Assembly (NCBI RefSeq): GCF_000026145.1
Contig: NC_009445.1
Location: 62,001-126,000, forward strand
Reading direction: 5' to 3'
Origin: Bradyrhizobium sp. ORS 278
GTDB lineage: Bacteria; Pseudomonadota; Alphaproteobacteria; Rhizobiales; Xanthobacteraceae
DNA length: 64,000 bases
Of this stretch, positions 1-64,000 are shown in pieces. Each line of letters opens with the position of its first letter. Position 1 is the stretch's first letter. The translations under genes were made by a program, and so were the position numbers. Under the pieces are notes generated by a model, which saw only the letters and a program-made list of their open reading frames with translations, ran no database searches and was not told the DNA's origin.

Positions 1-1
1 T

Positions 2-754
2 GCCGTGGTCGAGAACGAAGCCCGTGCCCGCCAGGTCACCTCCTATCGCGCGCACCAGAAGCGCGAGAACGCGGCCGCCTCGATCTCCGGCATGCGCGGC
101 TCGCTCGAACAGATGATGTCGCAGTTGAAGACGGCGGGCCGCAAGGAATTCCCGCTTGTCATCAAGGCCGACGTGCAGGGCTCGCTGGAAGCCATTCTCG
201 GCTCGCTGGAGAAGCTCGGTACCGAGGAGGTCGCCGCCCGCATCCTGCATGCCGGCGTCGGCGGCATCAGCGAGTCCGACGTCACGCTGGCCGAAGGCTT
301 CAACGCCGCGATCATCGGCTTCTCGGTCCGAGCCAACAAGGAAGCCGCCGCGCTCGCCAAGCGCAACGGCATCGAGATCCGCTACTACAACATCATCTAC
401 GACCTCGTGGATGACGTGAAGAAGGCGATGAGCGGTCTGCTCGCGCCGACGCTGCGCGAGACCATGCTCGGCAATGCGCAGATCCTCGAGGTGTTCAACA
501 TCTCCAAGGTCGGCAAGGTCGCCGGCTGCCGCGTCACCGACGGCACCGTCGAGCGCGGCGCCAATGTCCGCCTGATCCGCGACAACGTCGTGGTTCACGA
601 GGGCAAGCTGTCGACGCTGAAGCGCTTCAAGGACGAGGTGAAGGACGTGCAGGCCGGCCAGGAATGCGGCATGGCCTTCGAGAACTACGGCGACATGCGT
701 GTCGGCGACGTCATCGAATGTTATCGCGTGGAGACCATTCAGCGCTCGCTGTAA
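2..754 (+). CDS. infB: Translation initiation factor IF-2, C-terminal part (cut by window edge)
   Basis: C-terminal 250 residues of IF-2, the GTPase that brings fMet-tRNA to the 30S subunit. The reading frame is open at the left edge, so the G domain and N-terminus lie outside the window. What remains is the end of domain II, then domain III (around [20 protein letters not shown]) and domain IV ([20 protein letters not shown], then [19 protein letters not shown]), which binds fMet-tRNA. It ends in RVETIQRSL, typical of alphaproteobacterial IF-2. rbfA and truB follow on the same strand, the usual nusA-infB-rbfA-truB-rpsO-pnp order. Confidence 0.96.
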
Positions 755-790
755 GTCCGAATCCTACAGAGCGCGCTGTCTTTCGAGCGA

Positions 791-822
791 GCAGCGATTC
801 CGTGTTTCGGCGGAATCGCTGC
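791..822. repeat. Perfect 12-bp hairpin between infB and rbfA
   Basis: Arms GCAGCGATTCCG (791-802) and CGGAATCGCTGC (811-822) are exact inverse complements around an 8-nt loop. No T-run follows, so a simple intrinsic terminator is unlikely. It may be a dispersed palindrome or an mRNA processing/stability element. Confidence 0.6.
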
Positions 823-917
823 GCAGCTTGAACTTAACCAAGCGTCGTTGAACTCAATCAGAATGATCCGCTCGCCCGCGCGCATGCCGGGCGATGATCC
901 CATGGATTTTTTGCAAA

Positions 918-1334
918 ATGCCTCGTCATCATCAGAGGGGAAGCGCGGCTTCCGGCGGCTCGCAGCGTCAGCTGCGCGTCGCCGAGACCGTGCGTCACGC
1001 TGTCGCCGACATTCTCAGCCAGGGTAGCGCGCACGATCCGGACCTGGAGGGACACATCATCACGGTGCCCGAAGTCCGCATGTCGCCCGATCTCAAGCTT
1101 GCAACGATCTACATCATGCCGCTCGGCGGACGTGACACCGACGTCGTGCTCGCGGCGCTGGAGCGCAACAAGAAGTTCCTGCGCGGCGAGGTCGCGCGGC
1201 GCGTTAACCTGAAATTTGCACCTGACATCCGCTTCCGCGTCGACGAGCGATTCGACGAAGCGGAACGGATCGAGAAATTACTCAGAACACCCGCGGTGCA
1301 GAGAGATCTCAATTCGGATTTGGAAGAGAGCTGA
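918..1334 (+). CDS. rbfA: Ribosome-binding factor A
   Basis: RbfA, a small KH-fold protein needed for late 30S maturation and 16S 5'-end processing. I chose the ATG at 918 (MPRHHQ...), which gives 138 residues; an in-frame upstream start at 894 would add only a non-homologous extension. The core [16 protein letters not shown] and the segment [15 protein letters not shown] are characteristic. The stop overlaps the truB start (TGATG), so the two are probably translationally coupled. Confidence 0.93.
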
Positions 1335-2431
1335 TGACCATTCCCCCGGAAACCGGCGCTGTCGATGCGCTCAGCATCGTGCCCAAGGCCGTCAACGTTC
1401 AAAAAAATTCTTCCGACGCGCGTCCTCCGCGCGACAACAACGATCCGCGCAACAAGCAGCAGAGGGGCAATCAGCCGCGCCGCGATCGTCGCGACGTTCA
1501 TGGCTGGGTCGTGCTCGACAAGCCGATCGGCATGACCTCGACGCAGGCCGTCGCGGTCGCCAAGCGCCTGTTCCAGGCCAAGCGCGCCGGCCATGCCGGC
1601 ACGCTCGATCCGCTCGCCTCCGGCGGGCTTCCGATCGCGCTCGGCGAGGCCACCAAGACCGTTCCGTTCGTGATGGACGGCCGCAAGCGCTACCGTTTCA
1701 CCGTCACCTGGGGTGCGGAGCGCGATACCGATGACACCGAGGGGCGGGTGGTCGAGACCAGCGAGAACCGGCCGGATGTCGCCGCGATCCGCGCACTGCT
1801 TCCGCAATTTACCGGCCGGATCGAGCAGACTCCGCCGCGTTATTCCGCGATCAAGATCCAGGGCGAGCGCGCCTATGATCTGGCCCGCGACGGCGAGGTG
1901 GTCGAGCTGCAGCCGCGCCCGGTCGAGATTCATGAACTGACCCTCGTCGACCAGCCCGACGCCGACCATTCGGTGTTCGAGGCGGAATGTGGCAAGGGAA
2001 CCTATGTCAGGGCCCTGGCGCGCGACATGGGTCGGCTCCTCGGCTGCTACGGCCATATCAGCGCCCTCCGGCGGACTTTGGTCGGTCCGTTTACCGAGAA
2101 CGACATGATTCCGCTGGAACAGCTGGAGGCTTTGTGCAATAGAGCCGCGTCCGGTGAGGGAAGCCTCGCCGACGCACTGCTGCCCGTTGAGACCGCGCTG
2201 GACGACATCCCGGCACTGGCCGTCACGCGGGCGGATGCGGCAAGGCTCCATCGGGGCCAGGCCGTCTTGTTGCGCGGACGGGATGCGCCCCAGAGTAGCG
2301 GCACAGTCTATGTCACGGTCGCAGGCCGCCTTCTGGCGCTTGCCGAAATTGGCAATGGCGAACTCATCCCCAAGCGCGTGTTCAACCTGACCGGACTGAC
2401 TGCCAGCTCCGGCCGCAACGAGAGAGATTGA
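1334..2431 (+). CDS. truB: tRNA pseudouridine(55) synthase
   Basis: TruB converts U55 to pseudouridine in the T-loop of tRNAs. 365 residues, longer than the roughly 310-residue E. coli enzyme because of a basic, low-complexity N-terminal extension (residues about 1-55, many Arg, Asn and Gln) before the catalytic domain starts at [17 protein letters not shown]. The catalytic motif is [19 protein letters not shown], with the nucleophilic Asp in TLDP. The start overlaps the rbfA stop and rpsO begins 2 bases after the truB stop, so rbfA-truB-rpsO look like one transcript. Confidence 0.96.
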
Positions 2432-2433
2432 CG

Positions 2434-2703
2434 ATGTCGATTACCGCAGAGCGCAAGGCGGAAATCATCAAGGCGAACGCCACCAAGGCCGGCGACACCG
2501 GCTCCCCCGAAGTGCAGGTTGCGATCCTGTCGGAGCGCATCAACAACCTGACGGGCCATTTCAAGACCCACGGCAAGGACAACCACTCCCGCCGCGGCCT
2601 CCTGAAGCTGGTCTCGACCCGCCGTTCGCTGCTCGACTATCTGAAGAAGAACGACGAGGCGCGTTACAAGGCGCTGCTCGAGAAGCACAACATCCGTCGT
2701 TGA
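2434..2703 (+). CDS. rpsO: 30S ribosomal protein S15
   Basis: S15, 89 residues, a primary 16S rRNA-binding protein of the 30S platform. The start [13 protein letters not shown] is at 2434; an in-frame TTG at 2428 is also possible but less standard. The family core is intact ([20 protein letters not shown], then [20 protein letters not shown] and [13 protein letters not shown]). It lies 2 bases after truB, and pnp follows after a 356-bp structured spacer, the same rpsO-pnp neighbourhood as in enterobacteria. Confidence 0.97.
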
Positions 2704-3059
2704 GCTTCGCCTTGGAGTGAGCGCGCGCGAGTTGGCGCGCGTCATGGCATGATCCCGAGAACGCCGCCTGTCGCGACGTTCGTGAATCCGGGATCATGCG
2801 GTCTGGCAGGACACCGGAAAGAAGCGGATCGCTTCACGTGCCGGTCCGGCGCAGACCTTACAGTACGCCCCAGCAGCAATCCGGCCGCTGGGCGTGACGG
2901 GCAAGGTGCCCGTACGACGAGAAGGATGGACGCCATCCGAAATAAGAAAACCATGGCAGGATCGCAGGGCGCTGATCGCAATCCAGCGCCCTGCAATCTT
3001 GCGCATGGTTTTTTTGTTTTGGGGGTCTGCCTTCGCTCATCCTATGAAAGAAGAGACCC
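2704..3059 (+). other. Structured rpsO-pnp spacer with long hairpins
   Basis: 356 bp without a convincing gene. It holds two inverted repeats. GCATGATCCC (about 2747-2756) pairs with GGGATCATGC near 2790. A long imperfect hairpin spans 2947-3012: AAAACCATG (2947-2955) pairs with CATGGTTTT (3004-3012), flanking a perfect 11-bp stem (2964-2974 with 2984-2994). A T-rich tract (TTTTTTTGTTTT) follows from about 3008. The hairpin could end rpsO transcripts, attenuate pnp, or serve as the RNase III-type leader target known for pnp autoregulation in E. coli. Which role applies is inference. Confidence 0.6.
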
Positions 3060-5219
3060 ATGTTTACCAAGCATTCCGTCGAGATCGACTGGGGTGGACG
3101 TCCCCTCAAACTGGAAACCGGCAAGATCGCGCGCCAGGCTGACGGCGCCGTCGTCGCCACCTATGGCGAGACCGTCGTGCTGGCGACCGTCGTCGCCGCC
3201 AAGGCGCCGCGCGACGGCGTCGACTTCCTGCCGCTCACCGTCGACTATCAGGAAAAGGCGTACGCTGCGGGGCGCATTCCCGGCGGCTATTTCAAGCGCG
3301 AGGGCCGTCCGACCGAGAAGGAGACGCTGGTCTCCCGCCTGATCGACCGTCCGATCCGCCCGCTTTTCGTCGATTCCTGGCGCAACGAGACCCAGGTCAT
3401 CGTGACCGTGCTGTCGCACGACATGGAGAACGATCCGGACATCGTGGCGCTGGTCGCCGCCTCCGCCGCGCTGACCCTCTCGGGCGTACCGTTCAAGGGC
3501 CCGATCGGCGCCGCCCGCGTCGGCTTCGCCAATGACGAATACATCCTCAACCCGACCCTCGACGAGATGGCCGACACCCAGCTCGACCTGGTCGTCGCCG
3601 GCACCTCGGACGCCGTGCTGATGGTGGAATCCGAAGCCAAGGAGCTCAACGAGGACATCATGCTCGGCGCGGTGATGTTCGGTCACCGTCACTTCCAGCC
3701 GGTGATCAATGCGATCATCGAGCTCGCCGAAAAGGCCGCCAAGGATCCGCGCGACGTCGCGATCATCGACAACAGCGCGATCGAGAAGGAGATGCTGGGC
3801 ATCGCCGAGCAGGACCTGCGCAAGGCCTACGCGATCGCGATCAAGCAGGAGCGCTACGCCGCCGTCGGCGCCGTCAAGGAAAAGGTGATGGCGTACTTCT
3901 TCCCAGAGGGGCAAGAGCCGAAATACGACAAGCTCCGGGTCGCCGCCGTGTTCAAGGAGCTCGAGGCCAAAATCGTTCGCTGGAACATCCTGGACACCGG
4001 CAAACGCATCGACGGCCGCGACGCCAAGACGGTGCGCAACATCGTCTGCGAAGTCGGCGTGCTGCCGCGCGCCCATGGCTCGGCGCTGTTCACCCGCGGT
4101 GAGACCCAGGCGCTGGTGGTGACCACGCTCGGCACCGGCGAGGACGAGCAGTACATCGACGCGCTGTCGGGAACGTACAAAGAGACGTTCCTGCTGCATT
4201 ACAACTTCCCGCCCTATTCGGTCGGTGAGACCGGCCGCCTTGGCGGCACCAAGCGCCGCGAGATCGGCCATGGCAAGCTGGCGTGGCGCGCGATCCACCC
4301 GGTGCTGCCGCCGCACCACGAGTTCCCCTACACCACCCGGGTGGTGTCGGAAGTGACGGAGTCCAACGGCTCGTCGTCGATGGCGACCGTCTGCGGCTCG
4401 TCGCTGGCGCTGATGGATGCCGGCGTCCCCTTGAAGCGGCCGACCGCGGGTATCGCGATGGGCCTGATCCTGGAAGGTAGCCGCTTCGCCGTGCTGTCCG
4501 ACATTCTCGGCGACGAGGACCATCTCGGCGACATGGACTTCAAGGTGGCGGGCACTGAGTCCGGCATCACCTCGCTGCAGATGGACATCAAGATCGAGGG
4601 CATCACCGAGGAGATCATGCGCGTGGCGCTCGGCCAGGCGCGCGAGGGCCGCATCCACATCCTGGGCGAAATGTCCAAGGCGCTGACCGCAGCCCGCGCC
4701 GAGCTTGGCGAATACGCGCCGCGTATCGAGACCTTCAAGATCGCCACCGACAAGATCCGCGAAGTGATTGGCACCGGCGGCAAGGTGATCCGCGAGATCG
4801 TCGAGAAGACCGGCGCCAAGGTCAACATCGAGGACGACGGCACCGTGAAGGTCGCCTCCAGCGACGGCGAGGCCATGAAGGCCGCCATCAAGTGGATCAA
4901 GTCGATCGCCTCCGATCCGGAGGTCGGCCAGATCTATGACGGCACCGTCGTCAAGGTGATGGAGTTCGGCGCCTTCGTGAACTTCTTCGGCACCCGCGAC
5001 GGCCTCGTGCACATCTCGCAGCTCGCCGACAAGCGCGTGCAGAAGACCACCGACGTCGTCAAGGAAGGCGACAAGGTCAAGGTCAAGCTGCTCGGCTTCG
5101 ACGACCGCGGCAAGACCCGGCTGTCGATGAAGGTCGTCGACCAGACCACCGGCGAGGACCTCGAGGCCAAGCAAAAGGACGCCCCCGCCGAGGCGCCGCG
5201 CGAGGCCGCCGGCGAGTAA
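3060..5219 (+). CDS. pnp: Polyribonucleotide nucleotidyltransferase (PNPase)
   Basis: PNPase, the phosphate-dependent 3'-5' exoribonuclease of the degradosome, 719 residues (normal length). Order: first RNase PH domain (from [20 protein letters not shown]), alpha-helical linker, second RNase PH domain (about 310-540, with [20 protein letters not shown] and the active-site stretch [19 protein letters not shown]), then a KH domain ([20 protein letters not shown]) and a C-terminal S1 domain ([19 protein letters not shown]). AGAAGAGAC just upstream can act as ribosome-binding site. The leader contains a strong hairpin and an intrinsic terminator follows. Confidence 0.98.
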
Positions 5220-5245
5220 GCGGCGCAGGAGTTTCGAGAGACACC

Positions 5246-5273
5246 AAAGGGCGGCTTTCGAGCCGCCCTTTTT
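5246..5273 (+). terminator. Intrinsic terminator of pnp
   Basis: A perfect 11-bp stem, AAAGGGCGGCT / AGCCGCCCTTT, with a TTCG tetraloop and a short continuing T-run. It lies 27 bases after the pnp stop. Confidence 0.88.
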
Positions 5274-5298
5274 CATTATCGGTCGCAGGTCCCTCCAG

Positions 5299-5375
5299 GT
5301 CATTGCGAGCGAAGCGGCGAAGCGAAGCAATCCGGGGCCGCGCCCGGCATTCTGGACTGCTTCGCGCGCAATGAC
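5299..5375. repeat. Dispersed palindromic repeat, class 1 (GTCATTGCG...CGCAATGAC)
   Basis: A 77-bp element with terminal inverted repeats GTCATTGCG / CGCAATGAC and internal GCGAAGCGAAGCAATCC / GGACTGCTTCGCGCG-like arms. A second copy is at 32773-32854. Its right end contains an in-frame ATG of the following GNAT reading frame. Confidence 0.8.
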
Positions 5376-5394
5376 GGAGGAGATAGCTTATGTC

Positions 5395-5892
5395 ATGGCG
5401 ATGTCTCGCCCGAGATTAGAGGCCATGCTCGAGCCGATCATCCGTCCTGCCCACCCGGACGAATACGACGCCATCGCAAAGCTTTGGATGGAAAGCTGGT
5501 GTTCGACCGGGCTGGAGAGCCCGAGCGAGACGCTGCTCGGCATCCTGCAAGCGCGCGTGCCGCGCGAGGTGGCCGGCGGCTGGAGCCTGTACGTCGCCGA
5601 TGACAGCGGCACGCTCGCCGCGATGCTCGCGATCAACCTGCCCAAGCTCTATCTCGATCAGCTGATGATTGCGCCCGCCTATCAAGGCCGCTCGCTCGGC
5701 CGCCGCCTGCTCGCCTTCACCCGCGGCGCGCTGCCCGACGAGATCTGGCTGCGCTGCGCGGAGGGCAACGAAAGGGCCTGGCGCTGGTACGAGCGCGAAG
5801 GCTTCGTGCCTGAGAAGACCGAAGCCGATCCGGTGCATGGCCGGATGATGAAGTACTATCGCTGGAAGCGCGAAAGCCAAACCCAGAGCTGA
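5395..5892 (+). CDS. GNAT-family N-acetyltransferase
   Basis: Predicted acetyl-CoA-dependent N-acetyltransferase, about 165 residues, substrate unknown. The fold shows in IIRPAHPDEYDAIAKLWMESW (first strand and helix), LYLDQLMIAPAYQGRSLGRR (strand 4 plus the acetyl-CoA pyrophosphate loop Q/RxxGxG/A, here QGRSLGRR) and WLRCAEGNERAWRWYEREGF (C-terminal strand-helix). The start is uncertain: an ATG at 5371 lies inside the preceding dispersed repeat, while ATGs at 5395 and 5401 follow a GGAGGA at about 5377. I used 5395. Confidence 0.85.
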   Translation: MAMSRPRLEAMLEPIIRPAHPDEYDAIAKLWMESWCSTGLESPSETLLGILQARVPREVAGGWSLYVADDSGTLAAMLAINLPKLYLDQLMIAPAYQGRSLGRRLLAFTRGALPDEIWLRCAEGNERAWRWYEREGFVPEKTEADPVHGRMMKYYRWKRESQTQS

Positions 5893-6008
5893 TCTCAACA
5901 CGTGCATTTGCGACATCGCTCGCCTGTCGCCGGAAAGGCATTGCGCGCGGCTTTCCCTGGGAACTAGGGTCGGGTTCCCGACGGCGTGAGCCGTTCTCGA
6001 ACGCACCG

Positions 6009-6848
6009 ATGTCCGCGCTGCCCATGCCGATCCGCCGTCTCGCCGTCACCGCTCTCGCCCTTGCACTTTTCCAACTATCCGTCACGCCGACAAACGTGCT
6101 GGCGCAATCCGCACCATCGACAGCGGCAACCAAGGCCGCACCCCGCGCAGGCGCCGCGACGGCAAAATCCGGCAGGCCCGCGACGACCACGCGCGAAAGC
6201 GGCCCCTGCGACACCGGCCTGATCTCGGCCGTTGGCGACGTCTTCGCGGTGCAGGACAGCGGCATCGCGTCGCTTGGCGGCGACTTCAAACAAGTGCCCG
6301 TCGCCTGGGGCTTCGACGACCTGATCTACGCGCGCGCCAAGGCGGCGGGTGGCGACAATGTTCGCCGCATCGCCGTGCCAAAGGGCGCGTTCGATCCGCT
6401 GTATCAGTCGCAGTCGGCCCCGGAGGCGAATGACATCTTTCCAGCCATCGTCAAGAAGGTCGCCGGCTCCGCCGGGTGCGCGCGCTATCTCGTGGTGTTG
6501 CGCGCCTCCGGCCGCGAGCCATCGACTTACGACACGGTGTCCGGCATTGGCGTGGTCAGCCGCGTGGCGGGCCTGGTGCGCTACACGCACGTGTTTGTCA
6601 TGATCGGCCTTCAACTGTTCGACGGCACGACCTTCGAGAAGCTCAAGCCGCCGCCGAGCTCGAAAACCTTCATGTCGCGTCTGACCTCGGGAATGGGACC
6701 GCCTTCTCACGCCGGGGACGTCGACAATTCAGCCTTTCCAGCCAAGCCCGAGGATGCCGCCAGCAACACCGTGCTGCGCGACATGGCGCGCTCCATGCTC
6801 AGATTCCGGCTCGACCAGGCTCTGCCGGACTATTTCGCCCGCGAGTAG
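6009..6848 (+). CDS. Exported protein of unknown function
   Basis: 279 residues, family not recognised. It starts with a clear signal peptide (basic MSALPMPIRR, hydrophobic LAVTALALALFQLSV, predicted cleavage after VLAQ near residue 33), then an Ala/Thr/Lys-rich linker (about 34-60). The mature domain begins around GPCDTGLISAVGDVFAVQDS. It contains at least two cysteines (near CDTG and AGCARYLVV), so a disulfide is possible in the periplasm. It is convergent with the autotransporter gene on the other strand, 33 bp away. Confidence 0.75.
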   Translation: MSALPMPIRRLAVTALALALFQLSVTPTNVLAQSAPSTAATKAAPRAGAATAKSGRPATTTRESGPCDTGLISAVGDVFAVQDSGIASLGGDFKQVPVAWGFDDLIYARAKAAGGDNVRRIAVPKGAFDPLYQSQSAPEANDIFPAIVKKVAGSAGCARYLVVLRASGREPSTYDTVSGIGVVSRVAGLVRYTHVFVMIGLQLFDGTTFEKLKPPPSSKTFMSRLTSGMGPPSHAGDVDNSAFPAKPEDAASNTVLRDMARSMLRFRLDQALPDYFARE

Positions 6849-6881
6849 GCTGGCGAGTAGCCAGCACGTAGACCAGGGCGC

Positions 6882-8864
6882 TCACAGCCTGACCTTCAGC
6901 ACCGCGTGTCCGGACTGCTCGACCAGCCCGGACGATGTCGCGCTCACGCCGTAGCGGATGCTGAGATCGAGCCGGTCGCTGCGAGCAGCGATTAATCCGA
7001 GGCCCGCCGAATAGATCCAAGGCGACAGGGCGAGGCCGTTGGTGGTGAAGCTGTCTCCACCGCCAGAGAAGGCGGCGCCGATCTGCAGCCGCTGGTTCAG
7101 CGCGTTGTAGCCCACCCCGACCTCGCCGCTGAGGCGAACCTGTTTTGCGATCGCATAGACGGCTTTCAGCCCGGCCGTGGCCGTCAGTTCCTGATAACGC
7201 TGCGTCTCGACGTTGAGACTGAAGCCGTCGGCTCCGTTCTCGCGATAGGCGTTGCTGCGAACAGCGCCGTAGTCCAGGCGCAGCGAGGGGATGAGCGAGA
7301 GCTTGTCTTGAAGCGCAATGCGGGTCTTCACACCCACGCCGACATGGCCCGCATAGGATCGATAGCTGCCCGCGGCGGTCGCGCTCATGAAGCCCAGCGA
7401 GCGGCTTTCACCATTGTCGCTGGTTCCGCCATCGAGCTGATAGTCGAGCAGGAGGCCGGGGCTCACGGCATAGGCGCCGTACAGGCCGAGTTGATAGGAT
7501 GACACCGTCAGACGGTTCGGAACGGCGTCGTCGCTGCCGCTGATCGTCTGGCGCGAATAGGCCGCGACGCCACCGATGACGGCACCTGGTGACAGCGGGG
7601 CGTCGGCGCCGAAAGCCAGGCCGCCGCCGGACGCATTGTAGCCGGGCACGCCGTCGCGGGCCGACTGCTGCGCAGTGCCGCCGAGCGGCTGCATCCAGAC
7701 ATGTTGTCCAGCCGCGATGCGCATGCTTGCCATGTCGTCGAGCCGGTTGGTCATCGTCTGCCGGAAATCGCGCTGCGTGACGTAGGTCGCCTGCGACGCC
7801 GCGCCGGTCAGCACCGGAAGCGTCTGCTTGATGGCGTTGCCGAGCGAGGGTCCGCTGAGATTGTCGAGCGCCGCGAAACCCGACGCCATCCCACCGCTGC
7901 AGCCCGCTGATGTCATCGACAGGCGGTAGAGCGCGTCAGCGGCCTCGAGGCCGACACGACCACCCGCCGCACGCAGCGTGTCGCCATAAGGCTGCACCAG
8001 CGACATCGTCGCCAGATCTCCGGTCATGTTTCCCGCGAGATCGTACATCGAGGCGATCATCTGCGCGCCCGACGCACTGCCGCTGGCGGTGCCGTACAGG
8101 CTGGTCAGGCTGCCACGCGACAGCGTGTTGAACAGAACGCGGCCCTCCGGCGTGACGGAGCCGAGCAGCGTGAAGCCGCCGGCTGCGCTACCGGCGGGCG
8201 CGATGCCCGCGCCCCAGAAATAGCCATTCTGATAGTTGGTGATGACGAAGCGGCCCGGCGCCTGCGTGCCGAACAAGGCCGGGCTGACGATCCGCCAGGG
8301 CGTCCCGGCGGTCCACGCCCATTGCGGCACTGAATTGGCAGGCACCGGTGCCGATGGCGGCGGCGTGAAGGTCGCGGGATCATAGGGCAGCATGTAGGCC
8401 CAATGCGTCACCAGCAGCGTGTCGCCGGTGATCATCTGCATCTCCATGCTGGTGACGCCATTCACCAGGCGCATGGTGCCGAGCCCGACCGTCACCGTGC
8501 CGCCGCCCGTCGGCGTAAACAGCATCGTGATCTGGCCGCTGGTGGTGACGAAGCCCTGGATGGTCGAGGTGTCGGTGAGCAGCGCGGGTCCGATCCTGAG
8601 CTGCGCGACGCTGGTTCCCGTGAAGGAGCCGTTGGTCGCCGTGCCCAAGGTCCACAGCGTCTGATCGCCGATCGGAATCGGGTTGGTGAAGCCGGTCTTC
8701 GGCGACATGTAGGCCAGCAACTGGGCCGTCGGCACATACCAGTTCGTATTGGAGATCGTGGCGTCCCACACCGTCGATTGCGCACGCACCGGCGCTGCGC
8801 CGACGCACCACACCGCGCTCGTCGCGCACAGCGCGACGATGCAAGTCCTCGAACGCAGCATCAT
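6882..8864 (-). CDS. Autotransporter-type outer-membrane protein
   Basis: 660 residues from the ATG at 8864 (MMLRSRTC...); upstream in-frame codons are not protein-like. Signal peptide about 1-28 (TCIVALCATSAVWCVGAAPVRA). The middle part is rich in Gly, Thr and Ser strands (for example GTGGTVTV-like GGGTVTVGLGTMRLVNG), as expected of a beta-rich passenger. The C-terminal 270 residues look like an autotransporter beta-barrel: from HVWMQPLGGTAQQSARDG, alternating amphipathic strands (YQLGLYGAYAVSPGLLLDYQ, YAGHVGVGVKTRIALQDKLS) to the final strand HAVLKVRL. It ends in Leu rather than the usual Phe or Trp. Passenger function is unknown; no protease triad is evident. Confidence 0.82.
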   Translation of the reverse strand: MMLRSRTCIVALCATSAVWCVGAAPVRAQSTVWDATISNTNWYVPTAQLLAYMSPKTGFTNPIPIGDQTLWTLGTATNGSFTGTSVAQLRIGPALLTDTSTIQGFVTTSGQITMLFTPTGGGTVTVGLGTMRLVNGVTSMEMQMITGDTLLVTHWAYMLPYDPATFTPPPSAPVPANSVPQWAWTAGTPWRIVSPALFGTQAPGRFVITNYQNGYFWGAGIAPAGSAAGGFTLLGSVTPEGRVLFNTLSRGSLTSLYGTASGSASGAQMIASMYDLAGNMTGDLATMSLVQPYGDTLRAAGGRVGLEAADALYRLSMTSAGCSGGMASGFAALDNLSGPSLGNAIKQTLPVLTGAASQATYVTQRDFRQTMTNRLDDMASMRIAAGQHVWMQPLGGTAQQSARDGVPGYNASGGGLAFGADAPLSPGAVIGGVAAYSRQTISGSDDAVPNRLTVSSYQLGLYGAYAVSPGLLLDYQLDGGTSDNGESRSLGFMSATAAGSYRSYAGHVGVGVKTRIALQDKLSLIPSLRLDYGAVRSNAYRENGADGFSLNVETQRYQELTATAGLKAVYAIAKQVRLSGEVGVGYNALNQRLQIGAAFSGGGDSFTTNGLALSPWIYSAGLGLIAARSDRLDLSIRYGVSATSSGLVEQSGHAVLKVRL

Positions 8865-9096
8865 CGCCCCCACGATGTCACTGTGCTGCCGGCGCGATCG
8901 CGGCCCAGCCTTGGAACCGAAGCACTGGTCGCGGTGCCTTGCCCTGTCGGTGGCGCAACGAGGCGCGCGCACAGCCGCCCTCAATGCGCGGAATTATCCG
9001 CAGGAGAGCGGGGCCTTCAACTGGGAAAAAATGGGTGCATCACGCTGCGCCGCCGGAACCGCCGACGGCGGCCGGACACACCGATGCGCGCGGGAA

Positions 9097-9897
9097 CTAC
9101 TCCGCCTTGAGATCCTCGGGCCGCGGCATCGAGATGACGTTGTAGCCGGAGTCCACATAGTGGATCTCGCCGGTGACGCCGCCGGAGAGATCGGACAGCA
9201 GATACAGCGCGGAACCGCCGAGCTCCTCCAGCGTAATGCCGCGGCCGAGCGGCGAGTGCTTCTGCTGGAACGCGAACATGAAGCGCGCATCGCCAATGCC
9301 GGAACCCGCGAGCGTGCGCACCGGGCCGGCCGAGATCGCGTTGACGCGGATCGCGCGGCGGCCGTAGTCGGCGGCGAGGTAGCGCACCGAGGCTTCGAGC
9401 GCGGCCTTGGCGACGCCCATCACGTTGTAGTTCGGCATCACGCGGTTGGAGCCGTCGAAGGTCAGCGTGATCATGCTGCCGCCGCTCTCCGGCATCAGCT
9501 CGGCGGCGCGCTTGGCGATCTCGGTGAAGGAGAAGCAGGAGATCAGCATCGTGCGCGAGAAATTCTCGCGCGAGGTGTCGGCGTAGCGGCCCTTGAGCTC
9601 GTTCTTGTCGGAGAAGGCGACGGCGTGGACGATGAAGTCGAGCCCGCCCCAGGCCTCGCGCAAGCTCGTGAAGACGCCGTCGACGCTGGCGATGTCCTCG
9701 ACGTCGCAAGGCAGCACATGCTTGACGCCGAGCTCATCGGCGAGCGGCCGCACGCGCTTGCCGAGCGCGTCGCCCTGATAGGTGAAGGCCATCTCGGCGC
9801 CGTGCGCAGCGAGCGTCTTGGCGATGCCCCAGGCGATCGAATGGTCGTTGGCGATGCCCATGACCAGACCGCGCTTGCCTGCCATCAGACCCTGCAT
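9097..9897 (-). CDS. fabI: Enoyl-[acyl-carrier-protein] reductase (NADH), FabI type
   Basis: FabI reduces trans-2-enoyl-ACP, the last step of each fatty-acid elongation cycle. 266 residues from the ATG at 9897, which has AGGAGA 6 bases upstream; a GTG at 9903 abuts that Shine-Dalgarno and is less likely. SDR fold with the FabI-specific NAD site GIANDHSIAWGIA (14-26) and the catalytic pair Tyr157 and Lys164 in YNVMGVAK. It is third in a same-strand order fabA-fabB-fabI that makes and completes unsaturated fatty acids. Confidence 0.97.
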   Translation of the reverse strand: MQGLMAGKRGLVMGIANDHSIAWGIAKTLAAHGAEMAFTYQGDALGKRVRPLADELGVKHVLPCDVEDIASVDGVFTSLREAWGGLDFIVHAVAFSDKNELKGRYADTSRENFSRTMLISCFSFTEIAKRAAELMPESGGSMITLTFDGSNRVMPNYNVMGVAKAALEASVRYLAADYGRRAIRVNAISAGPVRTLAGSGIGDARFMFAFQQKHSPLGRGITLEELGGSALYLLSDLSGGVTGEIHYVDSGYNVISMPRPEDLKAE

Positions 9898-10035
9898 GCT
9901 CACTCTCCTTCGTGATGCCGGGCCGACCCAGCCAAGATGATCGTCAGGTTCCCCGGACGTCGATAGCCGGACAGCGGTGCGAAACGCGTCGCGCTGTTGT
10001 CCGGCTCGTGAGAGGAACCCGTGTTGTTCGAAACC

Positions 10036-11259
10036 TTAGGCGTCGAGGTGCTTGAAGACCAGCGTCGCGTTGGTGCCGCCGAAGCCAAACGAGTTCGACA
10101 GCACGGTGCCGAGCTTGGCATTGTCGATGCGCCTGCGCACGATCGGCATGTCCGCGAACACCGGATCGAGCTCGGTGATGTTGGCGCTCTCGCAGATGAA
10201 GCCGTTCTTCATCATGAGCAGCGAGTAGATCGCCTCCTGCACGCCGGTGGCGCCGAGCGAGTGGCCGGTCAGCGCCTTGGTGGCCGCGATCGGCGGGCAC
10301 TTCTCGCCCGATCCGAACACCTTGCGGATCGCCTCGATCTCCGGCGGATCGCCGGCCGGCGTCGAGGTCGCATGCGGATTGATGTAATCGATCCTGGTCT
10401 TCACCGTCGACAGTGCCATCTGCATGCAGCGTTCCGCGCCCTCGCCCGACGGCGCGACCATGTCGTAGCCGTCCGAGGTCGCGCCATAGCCGACGATCTC
10501 GCCATAGATCTTGGCGCCGCGCGCCTTGGCGCGCTCGAGCTCTTCAAGCACCAGCACACCAGCACCGCCGGCGATCACGAAGCCGTCGCGGCTCACATCA
10601 TACGGACGTGAGGCGGTTGCGGGCGTCTCGTTATGCTTGGACGACATCGCGCCCATCGCGTCGAACAGCACCGAGAGCGTCCAGTCGAGCTCCTCGCAGC
10701 CGCCGGCGAACATCACATCCTGCTTGCCATACTGGATCATTTCATAGGCATTGCCGATGCAATGATTGGAGGTCGCGCAGGCCGAGGAGATCGAGTAGTT
10801 GACGCCCTTGATCTTGAACCAGGTCGCGAGCGTCGCCGAGGCCGTCGACGACATCGCCTTCGGCACTGCGAAAGGTCCGACGCGCTTCGGGCCCTTGGTG
10901 CGGGTGATGTCGGCGGCCTCGACCAGGGTGCGCGTCGACGGCCCGCCCGAGCCCATGATGATGCCGGTGCGGACGTTGGAGACATCGGTCGGCTCCAGAC
11001 CGGAATCGAGGATTGCCTGCTCCATCGCGACGTGATTCCACGCCGCGCCCTCGCCGAGGAAACGCATCGCGCGACGGTCGACCACCTCGGCCGGATTCAG
11101 CGTCGGCGCACCTTGCACCTGCGAACGGAAACCAAGCTCGGCATATTTCTCAGCACGGGAGATGCCGGACTTCGCCTCGTACAGGCTCGCAAGCACCTCC
11201 TGGGTGTTGTTGCCGATCGACGAGACGATGCCCATGCCCGTGATGACGACCCGCCTCAT
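10036..11259 (-). CDS. fabB: 3-oxoacyl-ACP synthase I
   Basis: Beta-ketoacyl-ACP synthase I, the condensing enzyme that elongates unsaturated acyl chains. 407 residues. The thiolase-fold triad is complete: Cys161 in [16 protein letters not shown], a His in [11 protein letters not shown] and a His in [18 protein letters not shown] lies about 5 bases before the start. It is 76 bp downstream of fabA on the same strand, the standard fabA-fabB pair for anaerobic-type unsaturated fatty-acid synthesis. Confidence 0.97.
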
Positions 11260-11335
11260 GATGTCCGCCTCGCCTTGCTCATGTGTTCTGTTGCAGTGGT
11301 GCTCGCTGCACTGTCTGTGGTCGCGGTCCGCCGGT

Positions 11336-11857
11336 TCAAGACGGCGCGGCGCCCTGCTTGAACAGCCCGACCTTCAGATCCTTGGCGCGATAGATAATGT
11401 CGCCGTCCATCGAAAGCCACCCGTCGGCGATGCCGAGCACCAGCTTCGAGCGCATCACGCGCTTGATGTCGACGTTGTAGACGACCTTGCTCGCGGTCGG
11501 CAGAACCTGGCCGGAGAATTTGAGGTCGCCGAGACCGAGCGCGCGGCCGCGTCCTGCGCCGCCTGTCCAGCCGAGGAAGAAGCCGACCATCTGCCACATC
11601 GCGTCCAGACCGAGGCAGCCCGGCATGACCGGATCGTTCTTGAAATGGCAGCCGAAGAACCAGAGATCCGGCTTCACATCGAGCTCGGCGCGCACGACGC
11701 CCTTGCCGAACTCGCCACCGGTCTCGGAGATCTCGACGATGCGATCGAACATCAGCATCGGCGGCAACGGCAGCTGCGCATTGCCTGGACCGAACAGCTC
11801 CCCACGGCCGCAGGCCAGCAGGTCCTCGTATTCATAACTGCCGCGCCGATCCAGCAT
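11336..11857 (-). CDS. fabA: 3-hydroxydecanoyl-ACP dehydratase/isomerase
   Basis: FabA dehydrates 3-hydroxydecanoyl-ACP and isomerises the product to cis-3-decenoyl-ACP, the branch point to unsaturated fatty acids. 173 residues from the ATG at 11857 ([20 protein letters not shown]), matching the usual 172. The catalytic pair is His71 ([13 protein letters not shown]) and Asp85 (GLDAMWQ). It is divergent from irr across a 418-bp spacer, so the two may share regulation. Confidence 0.97.
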
Positions 11858-12275
11858 GCTTGATGAGCCCTTCTCAACGATCCCCGGTGGAAAATGTGGC
11901 GCGCGACATGCCCCTTCACGCGCCGACCCGCTGATGCGCCGTTTCGCCGTTCGGCCATACCGTCGGCTGGCCAGCGCCCCAAACCAGGCAGATTCAATGA
12001 CACAGATGGCCATCGCGGCCAGCCACGCCCGCCCTGGCAGGTCAAATCGGGTCCGCGCGCTCTCTAACATAGGGGATTGCGGCGTCAATGCGCGTATCCA
12101 GCTAAATCGACGCGGGGCTCGGGCCTGCAACTGTGCGGGGTCGCAGATGCAGTTTAGGGTCGTTCTAGATAGGGTAGTTGCGATAAGCTTGCATCTGAAC
12201 GGGTTTCTTCCTATATCCAAAGTGGTCGATGTGAATTTTTCGGTGCATGACGTGGACGCCAGCAACAACGCTTCG
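11858..12275. other. Divergent fabA/irr intergenic region
   Basis: 418 bp with no convincing gene. It must hold promoters for fabA (minus) and irr (plus). I see an inverted repeat CAGATGC (12144-12150) / GCATCTG (12191-12197) around an AT-richer stretch with TTCTAGAT, but no operator I can name with confidence. Confidence 0.5.
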
Positions 12276-12749
12276 ATGAGTGGTCACAACCGGGCTGGTC
12301 CGGACGGGCTTGGAACGGGCCGGCAGCCTGCGCTCAACGGCTGTCCGTGGCATGACGTCAATGAGATGCTCCAGACGGCGGGCCTACGTCCGACGCGGCA
12401 GCGCATGGCCTTGGGCTGGCTGCTGTTCGGCAAGGGCGCGCGGCACCTGACGGCGGAAATGCTGTACGAGGAAGCCACGCTGGCCAAGGTTCCGGTGTCG
12501 CTGGCGACCGTCTACAACACGCTCAACCAGCTCACCGACGCAGGCCTGCTGCGCCAGGTCAGCGTCGACGGCACCAAGACCTATTTCGATACGAACGTCA
12601 CCGCGCACCACCATTTCTATCTCGAAAACAACCACGAGCTAGTGGACATTCCGGACCAGCATCTGGCGCTGTCCAAGCTGCCGGAGGCGCCGGAGGGCTA
12701 TGAGATCGCGCGGATCGACATGGTGGTCCGCCTGCGCAAGAAGCGCTGA
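12276..12749 (+). CDS. irr: Iron response regulator Irr (Fur family)
   Basis: Irr represses heme-synthesis and other iron-demanding genes when iron is low and is degraded when heme is available. 157 residues from the ATG at 12276; in-frame GTGs at 12222-12252 could extend it by up to 18 residues, and no clear Shine-Dalgarno decides. Heme features of Bradyrhizobium Irr are present: a Cys-Pro heme regulatory motif (GCPWHD, Cys23 in this numbering) and the HHH triplet (111-113). The winged helix ([20 protein letters not shown], then [19 protein letters not shown]) is intact. A terminator follows. Confidence 0.95.
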
Positions 12750-12775
12750 GCGTCAACGCGCTTCTAACTGAGCCG

Positions 12776-12803
12776 ATGCCCGCGTCGACCGCGGGCATTT
12801 TCG
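12776..12803 (+). terminator. Intrinsic terminator of irr
   Basis: Perfect 9-bp stem ATGCCCGCG / CGCGGGCAT with a 5-nt loop, followed by TTTTCGT, 27 bp after the irr stop. The opposing SH3-protein gene ends 53 bp further on. Confidence 0.75.
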
Positions 12804-12856
12804 TGTCAGGAGCAGTTTGAAGCAGCGGCCGGCGGAGCCCAGCCTGCAGGATGACC

Positions 12857-13450
12857 TCAATTCACCTGCTCGTCGGCATAGACGCCCCACAGCCGCTGCT
12901 GCTGGATCCAGCCCTCGAACCCATTGCCGAGCACGCGGCACCAGCCATTGCCGCACTTCTTCACCTGCGCGACGACGCCGGCCTGCAGCCGCGCGGTCAC
13001 CGCGCTCGTCGCATCGGCGCTCTCATAGATCGGCGCGAGGTCGTCCTTGTTCTTCATCGTGACGACCGCCGTGCGGCGTCCCGACAGCAGCGAGTGATAG
13101 ACCCAGCCCTCCGAACCCTCGGAGTCGCGCACTCGGCGCCAGTTCTCATATTCCGCGGTGATCTCGACCGGCAGGCCGGAGCGCGTATAGACCCAGGCCA
13201 CGTCGTTGTCCTTGGTCGGACCGGCGCGGACGTTCACATGATCGGATTTCAGGCTGACATAGCGCGGCACCGGAAGGCCGCTGGTGGTAAGAACTGAATC
13301 CTTCGCTGCAGCGCTGCCGATCATGTCGAGCAGACAAACCACGAGCACCGCGACCGCACCGAAACGCCCCAACGCCACTGAACTCAACTCACTCTCCCTC
13401 GTCCGGGAACGCCGCCTCCGCCGCGTGCGATCCCTTCGCCCGATCCCCAT
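12857..13450 (-). CDS. Exported bacterial SH3-domain protein
   Basis: Two SH3-like repeats in a secreted protein. The first, after a hydrophobic signal segment (FGAVAVLVVCLLDMIGSAAA), is around YVSLKSDHVNVRAGPTKDND to SEGWVYHSLLSGRR. The second is AVTARLQAGVVAQVKKCGNG to FEGWIQQQRLWGV. Such proteins usually bind peptidoglycan or act in envelope stress. The start is ambiguous: ATG at 13450 gives a very Arg-rich leader (RRDRTRRRRRSRTR), whereas a TTG at 13387 preceded by GGGAGAG gives a compact signal peptide. The shorter form may be the real one. Confidence 0.8.
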   Translation of the reverse strand: MGIGRRDRTRRRRRSRTRESELSSVALGRFGAVAVLVVCLLDMIGSAAAKDSVLTTSGLPVPRYVSLKSDHVNVRAGPTKDNDVAWVYTRSGLPVEITAEYENWRRVRDSEGSEGWVYHSLLSGRRTAVVTMKNKDDLAPIYESADATSAVTARLQAGVVAQVKKCGNGWCRVLGNGFEGWIQQQRLWGVYADEQVN

Positions 13451-13733
13451 CGAACCGCCGGGCTGCCCCCCTTCGTGCACAGAGAGGGCTTGCCGCAGCG
13501 CAGGTCCTGGCCCCGCCGTTGGCTTCTTGTCTTGGCCCGGCCTTCTGCTAGACAGGACCGAACACAAGCGGCCAGGAAGCGCCTGAGAATCGCTCGCGAA
13601 ACCCTGTCAGGGACGGATCGGCCCGCCTGCGAGATCCGACACGACCAGTTCAGGGAACGCCTCTTCTCAGACGACGACGGTAGTTTCGGCGAACCCGGTT
13701 AATGAGGTCTGAAGGATCTCATGAGAGCAGCAC

Positions 13734-14735
13734 ATGTCAGGTAGGAAAAAGCCCCTCGTCGTCGTGACACGCAAGCTGCCGGACTCGGTCGAGACGCGCA
13801 TGCGCGAGCTGTTCGACGCGCGGCTCAATCTCGATGACGAGCCGATGAGCCAGGAGCAGCTCGCCGACGCCGTGCGCACCGCCGAGGTGCTGGTTCCGAC
13901 CGTCACCGATCACATCAGCGCGGATATTCTCAATCAACCCGACTGCAAGCTGAGGATGATCGCCAACTTCGGCAACGGCGTCGACAACATCGACGTCGCC
14001 GCGGCCGTGGCGCGCGGCATCACCGTGACCAACACGCCGAAGGTGCTCACCGAGGACACCGCCGACATGACCATGGCGCTGATCCTCGCCGTGCCGCGGC
14101 GGCTGATCGAGGGCGCCTCGGTGCTCACCGAGGGCAAGAACTGGGCGGGCTGGTCGCCGACCTGGATGCTCGGCCATCGCATCGGCGGCAAGCGTCTCGG
14201 CATCATCGGCATGGGCCGCATCGGCCAGGCGGTGGCGCGCCGCGCCCGCGCCTTCGGCCTGCAGATCCACTATCACAACCGCCGCCCGGTCGCGCCGGTC
14301 ATCGCCGACGAGCTTGGCGCTACCTACTGGGAAAGTCTCGACCAGATGCTGGCGCGGATGGACATCATCTCTGTGAACTGTCCGCACACGCCTGCGACGT
14401 TCCACCTGCTGTCGGCGCGCCGGCTCAAGCTGATCCGCAAGGACGCCTATATCGTCAACACCGCGCGCGGCGAGGTGATCGACGAGGAGACGATGACCCG
14501 GCTGATCGAAGCCGGCGACATCGCTGGCGCCGGCCTCGACGTGTTCGAGCATGAGCCCGCCGTCAATCCGCGCCTCGTGCGGCTCGCCAAGGCCGGCAAG
14601 GTGACCTTGCTGCCGCATATGGGCTCGGCGACCATCGAAGGCCGCGTCGAGATGGGCGAGAAGGTCATCATCAACATCAAGACCTTCCTCGACAACCACC
14701 GTCCGCCGGATCGCGTTCTGCCGAGCATGCTATAG
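13734..14735 (+). CDS. D-2-hydroxyacid dehydrogenase (glyoxylate/hydroxypyruvate reductase-like)
   Basis: NAD(P)-dependent D-isomer-specific 2-hydroxyacid dehydrogenase, 333 residues, likely reducing glyoxylate or hydroxypyruvate (substrate inferred). Substrate domain IANFGNGVDNIDVAAAVARG; nucleotide fold GIIGMGRIGQAVARRARAFG; catalytic Arg in NTARGEVIDEE, Glu in DVFEHEP and His in LLPHMGSAT. The start MSGRKKPLVVVTRK follows GAGAGCAGCAC. It is monocistronic, followed by a dispersed repeat into which the convergent LysR gene runs. Confidence 0.9.
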   Translation: MSGRKKPLVVVTRKLPDSVETRMRELFDARLNLDDEPMSQEQLADAVRTAEVLVPTVTDHISADILNQPDCKLRMIANFGNGVDNIDVAAAVARGITVTNTPKVLTEDTADMTMALILAVPRRLIEGASVLTEGKNWAGWSPTWMLGHRIGGKRLGIIGMGRIGQAVARRARAFGLQIHYHNRRPVAPVIADELGATYWESLDQMLARMDIISVNCPHTPATFHLLSARRLKLIRKDAYIVNTARGEVIDEETMTRLIEAGDIAGAGLDVFEHEPAVNPRLVRLAKAGKVTLLPHMGSATIEGRVEMGEKVIINIKTFLDNHRPPDRVLPSML

Positions 14736-14824
14736 GCCGACCTGCCGGCTACGCGATCGGTGGCGTCCCGGCCTGAGCCGTGACCCATACCGCGTGATCT
14801 CCGCAAGGAACGCGGCTGGACGTG

Positions 14825-14882
14825 ATCGTCCCACTCATGCCGGTGGCTATGGATCCCGGCTCGAGGCCGGGACGACAGCGGA
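14825..14882. repeat. Dispersed palindromic repeat, class 3
   Basis: Contains ATCCCGGCTCGAGGCCGGGA flanked by GTCGTCCCGG-type ends. Its 43-nt core (14840-14882) recurs at 31353-31395 with 2 mismatches. The last codons of the minus-strand LysR gene lie inside it. Confidence 0.75.
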
Positions 14883-15791
14883 TTGCGATGCGCCTGCTCG
14901 CCTGCGCCACTCGCCGACGAACGCCACGAAGGCGGCCAGGGCAGGCGGCGGCTGTCGCCGGCTCGGATAGTAGAGATACGGTCCTCGAAACGGTGGACAC
15001 CAATCGTCGAGCACGCTGACCAGGCGGCCGTCCGCCAGCGCCTGGCGCACATGGCCTTCGAACGCCATCCAGTAGCCGACGCCATCGCACGCCGCGCGAA
15101 ACGCCAAGCCGAGCTGGACCGCGATCAGCTTCGGCGGCGGCGCGATCCGAATGACCTGACCGTCCTTTTCGAACTCCCAATCCAGCATCGCGCCCGAGGA
15201 CAGACGGGCGCGGATGCAGGCGTGCTGCAGCAGATCGCGGGGGTGCGAGGGACGGCCATGTCGCTCAACGTGCTCGGGGGATGCGACGATGGCGTAGCGC
15301 TGCGGCTCGCCGAGCGGCACCGCGATCATGTCCTGCGCCAGATGCTCGCCGTAGCGCACGCCGGCGTCGAAGCCGGCCTGCACGATGTCGACGAAGCCGC
15401 TCTCGGCGGCGATCTCGAGCTCGACCCGCGGATAGGCCGCGAGAAACGGCGCGACCATCGGCGCCAGCACGAGATCGACCGCGGGCGGCGGCGCGTTGAT
15501 GCGCAGACGGCCCGCTGCGACCTGCTGCTGGCCGCGCACCTGGTCGATGGCCGCCTCGATCTCGAGGAGCGCCGGCTCCAGCCGCGCCAGCAACGCCTCG
15601 CCTGCCTGGGTCAGCCCGAGACTGCGGGTCGTCCTGTTGAGCAGTCGCAGCCCGAGCCGCTGCTCGAGTTCCTTCAGCCGCTGGCTCAGGCTCGACACGG
15701 CAACGCCCTGCTCGCGGGCGGCCCGGCGAAAATTGCCGGTGCGGGCCACCGCCACGAAAGCCTGGAGATCGCGCAGGTCCGGATCGCTCAT
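14847..15791 (-). CDS. LysR-family transcriptional regulator
   Basis: 314 residues. N-terminal winged helix-turn-helix ([20 protein letters not shown], then [20 protein letters not shown]), C-terminal effector-binding domain from about 90. It is divergent from an aldo/keto reductase gene across 115 bp, so it probably controls that gene and itself from the shared region; the effector is unknown. The C-terminal tail ([13 protein letters not shown]) is encoded by the dispersed repeat at the gene end, so the stop appears to have been captured from the repeat. Confidence 0.93.
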
Positions 15792-15906
15792 TGTTCGTTA
15801 TTCTGAACAGCCTATTCTGAATTGTCCAGCTTATCGAATTGCGGAATTGGGCCGATATCCGCGTTGTCAGGCGTCCACGCAGGCCGCCTCAACAAGGAGA
15901 TTGATC

Positions 15907-16911
15907 ATGGAAACCCGCCAACTTGGAAAAGCCGGCCCAATGGTCTCCGCGCTCGGCCTCGGCTGCATGGGCATGTCCGACTTCTACGGCCCGAATGACC
16001 GCGCCGAGAGCATCGCGACGATTCACGCCGCCCTCGATGCCGGCATCATGCTGATCGACACCGGCGACTTCTACGGCATGGGCCACAACGAGATGCTGAT
16101 CCGCGAGGCGCTCGCCTCGGCCGGCCCGCGCAACGTGCAGATCTCGGTGAAATTCGGCGCGCTGCGCGGGCCTGACAAGAGCTGGCTCGGTTATGACAGC
16201 CGCCCGGAAGCCGTGCGAACCTTCCTGTCCTATTCGCTGCAACGGCTCGGTGTCGACGCCATCGACATCTACCGCCCGGCGCGGCTCGATCCGAACGTGC
16301 CGATAGAGGACACGATCGGCGCGATGGCCGAGCTGAAGCAGGCCGGCTTCATCAGGCATATCGGCCTGTCCGAGGTCGGCTCCGAGACCATCCGCCGGGC
16401 GCACAAGGTGCATCCGATCTCGGACCTGCAGATCGAGTATTCGCTGATTTCGCGCGGCATCGAGAGCGACATCCTCAAGACCTGCCGCGAGCTCGGCATC
16501 GGCATCACCGCCTATGGCGTGCTGTCGCGCGGCCTGATCAGCGGGCATTGGTCGAAGGACCGCGGTGGCGTCAGCGACTTCCGCGGTCATTCACCGCGCT
16601 TCCAGGGCGACAATCTCGATCGCAATCTCGGCCTCGTCGAGACGCTGCGCAGCATCGCGGCCGATGTCGGCGCGACGCCGGCGCAGGTCGCGATCGCCTG
16701 GGTGGCCGCGCAAGGCAATGACATCGTCCCGCTGGTCGGCGCCCGCCGCCGCGACCGCCTCGACGAGGCGCTCGGCGCGCTCTGCGTCAAGCTCACCGAG
16801 GTCCAGCTCGCCGCGCTCGACAAGGCCTTCCCGCCCGGCGTCGCCGCGGGAGAACGCTATCCGGAGTCGCAGCTGGTGCACATGGACAGCGAGCGCGCGA
16901 AGGGGGAGTAA
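15907..16911 (+). CDS. Aldo/keto reductase (catalytic-His variant)
   Basis: 334 residues, TIM-barrel NADPH-dependent oxidoreductase. Start [20 protein letters not shown] at 15907; the frame is open further upstream into the LysR gene but that is not real. Catalytic Asp51 and Tyr56 (LIDTGDFYG) and Lys82 (VKFGAL) are present. The usual active-site His just before Arg (in a YxxHRxD-type motif) is Ala125 here (IYRPARLDP). That substitution may define a subfamily. Divergent from, and probably regulated by, the adjacent LysR. Confidence 0.9.
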
Positions 16912-16939
16912 GACGCTCAGCGCGACCTCCAAATTCAGT

Positions 16940-17088
16940 GTCGTCCCGGCGAACGCCGGGACCCATACCCCAGGGTGCAGTTTGAGGCACGCTGGTCATT
17001 GGCTTTTGCCCAACACAACTGCTGCGGCGTATGGATCCCGGATCTGCGCTCGACGACGCGCTGGGTCGCCGAGCTTGTCCGGGATGAC
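16940..17088. repeat. Dispersed palindromic repeat, class 3 (long form)
   Basis: Begins GTCGTCCCGGCGAACGCCGG, contains GTATGGATCCCGG, and ends GTCCGGGATGAC. It fills most of the 206-bp gap between the aldo/keto reductase and MoeB/ThiF genes, and shares end motifs with the elements at 14825 and 31340. Confidence 0.7.
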
Positions 17089-17117
17089 AACGGAATTGAG
17101 ATCGCGAGCTTACGACA

Positions 17118-17921
17118 TCACTTTCGATGTGCACTGAGATCCGCGATGACAGGTCCATCACCATTCAGCGGGTTCGCCGGATCGCGGCCATAGCGCAGCG
17201 TTTCGAAGCGCATGGTGCGGGCGTCCAGCATCAACAGCCGGCCGACCAGGCCCTCGCCGAAGCCGACGATCTCGCGGATCGCCTCCAGCGCCATCATCGA
17301 GCCGAGCATGCCGGCGAGCGCGCCCATGACGCCGGCTTCGGCGCAGGCGGGCACGGTGCCAGGCGGCGGCGGCTCCGGGAACAGGCAGCGATAGGTCGGA
17401 TTGAACGCGCCCTTGTCATTGCGCTCATGCGCGCGGATCGTCGTCAGCGATGCATCGAAGGTGCCGAGCGCGCCCGTGATCAGCGGCTTGCCGGCCAGGA
17501 AGCAGGCATCGGAGACGAGATAGCGCGTGTCGAAATTGTCGGAGCCGTCGAGCACGAGATCATAGCCGCCGATCAGATCGAGCGCGTTGTCGGCGTTGAG
17601 CCACGTCCGGTGCGCGACGACGCCGACATGCGGGTTGAGCGCGTTGATGCGCTCGGCGGCGCTGTCGACCTTGGGCCTGCCGATGTCAGGCGTCGCGTGA
17701 ATGACCTGCCGCTGCAGATTTGACAGCGATACCACGTCGTCATCGACCACGCCGATCGTGCCCACGCCGGCAGCGGCGAGATACATCAGCGCCGGTGCGC
17801 CGAGCCCGCCCGCGCCGATCACCAGCACCGATGCGCGCTTCAGCGCAGCCTGACCAGGACCGCCGACATCGCGCAGCACGATATGGCGGGCGTAGCGCTC
17901 CAGTTCCTCGTCGCTCAGCAT
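17118..17921 (-). CDS. moeB: Molybdopterin-synthase adenylyltransferase/ThiF-like E1 enzyme
   Basis: E1-like enzyme that adenylates the C-terminal Gly of a ubiquitin-like sulfur carrier (MoaD or ThiS). 267 residues from the ATG at 17921 (MLSDEELERYARHIVLRDVG, a classic MoeB/ThiF opening). ATP site GAGGLG (36-41), SNLQRQVIHATPDIGRPKVD, and YRCLFPEPPPPGTVPACAEA with the cysteine expected to form the acyl-adenylate/disulfide relay. No C-terminal rhodanese domain, and I do not see the paired CxxC zinc cysteines of E. coli MoeB. Whether MoaD or ThiS is the partner cannot be told from this context. Confidence 0.88.
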   Translation of the reverse strand: MLSDEELERYARHIVLRDVGGPGQAALKRASVLVIGAGGLGAPALMYLAAAGVGTIGVVDDDVVSLSNLQRQVIHATPDIGRPKVDSAAERINALNPHVGVVAHRTWLNADNALDLIGGYDLVLDGSDNFDTRYLVSDACFLAGKPLITGALGTFDASLTTIRAHERNDKGAFNPTYRCLFPEPPPPGTVPACAEAGVMGALAGMLGSMMALEAIREIVGFGEGLVGRLLMLDARTMRFETLRYGRDPANPLNGDGPVIADLSAHRK

Positions 17922-18060
17922 CGTCACACGCGTCCTTCCGCCGCTACATCGCCATCGGCTGATCATGGAGACCGCAGCTCTCCACTGAACCCGCGCCGGA
18001 TTGTGGCCGACCAAGCAGATGTGCTTATTTACGGCAGCGGCAAGAGCTTCGGGATTTGTC

Positions 18061-19428
18061 ATGAGACGGCTGGCCACGGCAACCTTCATCTGTGCGATCG
18101 CCGCGAGCGTGCCGTCTCACGCCCAGACGCCGCCGACACAGGGCGTATTGCCCGGCGCCAAACCCAAGCCGGTCACGACGCAGCCCGTGCGCCCTGGCGT
18201 GCAGGCGCCGGCGGACACGGCCAACGAGATGAGCCAGACCGAGCGACTGGCGCTGCAATCCGACCTCGCCTGGGTCGGCCAGTACAACGGCGCCATCACC
18301 GGCGACGTCAGCGAGCGCATGGTCAATGCGATCAAGGAGTACCAGAAGCTCAAGGGCGGCAAGCCGACCGGCGTGCTCAATCCGCAGGAGCGTGCCGTGC
18401 TCGCCGACACCGCGCGTCGCAAGCAGGAGGGCGTCGGCTGGAAGCTCGTGACCGAGCCGACGAGCGGCGCGCGCTTGGGCATCCCGACCAAGCTGATGCC
18501 CCAGCAGACGACCGACGCGAACGGCTCGAAATGGACCTCGCCGACGGGCACGGTGCAGGTGGTGCTGTCACGGCGCAAGGAGGCCAATCCAACCACCGCG
18601 GCGCTCGCCGACCGTGAGAAGAAGGAACCCGGCCGCACCGTCGACTACAGCGTGGTGAAGCCGGACTTCTTCGTGCTCTCAGGACTGCAGAACCTGAAGA
18701 AATTCTACATCCGCGGCACCTTCAAGGGCGACGAGGTGCGCATCCTCACCATCCTCTACGACCAGGCCACCGAGAACACGGTCGAGCCTGTGGTGATCGC
18801 GATGTCCTCTGCCTTCACCGCCTTTCCGGCGGCGACTCTCGCCGCCCAGCCGGCGCCGCGGCGGAGCGTCGATTACGGCACCGGCATCATCGTGAGCGCG
18901 GACGGCGCCATCGTCGCCGACCGAGAAGTGACCGAAGCTTGCGTCGCCATCACCATTCCCGGCTTCGGCCCTGCCGAGCGGATCGCCGATGACAAGGAGC
19001 GCGGGCTGGCGCTGCTGCGCATCTATGGCGGGCGCGGCCTGAAGCCGCTGGCGCTGTCGGGCGGCACCGCGAGATCATCGGTCGACATTGTCGGCATTGC
19101 CGACCCTCAGAGCCAGGGCGGCGGCGCCGCGATCAGCATGGTGAAGGCGCAGCTTGCCGGCAACGGATCGGGCGACATGTCGCTGGCGCCCGCGCCGGGG
19201 CTCGGCTTCTCCGGCGCGGCCACGCTCGACGGCGACGGCAGGTTCGTCGGCGTCACGCTGCTCAAGCCCGGCGTGCTCGCCGGCAGCGCCTTCGTGCCAT
19301 CGTCCCAGGTCGTGATGGTGAGCGCCGACACCACACGCGCATTCCTCGCGGCAAATGGCGTCAAGCCCGACGGCACCTCGACCGACGCCAAGGCCGCAAC
19401 GGTGCGCGTGATCTGCGTGCGCAAATAG
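18061..19428 (+). CDS. Exported peptidoglycan-binding protein with degenerate trypsin-like domain
   Basis: 455 residues. Signal peptide 1-21 (RRLATATFICAIAASVPSHA). Residues about 60-120 look like a peptidoglycan-binding domain 1 (LQSDLAWVGQYNGAITGDVS, then AIKEYQKLKGGKPTGVLNPQ). The C-terminal half resembles a trypsin-fold protease (YGTGIIVSADGAIVADREV), but the His position is lost (ADREVTEAC where a TNxHV-type motif is expected). The serine loop reads GLGFSGAATLDGDG, keeping a Ser but not GNSGGP. It is therefore probably a non-proteolytic envelope scaffold; this is inference. No operon partner. Confidence 0.75.
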   Translation: MRRLATATFICAIAASVPSHAQTPPTQGVLPGAKPKPVTTQPVRPGVQAPADTANEMSQTERLALQSDLAWVGQYNGAITGDVSERMVNAIKEYQKLKGGKPTGVLNPQERAVLADTARRKQEGVGWKLVTEPTSGARLGIPTKLMPQQTTDANGSKWTSPTGTVQVVLSRRKEANPTTAALADREKKEPGRTVDYSVVKPDFFVLSGLQNLKKFYIRGTFKGDEVRILTILYDQATENTVEPVVIAMSSAFTAFPAATLAAQPAPRRSVDYGTGIIVSADGAIVADREVTEACVAITIPGFGPAERIADDKERGLALLRIYGGRGLKPLALSGGTARSSVDIVGIADPQSQGGGAAISMVKAQLAGNGSGDMSLAPAPGLGFSGAATLDGDGRFVGVTLLKPGVLAGSAFVPSSQVVMVSADTTRAFLAANGVKPDGTSTDAKAATVRVICVRK

Positions 19429-19857
19429 CGCTTTCCGCAGTTGCGCCGCGCACCGCAGCGCGGCAGGTGTTTACGCAAAATTAAGCATGTCCTTTTAGAA
19501 AAAATTAAGGGCCCAACGGCGCCGGCGGGGATCTCAGGTGCAGCATCGCGACTGCGCGTGACGATGCTCGGCGATGCCGGGTGCCCATTCGCGGCTGCGT
19601 GCCGCTCTCTTCCTAGCACCTTGCTATCAACTCGGAACGGCTCCCGCCGTAGTCAACCGGTCTGTGACCTGCAGGCCGGACGTGAGATAGTTCGAACAGT
19701 TTTGTCGGCGTGCTGATTCGGACCACCGCGATCCCTCTTCGTCAGTCGGATCGGGCCGGGACTGTCCTGAGCGAGAATAGCTCTGCATCGTTTCAGTCGA
19801 TGCGCTCAGCTTTGGCGTTCTCATAAGTTCCGTCAACATCCGAAGGACTGTCTCCCG
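19429..19857 (+). other. 429-bp gene-free leader before the ParA-like gene
   Basis: No credible gene. The left part is AT-rich (around 19470-19511, two AATTAAG blocks), unusual here and a possible promoter zone for the ParA-like gene or a terminator region for the preceding gene. No clear hairpin-T-run. I could not identify a regulatory motif with confidence. Confidence 0.4.
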
Positions 19858-20661
19858 ATGTACACGATCGTTTTGGCCACGCAGAAGGGCGGCAGCGGCA
19901 AGAGCACGCTCGCCATCGGTCTCGCCGTGGCGGCCCAGCAGGCCGGCCACAAGGTGCGCGTGATCGAAACCGACCGACAGGGCACTCTGACGAAATGGCA
20001 GGCGCGCCGCGCCGCCGGCGAGCCGATCGTCGAAGCCGTCTATGACGCGAAGATGATCGAGCCGCGGCTCGAGGCGCTTCAGCGCGACGGCGTCACCGTC
20101 TGCGTGATCGACACCGGGGCCGGCATCACGGCGTCGACCACAGCGGCGATCCGCTACTGCGATCTGTGCCTGATCCCGGCACGGCCGAGCGTCGCCGACA
20201 TCGAGGCGACCGCGCCGACGCTCAGCGTGATCAGGGCGTGGCGCAAGCCGTTTGCCTTCGTACTCAACCAGGCGCCGATCCGCGGCGGCCACCGCATCAC
20301 CGACGCGACGACCGCGCTGGATGCCGACGCGCCGCGCGACATCGCCGAGGTGCTGGCGCAGCCCTTCATCATGATGCGCAACGACCATCAGGACGCGCTC
20401 GCCGCCGGCTTGGGGGTCAGCGAGTTCGACGCCAGCGGCAAGTCGGCGCAGGAGATCAAGAGCCTGTGGCGCTGGACTTACGGCAAGCTCGCCGGCGATC
20501 ACGTCATGCACGAGGCGGGCGAGCTCAAGGAAGCAAGCGAGCACGCCGAGGTCGAATTCCCGATCATGCTGACGCCCCAGCCGGAGGAGCCGAAGCTGCC
20601 GGTGACCCGCGCCTACCCGACCTGGGCCGACAACGGCATCAACTGGAAGGCGGGCCTGTAG
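19858..20661 (+). CDS. Orphan ParA/MinD-like P-loop ATPase
   Basis: 267 residues. Deviant Walker A with signature Lys (ATQKGGSGKSTLAIGLAV, residues 7-24), switch I-like ETDRQGTLTKWQARR and Walker B VCVIDTGAG. Same group as ParA, Soj and MipZ-like segregation ATPases. No ParB, no parS-like repeat and no partner gene is adjacent, so it is an orphan. It could position a protein complex (chemotaxis arrays, carboxysomes, flagella) rather than DNA. The C-terminal tail (about 225-267) is Glu- and Pro-rich and ends in YPTWADNGINWKAGL. Confidence 0.85.
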   Translation: MYTIVLATQKGGSGKSTLAIGLAVAAQQAGHKVRVIETDRQGTLTKWQARRAAGEPIVEAVYDAKMIEPRLEALQRDGVTVCVIDTGAGITASTTAAIRYCDLCLIPARPSVADIEATAPTLSVIRAWRKPFAFVLNQAPIRGGHRITDATTALDADAPRDIAEVLAQPFIMMRNDHQDALAAGLGVSEFDASGKSAQEIKSLWRWTYGKLAGDHVMHEAGELKEASEHAEVEFPIMLTPQPEEPKLPVTRAYPTWADNGINWKAGL

Positions 20662-20970
20662 TCGTCCGCTTGGATCGAATCCCTCACGCACCGGCAGCGC
20701 CCCCTCACCCGGCCTGGCGGGGAGAGGGTCGGGCCGAGGGGCAACGGCACTGGATGTCTCCGTGCTGGGCCCCTCGCAATTCGACCGAACGGCTCTTGCA
20801 ATGAGTTGCTCCGTCCTGCCCGGGCGTGTCCCAGGCATCCATGTCGTTCCAAAGACGCTGAACGGCGTGGATGGCCTGGACAGGCCCAACCATAACGACT
20901 TGGAAATAACCGAGCACACGACCCGATTGTCGAACGAGATACGCCTGCTGCAAGCGCGGTAAGAGCCGGC
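20662..20970. other. Convergent spacer containing a dispersed palindromic repeat
   Basis: 309 bp between convergent genes. From about 20810 to 20895 it carries an imperfect palindrome (CCAGGCATCCATG / CGTGGATGGCCTGG) of the kind scattered in rhizobial genomes. A CCCCTCACCCGG...GGGGAGAGGG hairpin-like stretch lies near 20700-20730. No supported gene. Confidence 0.6.
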
Positions 20971-21453
20971 CTAACGCGCCCCCGCCTCCCGCATCTCCAG
21001 CATCTTGATCCGCGCATCCGCGCGCCGCAGGCGGCGGCACAGCTCGCGATTGATGTTCTGCATCACGATGACATAGGCGCGAATGTCGGCCTTGTAGAAC
21101 GCATAGAGCTGTTGCGCTGTGAGCTCGTACAGTAGGGCTGGCGTCTCCGCGATCACCGTGGCGGATCGGTTCTGCATCTCCAGCAAGGTCATTTCGCCGA
21201 AGAAATCGCCGGGCTGCAGGCTCGACATGTGGATCGCGCCACCGCTCTCCAGGCGCTCGCTGACCTCCAGCGTGCCGCTGTGCACGACGAACATCGAGCG
21301 GCCCGCCTCACCCTCGGCGACGATGACGGCGCCGCGCTCGAACTCGCGCACGCCCAGCATCGAAATCAGCAGGTCGAGGCTCGCATCCGACAGGCCGCCA
21401 AAGAACGGCGTGGCGAGCAGAAATGCTTTCAGGTCGGGCGAGCTGACAGCCAT
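20971..21453 (-). CDS. Cyclic nucleotide-binding domain protein without DNA-binding domain
   Basis: 160 residues consisting of one CRP-type beta-barrel (FERGAVIVAEGEAGRSMFVV, HSGTLEVSER, LQPGDFFGEMTLLEMQNRSA with the phosphate-binding-cassette-like GDFFGEMTLL and RSATV) plus a C-terminal helix pair. There is no helix-turn-helix after the barrel, so it is not a CRP/FNR transcription factor; it may sense cAMP or cGMP or act as a regulatory subunit. Target unknown. It lies between the orphan ATPase (convergent) and mutM. Confidence 0.88.
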   Translation of the reverse strand: MAVSSPDLKAFLLATPFFGGLSDASLDLLISMLGVREFERGAVIVAEGEAGRSMFVVHSGTLEVSERLESGGAIHMSSLQPGDFFGEMTLLEMQNRSATVIAETPALLYELTAQQLYAFYKADIRAYVIVMQNINRELCRRLRRADARIKMLEMREAGAR

Positions 21454-21513
21454 AACGGCAGTATACGCCCGAGCCCGGCCGTCACAAGCAGACCCGGGCG
21501 GAGCGCCGTTCGC

Positions 21514-22395
21514 TCATCTCTGACACTTCGGGCACCAGAACGTCGATCGTCCGTTCTGCACGAAGCGCTTGACGACGCCCTCGCAGCCATCCGTGCGGCA
21601 CGGCTCGCCCTCTCGGTCATAGACCTGGAACGAGTGCTGGAAATAGCCGAGCTCGCCAGTGGTCTGGCGGTGATCGCGCAGCGACGAGCCGCCGGCGCGG
21701 ATCGCCTCGTTGAGCACGGTGTGGATCGCCTCAACCAGCCGCTTTGCATGGTCCGTCGGCTCGCCCTTCCTGGTCGCCAGCGTCGCGGCCAGACGGCGCG
21801 GCGACAGATGCGCGCGGAACAGCGCCTCGCAGACATAGATGTTGCCGAGCCCGGCGACCACGCGCTGGTCGAGCAACGCGGCCTTGAGGCTGGTCTTCTT
21901 GCCGGCACAGGCGCGCGCCAGCATGGCGGCATCGAATTCGTTGCCGAGCGGCTCCGGCCCGAGGTCCTTGAGGTGCGGCTCGGTCTCGATCTCGCCGCGG
22001 CCGATGATCTTCATGAAGCCGAAGCGGCGCGGGTCGTTGAAAACGATGTCGGCGCCGGAAGACATGTGAAACACGACATGGTCGTGGACGCTGTCCTTGC
22101 CGCGCGGATAGTGAAACTCGCCCGGGGTTTCCTCGTGCTCGGGCTTGATCACCCGGAACGAGCCGGACATGCCCAGATGCATCAGCAGCACGTCGCCGGA
22201 GCCGAGATCGGCCAGCAGATATTTGGCGCGGCGGCCGAGCCCTCTGACGGTCTGCCCCTGCAAGCGCTTCACAAAATCGGGTTGAAACGGAAACCGCAAG
22301 TCGCCGCGCCGCGCCTCCGCGGTCACGATCTTGGCTCCCTCCATGACCGGCTGCAGCCCGCGCCGGACGGTCTCGACTTCGGGCAGTTCAGGCAT
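21514..22395 (-). CDS. mutM: Formamidopyrimidine-DNA glycosylase
   Basis: MutM/Fpg removes 8-oxoguanine and formamidopyrimidines and nicks the abasic site. 293 residues. The N-terminus [18 protein letters not shown] provides the catalytic Pro2 and Glu3; a Lys in [11 protein letters not shown] is the conserved beta-strand lysine. The C-terminal zinc finger is CRTDGC...WCPKCQR (four Cys, with a C-x4-C first pair). Divergent from ubiE across 106 bp, an arrangement common in alphaproteobacteria. Confidence 0.97.
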
Positions 22396-22501
22396 GTCCG
22401 TTCATTTCACCTTTTGCGTCCTGCGACCATTCACCTTGTCCGGCCGACGTGATAGCGCCTTGGCCGCACCGGCGCTATGGTGCCGTATCGGAGTAAGGGT
22501 G

Positions 22502-23263
22502 ATGGATCAGACGGACCAGACCACTCATTTCGGCTTCAGGGACGTGCCACTGGGCGAGAAGCAGACGCTGGTGAACGACGTGTTTCACAGCGTCGCCTCC
22601 CGCTACGACTTGATGAACGACCTGATGTCCGGCGGGCTGCACCGCGTCTGGAAGGACATCATGATCAACACGCTGAACCCGCCGAAGAGCGATGCCCCGT
22701 TCGCGCTGCTCGACGTGGCGGGCGGCACCGGCGACATTTCCTTCCGCGCCGCCAAGAAGGCCGGCGCCGGCTTCCACGCCACCGTCTGCGACATCAATGG
22801 CGACATGCTCGAGGTCGGCCGCCAGCGCGCGCTGAAGCAATACCTCGACGACAGGGTGTCGTTCGTCGAGGGCAACGCCGAGAGCCTCGCCTTTCCCGAC
22901 CGCTCCTTCGACGCCTATACGATCGCCTTCGGCATCCGCAACGTGCCGCAGATCGACCTGGCGCTGGCCGAGGCCTACCGCGTGCTCAAGCATGGCGGCC
23001 GCTTCCTGTGCCTGGAGTTCTCGACCGTCGAGGTGCCCGGCCTCGACAAGCTCTACGACCTGTTTTCCTTCAACGTCATTCCGCAGCTCGGCCGCGCCGT
23101 GACCGGTGACGCCGAGTCCTATCGCTACCTCGTCGAATCCATCCGCCAGTTTCCGCGCCCCAATGCCTTCGCCGAGATGATCTCGGCGGCCGGATTCTCC
23201 CGCGTCTCCTGGCAGACCCTTTCCGGCGGCATCGTCGCGCTTCATTCCGGCTGGCGTTTGTGA
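22502..23263 (+). CDS. ubiE: Ubiquinone/menaquinone biosynthesis C-methyltransferase
   Basis: SAM-dependent C-methyltransferase of ubiquinone synthesis, 253 residues from the ATG at 22502, with GGAGTAAGG just upstream. Motif [19 protein letters not shown]; conserved [20 protein letters not shown] near the N-terminus and [20 protein letters not shown]. It ends ...LHSGWRL. The stop TGA overlaps the ubiB GTG start, so UbiE and UbiB are translationally coupled. Confidence 0.97.
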
Positions 23264-24834
23264 TCTCCGCACTGACACATATTACGCGGCTCGCCCGGGC
23301 CGCCCTGGTGTTCGCGCGCGAGGGCGTGTTCGGCGTCGTCGATCCGAGTCTGGCGCCGCCGCCGGGTCAGATCGCGCTCAAGCTCGCGCGCCTGGTCGAG
23401 CGGCCCGGAGCGAAGTCCGGACCGCGGCTGTCGCGTGCGCTGGAACGGATGGGTCCGGCCTATCTCAAGCTGGGCCAGTTCCTGGCCACGCGGCCCGACG
23501 TCGTCGGCGTCGTGATGGCGCGCGATCTCGAATCCCTGCAGGACCGGCTGCCGCCGTTTCCGCAGGCCGAGGCGGAAGCCGTCATTGCCACCGCGCTCGA
23601 ACGCCCGATCAGCCAGCTCTACACCTCGCTCGGCCCGCCCGTGGCGGCGGCCTCGATCGCTCAGGTGCATCGCGGCGAGGTCGAGCGCGACGGCATCCGT
23701 CATGCCGTCGCGGTGAAGGTGCTCCGGCCGAACGTGGCGGCACGCTTCCGCCGCGACCTCGCCGATTTCTTCTTCGTCGCCGAGAAGGCCGAGGCGCATT
23801 CCGCCGAGGCGCGGCGCCTGCGGCTCGTCGAGGTCATCAACACAATGTCGCGTTCGGTCGCGATGGAGATGGATCTCCGGCTCGAAGCCGCCGCGCTGTC
23901 GGAGATGGCGGAGAACATCAAGGACGATCCGGACTTCCGCGTGCCCGCGGTCGACTGGGACCGCACCGCCAACAACGTGCTCACCATGGAGTGGATCGAC
24001 GGCATCGCGCTGAACGACCACGCTCGCCTCGCGCAGGCGAATGTCGACCTGCCCGATGTCGGCCGTAAGGTGATCCAGAGCTTCCTGCGCCACGCGCTGC
24101 GCGACGGCTTTTTCCATGCCGACATGCATCCGGGCAATCTGTTCCTGGACAAGCAGGGCCGGCTGGTCGCGGTCGATTTCGGCATCATGGGCCGGCTCGG
24201 CATGAAGGAGCGGCGCTTCCTCGCGGAAATCCTGCTCGGCTTCATCACCCGCGACTATCGCCGCGTCGCCGAGGTCCATTTCGAGGCCGGCTACGTGCCG
24301 CCGCATCATTCGGTGGAGAATTTCGCCCAGGCCATCCGCGCCATCGGCGAGCCGATCCACAACCGCACGGCCGAAGAGATCTCGATGGCCAAGCTGTTGA
24401 CCCTGCTGCTCGAGGTCACCGGCCTGTTCGACATGCGGACCCGGCCGGAGCTGATCCTCTTGCAGAAGACCATGGTGGTGGTCGAGGGCGTCGCGCGCGG
24501 CTTCGATCCCAGGCTCGATATCTGGAAGGTCGCCGATCCCGTGGTGCGCGAATGGATCGAGCGCAATCTCGGCTCGCTCGGCCGCATCGAGGGCGCCGTC
24601 ACCGGCATAGGAGAGCTGGCCCGTATCACATCCACATTGCCGGTCCTCGCCGCGCGTGCCGCTGCCGTGCTGGAGAACCTGGAGACGATGACCCGCGACG
24701 GCCTGCGCCTGTCGCCCGAAACCATCGCCGCCATGGGCCGCACCGAAGGCAAGAAGAGCCGCTGGCGCGCCATCGCGCTGTGGGTCATCGCGCTGACCTT
24801 CATCGGCATCCTGTTCGCCGTGCTGCGGCTGTGA
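23260..24834 (+). CDS. ubiB: Ubiquinone biosynthesis atypical kinase UbiB
   Basis: UbiB is a membrane-anchored protein-kinase-like ATPase that supports ubiquinone synthesis. 524 residues, GTG start overlapping the ubiE stop. KxGQ motif ([15 protein letters not shown]), an Ala-rich loop replacing the Gly-rich loop ([11 protein letters not shown]), VAVKVLRP, catalytic [13 protein letters not shown] and metal-binding VDFGIMG. Two hydrophobic C-terminal helices (about 500-524, [20 protein letters not shown]) anchor it in the inner membrane. Confidence 0.96.
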
Positions 24835-25139
24835 CGCCGACGAGCGACCATCGACAGGCATTAACGCCGCTACGCCCAAGGTGTCATCGCCCGGCTTGAC
24901 CGGGCGATCCAGTACGCTGCGGCCGTCCTGATTGAACCGATGGGCTGCGGCTTACTGGATGCCCGCCTTCGCGGGCATGACGGCAGGGCATGCTAAGACT
25001 TCGGCGGCCGAGGCCGCAGGTCTCTGTGCGCCACCTTGATGGGCACGGGCCCGTAGAGCTGCTCTAGCGTCTGAACTGATTGCACTGCGATCAATTTCTG
25101 CTAGCATTGCATTCACAACGACAATGCTGGGAGGCGGTC
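24835..25139 (+). other. ubiB-coaBC spacer: dispersed repeat plus coaBC promoter region
   Basis: 305 bp. 24883-24982 is a dispersed palindromic repeat (class 2: GTCATCGCCCGG... to ...GGGCATGAC, sharing GGGCGATCCAGTACG with 32944-33044). The rest holds the candidate coaBC promoter and an inverted repeat described separately. No gene seen. Confidence 0.7.
25080..25134 (+). promoter_or_regulatory. Candidate coaBC promoter with overlapping inverted repeat
   Basis: TTGCAC (25080-25085), 16 bp, then TAGCAT (25102-25107) resemble -35 and -10 boxes. A perfect 7-bp inverted repeat, AGCATTG (25103-25109) / CAATGCT (25122-25128), overlaps the -10 box. GGGAGG (25129-25134) sits 5 bases before the ATG. 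The repeat is a plausible operator for the RHH domain of the encoded protein; this is inference. Confidence 0.45.
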
Positions 25140-26567
25140 ATGGCCAGCCTGACCATCCGCAAGCTCGACGACTCGCTGAAGACTTATCTCCGGCTGCGCT
25201 CGGCGCAGAACGGCCGCTCCGTCGAGGAGGAGGTCCGGGTCATTCTCCGGGCGCTGATCGAGCCGGTCGACCCATCCGAGCCGCCGGCGGCAGCGCCATC
25301 TCCGGCCGCTCTGCCGGATCCCGGCCTGCCCCAGCCCGGCCTCGCCCGCGAGGCACGCGTCACCCTGATCATCGGCGGCGGCATTGCCGCTTACAAGTCG
25401 CTCGACCTGATCCGGCGACTCCGGGAGCGCTATATCCAGGTCCGCTGCGTCATGACGAGAGCGGCGACGCAGTTCGTCACCGAGCTCGCCGCGTCGGCGC
25501 TGTCCGGCGACCGCGTCTTCACCGACCTGTTCGACGCGCGCAGTGAGTTCGACGTCGGCCATATCCGGCTGGCGCGCGACTGCGATCTCATCGTCGTCGC
25601 GCCGGCGACCGCCGACCTGATGTCCAAGATGGCGCAAGGTGCCGCCGACGATCTCGCCAGCGCCATCCTGCTCGCCGCCAGCCGGCCGATCCTGCTGGCG
25701 CCGGCGATGAATCCGATGATGTGGAGCAATCCGGCGACCCGCCGGAACGCCGCGACCCTGCAGCGCGACGGCATCCACATGATCGGGCCGAACGCCGGCG
25801 AGATGGCTGAGAAGGGCGAGGCGGGTGTCGGCCGCATGGCCGAGCCGACCGAGATCGCCGACGCCGTGGTCGCGATGCTGAAGCCCCCGGCGCCGCGCCC
25901 GCTCGCCGGCCGCCGCGTGCTGATCACCGCGGGGCCGACGCACGAGCCGATCGACCCCGTCCGCTATATCGCCAACCGCTCCTCCGGCAAACAGGGCTTT
26001 GCGATTGCCGCCGCAGCCCAGGCCGCCGGCGCAGACGTCAGGCTGATCGCGGGACCGGTCGAGCTCGCCGATCCCAAGGGCGTCAAGGTCACGCATGTCG
26101 AGTCGGCGCGGCAGATGCTCGAGGCTGTCGAAGCCGAGCTGCCGGCCGACGTCGCGATCTTCGCCGCAGCGGTGGCGGATTGGCGCGTCGCCAGTGAAGG
26201 CGGCCAGAAGCTGAAGAAAACCGATCAGGCAATCCCGCCGCTGCAGCTGGTCGAGAACCCTGACATCCTCGCGACCATCTCCAAGCTGAAAGAGAAGCGC
26301 CCCGGCCTGGTCATCGGCTTCGCCGCCGAGACGGAACATCTGATCGACAACGCCAAAGCCAAGTTCGCGCGCAAGGGCTGCGACTGGATCGTCGCCAACG
26401 ACGTCTCGCCCGCCACCGGCGTGATGGGCGGCGACCGCAACACGGTGCATCTCTTGACGAAGGACGCCGACGGCGTCCATGTCGCGTCGTGGCCGATCAT
26501 GACCAAGGACGAGGTGGCGAACGCGCTCGTCGCCGAGATCGCCCGAACCGTAGGACAATCAGCGTGA
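25140..26567 (+). CDS. coaBC: RHH domain fused to bifunctional CoaBC (PPC decarboxylase / PPC synthetase)
   Basis: 475 residues, coenzyme A biosynthesis. Residues 1-42 ([20 protein letters not shown]...) look like a FitA-type ribbon-helix-helix DNA-binding domain; a Pro/Ala linker (43-70) follows. CoaC (about 72-250): [15 protein letters not shown], His141 (FDVGHIRLA), PAMNPMMW. CoaB (about 255-475): [32 protein letters not shown]. The ATG at 25140 has a strong GGGAGG 5 bases upstream, so the RHH part is truly in this gene. The cysteine-bearing ACGD-type loop of E. coli Dfp reads AEKGEAG here. The stop overlaps the dut GTG start. Confidence 0.93.
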
Positions 26568-27022
26568 CACAGACGATCGCGATCGACGTTCGCATCCTGC
26601 CGCATGGCGCGGGCCTGCCGCTGCCGGCCTATCAGACCGCGCATGCCGCCGGGATGGACCTGCTCGCCGCCGTCGCGCCCGATGCGCCTGTCGTCCTCGC
26701 GCCAGGCAGCCACGCCATGGTGCCAACGGGTTTGTCGATCGCGCTGCCGGACGGCTTCGAGGCGCAGGTGCGGCCGCGCTCCGGACTCGCTGCGCGGCAC
26801 GGCGTCACTGTGCTCAATTCGCCCGGCACCATCGACGCCGACTATCGCGGCGAGGTCTGCGTGCTCCTGATCAACCACGGCAAGGAGCCGTTTACGATCC
26901 AGCGCGGCGAGCGCATCGCGCAGATGGTGATCGCGTCGGTCGTGCGCGCCGAGCTCGCGATCACCACGACCTTGTCGGAGACCGCGCGCGGCAGCGGCGG
27001 CTTCGGCTCGACAGGCCGGTGA
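26564..27022 (+). CDS. dut: dUTP diphosphatase
   Basis: Trimeric dUTPase, hydrolysing dUTP to dUMP to keep uracil out of DNA and feed thymidylate synthesis. 152 residues from a GTG at 26564 overlapping the coaBC stop (GTGA). Motifs in order: AGMDLLAA (motif 1), [11 protein letters not shown] (2), [14 protein letters not shown] (3), [10 protein letters not shown] (4) and [11 protein letters not shown] (5, the C-terminal arm that closes over the site). The coaBC-dut pairing is conserved in many proteobacteria. Confidence 0.97.
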
Positions 27023-27214
27023 ACTACGGGACTTCGCCACAGTTCCGACTCCGCTATGCCCATCGATGAACGCATTTTCGGTCGGTGCAACCATCGTTCA
27101 CGGTCTGGACTCTTACCGCTGGAGTCCCGAAGCGGTTATTGTTGATTGATTCGTGGAACGGCGCGATCGGTGCGATCGGCGCCGCGCGGAACTTTCGTGC
27201 GGTTTGGGGCAAAT

Positions 27215-29722
27215 ATGTCGGGCGTGATCGTGGTGATGCGTCAGACGCTGCTGTCATGCACGTCACTCGCGCGCAAGGGCCTGATGGGTCTCGCTGCGAC
27301 TGCGCTTGCGCCGGCAAGTCAGGGCTTCGCGGGCGATGGCGTGCCGGCGGATGCGATCTCTTCTCTTTTCGAGCTGAGCCGGTCCGATGTCGCCGAGGTC
27401 ACGGCGATGCTGGCGCTGCTCGGCTTCTCCGTGGTTGCTGCAATTGCTTTGGTGCGCACGCGGCTTGCCGCTGCGCGGAAAGAGGCGCGACTGCGCGCCG
27501 ACGTCGCGGAGCTGCAGCTGCAGGCCGACCGCTACCGCGCGTTGTTGTTCGCCGAACCGCAGATCCTGATCGCCTGGCCGGCCGGCGGTCACCGGCCACA
27601 GATCTCCGGCGACACATCCATGCTGGTACCGTCGGATCAGCCGCAGCGCATTCTCGCCTTCGGCAGCTGGCTGCCGCCGGAGCCGGCGCTGCAGCTCGAC
27701 CACGCCGTCGAGGCGCTGCGCGAGGCCGGCGAAGGCTTCATGCTCCACCTCACCACCTCGCACGGTCACGCCATCGAGGCGATGGGCCGCGCGATCGGCG
27801 GCCAGGCGATCGTGCGCATCCGCGAGCTGTCCGGTCTGCGCCGCGAGCTCGCCGAGACGCAGCTGCGCTTCAAGGCGCTCGGCGAGGAGACGGAGTCGCT
27901 GCGCGCGCTCGCCTCCGCGCTGCCATGGCCGATCTGGGCACGGCATGCCAACGGCGCGCTCGCTTACGTCAACGCCGCCTATGCCCGCGCCGCCGATGCG
28001 CGCGACATCCCCGACGCGATCAGCCGCAATCTCGAGCTGCTCGATTCCGCAGATCGGTCCGACCTGCAGCGTGCGCTCGGCGCCGGCGGACATTTCGAGG
28101 GGCGGCTGCCGATCGTCATGGGCGGCGAGCGCCGGATGCATGACGTGCGGGCCTTCACGCTCGGCGGCGGCAGCGCCGGCGTCGCCATCGATGCCAGCGA
28201 GGCTGCGGCGCTGACCGACGCGTTGGTGCGGATGCACGAGGCGCACCGCCGCACGCTCGACCAGTTGTCGTCGGGCGTCGCCGTGTTCGACGGCCAGCGC
28301 CGCCTCGCCTTCTACAACGACAGCTATCGCCGGCTCTGGGATCTCGACACCGCGTTTCTCGACAGCCAGCCGGATGATTCCTCGGTGCTCGACCGCCTGC
28401 GCGCCTCGCGCAAGCTGCCGGAGCAAGCCGACTTCCGAGCCTGGAAGGCCAAGCTGCACGAGGCCTATCGCGCGGTCGAGGCCGCCAAGGACACCTGGTT
28501 CCTGCCCGACGGCCGCGCGCTCTCCGTCGTCACCACGCCCAATCCGGAAGGCGGAGTCACCTATCTGTTCGACGACGTCACCGAGAGCTTTGCGCTGGCC
28601 CGCCGCTATGACGGCCTGATCCGGGTGCAGCGCGAGACGCTGGACAGCCTTGCCGAAGGCGTCGCCGTGTTCGGCTCCAACGGCCGCGTCGAGCTGTTCA
28701 ATCCGGCGTTTGCCAAGATGTGGCGGCTGTCGCCAGACTCGCTGCGCGAGCATCCGCACATCGACACTGTCGAATCCTGGTGCCGGTCGATCTATGATGA
28801 CAGCGTCGCCTGGCGGACCATTCGCGAGGCGATCACCTCGATCGAGAACCGCCTCGACGTCGCGCTGAAGCTCGAGCGCAAGGACGGCAGCGTGCTCGAC
28901 TGCATGAGCCGGCCGCTGCCGGACGGCGCGACGATGCTGACCTTCCAGGACATCACCGACACCGAGAATGTCGAGCGTGCGCTGCGCGAGAGCAACGAGG
29001 CGCTCGAAGCGGCCGGCCAGATGAAGATCGACTTCGTCCACCACGTCTCCTACGAACTGCGTGCGCCGCTGACCACCATCATCGGCTTCGCGCATTTCCT
29101 GTCCGACCCGTCGACCGGGCCGCTGACGCCGAAGCAGGCCGAGTATCTCGACTATGTCACCAAATCGACCAACGCGCTGCTGGCGCTGACCAACAACATT
29201 CTCGACCTCGCCACCATTGACGCCGGCGCGATGAAGCTCGAGCTCGGGCCCGTCGACGCCGCCAAGGCGATCGAGGCCGCGGCCGAGGGCGTGCAGGACC
29301 GCCTCGCCACCGACCGCATCCGCCTCAGGGTCGAGGTCGCGCCCGATGTCGGCAGCTTCGTCGGCGACGAGCGCCGCGTCGTCCAGGTGCTGTACAATCT
29401 GCTCGCCAATGCCGTCGGCTTCTCGCCGCAGGATTCGACCGTGATCGTGTCGGCCCGCCGGACCGATCACAGCGTCGCCTTCGCGGTCACCGATTGCGGG
29501 CCAGGCATTCCGGCTGATATCAAGGACCAGATGTTCGACTGGTTCGTCAGCCGCTCGCAAGGCTCGCGCCATCGCGGCGCCGGACTCGGCCTGTCGCTGG
29601 TGCGCTCCTTCGTCGAGTTGCATGGCGGCAAGGTGCGGATGGATTCGGTGGTCGGCAAGGGCACCACGGTCACCTGTGACTTCCCGACCGACCACATCGC
29701 GCAACGCAACGCCGCGGAATGA
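27215..29722 (+). CDS. divL: DivL-like pseudo-histidine kinase (Tyr at phosphoacceptor site), PAS domains
   Basis: 835 residues from the ATG at 27215; ATG 27236 is an alternative. One N-terminal membrane segment (LALLGFSVVAAIALV), then several PAS-like modules (RALASALPWPIWARHANGAL, LDQLSSGVAVFDGQRRLAFY, TLDSLAEGVAVFGSNGRVEL). The H-box reads FVHHVSYELRAPLTTIIGF, with Tyr613 at the usual His. The ATPase domain keeps the N box (LLANAVGFSP), G1 (DCGPGIP) and G2 (GAGLGLSLV). This Tyr substitution is the hallmark of Caulobacter DivL, which regulates CckA and CtrA. The stop overlaps the tsaE-amgK start (ATGA). A true kinase role is unlikely. Confidence 0.88.
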   Translation: MSGVIVVMRQTLLSCTSLARKGLMGLAATALAPASQGFAGDGVPADAISSLFELSRSDVAEVTAMLALLGFSVVAAIALVRTRLAAARKEARLRADVAELQLQADRYRALLFAEPQILIAWPAGGHRPQISGDTSMLVPSDQPQRILAFGSWLPPEPALQLDHAVEALREAGEGFMLHLTTSHGHAIEAMGRAIGGQAIVRIRELSGLRRELAETQLRFKALGEETESLRALASALPWPIWARHANGALAYVNAAYARAADARDIPDAISRNLELLDSADRSDLQRALGAGGHFEGRLPIVMGGERRMHDVRAFTLGGGSAGVAIDASEAAALTDALVRMHEAHRRTLDQLSSGVAVFDGQRRLAFYNDSYRRLWDLDTAFLDSQPDDSSVLDRLRASRKLPEQADFRAWKAKLHEAYRAVEAAKDTWFLPDGRALSVVTTPNPEGGVTYLFDDVTESFALARRYDGLIRVQRETLDSLAEGVAVFGSNGRVELFNPAFAKMWRLSPDSLREHPHIDTVESWCRSIYDDSVAWRTIREAITSIENRLDVALKLERKDGSVLDCMSRPLPDGATMLTFQDITDTENVERALRESNEALEAAGQMKIDFVHHVSYELRAPLTTIIGFAHFLSDPSTGPLTPKQAEYLDYVTKSTNALLALTNNILDLATIDAGAMKLELGPVDAAKAIEAAAEGVQDRLATDRIRLRVEVAPDVGSFVGDERRVVQVLYNLLANAVGFSPQDSTVIVSARRTDHSVAFAVTDCGPGIPADIKDQMFDWFVSRSQGSRHRGAGLGLSLVRSFVELHGGKVRMDSVVGKGTTVTCDFPTDHIAQRNAAE

Positions 29723-31248
29723 CGGACCGACAGACATTCACGACCGCGCTGGCGGACGAGACCGCCACCGCCGCCTTGATGGCCGACCTCGCGCTGCTGA
29801 TCGGCCCGGGCGTGCTGATCACGCTCACGGGCGATCTCGGCGCCGGCAAGACCGCCGCCGCGCGGGCGATGATCCGCTACCTCGCAGATGACGCCGAGCT
29901 GGAAGTCCCAAGCCCGACCTTTACCTTGGCGCAGAGCTACGATCTGCCGAGCTTCCCGCTGGTGCATGCCGATCTCTACCGCATCAGCGATGCCTCCGAG
30001 TTGGAGGAGATCGGCCTGTCCCCGCTGCCTGAAGCGACGGTGGTGCTGATCGAATGGCCGGAGCGCGCCGGCGATGCGCTGCCGCAGGATCGCATCGACA
30101 TCGCGCTGCGTCACGATGCCGCCCAGGGCGACTGCGCGCGCAACCTCGAGATCACCGGCACCGGCAAGGCCGCCGCGATCGTCGCGCGCCTGAAGGCGCT
30201 GCGCGAATTCCTCGCCGAAGCCGGCCACGGCAAATCGCGCCGCGAGCGCATGGCCGGCGACGCCTCGACCCGCTCCTACGCCCGTCTTTACAAAGGCGAG
30301 CGCGTCTTCATCCTGATGAACTCGCCGAGGCGGCCGGATGGTCCGGCGATCTACAACGGCAAGCCCTATAGCGGCGCCGTGCATCTCGCCGAGGACGTCC
30401 GCCCGTTCGTCGCGATGGCCGGCGCGTTGCGCGGCCGCGGCATCTCGGCGCCGAAGATCAACGATGCCGATCTCGACCACGGCTTCCTCATCACCGAGGA
30501 TCTCGGACGCGAGGGCGTCATCGAGGGCGATCCGCCGCGCCCGATCGTGGCGCGCTACGAGGCCGCGACCGATCTCCTGGCCGCGCTGCATGCGCAGGAC
30601 GTGCCGTGGGTCCTGCCGTTGGCACCCCAAGTGACCTACAACGTGCCGACCTTCGACGTCGACGCGATGCTGATCGAGATAGGTCTGATGCTCGAATGGT
30701 ATTTGCCCGACCGCGGGGTGGAGCCGTCGCAGGTGCTGCGCGCCGAATTCCTGGAAATGTGGCGCGACCTGCTCGAAGCGCCGCTCGCCACGAACAAGAC
30801 CTGGGTGATCCGCGACTATCACTCGCCGAACCTGCTCTGGCTACCCGCGCGCGAGGGCATCGCGCGAGTCGGCGTCATCGACTTCCAGGACGCCGTGATG
30901 GGTCCGCCAGCTTACGACGTGGTGTCGCTGGCGCAGGACGCCCGCATCGACGTCCCGGCGGAGATCGAGCGCGCCTTGCGAGAGCGCTACATCGCCGCGC
31001 GGCAAACAGCATCCGCAGAGTTCGACGCCGACGCCTTCAGCGCCGACTACGCGATCCTGTCCGCCCAGCGCAACACCCGCCTGCTCGGCACCTTCGCCCG
31101 CCTCAACCGCCGCGACGGCAAGCCGCATTACCTCAAGCATCAGCCCCGCATCTGGGACTACCTGCACCGCGCGCTGGCGCACGCGACGCTCGACCCGGTG
31201 CGGGACTGGTACGCCGCGAATGTGCCACCTCCAGCCGGCGTCAGTTGA
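29719..31248 (+). CDS. Fusion: TsaE (tRNA t6A ATPase) + AmgK-like sugar kinase
   Basis: 509 residues with two domains. N-terminal TsaE (1-about 150), with P-loop GDLGAGKTAAARAM (38-51) and SPTFTLAQSY and HADLYRI motifs, an essential part of the threonylcarbamoyl-A37 tRNA machinery. C-terminal APH-fold kinase (about 175-505), with GDASTRSYARLYKGERVFIL, catalytic loop VIRDYHSPNLLWL and metal site GVIDFQDAVMGPPAYD, similar to AmgK, the MurNAc/GlcNAc anomeric kinase of cell-wall recycling. MurU, AmgK's partner, is encoded just downstream, which supports the assignment. Start ATGA overlaps divL. Confidence 0.9.
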   Translation: MTDRQTFTTALADETATAALMADLALLIGPGVLITLTGDLGAGKTAAARAMIRYLADDAELEVPSPTFTLAQSYDLPSFPLVHADLYRISDASELEEIGLSPLPEATVVLIEWPERAGDALPQDRIDIALRHDAAQGDCARNLEITGTGKAAAIVARLKALREFLAEAGHGKSRRERMAGDASTRSYARLYKGERVFILMNSPRRPDGPAIYNGKPYSGAVHLAEDVRPFVAMAGALRGRGISAPKINDADLDHGFLITEDLGREGVIEGDPPRPIVARYEAATDLLAALHAQDVPWVLPLAPQVTYNVPTFDVDAMLIEIGLMLEWYLPDRGVEPSQVLRAEFLEMWRDLLEAPLATNKTWVIRDYHSPNLLWLPAREGIARVGVIDFQDAVMGPPAYDVVSLAQDARIDVPAEIERALRERYIAARQTASAEFDADAFSADYAILSAQRNTRLLGTFARLNRRDGKPHYLKHQPRIWDYLHRALAHATLDPVRDWYAANVPPPAGVS

Positions 31249-31553
31249 GCGCACGATCGCGCCTGATCCACCGCCGTCGTCCAGACGAATGCCGGAGCTA
31301 TACCGCGGACGCTATCGAGGGACGGGACTGTCAGTTGAGCGCCCCACGACGGCCGGTGGCTATGGGTCCCGGCTCAAGGCCGGGACGACAGCGGAGTGTG
31401 CCGCGCGAGCCCGCGCCCACATCGCCACCTCGCGGGCCGACCCGTTGTCCCCCCGCGTCACCGTCCACCCCCCGTAGCTTTACCGGTTCTTAGCCATCCC
31501 CCTTTACCTTGCGCCCGCGGCGTCCGGTGCGCCGGGCGTGAAAGGAGCTTGCC
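31249..31553 (+). other. Spacer with dispersed repeat before the PilZ gene
   Basis: 305 bp without a gene. 31353-31395 is a 43-nt copy of the repeat core at 14840-14882 (2 mismatches). The right end (31510-31545) is GC-rich with a GCGCCCGCGG...GTGCGCCGGGCG hairpin and AAAGGAGC as ribosome-binding site for the PilZ gene. Confidence 0.6.
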
Positions 31554-31859
31554 ATGGCAGAGCGGATGAAGGGCGAGCGCGTCGTCTTCGAGCGCGGCAT
31601 CCCGGCTTTCATGATGGGCATCGACGGCACCTGGCGGCGTAACTGCACCATCGAGGATGTCTCCGAGACCGGTGCCAAGCTGACGGTCGAGGGCTCCGTT
31701 GAAGGCCTGCACCTGAAGGAGTTCTTCCTGCTGCTGTCGTCGACCGGCCTGGCCTATCGACGCTGCGAACTGGCCTGGGTCAATGGCGACCAGATCGGCG
31801 TCACCTTCCTGAAGCAGGGCAAGAAGAAAACCAACAAGCGCGCCACCGCCGAGGCCTGA
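31554..31859 (+). CDS. PilZ-domain protein
   Basis: 101 residues, one PilZ fold, the usual c-di-GMP receptor domain. ERMKGERVVFERGIPAFMMG, then RNCTIEDVSETGAKLTVEG (the D/NxSxxG part of the c-di-GMP site) and FFLLLSSTGLAYRRCELAWV with VTFL strands. The first c-di-GMP motif, RxxxR, is not clear here (ERMKGERVVF), so ligand binding is uncertain. Good Shine-Dalgarno AAAGGAGC. It lies between the tsaE-amgK fusion and murU, in the same direction, and may therefore link c-di-GMP or envelope signals to this cluster (inference). Confidence 0.88.
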   Translation: MAERMKGERVVFERGIPAFMMGIDGTWRRNCTIEDVSETGAKLTVEGSVEGLHLKEFFLLLSSTGLAYRRCELAWVNGDQIGVTFLKQGKKKTNKRATAEA

Positions 31860-32015
31860 CTACTGGCCGGAAGACCTCTGCGGCATCTTGCATCACGACG
31901 GCCGGGCAGCCGTCGCATATTCGTCATGGCGCCGGGCTATCGCAACCGGTCGAGACGATAGATGTTTTTGCGTGGTATGATTCGCACGTACCACCCTTGA
32001 TCGAGATGCCCTGAG

Positions 32016-32738
32016 ATGCCCGTCCACCCGCACAAAGCCATGGTCCTCGCCGCCGGTCTCGGATTGCGCATGCGCCCGCTGACGGAGAAGATGCCAAAGC
32101 CGCTGGTGCGCGTCGCCGGGCGTCCGCTGCTCGACCACGTGCTCGACCGGCTCGCCGAGGCTGGCGTCACCGAGGCCGTCGTCAACGTCCACTATCTCGC
32201 CGATCAGATCATCGAGCACACCGCGACGCGCAGCGCGCCGCGCGTGATCATCTCCGACGAGCGCGACCAGGTGCTGGGCACCGGCGGCGGCGTGGTCAAG
32301 GCGCTGCCGCTGCTGGGTCACGAGCCGTTCTTCCACGTCAACTCCGACACGATGTGGATCGAGGGCGTGCGCCAGAACCTCTCGCGCCTTGCCGACGCAT
32401 TCGATCCCGCGCGCATGGACATCATGCTGCTGATGGCCCCGACCGCGACCTCGATCGGCTATGCCGGCCAGGGCGACTACGCGATGCTCGCCGACGGTAC
32501 CTTGCGCAAGCGCCGCGAGCACCAGGTGGTGCCGTTCGTCTACGCCGGCGCCGCGATCATCTCGCCGGCGATCTTCGACGGCGCGCCAGAGGGCGAGTTC
32601 TCGCTGACGAAGATGTTCGACAAGGCCAATGAGCAGGACCGGCTGTATGGCCTGCGCCTCGAAGGCGTGTGGATGCATGTCGGTACGCCGGCCGCAGTGA
32701 CCGAAGCCGAAGAAGCACTGCTGGAGAGCGCGGCGTAG
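32016..32738 (+). CDS. murU: MurNAc-1-phosphate uridylyltransferase (MurU-like nucleotidyltransferase)
   Basis: 240 residues, Rossmann-like nucleotidyltransferase. Signature LAAGLGLRMRPLTEKMPKPL with the G-x-G-x-R-M-x-P loop and the conserved KP lysine; further metal-site FHVNSDTMW (Asp in NSDT), DQVLGTGGGVVKALPLLG and FVYAGAAIISPAIF. It forms UDP-MurNAc from MurNAc-1-P, bypassing de novo synthesis and its fosfomycin target. The AmgK partner domain is encoded just upstream (with a PilZ gene between), and addB follows after repeats. Confidence 0.87.
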   Translation: MPVHPHKAMVLAAGLGLRMRPLTEKMPKPLVRVAGRPLLDHVLDRLAEAGVTEAVVNVHYLADQIIEHTATRSAPRVIISDERDQVLGTGGGVVKALPLLGHEPFFHVNSDTMWIEGVRQNLSRLADAFDPARMDIMLLMAPTATSIGYAGQGDYAMLADGTLRKRREHQVVPFVYAGAAIISPAIFDGAPEGEFSLTKMFDKANEQDRLYGLRLEGVWMHVGTPAAVTEAEEALLESAA

Positions 32739-33215
32739 CTTGCGCGAAGGCATCACAAGGCCGCCTGTCTCCGTCATTGCGAGCGCAGCGAAACAATCCA
32801 GAGTGGTGTGCGGGATTCTGGATTGCTTCGCTGCGCCGCTGCGCTCGCAATGACGTGAAGTGAGCAGTTCCTTTGACCCACTTCCGTGATCGGCGTCCGC
32901 CCGCGATGGCGGTGAAGCGGAAGCGAGTTCCGCGCCCTCCGCTGTCATCGCCCGCGAAAGCGGGCGATCCAGTACGCCGCGGCCTCTCAACTCAAGCCGA
33001 ACCGTCTCGGAGTACTGGATCGCCCGGTCAAGCCGGGCGATGACGGCGGAGGGCGTGGCTGCAGCCGGGCCTCGCTGCACATCGAGTTGCCACGCGCGAC
33101 ATCCTCTAGCTTGGCAACGCGAACGACCTATCAACACCCATCCACACCCCGGATATGACCTCCGGCCCTCCGCTTACTATATAGACGCCAAGAGAAACCC
33201 CGCGAATCGCAGGCC
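32739..33215. repeat. Gene-free spacer with two dispersed palindromic repeats
   Basis: 477 bp. A class 1 repeat occupies 32773-32854 (GTCATTGCG... to ...CGCAATGAC). A class 2 repeat occupies 32944-33044 (GTCATCGCCCGCG... to ...GCCGGGCGATGAC, with ATCCAGTACG / AGTACTGGAT arms). 33045-33215 holds the addB upstream region, where TATATAGAC (about 33178) could be a -10-like box. No gene. Confidence 0.78.
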
Positions 33216-36200
33216 ATGCGCGTCTTCACCGTTCCCATTTCGGCGCCGTTCCTGCGCAGCGTGATCGCGGCGCTGGTGGACGGCCGGCTGGTCGACGGTT
33301 TCGAAGCCCGCAGCGATCCGGCGCGGCTCGCGACGGCCACGCTCTATCTTCCGACGCGTCGTTCGCTGCGTGTCGCGCGCGAGATGTTTCTCGACGAGCT
33401 GAGGACCGACGCCGCGGTGCTGCCGCGGCTGGTGGCGCTCGGCGACATCGACGAGGATGAGCTGGCGTTTGCGGAAGATCGCGACGCGTTCCTCGGCCCC
33501 GCGCCGCTGGAGCTTCCGGAGCGGCTCGATGATCTGCAGCGTAGGCTCACGCTGGCGCGGCTGGTCGCGGCCTGGGCCAAGACGCCGGTGTCGGCGCCGC
33601 TGGTGATCGGCGGTCCCGCCTCGACGCTCGCGCTCGCCGGCGACCTCGCGCGGCTGATCGACGACATCGTGACACGCGGCGTATCGTGGGATGCGCTCGA
33701 CCAACTGGTGCCCGATCAGCTCGACAAATACTGGCAGTTTTCGCTGGAGTTCCTGCGCATCGCGCGCACGGCGTGGCCAGCCTATCTGCAGGAGATCGAG
33801 CGCATCGAGCCGGCGGCACGGCGCGATCTCCTGATCGCAGCCGAAGCCGCGCGCCTCTCGGCGCATCCCGATGGGCCGGTGATCGCCGCAGGCTCGACCG
33901 GCTCGATGCCGGCGACGGCAAAGTTCCTGCTCGCGGTCGCCAAGTTACCGCATGGCGCGGTGGTGCTGCCGGGGCTCGACACCGATCTCGACGAAGCCGC
34001 GTGGAGCTCGATCGGCGGCGCGAAGGATCGCTCGGGGCGCGTGATCACGCCGCCCGCGGTCAACCATCCGCAATATGCGATGCACCTGCTGCTCAGGCGC
34101 TTCGGCCTGGAGCGGCGCGACGTACTTCGCCTTGCGCCGCCGGGCCGGGGCGGCCGCGAGGTGCTGATCTCCGAAGCGATGCGGCCGTCGGAAGCGACCG
34201 CCATCTGGCATGAGCGACTGCGCCAGTTCGACATCGCCGCCAACATCGCGGAGGCGATGGACAATCTGTCCGTGGTCGCCGCGCCCAATCCGGAGATGGA
34301 GGCGCTGGCGATCGCGATCGCGATGCGCGAGGCCCGCCATCTCGGCAAGTCCGCGGCACTGGTGACGCCGGACCGCGCGCTGGCGCGCCGCGTGATGGCC
34401 GCGCTGACGCGCTGGCACCTGACCTTCGACGATTCCGGCGGTGATGCGCTGCTGGAAACACCGGCCGGGATCTTTGCTCGCCTCGCCGCCGAAGCTGCCG
34501 CGCGCGGGCTTGAGCCGCCGACCCTGCTGGCGCTCCTCAAGCATCCGCTGTGCCGGCTCGGCCGCAACGCCTACGGCTGGAAGCATGCGATCGAAACCCT
34601 GGAGCTGGCTCTGCTCCGCGGCACCCGTCCGCAAGCCGGCACCGGCGGCCTCGCGCGCGACTTCGCCCGCTTCCGCGACGAGCATGCCAAGCTGCACCAG
34701 GGCGAAGCGTCCTCGCTTCATCGTGCCGAACCGCGCGCGCGACTTAAGCCTGATCAGCTCGACCAGGCGGCCGCGCTGATCGCGCAATTGCAGACGGCGC
34801 TCGCGCCGCTCGAAAATCTCGCCTCCCCGCGTCCGCAGGATTTCGCCGAGCTCGCCGCGCGCCACCGCGAGGTACTGATCGCGCTCTCCACCGATGACGT
34901 CGGCCTCGGCACCGCGTTCACCGATCGCGATGGCGCGGCGCTGGCGCGCTGCTTCGACGATCTGCTCGCCTCCGGCGAGCGCTGCGGCCTGATGGCGCCG
35001 CTGTCGGACTATCCGGACCTGTTCCACACCGCCTTTTCCGATCGCGCGGTGCGCCGCCCTGAGCGCCACGGCGCGCAGCTGCAGATCTATGGCCCGCTCG
35101 AAGCGCGCCTGATGCAGACCGATCGCATGATCATCGGCGGTCTGGTCGAGGGCATCTGGCCGCCGGCGCCGCGCATCGATCCCTGGCTCAGCCGCCCGAT
35201 GCGGCATCAGCTCGGCCTGGACCTGCCCGAGCGCCGCATCGGTCTCTCCGCACACGACTTCGCGCAGCTGCTCGGCGCGCCCGAAGTGATCTTGACCCAT
35301 GCGGCAAAATCCGGCGGCGCGCCGGCTGTCGCTTCGCGCTTTCTGCATCGACTCCAGGCGGTTGCCGGCGACGCACAATGGAAGGCCGCGACGGCGCGCG
35401 GCGAAACTTATGTCCGCTACGCCGAAGTGCTCGACCAGCCGCGGGAGGTGAAGCCGATACCGCAGCCGGCGCCGAAGCCGCCGCTCGAGGCCCGCCCCCT
35501 GCGCATGTCGGTGACCGCCATCGAAGACTGGCTGCGCGATCCCTACACGATCTTCGCGCGCTACATCCTGCGACTCGATCCGCTCGACCCCGTCGACATG
35601 CCGCTGTCGGCGGCCGATCGCGGCTCCGCGATCCACGAAGCCATCGGCGAGTTCACTCAGACCTTCGCCAAGGAGCTGCCGCTGCATCCAGCCCATGCGC
35701 TGCGCGTGATCGGCGAAAAGCATTTTGCGCCGCTGATGGAGCGCCCCGAGGCGCGCGCACTGTGGTGGCCGCGCTTCCAGCGCATCGCCGGCTGGTTCGC
35801 GGCGTGGGAGACCGCGCGCCGCGAACATATCGGCGCGATCACCGCTGAGATCCGCGGCGAGATCGGCATTCCCCTCGGCAAAGACCGTACCTTCATGCTG
35901 TCGGCGCGCGCCGACCGCATCGAGCAGCGCGCCGAGGGCACCTACGCCATCCTCGACTACAAGACCGGCCAGCCGCCGACCGCAAAGCAGGTCCGCATGG
36001 GCCTGTCGCCGCAGCTCACCTTGGAAGCTGCGATCCTGCGCGAGGGCGGCTTCGACGGCATTCCCGCCGGCAGCCTGATCAGCCAGCTCGTTTATGTCCG
36101 GCTGTCCGGCAACAACCCGCCGGGCGAGGAGCGCATTCTTGAGCTGAAGATCAACAAGAGCGACACGCCGCAGCATCCCGACCAGGCCGCGCAGGAGGCT

Positions 36201-36362
36201 CGCAACAAGCTGGAAGAGCTGATCCGCAGCTTCGAGGACGTCAACCAGGGCTACACCTCGCTGAACCTGTCGATGTGGGCGAACCGCTACGGCAGCTATG
36301 ACGACCTCGCCCGCATCAAGGAATGGTCGGCGGCCGGCGGCCTGGGGGTGGAGGAATGGTGA
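33216..36362 (+). CDS. addB: Double-strand break repair protein AddB
   Basis: AddB subunit of the AddAB helicase-nuclease, the alphaproteobacterial counterpart of RecBCD. 1048 residues, typical length. It opens MRVFTVPISAPFLRSVIAAL with a Walker-like remnant, and has a long helicase-like body. The C-terminal nuclease domain (about 770-1048) carries the catalytic AILDYKTGQPPTAKQV and MGLSPQLTLEAAIL. The stop overlaps the addA start region, so the pair is co-translated. Confidence 0.95.
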   Translation: MRVFTVPISAPFLRSVIAALVDGRLVDGFEARSDPARLATATLYLPTRRSLRVAREMFLDELRTDAAVLPRLVALGDIDEDELAFAEDRDAFLGPAPLELPERLDDLQRRLTLARLVAAWAKTPVSAPLVIGGPASTLALAGDLARLIDDIVTRGVSWDALDQLVPDQLDKYWQFSLEFLRIARTAWPAYLQEIERIEPAARRDLLIAAEAARLSAHPDGPVIAAGSTGSMPATAKFLLAVAKLPHGAVVLPGLDTDLDEAAWSSIGGAKDRSGRVITPPAVNHPQYAMHLLLRRFGLERRDVLRLAPPGRGGREVLISEAMRPSEATAIWHERLRQFDIAANIAEAMDNLSVVAAPNPEMEALAIAIAMREARHLGKSAALVTPDRALARRVMAALTRWHLTFDDSGGDALLETPAGIFARLAAEAAARGLEPPTLLALLKHPLCRLGRNAYGWKHAIETLELALLRGTRPQAGTGGLARDFARFRDEHAKLHQGEASSLHRAEPRARLKPDQLDQAAALIAQLQTALAPLENLASPRPQDFAELAARHREVLIALSTDDVGLGTAFTDRDGAALARCFDDLLASGERCGLMAPLSDYPDLFHTAFSDRAVRRPERHGAQLQIYGPLEARLMQTDRMIIGGLVEGIWPPAPRIDPWLSRPMRHQLGLDLPERRIGLSAHDFAQLLGAPEVILTHAAKSGGAPAVASRFLHRLQAVAGDAQWKAATARGETYVRYAEVLDQPREVKPIPQPAPKPPLEARPLRMSVTAIEDWLRDPYTIFARYILRLDPLDPVDMPLSAADRGSAIHEAIGEFTQTFAKELPLHPAHALRVIGEKHFAPLMERPEARALWWPRFQRIAGWFAAWETARREHIGAITAEIRGEIGIPLGKDRTFMLSARADRIEQRAEGTYAILDYKTGQPPTAKQVRMGLSPQLTLEAAILREGGFDGIPAGSLISQLVYVRLSGNNPPGEERILELKINKSDTPQHPDQAAQEARNKLEELIRSFEDVNQGYTSLNLSMWANRYGSYDDLARIKEWSAAGGLGVEEW

Positions 36363-39300
36363 AGGCGCCCCGCCCCATTCCGCAGGCCGTGCGCGACGCG
36401 CAGACGCGCGCGTCGAACCCGGCGGCCTCGGCGTTCGTGTCGGCCAATGCCGGCTCGGGCAAGACGCATGTGCTGGTGCAGCGCGTGATCAGGCTTCTGC
36501 TCGACGGCGTGCCGCCGGAGAAGATCCTCTGCATCACCTTCACCAAGGCCGCCGCCGCCAACATGGCCGAGCGCGTGTTCTCGACGCTCGGCCATTGGGT
36601 GACGCTCGACGATGGCGCGCTCGACAGCGCGATCAAGTCGACCGGAATCCTCACATCGGACAAGAAGCTCCGCGCCTCGGCGCGAAAACTGTTTGCCAGC
36701 GCGCTGGAGACGCCGGGCGGATTGAAGGTGCAGACCATCCACGCGCTGTGCACCCGGCTGCTGCAGCAGTTTCCGTTCGAGGCCAATGTGCCGGCGCGGT
36801 TCTCGGTGCTCGACGAGCGCGACCAGACCGAGATGATGGAGCGTGCCAATCTCAAAGTGTTGCTGAATGCGGCGCGCGCTCCTGACAGCCCGATCGGCCG
36901 CGCGCTGCAGATCGCGATGGCCAATGCCGCGGACTCGACCTTCAAGGAGGTCGTGCGCGAGGCGTGCCTGAGCCGTGATCATTTCATGGCCTGGACCGAT
37001 GGCGCCGGTCGCGTCGAGGTCGCCGCGCAGCATCTCGGCGAAGTCCTCGGCATTGGTGCCGGCGAGACCCTGGATGCGATCGAGCGCGACATTCTCGACG
37101 GTCCCAATCTGCCGCGCGCGAATTGGACCGAGATCGCCGCGCGGCTCGACGGCGGGGCGAAGACCGATCAGAAGCAGGCGGACCAGTTGCGCGCCGCGCT
37201 GGCGTTCTCGGGCAGCGATCGGGTCGACGAATATCTTCGCGTGTTCCTCACCGACGACAAGGAACCCCGCAGGTCGGTACTAACCAAGAAGTTCGCCGAG
37301 AGCAATCCCGGCCTCGCTGGTCTGTTCGACGCGGAAGCGCGGAGGCTCGACCACCTGATCGAAAAGCGCCGCGCCGCCGTCGTGCGCGACCGCACGGAGG
37401 CGCTGCTGCAGATCGCCACTGCGGCGGCCGCGAACTATCGGCGCGAGAAGGACGAGCGCGGGCTGCTTGACTATGACGACCTGATCGACAAGACGCTGGT
37501 CATGCTCAACCGCGTCTCCGCCGGCTGGGTGCATTACAAGCTCGACCGCGGCGTCGATCACGTGCTGATCGACGAGGCGCAGGACACGAGCCCGCGGCAA
37601 TGGGACATCGTCGCCCACATCATCGAGGAGTTCACGTCGGGCGCCGGTGCACGCGACGGGCTGACCCGCACGATCTTCGCGGTGGGCGACGAGAAGCAGT
37701 CGATCTTCTCTTTCCAGGGCGCCGACCCGCATGAATTCGATGCCCGACGGCGCCAGTTGCAGAAGCGCTTCACCGATGCCGGGCTGCTGTTCGATCCGGT
37801 CTCCTTCACCTATTCGTTCCGCTCCGGGCCGACGGTGCTGCACGCGGTCGACCACGTGTTCCGGGAGCGCGAGGTCTACAGCAGCATCCATTCGCCCGAT
37901 ATCGGCTACCCCATCCACAATGCGCTGACCGATGCCGGGCCGAGCCTGGTCGAGCTGTGGTCGTTGTGCGAGCGCGACGACCGCAAGGAAATCGAGGGCT
38001 GGCGCGCGCCGTTCGACGGCGTCTCGGTGACGAGCCCCGAGGTCAAGCTGTCGAGGCGCATCCAGGCCGAGATCAAGCGGCTGATCCGCGTCGGCACCAT
38101 GACCGGGCATGACGGCGCGCGGCGGCGGCTGAGCTATGGCGACATGCTGATCCTGGTGCGCCGGCGCGGCACCGCGTTCGATGCCGTCATCCAGGCGCTG
38201 AAGCATGCCGGCATTCCCGTCGCGGGTGCGGACCGCCTCAAGCTCACCGAGCACATCGCGATCATCGATCTGATGAACCTCGCCGACGCGCTGCTGCTGC
38301 CGCAGGACGATCTGGCGCTGGCGACCGCGCTGAAGAGCCCGCTGTTCGGCCTCGATGATGACGATCTGTTCAAGCTCGCCTGGCAGCGTCGCGGCAGCTT
38401 GCGCGAGGCGCTGAGCGCGCATGCGGCTGATGATCCGCGGCTGCAGGCCGTCGTCCGGCGTCTGCAGCAATGCGAGCGCCGCGCGGCCGAGGACACGCCG
38501 TTCGCGTTCTACGCCTGGCTGCTCGGCGGCGATGGCGGCCGGCGCCGCATTCTGGCTCGGCTCGGCCACGAGGCCAATGACGCGCTCGACGAATTCCTCG
38601 AGCTGGCGCTGTCCTACGAGCGCAAAGCGCCGGCCTCGCTGCAGGGCTTCGTCGCTTGGCTGCGCGCCGCCGACACCGAAGTGAAGCGCGACATGGAGAT
38701 CTCGCGCGACGAGGTGCGTGTCATGACCGTGCACGGCGCCAAAGGCCTGGAAGCGTCGGTGGTGTTCCTGGTCGACACGACATCGTCGCCGGCGGATTCG
38801 CAGCGGCTGCGGCTGATCCACGTGCCGCATGGCGACCGCGAGATTGTCGTATGGGCCGGCCGCAAGGCGGACGATCCGCAAGCCGTCGTGGCGGCGCGCG
38901 CGGCGATGCTGAAGGAGACCGAGGACGAATACCGACGGCTGCTCTACGTCGCGATGACGCGGGCCGCCGATCGCCTCGTCATCGGCGGCTGCATGCCGGG
39001 CAACATGAACAACGTGCGCGGCGGCAGCTGGTACGACCTGATGGCGCGGGGGCTCGATGCGGCGGGGTTGCAGGTCGAGGTGATCGAGACCGAGGACGGG
39101 CCGGTCAAGCGCTACGCGCGGCCCGAGGACATCGCCGAGACCGCCAAGGACGAGGCGCGGCAGATGGCAGAGAGCGCGGTCGAGCTGCCGGCCTGGCTGC
39201 GCACGGCCGCGGTGGAGGCGCCCGGCGACGTCGCCGTGCTCCGGCCGTCCGATCCCTCATCCGATGAGCGGCCGGTGCGAACGGGCGAATCGCTGGCGGC

Positions 39301-39829
39301 CCGCAGTCTCGCGATGCAGCGCGGCACCTTGGTGCACCGCCTGCTGCAGTCACTGCCCGACGTGCCGCCGGAACGGCGGCGCGACGCCGCGCTGCGCTAC
39401 CTTCTTCGCAATGCGCCGGACTGGCCGGAGGACGAGCGCGACAAGCTCACCGCGCGCGTGCTCACCGTGATCGCGGACCCCCGCTTCGCCGCGGTGTTCG
39501 CGCCCGGCAGCCGCGCCGAGGTGTCGATCGTCGGCCGGCTCGCGCACCCGGGCCAACCGCGAACCCTGGTGTCCGGCCAGATCGACCGTCTCGTGGTCAC
39601 CGAGGCCGAGGTGCTGATCGTCGACTTCAAGACCAACCAGCAGCCGCCCTCCGAACTGGCCGACGTGCCCGAGGCCTATCTCCGCCAGCTCGCTCTGTAC
39701 CGCGCCGTGCTCGGCCAATTGTACCCCGGACGGGCCGTCCGGGCCGCCCTGCTCTGGACGGAAGTCCCTGATTTCATGGAGCTTCCCCCCTCCGCGCTGG
39801 ACGCCGTGCTGCCATCCCAGCACGACTGA
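36356..39829 (+). CDS. addA: Double-strand break repair helicase-nuclease AddA
   Basis: AddA, a UvrD-superfamily helicase with a C-terminal RecB-type nuclease, 1157 residues from the ATG at 36356 (GTG 36359 also possible). Walker A SANAGSGKTHVLVQRVIRLL, Walker B HVLIDEAQDTSP, GDEKQSIFSFQGADP (motif III), TVHGAKGLEASVVFL (motif V) and RRLLYVAMTRAADRLVIGG (motif VI). Nuclease motif VDFKTNQQPP and YLRQLALYRAVL. The start sits inside the end of addB, so stoichiometric expression is likely. trxA follows. Confidence 0.96.
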   Translation: MVKAPRPIPQAVRDAQTRASNPAASAFVSANAGSGKTHVLVQRVIRLLLDGVPPEKILCITFTKAAAANMAERVFSTLGHWVTLDDGALDSAIKSTGILTSDKKLRASARKLFASALETPGGLKVQTIHALCTRLLQQFPFEANVPARFSVLDERDQTEMMERANLKVLLNAARAPDSPIGRALQIAMANAADSTFKEVVREACLSRDHFMAWTDGAGRVEVAAQHLGEVLGIGAGETLDAIERDILDGPNLPRANWTEIAARLDGGAKTDQKQADQLRAALAFSGSDRVDEYLRVFLTDDKEPRRSVLTKKFAESNPGLAGLFDAEARRLDHLIEKRRAAVVRDRTEALLQIATAAAANYRREKDERGLLDYDDLIDKTLVMLNRVSAGWVHYKLDRGVDHVLIDEAQDTSPRQWDIVAHIIEEFTSGAGARDGLTRTIFAVGDEKQSIFSFQGADPHEFDARRRQLQKRFTDAGLLFDPVSFTYSFRSGPTVLHAVDHVFREREVYSSIHSPDIGYPIHNALTDAGPSLVELWSLCERDDRKEIEGWRAPFDGVSVTSPEVKLSRRIQAEIKRLIRVGTMTGHDGARRRLSYGDMLILVRRRGTAFDAVIQALKHAGIPVAGADRLKLTEHIAIIDLMNLADALLLPQDDLALATALKSPLFGLDDDDLFKLAWQRRGSLREALSAHAADDPRLQAVVRRLQQCERRAAEDTPFAFYAWLLGGDGGRRRILARLGHEANDALDEFLELALSYERKAPASLQGFVAWLRAADTEVKRDMEISRDEVRVMTVHGAKGLEASVVFLVDTTSSPADSQRLRLIHVPHGDREIVVWAGRKADDPQAVVAARAAMLKETEDEYRRLLYVAMTRAADRLVIGGCMPGNMNNVRGGSWYDLMARGLDAAGLQVEVIETEDGPVKRYARPEDIAETAKDEARQMAESAVELPAWLRTAAVEAPGDVAVLRPSDPSSDERPVRTGESLAARSLAMQRGTLVHRLLQSLPDVPPERRRDAALRYLLRNAPDWPEDERDKLTARVLTVIADPRFAAVFAPGSRAEVSIVGRLAHPGQPRTLVSGQIDRLVVTEAEVLIVDFKTNQQPPSELADVPEAYLRQLALYRAVLGQLYPGRAVRAALLWTEVPDFMELPPSALDAVLPSQHD

Positions 39830-39928
39830 GTGAGCATGCTTGACCCGGCCACGGGCCATTCATACTTTGACACCCACGCTGAGGCGGCCATTCCGGTGCC
39901 GCTCCCTCCAACCCAACGAGGTAATTCC

Positions 39929-40252
39929 ATGGCCGCCGTAGCCAAGGTTTCCGACGCCGATTTCGAAAGCGAAGTGCTCAAGGCCGACGGTCCGGTCGTG
40001 GTCGACTTCTGGGCCGAGTGGTGCGGCCCCTGCCGCATGATCGCGCCGGCGCTCGACGAGATCGCCAGCGCGATGGGCGACAAGGTCAAGATCGTGAAGC
40101 TCAACGTCGACGAGAGCCCGAAGACGGCCTCGAAGTATGGCGTGATGTCGATCCCCACCCTGATGGTGTTCAAGGGAGGCGAACTGGCCTCCCGCCAGGT
40201 CGGCGCCGCGCCCAAGGCGAAGCTGCAGCAGTGGATCTCGTCGGCGGTGTGA
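39929..40252 (+). CDS. trxA: Thioredoxin
   Basis: Thioredoxin 1, 107 residues. WCGPC active site (Cys32, Cys35) inside [18 protein letters not shown], cis-Pro in [12 protein letters not shown]. Cytoplasmic disulfide reductant for ribonucleotide reductase and others. The ATG at 39929 gives a standard N-terminus; the in-frame upstream codons from 39836 are not thioredoxin-like. It is 99 bp downstream of addA, same strand, and may be in the same transcript. A dispersed repeat starts 4 bases after the stop. Confidence 0.97.
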
Positions 40253-40256
40253 TTTT

Positions 40257-40392
40257 GTAGGGTGGGCAAAGCAGCCGCCGTCAGGCGGCAGCGTGCCCAC
40301 CATCTCTCCGCGAGCCTGCAGCAAGACGGTGGGCACGGCGCCGCAGCCATCTCTAACGAGGAGAAAGCGCGGCGCGCCTTTGCCCACCCTAC
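40257..40392. repeat. Dispersed palindromic repeat, class 4, with perfect 15-bp terminal inverted repeats
   Basis: Ends GTAGGGTGGGCAAAG (40257-40271) and CTTTGCCCACCCTAC (40378-40392) are perfect inverse complements, 136 bp apart. Internal GGTGGGCACGG and GCGTGCCCACC arms show further symmetry. The end motif is typical of dispersed palindromes in Bradyrhizobium-type genomes (from general knowledge, not checked here). Confidence 0.85.
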
Positions 40393-40475
40393 TCATTGAG
40401 GATTTTTCTTGAACAGCCGGCGGAATCGCCGGCCGTTTGCGTTGAGGGGTGTGTTCCGCGTTTTTGGATCCCGCC

Positions 40476-41540
40476 ATGCCCGCCCGCGCCCATCGCTCGC
40501 CTTCCCGCAACTCAGGCCTGCTGGCCATGGAGGCGCGTTCGGTGGACGCGATCCCGCGCGGCGAGGCGTGGCAGTACGAGCCGAAATGGGACGGCTTCCG
40601 CTGCCTGCTGGCGCGCGACGGCGCTCATGTGACGATGCAGTCCAAGGCCGGCGAGGACCTCGCGCGCTACTTTCCCGAGGTGGTCGCCGCGGCGCGCGCG
40701 CTGAGGACGAACAACTTCATCCTGGACGGCGAGCTCGTGGTCCCACACGCGGCGTCGTTCTCGTTCGACGCGCTGCTGCAGCGAATTCATCCGGCCGCCA
40801 GCCGCGTGAAGAAGCTGTCGGTGGAAACGCCGGCTCTCTTCCTGGCCTTTGACCTGCTGGCAACAGCGAAGGACAGGGACCTGATGGCGCAGACGCTGCA
40901 CGAGCGCCGGCCCGCGCTGGAGGCGTTCGCGAAAGCGCACTTCGCAAAGCATCCGACCTTCCGGCTGTCGCCCGCGACGACGCGCTATGCGACTGCGCAG
41001 GACTGGCTGGCGCAGTCCGGCGGCGGCTCGGACGGCGTGATCGCCAAGCGGGTTGACCTGCCGTACCAAGCGGGCAGCCGCGACGGCATGCAGAAGATCA
41101 AGCGCTACCGCTCCGCGGATTGCGTCATCGGCGGCTTCCGCTACGCGACGAACAAGGGCACGAACGGCCGAAAGCTGGTTGGCTCGCTGCTGCTCGGTCT
41201 CTACGACAAGGACGGGCTGCTGCATCACGTCGGCTTCACCTCGGCGCTCAAGAAGGACGAGAAGCCCGCGCTGACCGACAAGCTCGAGCCGCTGATTGCG
41301 CCACCGGGCTTCACAGGCAATGCGCCGGGCGGTCCGAGCCGGTGGTCGACCGAGCGCTCGGCGGAGTGGTGTCCGCTGAAGCCGAAGCTGGTGATCGAGG
41401 TCTGCTACGACCATTTCTCCGGCGAACGTTTTCGCCACGGCACCTCGATCCTGCGCTGGCGTCCCGACAAGGCGCCGAAGCAATGCACGTTCGATCAGCT
41501 CGCACAGAAAGTCGCCGATCCCATGAAGCTGCTCGCCTGA
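40476..41540 (+). CDS. Stand-alone ATP-dependent DNA ligase (LigC/LigD-like core)
   Basis: 354 residues from the ATG at 40476. Nucleotidyltransferase domain with the adenylated lysine in EPKWDGFRC (motif I), ILDGELVV (III), ALFLAFDLLA (IIIa), GGSDGVIAKRVDLPYQ (IV) and MQKIKRYRSADCVIGGFRYA (V), then an OB-fold (about 225-354). No polymerase, phosphoesterase or Ku domain is attached and none is encoded nearby, so this is the LigC-type minimal form probably used in base-excision or gap repair (inference). Confidence 0.92.
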   Translation: MPARAHRSPSRNSGLLAMEARSVDAIPRGEAWQYEPKWDGFRCLLARDGAHVTMQSKAGEDLARYFPEVVAAARALRTNNFILDGELVVPHAASFSFDALLQRIHPAASRVKKLSVETPALFLAFDLLATAKDRDLMAQTLHERRPALEAFAKAHFAKHPTFRLSPATTRYATAQDWLAQSGGGSDGVIAKRVDLPYQAGSRDGMQKIKRYRSADCVIGGFRYATNKGTNGRKLVGSLLLGLYDKDGLLHHVGFTSALKKDEKPALTDKLEPLIAPPGFTGNAPGGPSRWSTERSAEWCPLKPKLVIEVCYDHFSGERFRHGTSILRWRPDKAPKQCTFDQLAQKVADPMKLLA

Positions 41541-42281
41541 TCAGCGGATCCAGCCGGTCGCAAGCGCAGACGCGAACTCTGTGTCGCCATTGGCGCGCGC
41601 CAGCTCAGCCATCGCGCGATGATCATACGGCACATGGCGGAAGCTCACGCTCCAACCGGCCGGCGTCAGTTCCAGGATAGCGTAGCGCGCGTCGGGGCTA
41701 CCGGCCTGTACAATATGCGGATACGGCACGTTGTAGGAATAGCCGGGGCTGCCGACGCTGCCAGGGTTCACGATCAGCCGACCGTCAGGAAGCCGCACGG
41801 CGCGCGTCGTGTGCGTATGGCCGCACAGGATCAACGACTGCGAAATGCCGCCAGCCAATCTCTCGATTTCGTCGAGTGATGCGCAGGTGATGGTGCCGTC
41901 CGGCGCCACGCTCTCGAGCCAGTAGACGTTGTCGTCCTCGGGCGTCGCGTGGCAGAGAAACACCTGATCTTGATACACGGCCGTCGCCGGGATGGTGCGC
42001 AGCCAGTCCAGATGACTGGACTCGAGCTGCGGATAGGCCGGGCGCTCCCAGGCGCCCATTGTCTCGAACGGACGATCGATCAGCCAGCGATCATGATTGC
42101 CGCGCACATGCACGGCGTCGAGCGCCATCAGCCTGTCCATCGCCTTGCGTGCATCGAGCGGGCCGGAAGCCATGTCGCCAAGATCAACGATGTCGGTGAC
42201 CCCTTGCGCGCGGATGTCCGCCAGCACGGCCTCCAGCGCGAGATGATTGCCGTGGACATCGGCGATCGCCGCGAAGCGCAT
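41541..42281 (-). CDS. Calcineurin-like metallophosphoesterase (YfcE/MJ0936 type)
   Basis: 246 residues. Metal-binding motifs all present: IADVHGN, VDLGDMASG, VRGNHDRW, LCHATPEDD and LCGHTHTTR, with NPGSVG near the C-terminus. Likely a cytosolic phosphodiesterase; substrate unknown. Convergent with the DNA-ligase gene (ends abut) and 13 bp after folC on the same strand, so it may ride on the folC transcript. Confidence 0.9.
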   Translation of the reverse strand: MRFAAIADVHGNHLALEAVLADIRAQGVTDIVDLGDMASGPLDARKAMDRLMALDAVHVRGNHDRWLIDRPFETMGAWERPAYPQLESSHLDWLRTIPATAVYQDQVFLCHATPEDDNVYWLESVAPDGTITCASLDEIERLAGGISQSLILCGHTHTTRAVRLPDGRLIVNPGSVGSPGYSYNVPYPHIVQAGSPDARYAILELTPAGWSVSFRHVPYDHRAMAELARANGDTEFASALATGWIR

Positions 42282-42294
42282 GAATTGTTTTTCC

Positions 42295-43638
42295 TCAGGT
42301 CGGCGGCGTGCCGTTGAGGTCGAGCACGTGGCCTGCGAGATAAAGCGACCCCGTGATCAGAATACGCGGCGGCACCTCATAGGCAAGCCGGGCGACGCCG
42401 GCGAGCGCTGAAACAACACCGTCCGCGATCTCAATACGCATGCCGAGCGTGCGCGCGGCCGACGCGAGATCGGCCGGCGCCATCGCCTTGCTCTCGTTCG
42501 GGATCGGGACAACGATGATGTGGCGCGTCAGCCCGGCGAAATTTGCAAGGAAGGCTGCTGCATCCTTGTTGCCCATCATGCCAACGATGACGACGAGCTG
42601 CCGCGAGACGCGCTCCTCGAGATCGCCGATCGCGGCCGCGACGACGCGGCCGCCTTCGGCATTGTGGCCGCCGTCGAGCCAGATCTCCGCGCCCTGCGGC
42701 GCGATCGCGGTGAGCGCGCCGTTCGACAGCCGCTGCATCCGCGCCGGCCATTCGGCTTGGACGATGCCGTCCTCGAACGCCTTGGTCGTCAGCTTGAATT
42801 GATCGAGCGCGCGCAAGGTCGCGATCGCAAGACCGGCATTGTCGAACTGATGCCGGCCGAACAGCTTTGGTGCCGGCAGATCCAGGAGCCCGCGATCGTC
42901 CTGATAGACGAGACGGTTGCGCTCGACATTGACGTGCCAGCTCTCGCCGGCCGCGAACAGCGGCGCGCGCTGGCGCTTGGCCTCGCGCTCGATCACCGCC
43001 ATCGCATCCGGCTCCTGCGCCGCCGAGATCACCGGACAGCCACGCTTGATGATGGCAGCCTTCTCGGCCGCGATCAGCGCGCGGGTGTCGCCGAGGAATT
43101 CCATGTGGTCCATGCTGATCGGCGTCAGCACGGAGGCCGCGACCTGTTCGACCACATTGGTCGAATCGAGCCGGCCGCCGAGGCCGACTTCGAGCAGCAC
43201 GACATCTGCGGGATGTTTCGCGAACAGCACGAAGGCCGCGACGGTCTTCACCTCGAAGAAGGTGATCGGCGCGCCGGCATTGACTCGCTCGCATTGCAGG
43301 AGCGCGTCGATCAATTCATCATCGTCGACCAGAACGCCGCCACCGACTCGTCCGAGGCGATAGCTCTCATTGATGCGGACCAGCCAGGGCGAGGTGAAGA
43401 CGTGGACGCTCAGGCCCGCGGCTTCGAGCATCGCCCTGAGGTAAGCGACCGTGGATCCCTTGCCATTGGTGCCGGCGACATGGATCACCGGCGGCAGCTT
43501 GCGCTCGGGATGATCGAGCTGGGCGAGCAGCCGGTGCATGCGCTCCAGCCCGAGCGAGATCTTGCTCGGATGCAGCGCCGAGAGCCGCGTGATCAGCTCG
43601 TCGAGCGAAGGCTTGGGCTGGCTGGCGGGATCGTTCAC
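42295..43638 (-). CDS. folC: Bifunctional dihydrofolate/folylpolyglutamate synthase
   Basis: FolC joins glutamate to dihydropteroate and extends folylpolyglutamates. 447 residues from the GTG at 43638, which overlaps the accD stop (GTGA), so accD and folC are coupled. Mur-ligase fold: P-loop [24 protein letters not shown]-like [37 protein letters not shown]-like [15 protein letters not shown] and C-terminal [12 protein letters not shown]. An extended upstream reading is possible but would lie within accD. Confidence 0.96.
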
Positions 43639-44573
43639 GCGCTCGTTGCGACCGCCGGCGCTTCCGCCGTCTCGGCGGGCTTGGCCGGCGGCGGCAGTTG
43701 CGGCGCGGGCTTGGCGTGTTCGACGGCCGGCGCCTTGGTCAGCAGCCGGCACAGCCGCGCCAGAGTCGGGCGCAGATCATGACGATGCACGACCATGTCG
43801 ACCATGCCGTGATCGAGCAGGTACTCGGCGCGCTGGAAACCCTCCGGCAGCTTTTCGCGGATGGTCTGCTCGATGACGCGCGCGCCGGCGAAGCCGATCA
43901 GCGCGCCGGGCTCGGCGATGTGGACGTCGCCGAGCATCGCATAGGACGCGGTGACGCCGCCGGTGGTCGGATTGGTCTGCACCACGATGTAGGGCAGTCT
44001 GGCCTCGCGCAGCATCTGCACGGCCACTGTGGTGCGCGGCATCTGCATCAGCGACAGGATGCCCTCCTGCATGCGCGCGCCGCCGGAGGCCGCGAACACG
44101 ATGAAGGGCGACTTCTTCTCGACCGCGAGCTCCAGCCCCCGCACGATCGCCTCGCCGGCGGCCATGCCGAGCGAGCCGCCCATGAAATCGAAATCCTGCA
44201 CGGCGATGACGACGCCCATGCCTTCGAGCTTGCCGAAGCCGACCTTGACGGCATCGTTCATGCCGGTGCGCGCCCGCGCATCCTTGATGCGGTCGGCATA
44301 GCGGCGCTCGTCACGGAATTTGAGCGGGTCGGGCGTCACCTCGGGCAGCGCGACGTCGAACCAGGTCTCGTTGTCGAACATCGACTTGAGCCGGGCCGAT
44401 GCGCCCATGCGCATGTGATAGTTGGAGCCGGGGATGACGAACTGGTTGGCCTCGACGTCCTTGTAGAACACGAGCTGTCCGGAATCCGGGCACTTGATCC
44501 AGAGGTTCTCCGGCGTCTCGCGGCGCAGGATGTTGCGGATCTTCGGCCGGACCACGTTGGTAAGCCAGTTCAT
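43635..44573 (-). CDS. accD: Acetyl-CoA carboxylase carboxyltransferase subunit beta
   Basis: 312 residues from [18 protein letters not shown] (ATG 44573). Crotonase-fold body with [37 protein letters not shown] and [20 protein letters not shown]. The N-terminal zinc-ribbon region reads [20 protein letters not shown] then [11 protein letters not shown]: only one (Cys28) of the four zinc cysteines of the E. coli enzyme remains. A Pro/Ala-rich tail ([19 protein letters not shown]) ends the protein. 94 bp downstream of trpA, and coupled to folC. Confidence 0.95.
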
Positions 44574-44667
44574 GAAAAGCTCCGTTTTGCGGTCGCCCGG
44601 ATATATGGCGGGACGGCAGCGCCACGGCAAGCCGTGCCGCGGCGCTCCATGCAAGGGTGGTTGATGG

Positions 44668-45504
44668 CTATTCCGCGGCCTGCTGGGCGCCCCGCACGCC
44701 CTGGGCGAGGGCGGCGGCAAGGTCGGCGACCGCGTTGACGGTCTTGGCCGTCGCCCGGCCCTCGGCGTCCAGGCTCGCCTTCAGGGCATCCACCAGGGCG
44801 GTGCCGACCACGGCGCCGTCAGCGTGGGCGGCGATAGCCCGGGCGGTTTCCGGTGTCCGAATGCCGAAACCGACGCAGACCGGCAGCGCCGTGTGGCGCT
44901 TGATTCGCGCAACGGCCGACCCGACGGCGGAGGAGTCGGCCGCGGCCGCACCGGTGATGCCGGTGATCGAGACGTAGTAGACGAAGCCGGAGGTGTTCGC
45001 GAGCACGGCCGGCAGCCGCTTGTCATCGGTGGTCGGGGTCGCCAGACGGATGAAGTTGAGCCCGGCCTTGAGCGCCGGAATGCACAGCTCGTCGTCTTCT
45101 TCCGGCGGCAGGTCGACGATGATCAGGCCGTCGACACCGGCGCTCTTGGCGTCGTCGAGGAACTTGTCGACGCCATAGATGTAGATCGGGTTGTAGTAGC
45201 CCATCAGCACGATCGGCGTGGCTGCGTCGCCCTCGCGGAAACTGCGCACCAGCTGCAGCGTCTTCCTCAGGGTCATGCCCGCTTTCAGCGCGCGCAGGCC
45301 CGCGGCCTGGATCGACGGGCCGTCGGCCATCGGATCGGTGAACGGCATGCCGATCTCGATGATGTCGGCGCCCGCCTGCGGCAGCGCCTTGACGATCGCG
45401 AGCGACGTCTCCGGATCGGGGTCGCCGCCCATCACGAACGTCACGAATGCCGAACGGCCTTCACTCTTTAACTGCGCGAAGCGCGCATCCATCCGGCTGG
45501 TCAC
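44668..45504 (-). CDS. trpA: Tryptophan synthase alpha chain
   Basis: TrpA releases indole from indole-3-glycerol phosphate. 278 residues, GTG start at 45504 overlapping the trpB stop (GTGA). Catalytic Glu in [17 protein letters not shown] (E of IEIG and D of PFTD), [12 protein letters not shown] and [16 protein letters not shown]. Part of trpF-trpB-trpA. Confidence 0.97.
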
Positions 45505-46724
45505 GACTGTTTCGCCCTCTTACGCAGGATCTCGCCGACCTGCGGCACGTCCTTGTCGCCGCGGCCGCACAGATTGACGACCATCAAATGGTCCTTCGGC
45601 TTGTTCGGCGCGAGCTGCATCACCTTGGCCACCGCGTGCGCCGGCTCGAGCGCCGGGATGATGCCCTCCAACCGGGACAGCAGCAGGAACGCGTCCAGCG
45701 CCTCGTCGTCGGTCGCGGACAGATAGGTCACGCGCTTGGCCTCGTGCAGCCAGGAATGCTCAGGACCGATGCCGGGATAGTCGAGGCCGGCCGAGATCGA
45801 ATGCGCCTCGGCGATCTGGCCGTCGTCGTCCATCAGCAGATAGGTCCGGTTGCCATGCAGCACACCTGGACGGCCACCCGCGATCGACGCCGCATGCAGC
45901 TGCGTCAGGCCGTGGCCCGCGGCCTCGACGCCGAAGATCTCGACGGAGGGATCATCGAGGAAGGGATGAAACAGGCCCATCGCATTGGAGCCGCCGCCGA
46001 TGCAGGCCACGAGCGAATCCGGCAGCCGGCCCTCGGCCTCCTGCATCTGCGTCCGCGTCTCCTGGCCGATCACCGACTGGAAGTCGCGCACCATCATGGG
46101 ATAGGGATGCGGGCCGGCCACCGTGCCGATGCAATAAAATGTGTTGTGGACGTTGGTGACCCAGTCACGCAGCGCCTCGTTCATCGCATCCTTCAGCGTC
46201 CTGGCGCCGGACTGCACCGGAATGACCTTGGCGCCCAGCATCTCCATGCGCAGCACGTTCGGCTGCTGCCGCTCCACGTCGACGGCGCCCATATAGACCA
46301 CGCAGTCCAGCCCGAAGCGCGCGCACAGCGTCGCGGTGGCGACGCCATGCTGACCAGCGCCGGTCTCGGCGATGATGCGCTTCTTGCCCATCCGGCGCGC
46401 CAGCATGATCTGGCCGAGCACGTTGTTGACCTTGTGCGAGCCGGTATGATTGAGCTCGTCGCGCTTGAAATAGATCTTGGCGCCGCCGAGATGCTCGGTC
46501 AGACGCTCGGCATAGTACAGCGGCGATGGACGGCCGACGTAATGCGTCCGGTAACTGTTCATCTCGCCCTGGAATGCCGGATCAGCCTTGGCGTCGGCAT
46601 AGGCCTTTTCGAGATCCAGGATCAGCGGCATCAGGGTCTCGGCCACGAAGCGGCCACCGAAGATGCCGAAATGGCCGCGCTCGTCCGGACCGCTGCGGTA
46701 GGAATTGGGAATGGCTGTCGTCAT
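45501..46724 (-). CDS. trpB: Tryptophan synthase beta chain
   Basis: PLP enzyme condensing indole and serine, 407 residues. PLP lysine in [31 protein letters not shown], phosphate-binding [13 protein letters not shown], plus [10 protein letters not shown]. Starts with ATGA overlapping the trpF stop and overlaps trpA at its end, giving tight coupling for the alpha2beta2 complex. Confidence 0.98.
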
Positions 46725-47380
46725 TGAACGCTCAACTCTTCAGCGGCGCGCGCCGCGCGGATGAAATTCCGGATCATGTCGCAATCCTTCACACCCGGCG
46801 TCCGCTCGACGCCGGATGACACGTCGACGCCGCCTGCGCGCGTGATGCGCACGGCCTCCGCAACGTTGTCGGCACTCAAGCCCCCGGAGACCATGAACGG
46901 GCGATCCAGCTTGAGAGCTTCGAGGACATGCCAGTCGAAGGTGGCCCCCAATCCACCCGGACGGGTGGCATCCTTGGGCGCCCGTGCATCGAACAGAATG
47001 CGGTCGCAGACATCGGCATAGCCGGCCAGCGGCGCGAGATCCGCGGAGGTCGCGACGGCAACCGCCTTCATGACCGGCAGGCCGAAGCGTTGCTTGAGAT
47101 CGCGGATGCGTGCGATGCTCTCTCGGCCATGCAGTTGCAACAGGTCCGGACGCAAAGTCTCGACAATGTTCTCGAACGTCGCGTCATCGGCATCGACCGT
47201 CAGCGCCACCTTCAGCGCGCGTCCTTTCGCCTGCTGCCCGAGCTCCCGCGCGGCCGTGAGACCGACGTGCCGCGGCGACGGCGGAAAGAACACGAAGCCA
47301 ACCATCTCGGCACCGGCGTCAAGCGCGGCGTCGAGCGTTTCGGGCGTAGTCAGGCCGCAGATCTTGACGAGCAGAGACAT
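46721..47380 (-). CDS. trpF: Phosphoribosylanthranilate isomerase
   Basis: TIM-barrel isomerase of tryptophan synthesis, 219 residues. Catalytic Cys in [16 protein letters not shown] and catalytic Asp in [10 protein letters not shown], with phosphate-binding [17 protein letters not shown] and [16 protein letters not shown]. First gene of the trpFBA group here, with the LapA-like gene upstream on the same strand. Confidence 0.96.
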
Positions 47381-47458
47381 CAGTGGAGAACGCGTTCTGG
47401 GGCGAATAGGATTAACTGGACCAACGGATTCCGAGCGCCGTTCGATCCTGCGCGCCTT

Positions 47459-47851
47459 CTACAACGCGGCGCCCTGCTTGTCTCGCCCATAAGGGGCGAA
47501 AAGCCGGGCCGGTCCAGCCGGAACCAGCGATTGCGTCGACCCCTGGCCGGCACGCGCTGCAGCGGCGAGTTGCGCGACCTGCGCGCGCGCCGCTTCGGCA
47601 TCGGCCTGATGGCGGCGGGCGGCGCGGCGCCAGTGGCGCTGGCCGATCCAGGTGGCACAGCCACCCGCGATCACGCCGATGATCGCAACCGCAATGAGCA
47701 ACGCGAAGAGCGGCACCGAGACCGAGAGCGCCGGGTCCGCGGCATTGAACGGATCGAACGACACGGTAACGAAATGCCGGTTGGCGACGCCGAAGATGAC
47801 CAGCAGGACCAGCAGCGGAAGGACGAATACAACGGTGAGGAATTTGCGCAT
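47459..47851 (-). CDS. LapA-domain membrane protein
   Basis: 130 residues with two membrane helices (about 5-23, LTVVFVLPLLVLLVIFGVAN, and 46-67, VPLFALLIAVAIIGVIAGGC) and a coiled-coil-prone cytosolic tail rich in Ala, Arg and Gln (RHQADAEAARAQVAQLAAAA). The N-terminus and FVTVSFDPF between the helices match LapA/YciS. In enterobacteria LapA and LapB act in lipopolysaccharide assembly, but no lapB is next to it here. It lies between ihfB and trpF. Confidence 0.85.
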   Translation of the reverse strand: MRKFLTVVFVLPLLVLLVIFGVANRHFVTVSFDPFNAADPALSVSVPLFALLIAVAIIGVIAGGCATWIGQRHWRRAARRHQADAEAARAQVAQLAAAARAGQGSTQSLVPAGPARLFAPYGRDKQGAAL

Positions 47852-47929
47852 GCGCTCGCTCGTAGCAGTCTGGCCGAATTCGCCTCGAAATCAGGCGCAG
47901 ACGATTAGCACGGCGGACAGCGCGCTGCC

Positions 47930-48247
47930 TCAATCGTCCGCGTCGTCGGCAGCTGCACCCTCGGGATTATCCCGGTTCAGCCGCTCTCGCATTTCCTTGC
48001 CGGTCTTGAAGAACGGCACGCTCTTCTGATCCACCGGGACATGAGCGCCCGTCCGCGGATTGCGCCCGGCCCGAGCGGGCCGGTGCTTGACGGAAAAAGC
48101 GCCGAAGCCACGCAGCTCGACGCGATCACCCCGCGCGAGCGCGGCGACGATCTCATCGAGGATCGCGTTGACGATGTTCTCGACATCCCGCTGGTAGAGG
48201 TGCGGGTTGTGCTCGGCGATACGCTGAACAAGCTCGGATTTGATCAT
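47930..48247 (-). CDS. ihfB: Integration host factor subunit beta
   Basis: 105 residues, sequence-specific DNA-bending HU/IHF-fold protein that works as a heterodimer with Ihf[41 protein letters not shown] and the tip of the beta-arm PRTGAHVPV with the intercalating Pro. Acidic tail ...GAAADDADD. The standard sppA-ihfB-lapA order after rpsA in proteobacteria is seen here. Confidence 0.95.
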
Positions 48248-48414
48248 CGAGAAAATGTACCCGGGGAGACAGTCCCATTTCCGTGAAAATATGCAGGACT
48301 GTCAAGACGCTAAATCATTCATCGGGCCCAGGAATCGGCTTGCGTGACCGCACAGGAGACCCGCACCGGCACACGCGGAGCGGGTAGATGGGGGCGAGGA
48401 TGGTCTGGGCGGGT

Positions 48415-49395
48415 TCAATTCCCTGCCGCTGGCGTCCAGAGGGCCAGCATGCCGTCCAGGCCCACCCGATCGACCGCCTGGACCACACCGGTACGCTCGA
48501 TCTGACGCGCGATCCCGGAGAGGCCGACGGCGTCCAGTGCGATCGACGTCGCCGTACGGAGGAAGGTCAGGTCGCCAAAACGCGGCACGAGCTTGTAGTC
48601 GCGCACCGGAAGGTCCTTCTTGACGTTCTTGTTGGCGACGAGCCATGCCACCGCGGTCTTCTCGTCGCCGAGCTCGTCGATCAGCTTCAGCTCGACCGCC
48701 TGCCGGCCGGTGAAGACGCGTCCATCGGCAACCTTCTCCAGCAGCGCGTCGTCCATATTGCGGCGGGTCTTCACCAGCCCCCGGAACCAGGCGTAGGAAT
48801 CCTTCACGAGATCATCCAACGCAGCGCGAGCCTCGGGACTGGTCGGCTCATAACCGTTCGGCGCGGCCTTCAGCGGCGAGGACTTCACCTCCTCGATCTT
48901 GACGCCGACGGTCTTCAGCAGCTCGCTGACATTGGGATATTGGAACAGCACGCCGATCGATCCCACCAGCGAGCTCTGCTGCGCGACGATGTGGTCGGAC
49001 GCGATCGCGCCGATATAGCCGCCGGAGGCGGCGAGGCCTTCGACCACGACGACGAGCGGCTTCTTCGCCTTCAACCGCACCAGCGAGTCATACAGCTGCT
49101 CGGAGCCGGCGGTGGTGCCGCCCGGCGAGTTGATATGGACGATAACCGCCTCGGCCGAGGAGTTCTCCAGCCGCTCCAGCGCCTCGACGCGCTCCTGATC
49201 GCTACGGATCAGGCCCTCGATATTGACGCGGGCAATCGAGCCTGACGTCGACAGCGCCGTGCGGCCGCGCGGCGACATTGCAAGGCCGATCGCTGACAAG
49301 GCGCCGATCGCGATCACCACCGCAACGACGCGCCAGAACGTCAGCTTGCGGCGCAGCCTGCGGCGATCGACGATCACATCGGAATCAAGCGACAT
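48415..49395 (-). CDS. sppA: Signal peptide peptidase SppA
   Basis: S49 protease that degrades cleaved signal peptides, 326 residues (short form). One N-terminal membrane anchor (VVAVVIAIGALSAIGLAM, about 23-40), then periplasmic domain with VHINSPGGTTAGSEQL, EGLAASGGYIGA holding the Ser nucleophile (Ser124 by count), SLVGSIGVLFQYPNV, and the general-base lysine in the VKSSPLKAA stretch. Order rpsA-sppA-ihfB is conserved. Confidence 0.92.
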   Translation of the reverse strand: MSLDSDVIVDRRRLRRKLTFWRVVAVVIAIGALSAIGLAMSPRGRTALSTSGSIARVNIEGLIRSDQERVEALERLENSSAEAVIVHINSPGGTTAGSEQLYDSLVRLKAKKPLVVVVEGLAASGGYIGAIASDHIVAQQSSLVGSIGVLFQYPNVSELLKTVGVKIEEVKSSPLKAAPNGYEPTSPEARAALDDLVKDSYAWFRGLVKTRRNMDDALLEKVADGRVFTGRQAVELKLIDELGDEKTAVAWLVANKNVKKDLPVRDYKLVPRFGDLTFLRTATSIALDAVGLSGIARQIERTGVVQAVDRVGLDGMLALWTPAAGN

Positions 49396-49818
49396 GGACA
49401 GCTCCTGGAGGTCTCGGCGCGTTTTGCATCCGCAGCCTGAATATCTCGTTATCCGATTACATCAATCGTGGCGCAATTTGAAGAAAGGAAGGCTCCGCCA
49501 CGAGGGCGCCCTAGCCCTGAGCAGTGCGCTTGCATGTGGCTCGATACTCCTCAGGGGCCTCATGGTTCGAGACGCGCCGAAGCCGGCGCTCCTCACCATG
49601 AGGGTTGAGAATCCCGCCGCGAAAACAGGCCTCGTCCTGAGGAGACCGCCGAAGGCGGGCGTCTCGAAGGACGGTGGTGGGCACGCTGGCCGCCGCGAGC
49701 TTTGCTCATATGCGACCGCTCTGCAGCAGGGAGGGAGCTGGAAGGCGCCAGAGCCGCGATTGCACAAAAAAGCCCCGGCGTGAGCCGGGGCTTTGATCTC
49801 GTCGCACGGACCGAAGGC
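49396..49818 (-). other. rpsA-sppA spacer: terminator and two inverted dispersed repeats
   Basis: 423 bp without a gene. Two copies of a dispersed palindrome lie head-to-head: 49558-49603 (CCTCATGGT / ACCATGAGG ends) and 49630-49674 (CCTCGTCC / GGACG, with GGAGACCGCC and GGCGGGCGTCTC arms). Read in reverse, the first matches the second in GAGGAGCGCC / CGTCTCGAA blocks. The rpsA terminator is at 49765-49797. Confidence 0.75.
49765..49797 (-). terminator. Intrinsic terminator of rpsA
   Basis: On the minus strand, AAAGCCCCGGC / GCCGGGGCTTT, an 11-bp perfect stem with a GTGA/TCAC-type 4-nt loop, followed by a T-run (TTTTTTG). It lies 22 bp after the rpsA stop. Confidence 0.9.
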
Positions 49819-51528
49819 TTACTTCGAGTCGCGGTTCTTGAGGGCGGTCCCGAGAATGTCGCCCAGCGTGGCGCCCGAGTCGGACGAGCCGTACTGCGCG
49901 ATGGCTTCCTTCTCTTCCGCGACTTCCAGCGCCTTGATCGACACCTGGACCTTACGGGCCTTCTTGTCGAACTGGATCACGCGGGCATCGACCTTCTCAC
50001 CGACGGCGAACCGCTCGGTGCGTTGATCGTTGCGATCGCGCGCCAGCTCGGAGCGCTTGATGAAGGTGGTGAAGTCGGTGCCGGTGATCTTGACGTCGAT
50101 GCCGCCGTCCTTGACGTCCAGCACTTCGCAGGTGACGACCGCACCCTTCTTGACATCGCCCGGCTCGGCGAAGGGATCGCCTTCGAGCTGCTTGATCCCA
50201 AGCGAGATGCGCTCCTTCTCCACGTCGACGTCGAGCACCACGGCCTTGACCATGTCGCCCTTCTTGTAGTTGTCGATGACCTGCTCGCCCGGCAGCTTCC
50301 AGTCGAGGTCCGACAGATGGACCATGCCGTCGACGTCGCCTTCGAGACCCAGGAACAGGCCGAACTCGGTCTTGTTCTTGACCTCGCCCTCGACCACCGA
50401 ACCCGTCGGATGCTTCTCGACGAAGACCTCCCACGGATTGCGCATGGTCTGCTTGAGACCGAGCGAGATGCGGCGCTTGACGCTGTCGACCTCGAGCACC
50501 TGCACTTCGACTTCCTGCGAGGTCGACACGATCTTGCCGGGGTGCATGTTCTTCTTGGTCCACGACATCTCGGAGACGTGGATCAGGCCTTCGATGCCCG
50601 GCTCGAGCTCGACGAACGCGCCGTAGTCGGTGATGTTGGTGACGCGGCCGTGGAAGCGGGCCTGCAGCGGGTACTTGGCCTCGATGCCCTGCCACGGATC
50701 GTCCAGCAGCTGCTTCATGCCGAGCGAGATGCGGTGCGTCTCGTGGTTGATCTTGATGATCTTGACCTTGACCGTCTGACCGATGGAGAGCACCTCGGTC
50801 GGATGGTTGACGCGGCGCCACGCGATGTCGGTGACGTGCAAGAGGCCGTCGATGCCGCCGAGGTCGACGAACGCACCGTAATCGGTGATGTTCTTGACGA
50901 CGCCGTCGATGACCTGACCCTCTTCGAGGTTCTGCACCAGCTCCTGGCGCTGCTCGGCGCGGGTCTCTTCCAGCACGGTGCGGCGCGACACGACGATGTT
51001 GCCGCGGCGACGGTCCATCTTGAGGATCTGGAACGGCTGCGAGTTGTTCATCAGCGGCGCGACGTCGCGGATCGGACGGATGTCGACCTGCGAGCGCGGC
51101 AGGAAGGCGACTGCGCCGTCCAGGTCGACGGTGAAGCCGCCCTTGACCTGGTTGAAGATGACGCCGTTGACCTTTTCGTTGTTCTGGAACGCCTTCTCGA
51201 GCTTGCCCCAGCTCTCCTCGCGGCGCGCCTTGTCGCGCGACAGCACCGCTTCGCCGAGCGCGTTCTCGATGCGGTCGAGGAACACTTCGACCTCGTCACC
51301 GACCTTCAGCTCGCTGTCGCGGCCGGGACCGGAAAATTCACGCAGCGCCACGCGGCCTTCGGTCTTCAGGCCGACGTCGATGACGGCCATGTCCTTCTCG
51401 ATCGCGACGACCTTGCCCTTGACGACGGAGCTTTCCTGAAGATTGCCCTTCGTGAAGGACTCGTCCAGCATCGCGGCAAAATCATCGCGGCTGGGGTTGT
51501 AGGAATTAGCAGAGATACTCGAAGCCAT
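49819..51528 (-). CDS. rpsA: 30S ribosomal protein S1
   Basis: 569 residues from the ATG at 51528, preceded by GGAGA. Six S1/OB-fold repeats in tandem, each with a G-x-V..G..V-type opening (for example KGKVVAIEKDMAVIDVG, DGVVKNITDYGAFVDLGGID, HGRVTNITDYGAFVELEPGI, EGEVKNKTEFGLFLGLEGDV). Binds mRNA at the ribosome to promote initiation. Long upstream in-frame reading is not S1-like. Followed by a strong terminator. Confidence 0.98.
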   Translation of the reverse strand: MASSISANSYNPSRDDFAAMLDESFTKGNLQESSVVKGKVVAIEKDMAVIDVGLKTEGRVALREFSGPGRDSELKVGDEVEVFLDRIENALGEAVLSRDKARREESWGKLEKAFQNNEKVNGVIFNQVKGGFTVDLDGAVAFLPRSQVDIRPIRDVAPLMNNSQPFQILKMDRRRGNIVVSRRTVLEETRAEQRQELVQNLEEGQVIDGVVKNITDYGAFVDLGGIDGLLHVTDIAWRRVNHPTEVLSIGQTVKVKIIKINHETHRISLGMKQLLDDPWQGIEAKYPLQARFHGRVTNITDYGAFVELEPGIEGLIHVSEMSWTKKNMHPGKIVSTSQEVEVQVLEVDSVKRRISLGLKQTMRNPWEVFVEKHPTGSVVEGEVKNKTEFGLFLGLEGDVDGMVHLSDLDWKLPGEQVIDNYKKGDMVKAVVLDVDVEKERISLGIKQLEGDPFAEPGDVKKGAVVTCEVLDVKDGGIDVKITGTDFTTFIKRSELARDRNDQRTERFAVGEKVDARVIQFDKKARKVQVSIKALEVAEEKEAIAQYGSSDSGATLGDILGTALKNRDSK

Positions 51529-51797
51529 TGGTTCTCCAGATGCGGACATTTTCGCCAGCGAGGGGTTGATCGGCGCATCGGATGAACAGTGCCTGGAGGT
51601 CCACAAATCCCCAGACGTCCGCGTTGTCAGCGCAAAAAGCGCGAACGACGCGGGCCGGCAATGCCTGCACATGCGACACGTATGACGTGCGTAACGTATG
51701 AAGCTGCGTCCGGCTGATCGGACCCGATTGAACTGCAATCGAGCTATCGACGGTCAAGGGCGGGAGCGGGCGGTTCCTCCAATGACATCAGCGGAAA

Positions 51798-52436
51798 TCA
51801 AACCCGCTGACGGCCCGCTCGAACGGCCTCGACGATGTCGATGGCGGCCCGGACGCCGCTTTCTATATCCAAATGGGAGTTATCAAGCAAGTAAGCATCC
51901 GCCGCTTGTTTTAAAGGAGCAACCGCCCGGTTCTGGTCGCGCTCGTCGCGCGCCAGGATGTCGGCCAGAATGGCCGCTTCGTCGGCCGGCTCGCCCCGGG
52001 AGCGTGCCTCCAAGGTTCGGCGATGCGCCCGTATCTTCGGGTCCGCTACCACGTAGATCTTCACCTCTGCGTCCGGGCAGATCACGGTTCCGATGTCGCG
52101 GCCGTCGAGCACGGCGCCCGGCGGCTGGCTGGCGAACTGCCGCTGGAATGCCAGCAGCGCCTCGCGCACTTTGGGCAAGGCCGAGACCACGGAGGCGGCC
52201 GAGCCGACCTCGTGGGACCTGAACGCGGGGTTGTCGAAGGTCGAGGGATCCAGCGTCATGGCGACCTCGGCCGCCCGCGCTTCATCCTTGAGATCGAGAC
52301 CAGCCGTCAGCAGCGCATGCGCCACCGCCCGGTAGATCACACCCGTATCCAGGTGCCTGAGGCCATAATGCGCCGCGAGGCGCTTGGCCATGGTGCCCTT
52401 GCCCGAGGCAGCCGGGCCGTCGATGGCGATGATCAT
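51798..52436 (-). CDS. cmk: Cytidylate kinase
   Basis: CMP/dCMP kinase, 212 residues. P-loop [34 protein letters not shown] (CMP-binding), [19 protein letters not shown] and [16 protein letters not shown]. Start overlaps the aroA stop (ATGA); 269 bp separate it from rpsA. The aroA-cmk-rpsA order is conserved across proteobacteria. Confidence 0.97.
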
Positions 52437-53770
52437 GCGAAATCCGCTCCCGCCTTGCGCATCAGCGGGATGAAATCCGGGAAGCTGGTGGCGATGAAGG
52501 CGGTGTCATCGACAGTCACCGGTTTGTCGGAGGCCAAACCCATCACCAGCGCGGACATCGCGATGCGGTGGTCCATGTGGGTGGCGACGAGGCCGCCACC
52601 CGGGACGTGGCCGCGGCCCTCGACGATGAGGTCATCGCCGGTGATCTCGACCTTGACGCCATTGACGCGCAGCATCGCTGCAGTGGCTTCCAGGCGGTCG
52701 GATTCCTTGACGCGCAGCTCGTGCAGGCCACGCATGATCGTGGTGCCCTCGGCATAGGCGGCGGCGACGGCGAGGACGAGATATTCGTCGATCATCGACG
52801 GCGCCCGCTCCGGCGGCACCTCGACGCCCTTCAGCTTCGAGGCGCGGACCCGCAGGCGGGCCATCGGCTCGCCGGCATCGCCACGGACGTCGTCCTCCTC
52901 GATCGAGGCGCCCATCTCGCGCAGGGTCGTGAACAGGCCGGTTCGCAACGGGTTGGTCATGACGTCGGACAAGACCAGGTCGGAACCATCGACGATCAGG
53001 GCGGCAACCAGCGGGAAGGCGGCCGAGGACGGGTCGGCCGGCACGATCACCGGCGCGCCGCGAAGCTCGGGCTGGCCCGTTAGCGCAATGCGTCGGCCGT
53101 GGCTGCCTTCCGGCGTGGTGACGATCTCGGCGCCGAAATGCTTGAGCATCAGCTCGGTGTGGTCGCGACTCGCCTCCTGCTCGATCACGGTCGTGACGCC
53201 GGGCGCCGCGAGGCCGGCCAGCAGGACCGCCGACTTGATCTGCGCCGAGGCGACCGGCGTGCGATACTCGATCGGCACCGGGTTGCTGGCGCCCTGCAGG
53301 GTTAACGGAAGCTTTCCGCCCTCGGCGCTGGCCGTGACCTTGGCGCCCATCAATGCCAAGGGATCGAGGATGCGGCGCATCGGCCGGCTGCGCAGCGAGG
53401 CATCGCCGTCGAACACCGCCGAGATCGGGCAGCCGGCGACGGCGCCCATCACCAGCCGGCAGCCGGTGCCGGAGTTGCCGAAATCGAGAGTCGCGGCGGG
53501 CTGGGCAAAGCCGCCGACGCCGACGCCGTTCACGGTCCAGGCGAATTCGCCGGTGCGTTCGACCTTGGCCCCGAGCGTGCGCATCGACTTGGCGGTGTTG
53601 AGGACGTCCTCGCCCTCCAGCAGACCGGAAATCCGCGTCCCGCCCACCGACAGCGCGCCCAGGATCAGCGCCCGGTGCGAGATCGACTTGTCGCCGGGCA
53701 CGCGAATCGTGCCCGAAAGCGGCCCGGAGGCGCGGGATTCGAGCGGAGTGGGGGCAGCTGACGTGCTCAC
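52433..53770 (-). CDS. aroA: 3-phosphoshikimate 1-carboxyvinyltransferase (EPSP synthase)
   Basis: Sixth step of the shikimate pathway, 445 residues, class II-like sequence. [69 protein letters not shown] and [13 protein letters not shown]. The phosphoenolpyruvate-site stretch is [11 protein letters not shown] with Gly101; class II enzymes known to be glyphosate-tolerant, such as that of Agrobacterium CP4, have Ala there. No tolerance claim follows from one residue. Divergent from the FYDLN-acid gene. Confidence 0.97.
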
Positions 53771-53919
53771 GGTGGGATCCTCGGGTTTTCGGGCCGGCAG
53801 GTATCACAGCGCCCGGCGGCCGTCACGGCCGTGATATCCGGTTGAAAGCGCTATTGACAGCGGCGCGGCAACTAGCCAAGTGAGACACCGCTTTTCAGAC
53901 ATTGCCAGGACGCCTGCAC

Positions 53920-54324
53920 GTGGCCAAATCCGAGCTCGGAACCAAACGCATTTGCCCGACCACGGGCAAAAAGTTCTACGACCTCAACAAGAACCCGGTG
54001 ATTTCGCCCTACACCGGCGAGGTCGTGCCGATCGCACCGGTGGCGCCCACCCGCGCGATGCGCGGCGAGGCGGCGCGCGCCGCCGCGCAGGAGACCGTGA
54101 ACGAGCCGGCCGAGGCCGAGGAGTTGGTGTCGCTCGAGGAGGCCGATGCCGAGGAGAACTCCGGCAAGGTCAAGGCCGTCGTTCCGGAGTCCGAGGACGA
54201 CATCGAGATCGACGAGACGCTCGACGACGACGAGGATGATGACTCGACCTTCATCGCCGACGAGGAAGAAGGCGACGAGGATGTCACGGACATCATCGGC
54301 GATGTAGGCGGCGACGAAGAATAA
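53920..54324 (+). CDS. FYDLN-acid family protein (TIGR02300)
   Basis: 134 residues from a GTG at 53920, with AGGA 9 bases before. Basic N-terminus KSELGTKRICPTTGKKFYDL, the FYDLNKNP motif that names the family, PYTGEVVP, then a very acidic tail (about 65-134, long Glu/Asp runs such as DDDEDDD). Alphaproteobacterial, function unknown; the single Cys in ICPTTG does not make a full zinc site. It lies between aroA and tRNA-Ala. Confidence 0.9.
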   Translation: MAKSELGTKRICPTTGKKFYDLNKNPVISPYTGEVVPIAPVAPTRAMRGEAARAAAQETVNEPAEAEELVSLEEADAEENSGKVKAVVPESEDDIEIDETLDDDEDDDSTFIADEEEGDEDVTDIIGDVGGDEE

Positions 54325-54405
54325 TCGTCGAAGCCACTTGAGATCAGCCGCGAACTGTGGTTCACGGTGCTCCCCGGCGGTCGCCCAGACCGCCGGTTCG
54401 GTTCA

Positions 54406-54478
<73 letters not shown>

Positions 54479-54481
<3 letters not shown>

Positions 54482-54542
54482 CGCTTCGCCCTCCGGACTA
54501 CGCGTGGCGCAGCCACGACGGAGCCCGAACGGCGAAGCGTGG
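54479..54542. repeat. Nested palindrome abutting the 3' end of tRNA-Ala
   Basis: CCACGCTTCGCC (54479-54490) pairs with GGCGAAGCGTGG (54531-54542). Inside, CTCCG pairs with CGGAG, and CGTGGC (54503-54508) with GCCACG (54512-54517). The left arm begins on the tRNA CCA itself. Further GGCGAAG copies follow (about 54549 and 54561), before a GIY-YIG gene. Confidence 0.8.
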
Positions 54543-54706
54543 TGTCCGGCGAAGCCCCTCGGCGAAGTCTGACTGCTCAGGAAAGAAATCTTCCTTGCTA
54601 AGGCCAGCGCGTCGAAGCGCTTCGTGCGACGGCGGTCGCAATCAGGCTGACAAGTTCCTCTTCCAACCACAGAATGCACGCCGTCCTTCAGCGGCGAACC
54701 TTTCGT

Positions 54707-54958
54707 ATGTGGTACGTCTACATCATCCGCAGTGTTGCCTATCCTGAGCAGGAATACATCGGCGCGACCGCAGACATCCGGCAGCGCCTCAAGGACCACA
54801 ATGCCGGGCGCTCGGCCCACACGTCGAAGTTCACGCCTTGGACGCTCGTCTGGTACTGCGCCTTTCCTGACAAGCACCGCGCGATGGCGTTCGAAGCCTA
54901 TCTGAAATCGCATTCAGGGCGGGCGTTCTCCAAAAAGCGCCTGCTCGGTCCGGCTTGA
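54707..54958 (+). CDS. GIY-YIG nuclease-domain protein
   Basis: 83 residues from the ATG at 54707 ([20 protein letters not shown]); an ATG at 54674 would add 11 residues. GIY-YIG motifs are WYVYIIRS (YVY) and [15 protein letters not shown] (YIG with the catalytic-type Arg), then [10 protein letters not shown]-terminal helix ends [15 protein letters not shown]. Single-domain, so similar to UPF0213/SLX1-type endonucleases whose cellular role is mostly unknown. Downstream of tRNA-Ala and a nested palindrome. Confidence 0.88.
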
Positions 54959-54965
54959 GCCCTCA

Positions 54966-55421
54966 CTACACCGCCGCGTCCAGCCGCTCCCGCAGCTTGA
55001 CCAGCTTGCCGTGCAGATCCGCCAGCTCGGCGATCGAGCAGCCCGTCGCATCCAAAATCGCCGGCGGCACGATGGCCCGCGCCTTCTCCCGCAATGCCGC
55101 CCCCTGCCCCGTCAGCGCGACCAGCACTTGGCGCTCGTCCTCGGCCGAGCGCGTGCGCTTCACCAGATGCGCCGCCTCCATCCGCTTCAACAGCGGCGTC
55201 AGCGTGCCCGAATCGAGGAACAGCCGCTCGCCGATCTCCTTGACCGATAGCCCGTCCCGCTCCCAGAGCACCAGCATGACCAGATATTGCGGATAGGTCA
55301 GGCCGAGGCAGTCCAGCAGCGGCTTGTACACGCGGTTGAAGGCATGGGCGGTGGAGTAGACCGCAAAGCAGAGCTGGTTGCCGAGCTGAAGCGGCAGATC
55401 TGCCGCCGACTTCTTTCTCAT
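54966..55421 (-). CDS. ohrR: Organic hydroperoxide regulator (MarR family)
   Basis: 151 residues from the ATG at 55421 ([20 protein letters not shown]); an in-frame GTG at 55436 is an alternative start. MarR winged helix, with the peroxide-sensing Cys18 ([18 protein letters not shown]), Cys38 and Cys128 ([10 protein letters not shown]), as in 2-Cys OhrR. Recognition part [20 protein letters not shown] with wing [15 protein letters not shown]. Divergent from ohr with a cluster of inverted repeats between. Confidence 0.95.
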
Positions 55422-55516
55422 CAATGTCACCACATATGATCCTGATCGGCATCTTGGGGTCGCGCGAGCCACATCGACAACGGCACCGCCGCCCCGATCA
55501 CAAATATTCTACCGAA

Positions 55517-55550
55517 CAATTATATTGTGCGCAATGTAATTGCGTGCAAT
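55517..55550. promoter_or_regulatory. Cluster of overlapping inverted repeats between ohrR and ohr (candidate OhrR operator)
   Basis: Serial half-sites: CAAT-3-ATTG (55517-55527), ATTG-4-CAAT (55524-55535), GCAAT-3-ATTGC (55531-55543), ATTGC-2-GCAAT (55539-55550). Central to the 172-bp divergent spacer, 44 bp before the ohr start. OhrR proteins bind similar ATTG/CAAT palindromes, so repression of both genes is plausible (inference). Confidence 0.7.
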
Positions 55551-55593
55551 ATGGCCGTGTTGAATTGCTCCATCCAACCCCCGGAGACACCCC

Positions 55594-56019
55594 ATGTCCG
55601 TGAACGTGCTCTACAAGACCAGCGCCAAGGCCACCGGTGGCCGTGACGGCGAGGCGGCGACCCTCGACGGCTCGCTGAGCGTGAAGCTCTCCACCCCGAA
55701 GGAACTCGGCGGCGGCGGTGGCGCCGGCAACAATCCGGAGCAGCTGTTCGCGGCCGGCTATGCCGCCTGCTTCATCGGCGCAATGAAGTTCGTCGCCTCG
55801 CAGGGCGGCCCGAAGGTTCCGGCCGATGCCTCGGTGACCTCGACGGTCGGCATCGGTCCGCGCTCCGAAGGCGGATTCGGCATCACCGCCGAGCTCGCGG
55901 TCTCGCTGCCCGGTCTTGCCAAGGCTGATGCCGAGGCGCTGGTCGCCAAGGCGCACGAGGTGTGCCCCTACTCCAACGCCACCCGCGGCAATGTCGACGT
56001 CAAGCTGACCGTCGTCTGA
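55594..56019 (+). CDS. ohr: Organic hydroperoxide resistance protein Ohr
   Basis: 141 residues, thiol peroxidase reducing organic (lipid) hydroperoxides. Two conserved redox cysteines: Cys59 ([20 protein letters not shown]) and Cys124 ([15 protein letters not shown]). OsmC/Ohr fold. Divergent from ohrR across an operator cluster; GGAGAC is 6 bases before the ATG. A GC hairpin (56034-56068) follows. Confidence 0.96.
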
Positions 56020-56033
56020 GGTTGAATTCCGTC

Positions 56034-56068
56034 CTGCGGCAGGGCTGCCCCGGCGCGCTCTGCCGCAG
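56034..56068 (+). terminator. Possible terminator hairpin after ohr
   Basis: CTGCGGCAG (56034-56042) / CTGCCGCAG (56060-56068), a perfect 9-bp stem with a 17-nt GC-rich loop. No T-run follows directly, so confidence as a terminator is low. Confidence 0.35.
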
Positions 56069-56175
56069 CGCAGTTCTCGCCTTTTCGCGCGGCTGCCTCC
56101 GCGGCGGCGCGTTTGCGCAAGCGCTGCGGCAATGCTTAATGACCGCGAGTTGACACCAACCTCGCGATCATCCCG

Positions 56176-57378
56176 ATGACCCCTCAATTTGCTCCCGGCG
56201 CCATGGCCGGATTGCGCGTGATCGATCTCACGCGCGTGCTCGGCGGCCCCTATTGCACGCAGATCCTGGCCGATCACGGCGCCGACGTGATCAAGGTCGA
56301 GCCGCCCGCCGGCGACGAGGTGCGCGACTGGGGCCCTCCCTTCCACGACGAGGACGCGGCCTACTTCGTCGGCATCAACCGCAACAAGCGCTCGATCGGC
56401 CTCGACCTCGCCTCCGAGGGCGGCCGGGTCGTCTTGTTGAAGATGCTCGAAACGGCCGATGTGCTGATCGAGAACTTCAAGCCGGGCACGCTGGAAAAAT
56501 GGGGGATCGGCAGCGACGTGCTGCGCGAGAAATTCCCAAAGCTCGTGCATTGCCGCATCTGCGGCTTCGGCGCCGACGGTCCACGCGGCGGCAATCCCGG
56601 CTATGATGCGATCATCCAGGCGATGACCGGCATGATCGCGGCGACCGGTTCGCCCGAGAGCGGCCCGATGCGGATCGGCGTGCCGCTGGTCGACATCACC
56701 ACGGGACTCTATGCCGCCATTGGCATCCTGATGGCGCTGTCGGAGCGGCAACGCTCGGGACAAGGCCAGTTCCTCGAGGTCACCCTGTACGAGACCGGCC
56801 TCGCGATCATGCATCCGCATACCGCGAACTACTTCATGCACGGCAAGCCGCCGTCACTGACCGGCAACGAGCATCCGAACCTCGTTCCCTACGCGATCTT
56901 CCCCACGAAGACCGACGACATCTTCATCGGCGTCGGCAATGACGGCACCTTCCGCAAGCTCGCGCGTGAGATCGGCCGCCCCGAGCTCGGCACCGATCCG
57001 CGCTTCGCCCGCAACAAGGACCGCGTCGCCAATCGCGAGGCGCTGCGCGCCGAGCTCGCCGCCGTGTTCAGCCAGTTCGAGGCCGAGCCGCTGTGCGATC
57101 GGCTGCTCGCCGCCGGCCTGCCCGCGGGACCGGTGCAGAAGATCGATCAGGCGCTGACCAACCCGCACACGTTCCACCGCGGCGATGTCATCGAGAAGGA
57201 CTGGTACAAGGGCGTCGCTTCGCCGATCCGGCTCGAACGCACCAAGCCGAGCCTGCGCTCGACGCCGCCGAAATTCAGCCAGCACGCGCGCGATGTGCTC
57301 GGCGAGTTCGGCTACTCCGATAGCGACATCGACGCGCTGGTCGCGCAGGGAACCGTCTGCACGGAGCGCAAGCGCTGA
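56176..57378 (+). CDS. CaiB/BaiF-family CoA transferase
   Basis: 400 residues, type III CoA transferase. Opening LRVIDLTRVLGGPYCTQILA, DVIKVEPP, NRNKRSIGLDL, then VDITTGLYAAIGILMAL containing the catalytic Asp (GVPLVDITTG), and EHPNLVPYAIFPTKTDD. Substrate not predictable from sequence alone. It is monocistronic, between ohr and the ugp operon. An in-frame ATG at residue 10 is an alternative start. Confidence 0.92.
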   Translation: MTPQFAPGAMAGLRVIDLTRVLGGPYCTQILADHGADVIKVEPPAGDEVRDWGPPFHDEDAAYFVGINRNKRSIGLDLASEGGRVVLLKMLETADVLIENFKPGTLEKWGIGSDVLREKFPKLVHCRICGFGADGPRGGNPGYDAIIQAMTGMIAATGSPESGPMRIGVPLVDITTGLYAAIGILMALSERQRSGQGQFLEVTLYETGLAIMHPHTANYFMHGKPPSLTGNEHPNLVPYAIFPTKTDDIFIGVGNDGTFRKLAREIGRPELGTDPRFARNKDRVANREALRAELAAVFSQFEAEPLCDRLLAAGLPAGPVQKIDQALTNPHTFHRGDVIEKDWYKGVASPIRLERTKPSLRSTPPKFSQHARDVLGEFGYSDSDIDALVAQGTVCTERKR

Positions 57379-57498
57379 TCATCACCGACCGAGTTGTCGC
57401 CGCGCCGCACCTTCGCAGCGCAGCGACGCCCCACGTGATTCACTGCGTTTGTCCGAAGGGGTGGTCACGGCTTTCCCGCGCCGGACCATACGTCTATA

Positions 57499-57516
57499 CA
57501 TTCACATAACTGTCAT
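57499..57516 (+). promoter_or_regulatory. Candidate PhoB (Pho) box upstream of ugpB
   Basis: CATTCAC-ATAA-CTGTCAT, two 7-bp half-sites around a 4-bp A-rich spacer, 55 bp before the ugpB start. The second half-site is a perfect CTGTCAT; the first differs by 2 bases from CTGTCAC. Phosphate-starvation control of ugp is well known in other bacteria. Confidence 0.55.
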
Positions 57517-57570
57517 CTGGCGCTGTTAACGGCCGCAATGACGATGACGTTCCCTGGGAGGATCCTTTTG

Positions 57571-58887
57571 ATGTCTCTTCGACAATTGGCTGCTGCCGCC
57601 CTGATTTCGGCGACCTTTGGTTTTGCTGTTTCGCCCGCACACGCTGTGACCGAAATCCAGTGGTGGCACGCCATGACCGGCGGCAACAACGACATCGTCA
57701 ACAAGCTCGCCGAAGACTTCAACGCGTCGCAGAGCGACTACAAGGTCGTCCCGACCTTCAAGGGCAGCTATCCCGACACGATGAACGCCGGCATCGCCGC
57801 CTTCCGCGCCGGCACCGCGCCGCACATTCTGCAGGTGTTCGAGGTCGGCACTGCGACGATGATGAGCGCCAAGGGCGCGATCAAGCCGGTCTACGAGCTG
57901 ATGAAGGACGCCGGCGAGCCGTTCGATCCGAAGGCCTATCTGCCGGCCATCACTGGCTACTACTCGACGTCGAAGGGCGACATGCTGTCGTTTCCGTTCA
58001 ACTCGTCCTCGATGGTGATGTGGATCAACAAGGACGAATTGAAGAAGGCGGGAATCGCCGAGATCCCGAAGACCTGGCCGGAGGTGTTCGACGCGGCGAA
58101 GAAGCTGAAGGCGGCCGGGCACGAGACCTGCGGCTTCTCCAACGCCTGGGCGACCTGGGCGCATATCGAGCAGTTCTCCGCCTGGCACAACGTGCCGATC
58201 GGCACCAAGGCCAACGGCCTCGACGGTTTCGACACGGTGCTCGAATTCAATTCGCCGCTCGCGGTCAAGCACCTGCAGAACCTGATCGACCTGCAGAAGG
58301 ACAAGACCTACGACTATTCCGGCCGCGGCAACCAGAGCGAAAGCCGCTTCGGCACCGGCGAATGCGCGATCTTCCTCACGTCCTCCGGCTACTACGCCAC
58401 CGCCAAGAGCACAGCGAAGTTCGACTTCACCTCGGCGCCGATGCCGTATTATCCGGACGTCCAGGGCGCCCCGCAGAACTCGATCATCGGAGGCGCGTCG
58501 CTGTGGGTGATGGGCGGCAAGTCGGCCGACGAGTACAAGGGCGTCGCCAAGTTCTTCACCTTCCTGTCCGACACCAACCGGCAGGCCAAGCTGCATCAGG
58601 AATCCGGCTATCTGCCGATCACCAAGGCGGCCTATGAGAAGACCAAGGCCGACGGCTTCTACGAGAAGAACCCGACCCTGCAGACGCCGCTGAAGGAGCT
58701 CACCAACAAGGAGCCGACCGAGAATTCGCGCGGCCTGCGCTTCGGCAACATGGTGCAGATGCGCGACGTCTGGGCCGAGGAGATCGAGGCGGCGCTGGCC
58801 GGCAAGAAGACCGCCAAGGACGCACTTGATGCCGCCGTCGCGCGGGGCAACGCGATGTTGCGCAGCTTCGAGAAAACGGCCAAGTAA
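57571..58887 (+). CDS. ugpB: sn-Glycerol-3-phosphate ABC transporter, periplasmic binding protein
   Basis: 438 residues from the ATG at 57571, with GGGAGGA 7 bases upstream; 57538 is possible but lacks the spacing. Signal peptide ([20 protein letters not shown], cleavage near AHA). Mature part matches Ugp[61 protein letters not shown] and [13 protein letters not shown]. First gene of ugpBAEC behind a candidate Pho box, with a strong hairpin between it and ugpA. Confidence 0.95.
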
Positions 58888-58899
58888 GATCGCCCGGAC

Positions 58900-58929
58900 G
58901 GGCTCCTCCTCCAATAGGTGGAGGAGCCC
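58900..58929 (+). other. Hairpin between ugpB and ugpA
   Basis: Perfect 10-bp stem GGGCTCCTCC (58900-58909) / GGAGGAGCCC (58920-58929) with a 10-nt loop, 12 bp after the ugpB stop. No T-run. It may protect the ugpB mRNA or partly terminate transcription, explaining the usual excess of binding protein over permease (inference). Confidence 0.6.
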
Positions 58930-58958
58930 TGTCGTCCGTCCCTCCTGCGGCGTCCTCG

Positions 58959-59840
58959 ATGGAAAAGTCAGTCGTCTTCAAAGGCAAGCTGCTGCCCTAT
59001 CTGCTGCTGGCGCCGCAGCTCGCGATCACGCTGATCTTCTTCTACTGGCCGGCCAGCCAGGCGATCCGGCAGTCCTTCCTGCAGGAGGATGCGTTCGGCC
59101 TGAATTCAGAGTTCGTCGGGCTGGAGAACTATCAGGCGCTGTTGGCCCAGCCGGAATACTACACCGCGATCGGCACCACCGTGGTGTTCTCGTCGCTGGT
59201 GACCGTGCTGTCGCTCGGCGTCGCGCTGCTGTTCGCGACCCAGGCCGACAAGAACCTCAAGGGCGGCTCGGTCTACAAGACGCTGATGGTCTGGCCCTAT
59301 GCGGTGGCCCCTGCCGTCGCCGGCGTGCTGTGGTTCTTCATCTTCCATCCGACGCTCGGGACGCTCGCCCGTCCGCTGCGCGTGCTGGGCATCGACTGGA
59401 ATCCGCTGCTCAACGGCACACACGCCATGATCCTCATCATCATGGCCGCCGTCTGGAAGCAGGTGGCCTATAATTTCCTGTTCTTCCTCGCAGGCCTGCA
59501 GGCGATCCCCAAGAGCGTGATCGAGGCGGGCGCGATCGACGGCGCCGGTCCGCTGCGGCGGTTCTGGACCATCATCTTCCCGCTGCTGTCGCCGACCACC
59601 TTCTTCCTGCTGGTCGTCAACATCGTCTACGTGTTCTTCGAGACCTTCGGCATCATCGATGCCGTCACGTCGGGCGGCCCGGCCGGCTCGACCACGACGA
59701 TGGTCTACAAGGTGTTCGCCGACGGCCGGCTCGGCGGCGATCTCGGCGGCTCGGCCGCGCAATCCGTGGTGCTGATGGTCATCGTGATCGCGCTGACCGC
59801 GATCCAGTTCCGCTACGTCGAACGCAAGGTGCAATACTGA
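58959..59840 (+). CDS. ugpA: sn-Glycerol-3-phosphate ABC transporter permease UgpA
   Basis: 293 residues, about six membrane segments (for example [20 protein letters not shown] near the N-terminus, [20 protein letters not shown]). EAA loop [23 protein letters not shown] for contact with UgpC. MalF-type family. The stop is followed by the ugpE start with a TGATG overlap at 59838-59842. Confidence 0.94.
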
Positions 59841-60688
59841 TGGTCGAGCACCGCCCCCTGCGTGACCTCGTCGCCTACCTCGTGCTCGCGCTGGGCATCG
59901 TGATCTTCGCCTTTCCTGTCTACGTCGCCTTCATCGCCTCGACCTACGACGCGGCGACGGTCGTCAGCGGCAATCTGCCGCTGACGCCTGGCCACAATCT
60001 GCTGCAGAACTACTATCGCGCCGTGTTCGTCGGCGGCTCCCGCTTCATGAACCAGCCGGTCGGGGTGCTGCTCGCCAACTCCTTCATCACCGCGATCGGT
60101 ATCGCCCTGGGCAAGATCTTCATCTCGATCCTGTCGGCCTTCGCGATCGTGTATTTCCGCTTCCCGTTCCGCAAGACCGCGTTCTGGATCATCTTCATCA
60201 CCTTGATGCTGCCGGTCGAGGTCCGCATCTACCCGACCTACAAGATCGTCGCCGACCTGCGCCTGCTCGACACCTATGCCGGGCTGATCCTTCCGCTGAT
60301 CGCCTCCGCCACCGGCACGCTGCTGTTCCGCCAGTTCTTCATGACGGTGCCGGACGAGCTGCTGGAAGCGTCACGCATCGACGGCGCCGGCCCCTTGCGC
60401 TTCTTCTGGGACACGCTGCTGCCGCTGTCGATGACGACGGTGGCGGCGCTGTTCGTGATTCAGTTCATCTACGGCTGGAACCAGTATTTGTGGCCGTTGC
60501 TGATCACCACCAAGGACTCGATGCAGACCATCGTGATCGGCATCAAGAAGATGCTGAGCACGACGGACGAGCTCGCCGAGTGGCAGCTGGCGATGGCCAC
60601 CGCCGTGCTGGCGATGCTGCCGCCGGTCGCGGTCGTGGTGTTCATGCAGCGGCTGTTCGTCAAGGGGCTGGTGGAGACGGAAAAGTGA
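59840..60688 (+). CDS. ugpE: sn-Glycerol-3-phosphate ABC transporter permease UgpE
   Basis: 282 residues, MalG-type permease with membrane segments at about 12-30 (LVLALGIVIFAFPVYVAFIA) and 75 onward. EAA loop [24 protein letters not shown]. Starts directly at the ugpA end. 111 bp before ugpC there is an inverted repeat (60699-60711 / 60778-60790). Confidence 0.94.
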   Translation: MVEHRPLRDLVAYLVLALGIVIFAFPVYVAFIASTYDAATVVSGNLPLTPGHNLLQNYYRAVFVGGSRFMNQPVGVLLANSFITAIGIALGKIFISILSAFAIVYFRFPFRKTAFWIIFITLMLPVEVRIYPTYKIVADLRLLDTYAGLILPLIASATGTLLFRQFFMTVPDELLEASRIDGAGPLRFFWDTLLPLSMTTVAALFVIQFIYGWNQYLWPLLITTKDSMQTIVIGIKKMLSTTDELAEWQLAMATAVLAMLPPVAVVVFMQRLFVKGLVETEK

Positions 60689-60698
60689 GGAGGGCGAG

Positions 60699-60790
60699 TA
60701 GCGAATGGCGAGGTGCGACGAGGATCGCGCTGCCGCCTGAACTTCCGCGCTGTTCTCCCCTATTCGCCACTCCCTCTTCGCCATTCGCTA
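60699..60790. repeat. Inverted repeat between ugpE and ugpC
   Basis: TAGCGAATGGCGA (60699-60711) and TCGCCATTCGCTA (60778-60790), perfect 13-bp arms 66 nt apart, filling the gap between two genes of one operon. Probably a mobile palindromic element or a processing site. Confidence 0.7.
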
Positions 60791-60799
60791 GGTAACCCC

Positions 60800-61879
<1,080 letters not shown>

Positions 61880-61918
61880 GCCCTTCCACAGACGTCCGTT
61901 CTGCCACTTCCGGGGGTG

Positions 61919-61948
61919 CTTGAACGCGCGCCCGTTCGTGCCCATATT
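61919..61948 (+). promoter_or_regulatory. Candidate heat-shock (sigma32) promoter of hsp20
   Basis: CTTGAA (61919-61924), 16 bp, then CCCATATT (61941-61948), close to the sigma32 consensus (CTTGAA / CCCCAT-T). It is 65 bp before the hsp20 start. Fits heat-inducible expression; not experimentally shown. Confidence 0.5.
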
Positions 61949-61983
61949 GCTGCTCAAGGGATGCCAACAGGGTCCCGAAACGT

Positions 61984-62007
61984 CAAAGTCGCTTCGAGAG
62001 GACTTTG
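61984..62007 (+). promoter_or_regulatory. Hairpin over the hsp20 Shine-Dalgarno (possible RNA thermometer)
   Basis: CAAAGTC (61984-61990) / GACTTTG (62001-62007), a perfect 7-bp stem with a 10-nt loop; the GAGAGGA ribosome-binding site (61996-62002) runs into the right arm, so melting could be required to free it fully. No canonical ROSE sequence seen. Confidence 0.4.
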
Positions 62008-62013
62008 TAAACC

Positions 62014-62439
62014 ATGTCTCGTGTTCCTTCGCTCTCCAGTCCGTTTCTGCTGGGCTTCGACGAGATCGAGCGCGTGCTCGACCGCGTCGTCAAAGGTGCC
62101 GACGGTTATCCGCCATACAATATCGAGCGGTTCGAGCGCACCAATGGCCAGCCCGAGCGGCTCCGGATCACGCTGGCGGTGGCGGGTTTCACCCGTGACC
62201 AACTCGATGTCACCATTGAGGAAAACCAGCTCGTCATCCGCGGCCGGCAGCAGGACGACAAGACCCGGCAATACATTCATCGCGGCATCGCCGCGCGCCA
62301 CTTCCAGCGCACCTTCGTGCTGGCGGAGGGAATGCATGTGCTTGGTGCGGACCTGAAGAACGGGTTGTTGTCGGTCGATCTGGCCAGGCCCGAGCCTGAG
62401 CGGATCGTTAAGACAATCGCTATCAATGAACACGAATAA
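62014..62439 (+). CDS. Small heat-shock protein (Hsp20/alpha-crystallin)
   Basis: 141 residues. Alpha-crystallin domain about 37-130: YNIERFERTNGQPERLRITL, TIEENQLVIRGRQQDDKTRQ, RHFQRTFVLAEGM and LKNGLLSVDLARPEP (the GLLSVDL form of the GxLxIxL core). N-terminal LSSPFLLGFDEIERVLDRVV as in rhizobial class A sHsps. ATP-independent holdase. Followed by a DUF1150 gene, the usual partner. Confidence 0.95.
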   Translation: MSRVPSLSSPFLLGFDEIERVLDRVVKGADGYPPYNIERFERTNGQPERLRITLAVAGFTRDQLDVTIEENQLVIRGRQQDDKTRQYIHRGIAARHFQRTFVLAEGMHVLGADLKNGLLSVDLARPEPERIVKTIAINEHE

Positions 62440-62497
62440 TGGTTTGATGGAACGAGTAGCGGACTCGACCGCTTGAGTCTCAGAAGGAGTCGAGACC

Positions 62498-62761
62498 ATG
62501 ACTGAGGGTAATGTTGCGTCTGAATCCGGCGTCTCCCTGGAGTCGCTGGCCACCTTGGGCGAGGGTCACATCGCCTATGTGAAGCAGATCCGCTCCGAAG
62601 ACGTGCCGGGCCTGTTTCCGCAAGCGCCGCGCATCGCGCCGGGCCTGAAGCTGTTCGCGCTGCATGCCGCCGACGGCACGCCGATCATGCTGACGGACAG
62701 CCGTGAAGCGGCGATCGCCAATGCGTGGAGCCATGAGCTTCAGGCCGTGAGCGTGCACTGA
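62498..62761 (+). CDS. DUF1150 family protein
   Basis: 87 residues: LGEGHIAYVKQIRSEDV, GLKLFALHAADGTPIMLTDS and REAAIANAWSHELQAVSVH match the family, found next to hsp20 genes in alphaproteobacteria. No catalytic motif; function unknown. GAAGGAG lies 11 bp before the ATG. Probably co-transcribed with hsp20. Confidence 0.9.
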   Translation: MTEGNVASESGVSLESLATLGEGHIAYVKQIRSEDVPGLFPQAPRIAPGLKLFALHAADGTPIMLTDSREAAIANAWSHELQAVSVH

Positions 62762-62844
62762 ACCAAGCCGGAGAGCCGCGTCTTCAGCGACGGCTCCTTG
62801 CGAGACTCATTCTTGCGACATCAGGCGGCTGATGCACTGATACG

Positions 62845-62878
62845 AGGGCGGCTCCCGACCAGGGAGCGGCCCTTTTTT
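62845..62878 (+). terminator. Intrinsic terminator after hsp20-DUF1150
   Basis: AGGGCGGCTCCC (62845-62856), GACC, AGGGAGCGGCCCT with one mismatch, then TTTTTT, 84 bp downstream of the DUF1150 stop. Confidence 0.88.
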
Positions 62879-62911
62879 CTCGCCCGACCACGCGGCACAT
62901 GACGGTGCTGA

Positions 62912-63421
62912 ATGACGGTGCTGATCACTCCGACGACCGCGACCGAGCTGCGGTCGAATGCCTCACTCGCCGCCGGCCTGCTCGCGCTCAACAACGCCCA
63001 TGCCGCCGAGCTGTCCTGGCTCACACCCGAATCGCTCCTGCACCTGCTGACTCAATCCTGGCGCAGCTGGCGGATCGGCACCGCCGATGCGCTGCTGATC
63101 GCGCTGGACGAGACCGCGGACTACGACAATCCCAATCACCGCTGGTTCCGCGCGCGTTACGACCGCTTCGTCTATGTCGACCGCATCGTCGTGGCCGAGG
63201 ACGCGCGCGGCCGCGGGCTGGCGCGGCGCCTCTATGAGGAACTGATTCGAGAGGTGACTGCGGCGGGCCACGATCGCGTCGTCTGCGAGGTGAATCTCGA
63301 TCCGCCCAACCCGCAGTCGGACGCGTTCCATGCCGCGCTCGGCTTCACGACGCTCGGAACCGCAAGCATCCACGACGGCGCCAAGACGGTGCGCTACATC
63401 GGCCGATCAGTGCGGAGTTAG
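62912..63421 (+). CDS. GNAT-family N-acetyltransferase
   Basis: 169 residues. FVYVDRIVVAEDARGRGLAR (strand 4 plus the acetyl-CoA loop RGRGLARR), DRVVCEVNLDPPNPQSDAFH and the C-terminal FHAALGFTTLGTAS strand-helix. Substrate unknown. Start chosen at 62912; the sequence ATGACGGTGCTGA is repeated in tandem just before it (62899 and 62912), and the first copy is out of frame. Convergent with ptsN. Confidence 0.87.
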   Translation: MTVLITPTTATELRSNASLAAGLLALNNAHAAELSWLTPESLLHLLTQSWRSWRIGTADALLIALDETADYDNPNHRWFRARYDRFVYVDRIVVAEDARGRGLARRLYEELIREVTAAGHDRVVCEVNLDPPNPQSDAFHAALGFTTLGTASIHDGAKTVRYIGRSVRS

Positions 63422-63438
63422 AACAGCCGGAGAGGGCC

Positions 63439-63900
63439 TCAGGCCGCGGACGCCGGTGGCAGGGCTAGCACCGAATAGATCGCCTGGGCATCGCGCGAGG
63501 CGCGCAGCTTCTTGGCGACGTCCTGGTCGCGCAGCAGGCGGGCGATGCGCGCCAGTGCCTTCAGATGATCGGCGCCGGCACCCTCGGGGGCGAGCAGCAG
63601 GAACACCAGGTCGACCGGCTGGCCGTCCATCGCCTCGAAATCGATCGGCCGCTCCAGCCTGGCGAACAGGCCGAACAGCTTCTCCAGCTTCGGCAGCTTG
63701 CCATGAGGAATCGCGACGCCGTAGCCGACCGCCGTGGTGCCGAGCTTCTCCCGCTGCAGCAGGACCTCGAACACGCTGCGCTCGTTCTGGCCGGTCAGCG
63801 CGGCCGCGCGGGCCGCCAGCTCCTGAAGCGCCTGCTTCTTACTGATGACCTTCAAAGCCGGCAGGATCGCCTCGGGTGCGACCAGATCGGTAATCGGCAT
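63439..63900 (-). CDS. ptsN: Nitrogen-regulatory PTS IIA protein
   Basis: EIIA-Ntr, 153 residues, phosphorylated at His66 (GYGVAIPHGKLPKLEK). LVAPEAILPALKVISKKQAL start, VFLLLAPEGAGADHLKALAR. Part of the PtsP-PtsO-PtsN relay linking nitrogen, carbon and potassium status. Its upstream side (63901-64000) lies at the window edge; no gene is visible there. Confidence 0.95.
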   Translation of the reverse strand: MPITDLVAPEAILPALKVISKKQALQELAARAAALTGQNERSVFEVLLQREKLGTTAVGYGVAIPHGKLPKLEKLFGLFARLERPIDFEAMDGQPVDLVFLLLAPEGAGADHLKALARIARLLRDQDVAKKLRASRDAQAIYSVLALPPASAA

Positions 63901-64000
63901 AGGGCGTTCCGAGGTGATTGAACCGTCAGTGTGCGAAATAGGTCGGGACAGACCGGCGTCAAGAAGTTGAGGCGGCAGGCGGGCTTACCCCGTGTCCGAT

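Follow-up and report, generated by a model that had tools for sequence, protein, structure and literature searches.

The window analysed here, a stretch of 64,000 nucleotides from Bradyrhizobium sp. ORS 278, carries on its forward strand a coaBC gene (25140..26567) whose product, read from its open reading frame and from Pfam and NCBIfam models, is a protein of 475 residues with a DNA-binding domain at its N terminus. This FitA-like ribbon-helix-helix (RHH) domain (PF22513) occupies residues 2-38 (25143..25253) and is followed by a Pro/Ala-rich linker (residues 39-72; 25254..25355), which varies in length among homologues, with 31-61 residues between residue 39 and the GG of CoaC. The flavoprotein decarboxylase CoaC (PF02441, Flavoprotein; residues 73-245, 25356..25874) and the phosphopantothenate-cysteine ligase CoaB (PF04127, DFP; residues 255-439, 25902..26456) complete the chain, which has no Pfam domain besides these three. 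The model for bifunctional CoaBC, TIGR00521, scores 397.8 bits against an equivalog cut-off of 219.7. A ribosome-binding site, GGGAGG (25129..25134, forward strand), stands 5 nt 5' of the ATG at 25140. Upstream on the same strand lie ubiE and ubiB (ABC1 family; 23260..24834; PF03109, 258.8 bits), and downstream, also on the forward strand, lies the dUTPase gene dut (26564..27022; PF00692, 111.3 bits). The GTG start of dut, as read from the sequence, overlaps the coaBC stop codon, so that the two genes probably form one operon. Since PF02441 has a single match in the genome of 7,456,587 bases (one contig), this is the genome's only CoaBC.

The first-pass annotation had recognised a FitA-type RHH at the N terminus of this protein, a complete CoaC-CoaB behind a Pro/Ala linker, and the GGGAGG 5 bases before the ATG, and it had suggested profile searches of the N terminus and across CoaBC proteins. 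These observations are borne out, and the fusion is confirmed with its frame, coordinates and domains. PF22513 reaches 55.4 bits against a cut-off of 27, with an E-value of 6e-15 for the whole protein and 6.8e-17 for its first 50 residues; a PDB sequence search with the same 50 residues returns FitA of Neisseria gonorrhoeae as its sole match, a weak one (2h1o, E 0.047; 2bsq, E 0.055). Across CoaBC proteins, 8000 homologues were scored, and each of the best 120 combines PF22513 with CoaC and CoaB. When residues 1-60 served as query, 1701 proteins matched at E <= 1e-3, and the best 120 of these all pair the RHH with CoaC. Some predicted proteins (P0125, P0133, P0138 and P0169) pair RHH and CoaC without a CoaB match (267-270 residues), one, of 530 residues, having PF27536 in place of PF04127.

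The fusion is shared by many relatives within the family. A search of 198 family genomes gave a CoaBC match in 195; among the 150 matches listed, 116 start at model position 1-2 and 34 later, and the RHH reading frame is free of stop codons in all 116. Among named loci, the RHH is present on CoaBC in 11 from Bradyrhizobium (L002-L011, L013); a further locus, L017, is a fragment, and matches beginning only at residue 65-73 come from one Rhizobiales bacterium, one Beijerinckiaceae bacterium and two Methylobacterium. Further out, 12 of the matches listed from an order sample of 249 genomes begin at position 1, eight from the family of Bradyrhizobium and four from genus g108 of family f24, as do two of those listed from a class sample of 385 genomes, both from the genus of ORS 278 itself. 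The comparisons that follow use 120 genomes with the RHH (116 of the family, spanning 27 coded genera, and the four of g108) and 57 without it. The latter comprise the 34 later-starting family rows among the matches listed and another 23 loci contributed by the search of the order; little upstream sequence is available for G055 (22 bp) and G116 (211 bp). The C terminus of ubiB lies upstream of coaBC in 97/120 loci with the RHH and 35/57 without it.

Sequence variation within genera, pooled over 119 genes (G097 was left out), gives a pN/pS of 0.20 for the RHH codons and 0.195 for the first 90 codons of CoaC; the RHH is under purifying selection like that on CoaC. Of these genes, 117 have T at position 5 and all 119 have R at position 7; in RHH proteins both positions face the DNA. 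The earlier claim that the RHH lies inside the protein stands, on the strength of the ribosome-binding site before its ATG and of this selection.

In front of the gene lie two candidate operator palindromes of 17 bp, one at 25077..25093 (TGATTGCACTGCGATCA), the genome's only exact match to the form TGATNGCANTGCNATCA, and one at 25099..25115 (TGCTAGCATTGCATTCA, 2 mismatches), the two being 22 bp apart. The class was drawn up by eye from the upstream regions of named Bradyrhizobium and then tested on the remaining genomes; at up to 2 mismatches, the ORS 278 genome holds 15 such sites, two of them before coaBC. A lenient scan finds a weak promoter-like pair on the forward strand (25080..25107), TTGCAC (25080-25085) and TAGCAT (25102-25107) separated by 16 nt, which the palindromes cover; a stricter scan found no promoter in the window. 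The annotation had pictured the protein acting on its own promoter and had pointed to 25080-25140 for DNA binding. That segment overlaps the conserved palindromes at 25077-25115, which at sequence level supports an operator at the gene's own promoter, itself weak. An inverted repeat, AGCATTG-N12-CAATGCT (25103-25128), was the first operator candidate and was dropped for the two palindromes because it is confined to the closest named kin (L003-L005 and L007, with shorter spacing in L002) and is not found in L006, L008-L011 or L013. The stretch between ubiB and the operator also holds a palindromic extragenic repeat (24880-25000), whose 26-base core occurs three times exactly in the genome.

Across genomes, the palindrome tracks the RHH. 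At up to 3 mismatches it is found within 250 bp upstream of coaBC in 118/120 genomes with the RHH versus 1/57 without it, and in 107/109 of the RHH-bearing genomes outside Bradyrhizobium, from which the consensus was not drawn; the only two without it are G102 and G043. Dinucleotide shuffles of the RHH-bearing upstream regions (40 runs) gave a mean of 2.9 and a maximum of 7 against the 118 observed, shuffles of the other set a mean of 0.5 against the 1 observed, and a control far upstream (-700..-450) of RHH-bearing genes 2/118. Strict half-sites within 200 bp upstream behave alike, with at least one in 105/120 versus 1/57 and at least two in 88/120 RHH-bearing genomes; controls gave 2/118 at -700..-500, 0/120 within the gene, and 0 for six scrambled motifs. 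Eight of the 15 RHH-bearing genomes without a strict half-site belong to genus g28, whose palindromes, judged by eye, have diverged (TGANNGCATTGCNNTCA). Two or more palindromes occur in 85/120 RHH-bearing regions, with neighbours spaced by 9 bp (35 times), 22 bp (25 times) or 23 bp (17 times; 42 for 22 and 23 bp together), which are about whole helical turns. Conservation falls sharply just outside the palindromes in an alignment anchored on the palindromes themselves. The lenient scan finds a promoter-like pair in 99/114 RHH-bearing regions, overlapping a palindrome in 88, versus 8/57 regions of the other set.

Exact copies are concentrated at the same place: of 30 sites in 100 family genomes, 26 lie at the coaBC locus with a fused RHH or fitA. 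The other four are in G040 (contig C11), G065, G060 and G094. The first has no relative of RHH, fitB, ubiB or coaBC nearby, and the second lies 4.3 kb upstream of coaBC. Those in G060 (L232) and G094 (L233), remote from coaBC, form part of longer perfect palindromes, and the one in G060 immediately precedes what by eye is a nitrilase-like gene; these longer palindromes are perhaps another regulator's site. A regulon reaching beyond coaBC was considered and set aside: no other CoA genes were found at exact palindromes in the 100 family genomes and in the ORS 278 genome.

Relatives without the fusion connect the locus to toxin-antitoxin genes. In 5/57 of these genomes a free FitA-like RHH gene lies directly before coaBC and after ubiB (G079 and G009 of g10, G174 of g41, G437 and G265 of g108), and the PIN toxin gene fitB is whole in four and reduced to its two ends in G009. 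Pfam identifies the RHH in four of the five loci and the PIN domain in G079, G174 and G265; the PIN assignment in G437 comes from a phmmer match to the PIN of G079, and the RHH assignment in G009 from a purpose-built RHH model. The fitB gene of G079 extends across the start of coaBC, and the RHH of the G079 FitA is identical in 30/37 residues to the nearest fused RHH (g9). The palindrome before the free fitA is exact in G079 and G174 and has 2 mismatches in G437 and G265, while the best in G009 is poor (4 mismatches). A further locus, G049 (g3), was found through its exact operator and stands outside the 5/57 count; its order is ubiB, operator, fitA and coaBC, with fitB reduced, by eye, to two ends between fitA and coaBC. 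Because the palindrome also precedes free fitA, the operator accompanies the RHH, both as a separate gene and within the fusion, and is not tied to CoaBC.

Other small genes occupy the ubiB-coaBC interval elsewhere. Among genomes without the RHH, G021 (L210) has a HicB-like frame with a helix-turn-helix (26.0 bits, under the cut-off of 27), and G030 (L205) a frame of 105 residues with no Pfam match that looks antidote-like by eye; genus g7 (L198, L200, L208) has what by eye is probably a GNAT acetyltransferase gene.

Given a DNA-binding head and a matching site before its own gene, CoaBC very probably controls its own production. We consider it likely, judging from sequence comparison, that RHH-CoaBC is an autogenous repressor that works through a captured antitoxin-type RHH and is built like PutA. 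The RHH, presumably derived from a FitA-type antitoxin, would pair with the RHH of a second CoaBC subunit and bind palindromes of the form TGATNGCANTGCNATCA; as the two neighbouring palindromes overlap the promoter region, sufficient CoaBC would shut off coaBC transcription, probably together with transcription of the downstream dut. Tight DNA binding by RHH antitoxins often depends on the cognate toxin, a point against this reading. Also against it are the stricter scan, with no promoter in the window and a terminator-like call on palindrome 1, the RHH-bearing genomes that lack the palindrome or the strict half-site, the poor palindrome of G009 and the small number of independent evolutionary events. 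A CoaBC oligomer may provide several linked RHH pairs, as the FitB toxin does in FitAB. Excerpts of the literature describe FitAB as contacting its operator via two RHH motifs (PMC3384007), PutA with its N-terminal RHH as an autogenous repressor (PMC5293562) and mycobacterial CoaBC as a dodecamer with CoaC at its core (PMC7794376).

An alternative, akin to the sensor-regulator that the annotation had suggested, makes the operator-bound RHH a metabolic switch, in which occupancy of CoaB or CoaC by CTP, CoA thioesters or 4'-phosphopantothenoylcysteine alters DNA binding, as proline does for PutA. The covalent joining of RHH and enzyme is consistent with it, as are the PutA precedent (PMC5293562) and the inhibition of Mycobacterium tuberculosis CoaB by CoA and acyl-CoAs (PMC7794376), both taken from excerpts. 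The sequence shows no sign of coupling, however, and a linker of such length and variability points to a loosely tethered RHH. An effect of substrate, CTP or CoA occupancy on DNA binding by RHH-CoaBC is speculative, and we regard such a switch as possible but doubtful.

Two further readings, both improbable, concern the nature of the site and its ligand. If the palindromes were RNA hairpins, forming a ubiB terminator or an attenuator rather than a protein-bound operator, one would understand why the stricter scan flags palindrome 1 as terminator-like and why in several other Bradyrhizobium the palindrome abuts or overlaps the ubiB stop codon. Yet of the 35 coaBC genes without the RHH that have ubiB in front, as in the RHH-bearing loci, 34 lack the palindrome; it also stands before fitA, and the 9-bp layout overlaps half-sites, so that two hairpins would not form. 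Alternatively, the RHH could serve only CoaBC assembly, given that RHH domains dimerise, and another FitA-like protein could bind the operator; the ORS 278 genome does hold a second FitA-like RHH (L235, C1:5751916-5752029, in a frame of 95 residues). Against this stand the association of the operator with the fused RHH (118/120 versus 1/57), the near invariance of ribbon positions 5 and 7, and the L235 locus itself, whose 3.1 kb contain no operator-like palindrome at up to 3 mismatches. That the start codon is mis-called and translation begins after the linker, where CoaBC of most bacteria begins, leaving the RHH as a separate or dead frame, is hardly credible in view of the good ribosome-binding site located 5 nt upstream of the ATG that opens the RHH, the open frame in all 116 RHH-bearing rows among the matches listed and the purifying selection on its codons.

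Enzymes that also control genes are known as trigger enzymes, and RHH-CoaBC resembles them in uniting an enzyme and a predicted regulator in one chain; it differs in that both its signal and its regulation are predictions. A close parallel to an autogenous repressor of this kind is trifunctional (type C) PutA, likewise a two-activity flavoenzyme with an RHH fused to its N terminus, which represses its own gene (excerpt of PMC5293562). RHH-CoaBC has neither the proline dehydrogenase nor the P5C dehydrogenase domain in Pfam searches and belongs to another enzyme and pathway, one of biosynthesis and not catabolism; moreover, its RHH is FitA-like and has toxin-antitoxin counterparts that occupy this locus in relatives, it is not known to have a membrane switch, and its repression is predicted. 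With FitAB and RHH-type VapBC it shares the PF22513 RHH and an operator palindrome immediately ahead of the RHH coding sequence, in the window at 25077-25093 and 25099-25115. In contrast to these systems, it has neither toxin nor toxin-binding tail and its RHH is tied to CoaBC; in the window no PIN toxin gene follows the RHH directly, as the frame continues into CoaBC and the next gene is dut. Ordinary bifunctional CoaBC (Dfp, TIGR00521) has the same complete CoaC and CoaB, to which the fusion adds the N-terminal RHH, the linker and the operator before the gene.

A maximum-likelihood tree (176 rows, G055 left out) requires the RHH state to change a minimum of 7 times, and a FastTree of 171 rows a minimum of 12. 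The latter scored G055 as lacking the RHH, although the contig of that genome stops after 22 bp of upstream sequence, and it misses five RHH-bearing rows and one RHH-lacking row; no direction is readable from either tree. In supported independent pairs the operator changes with the RHH in 3/4 and shows no difference in 1/4 (p 0.25), and the independent evolutionary events behind the association are few. Genus g108 contains fused and unfused coaBC next to each other, and G400 has an RHH unlike those of G419, G300 and G330, a hint that the domain was captured separately. The natural sequence would lead from a fitAB operon through toxin loss to the fusion of RHH and coaBC. We speculate, tentatively, that a selfish toxin-antitoxin module between ubiB and coaBC was domesticated: its toxin would have been lost, the DNA-binding half of the antitoxin and the operator kept and fused more than once, and the product would be a switch gated by metabolites, with the CoaBC oligomer clamping the DNA as the toxin did.

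A literature search for CoaBC or phosphopantothenoylcysteine decarboxylase with ribbon-helix-helix, or for CoaBC with antitoxin, in which subscription journals lay mostly outside, returned nothing fitting; to our knowledge, how these bacteria control coenzyme A synthesis at the level of transcription has yet to be described. The fusion can already be recognised in public databases from its Pfam domains, and what is new is therefore the operator, the toxin-antitoxin link and the functional reading; neither the operator nor the extent to which the fusion has spread nor the FitA-FitB operons before coaBC in relatives figured in the first-pass annotation. The double palindrome offers a precise target of 39 bp. 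If the proposed autogenous repression is true, these bacteria would possess a one-protein feedback loop for CoaBC, PutA would be joined by a second metabolic enzyme with a built-in RHH, and a single locus would allow complete toxin-antitoxin operons, the remains of toxin genes and completed fusions to be compared.
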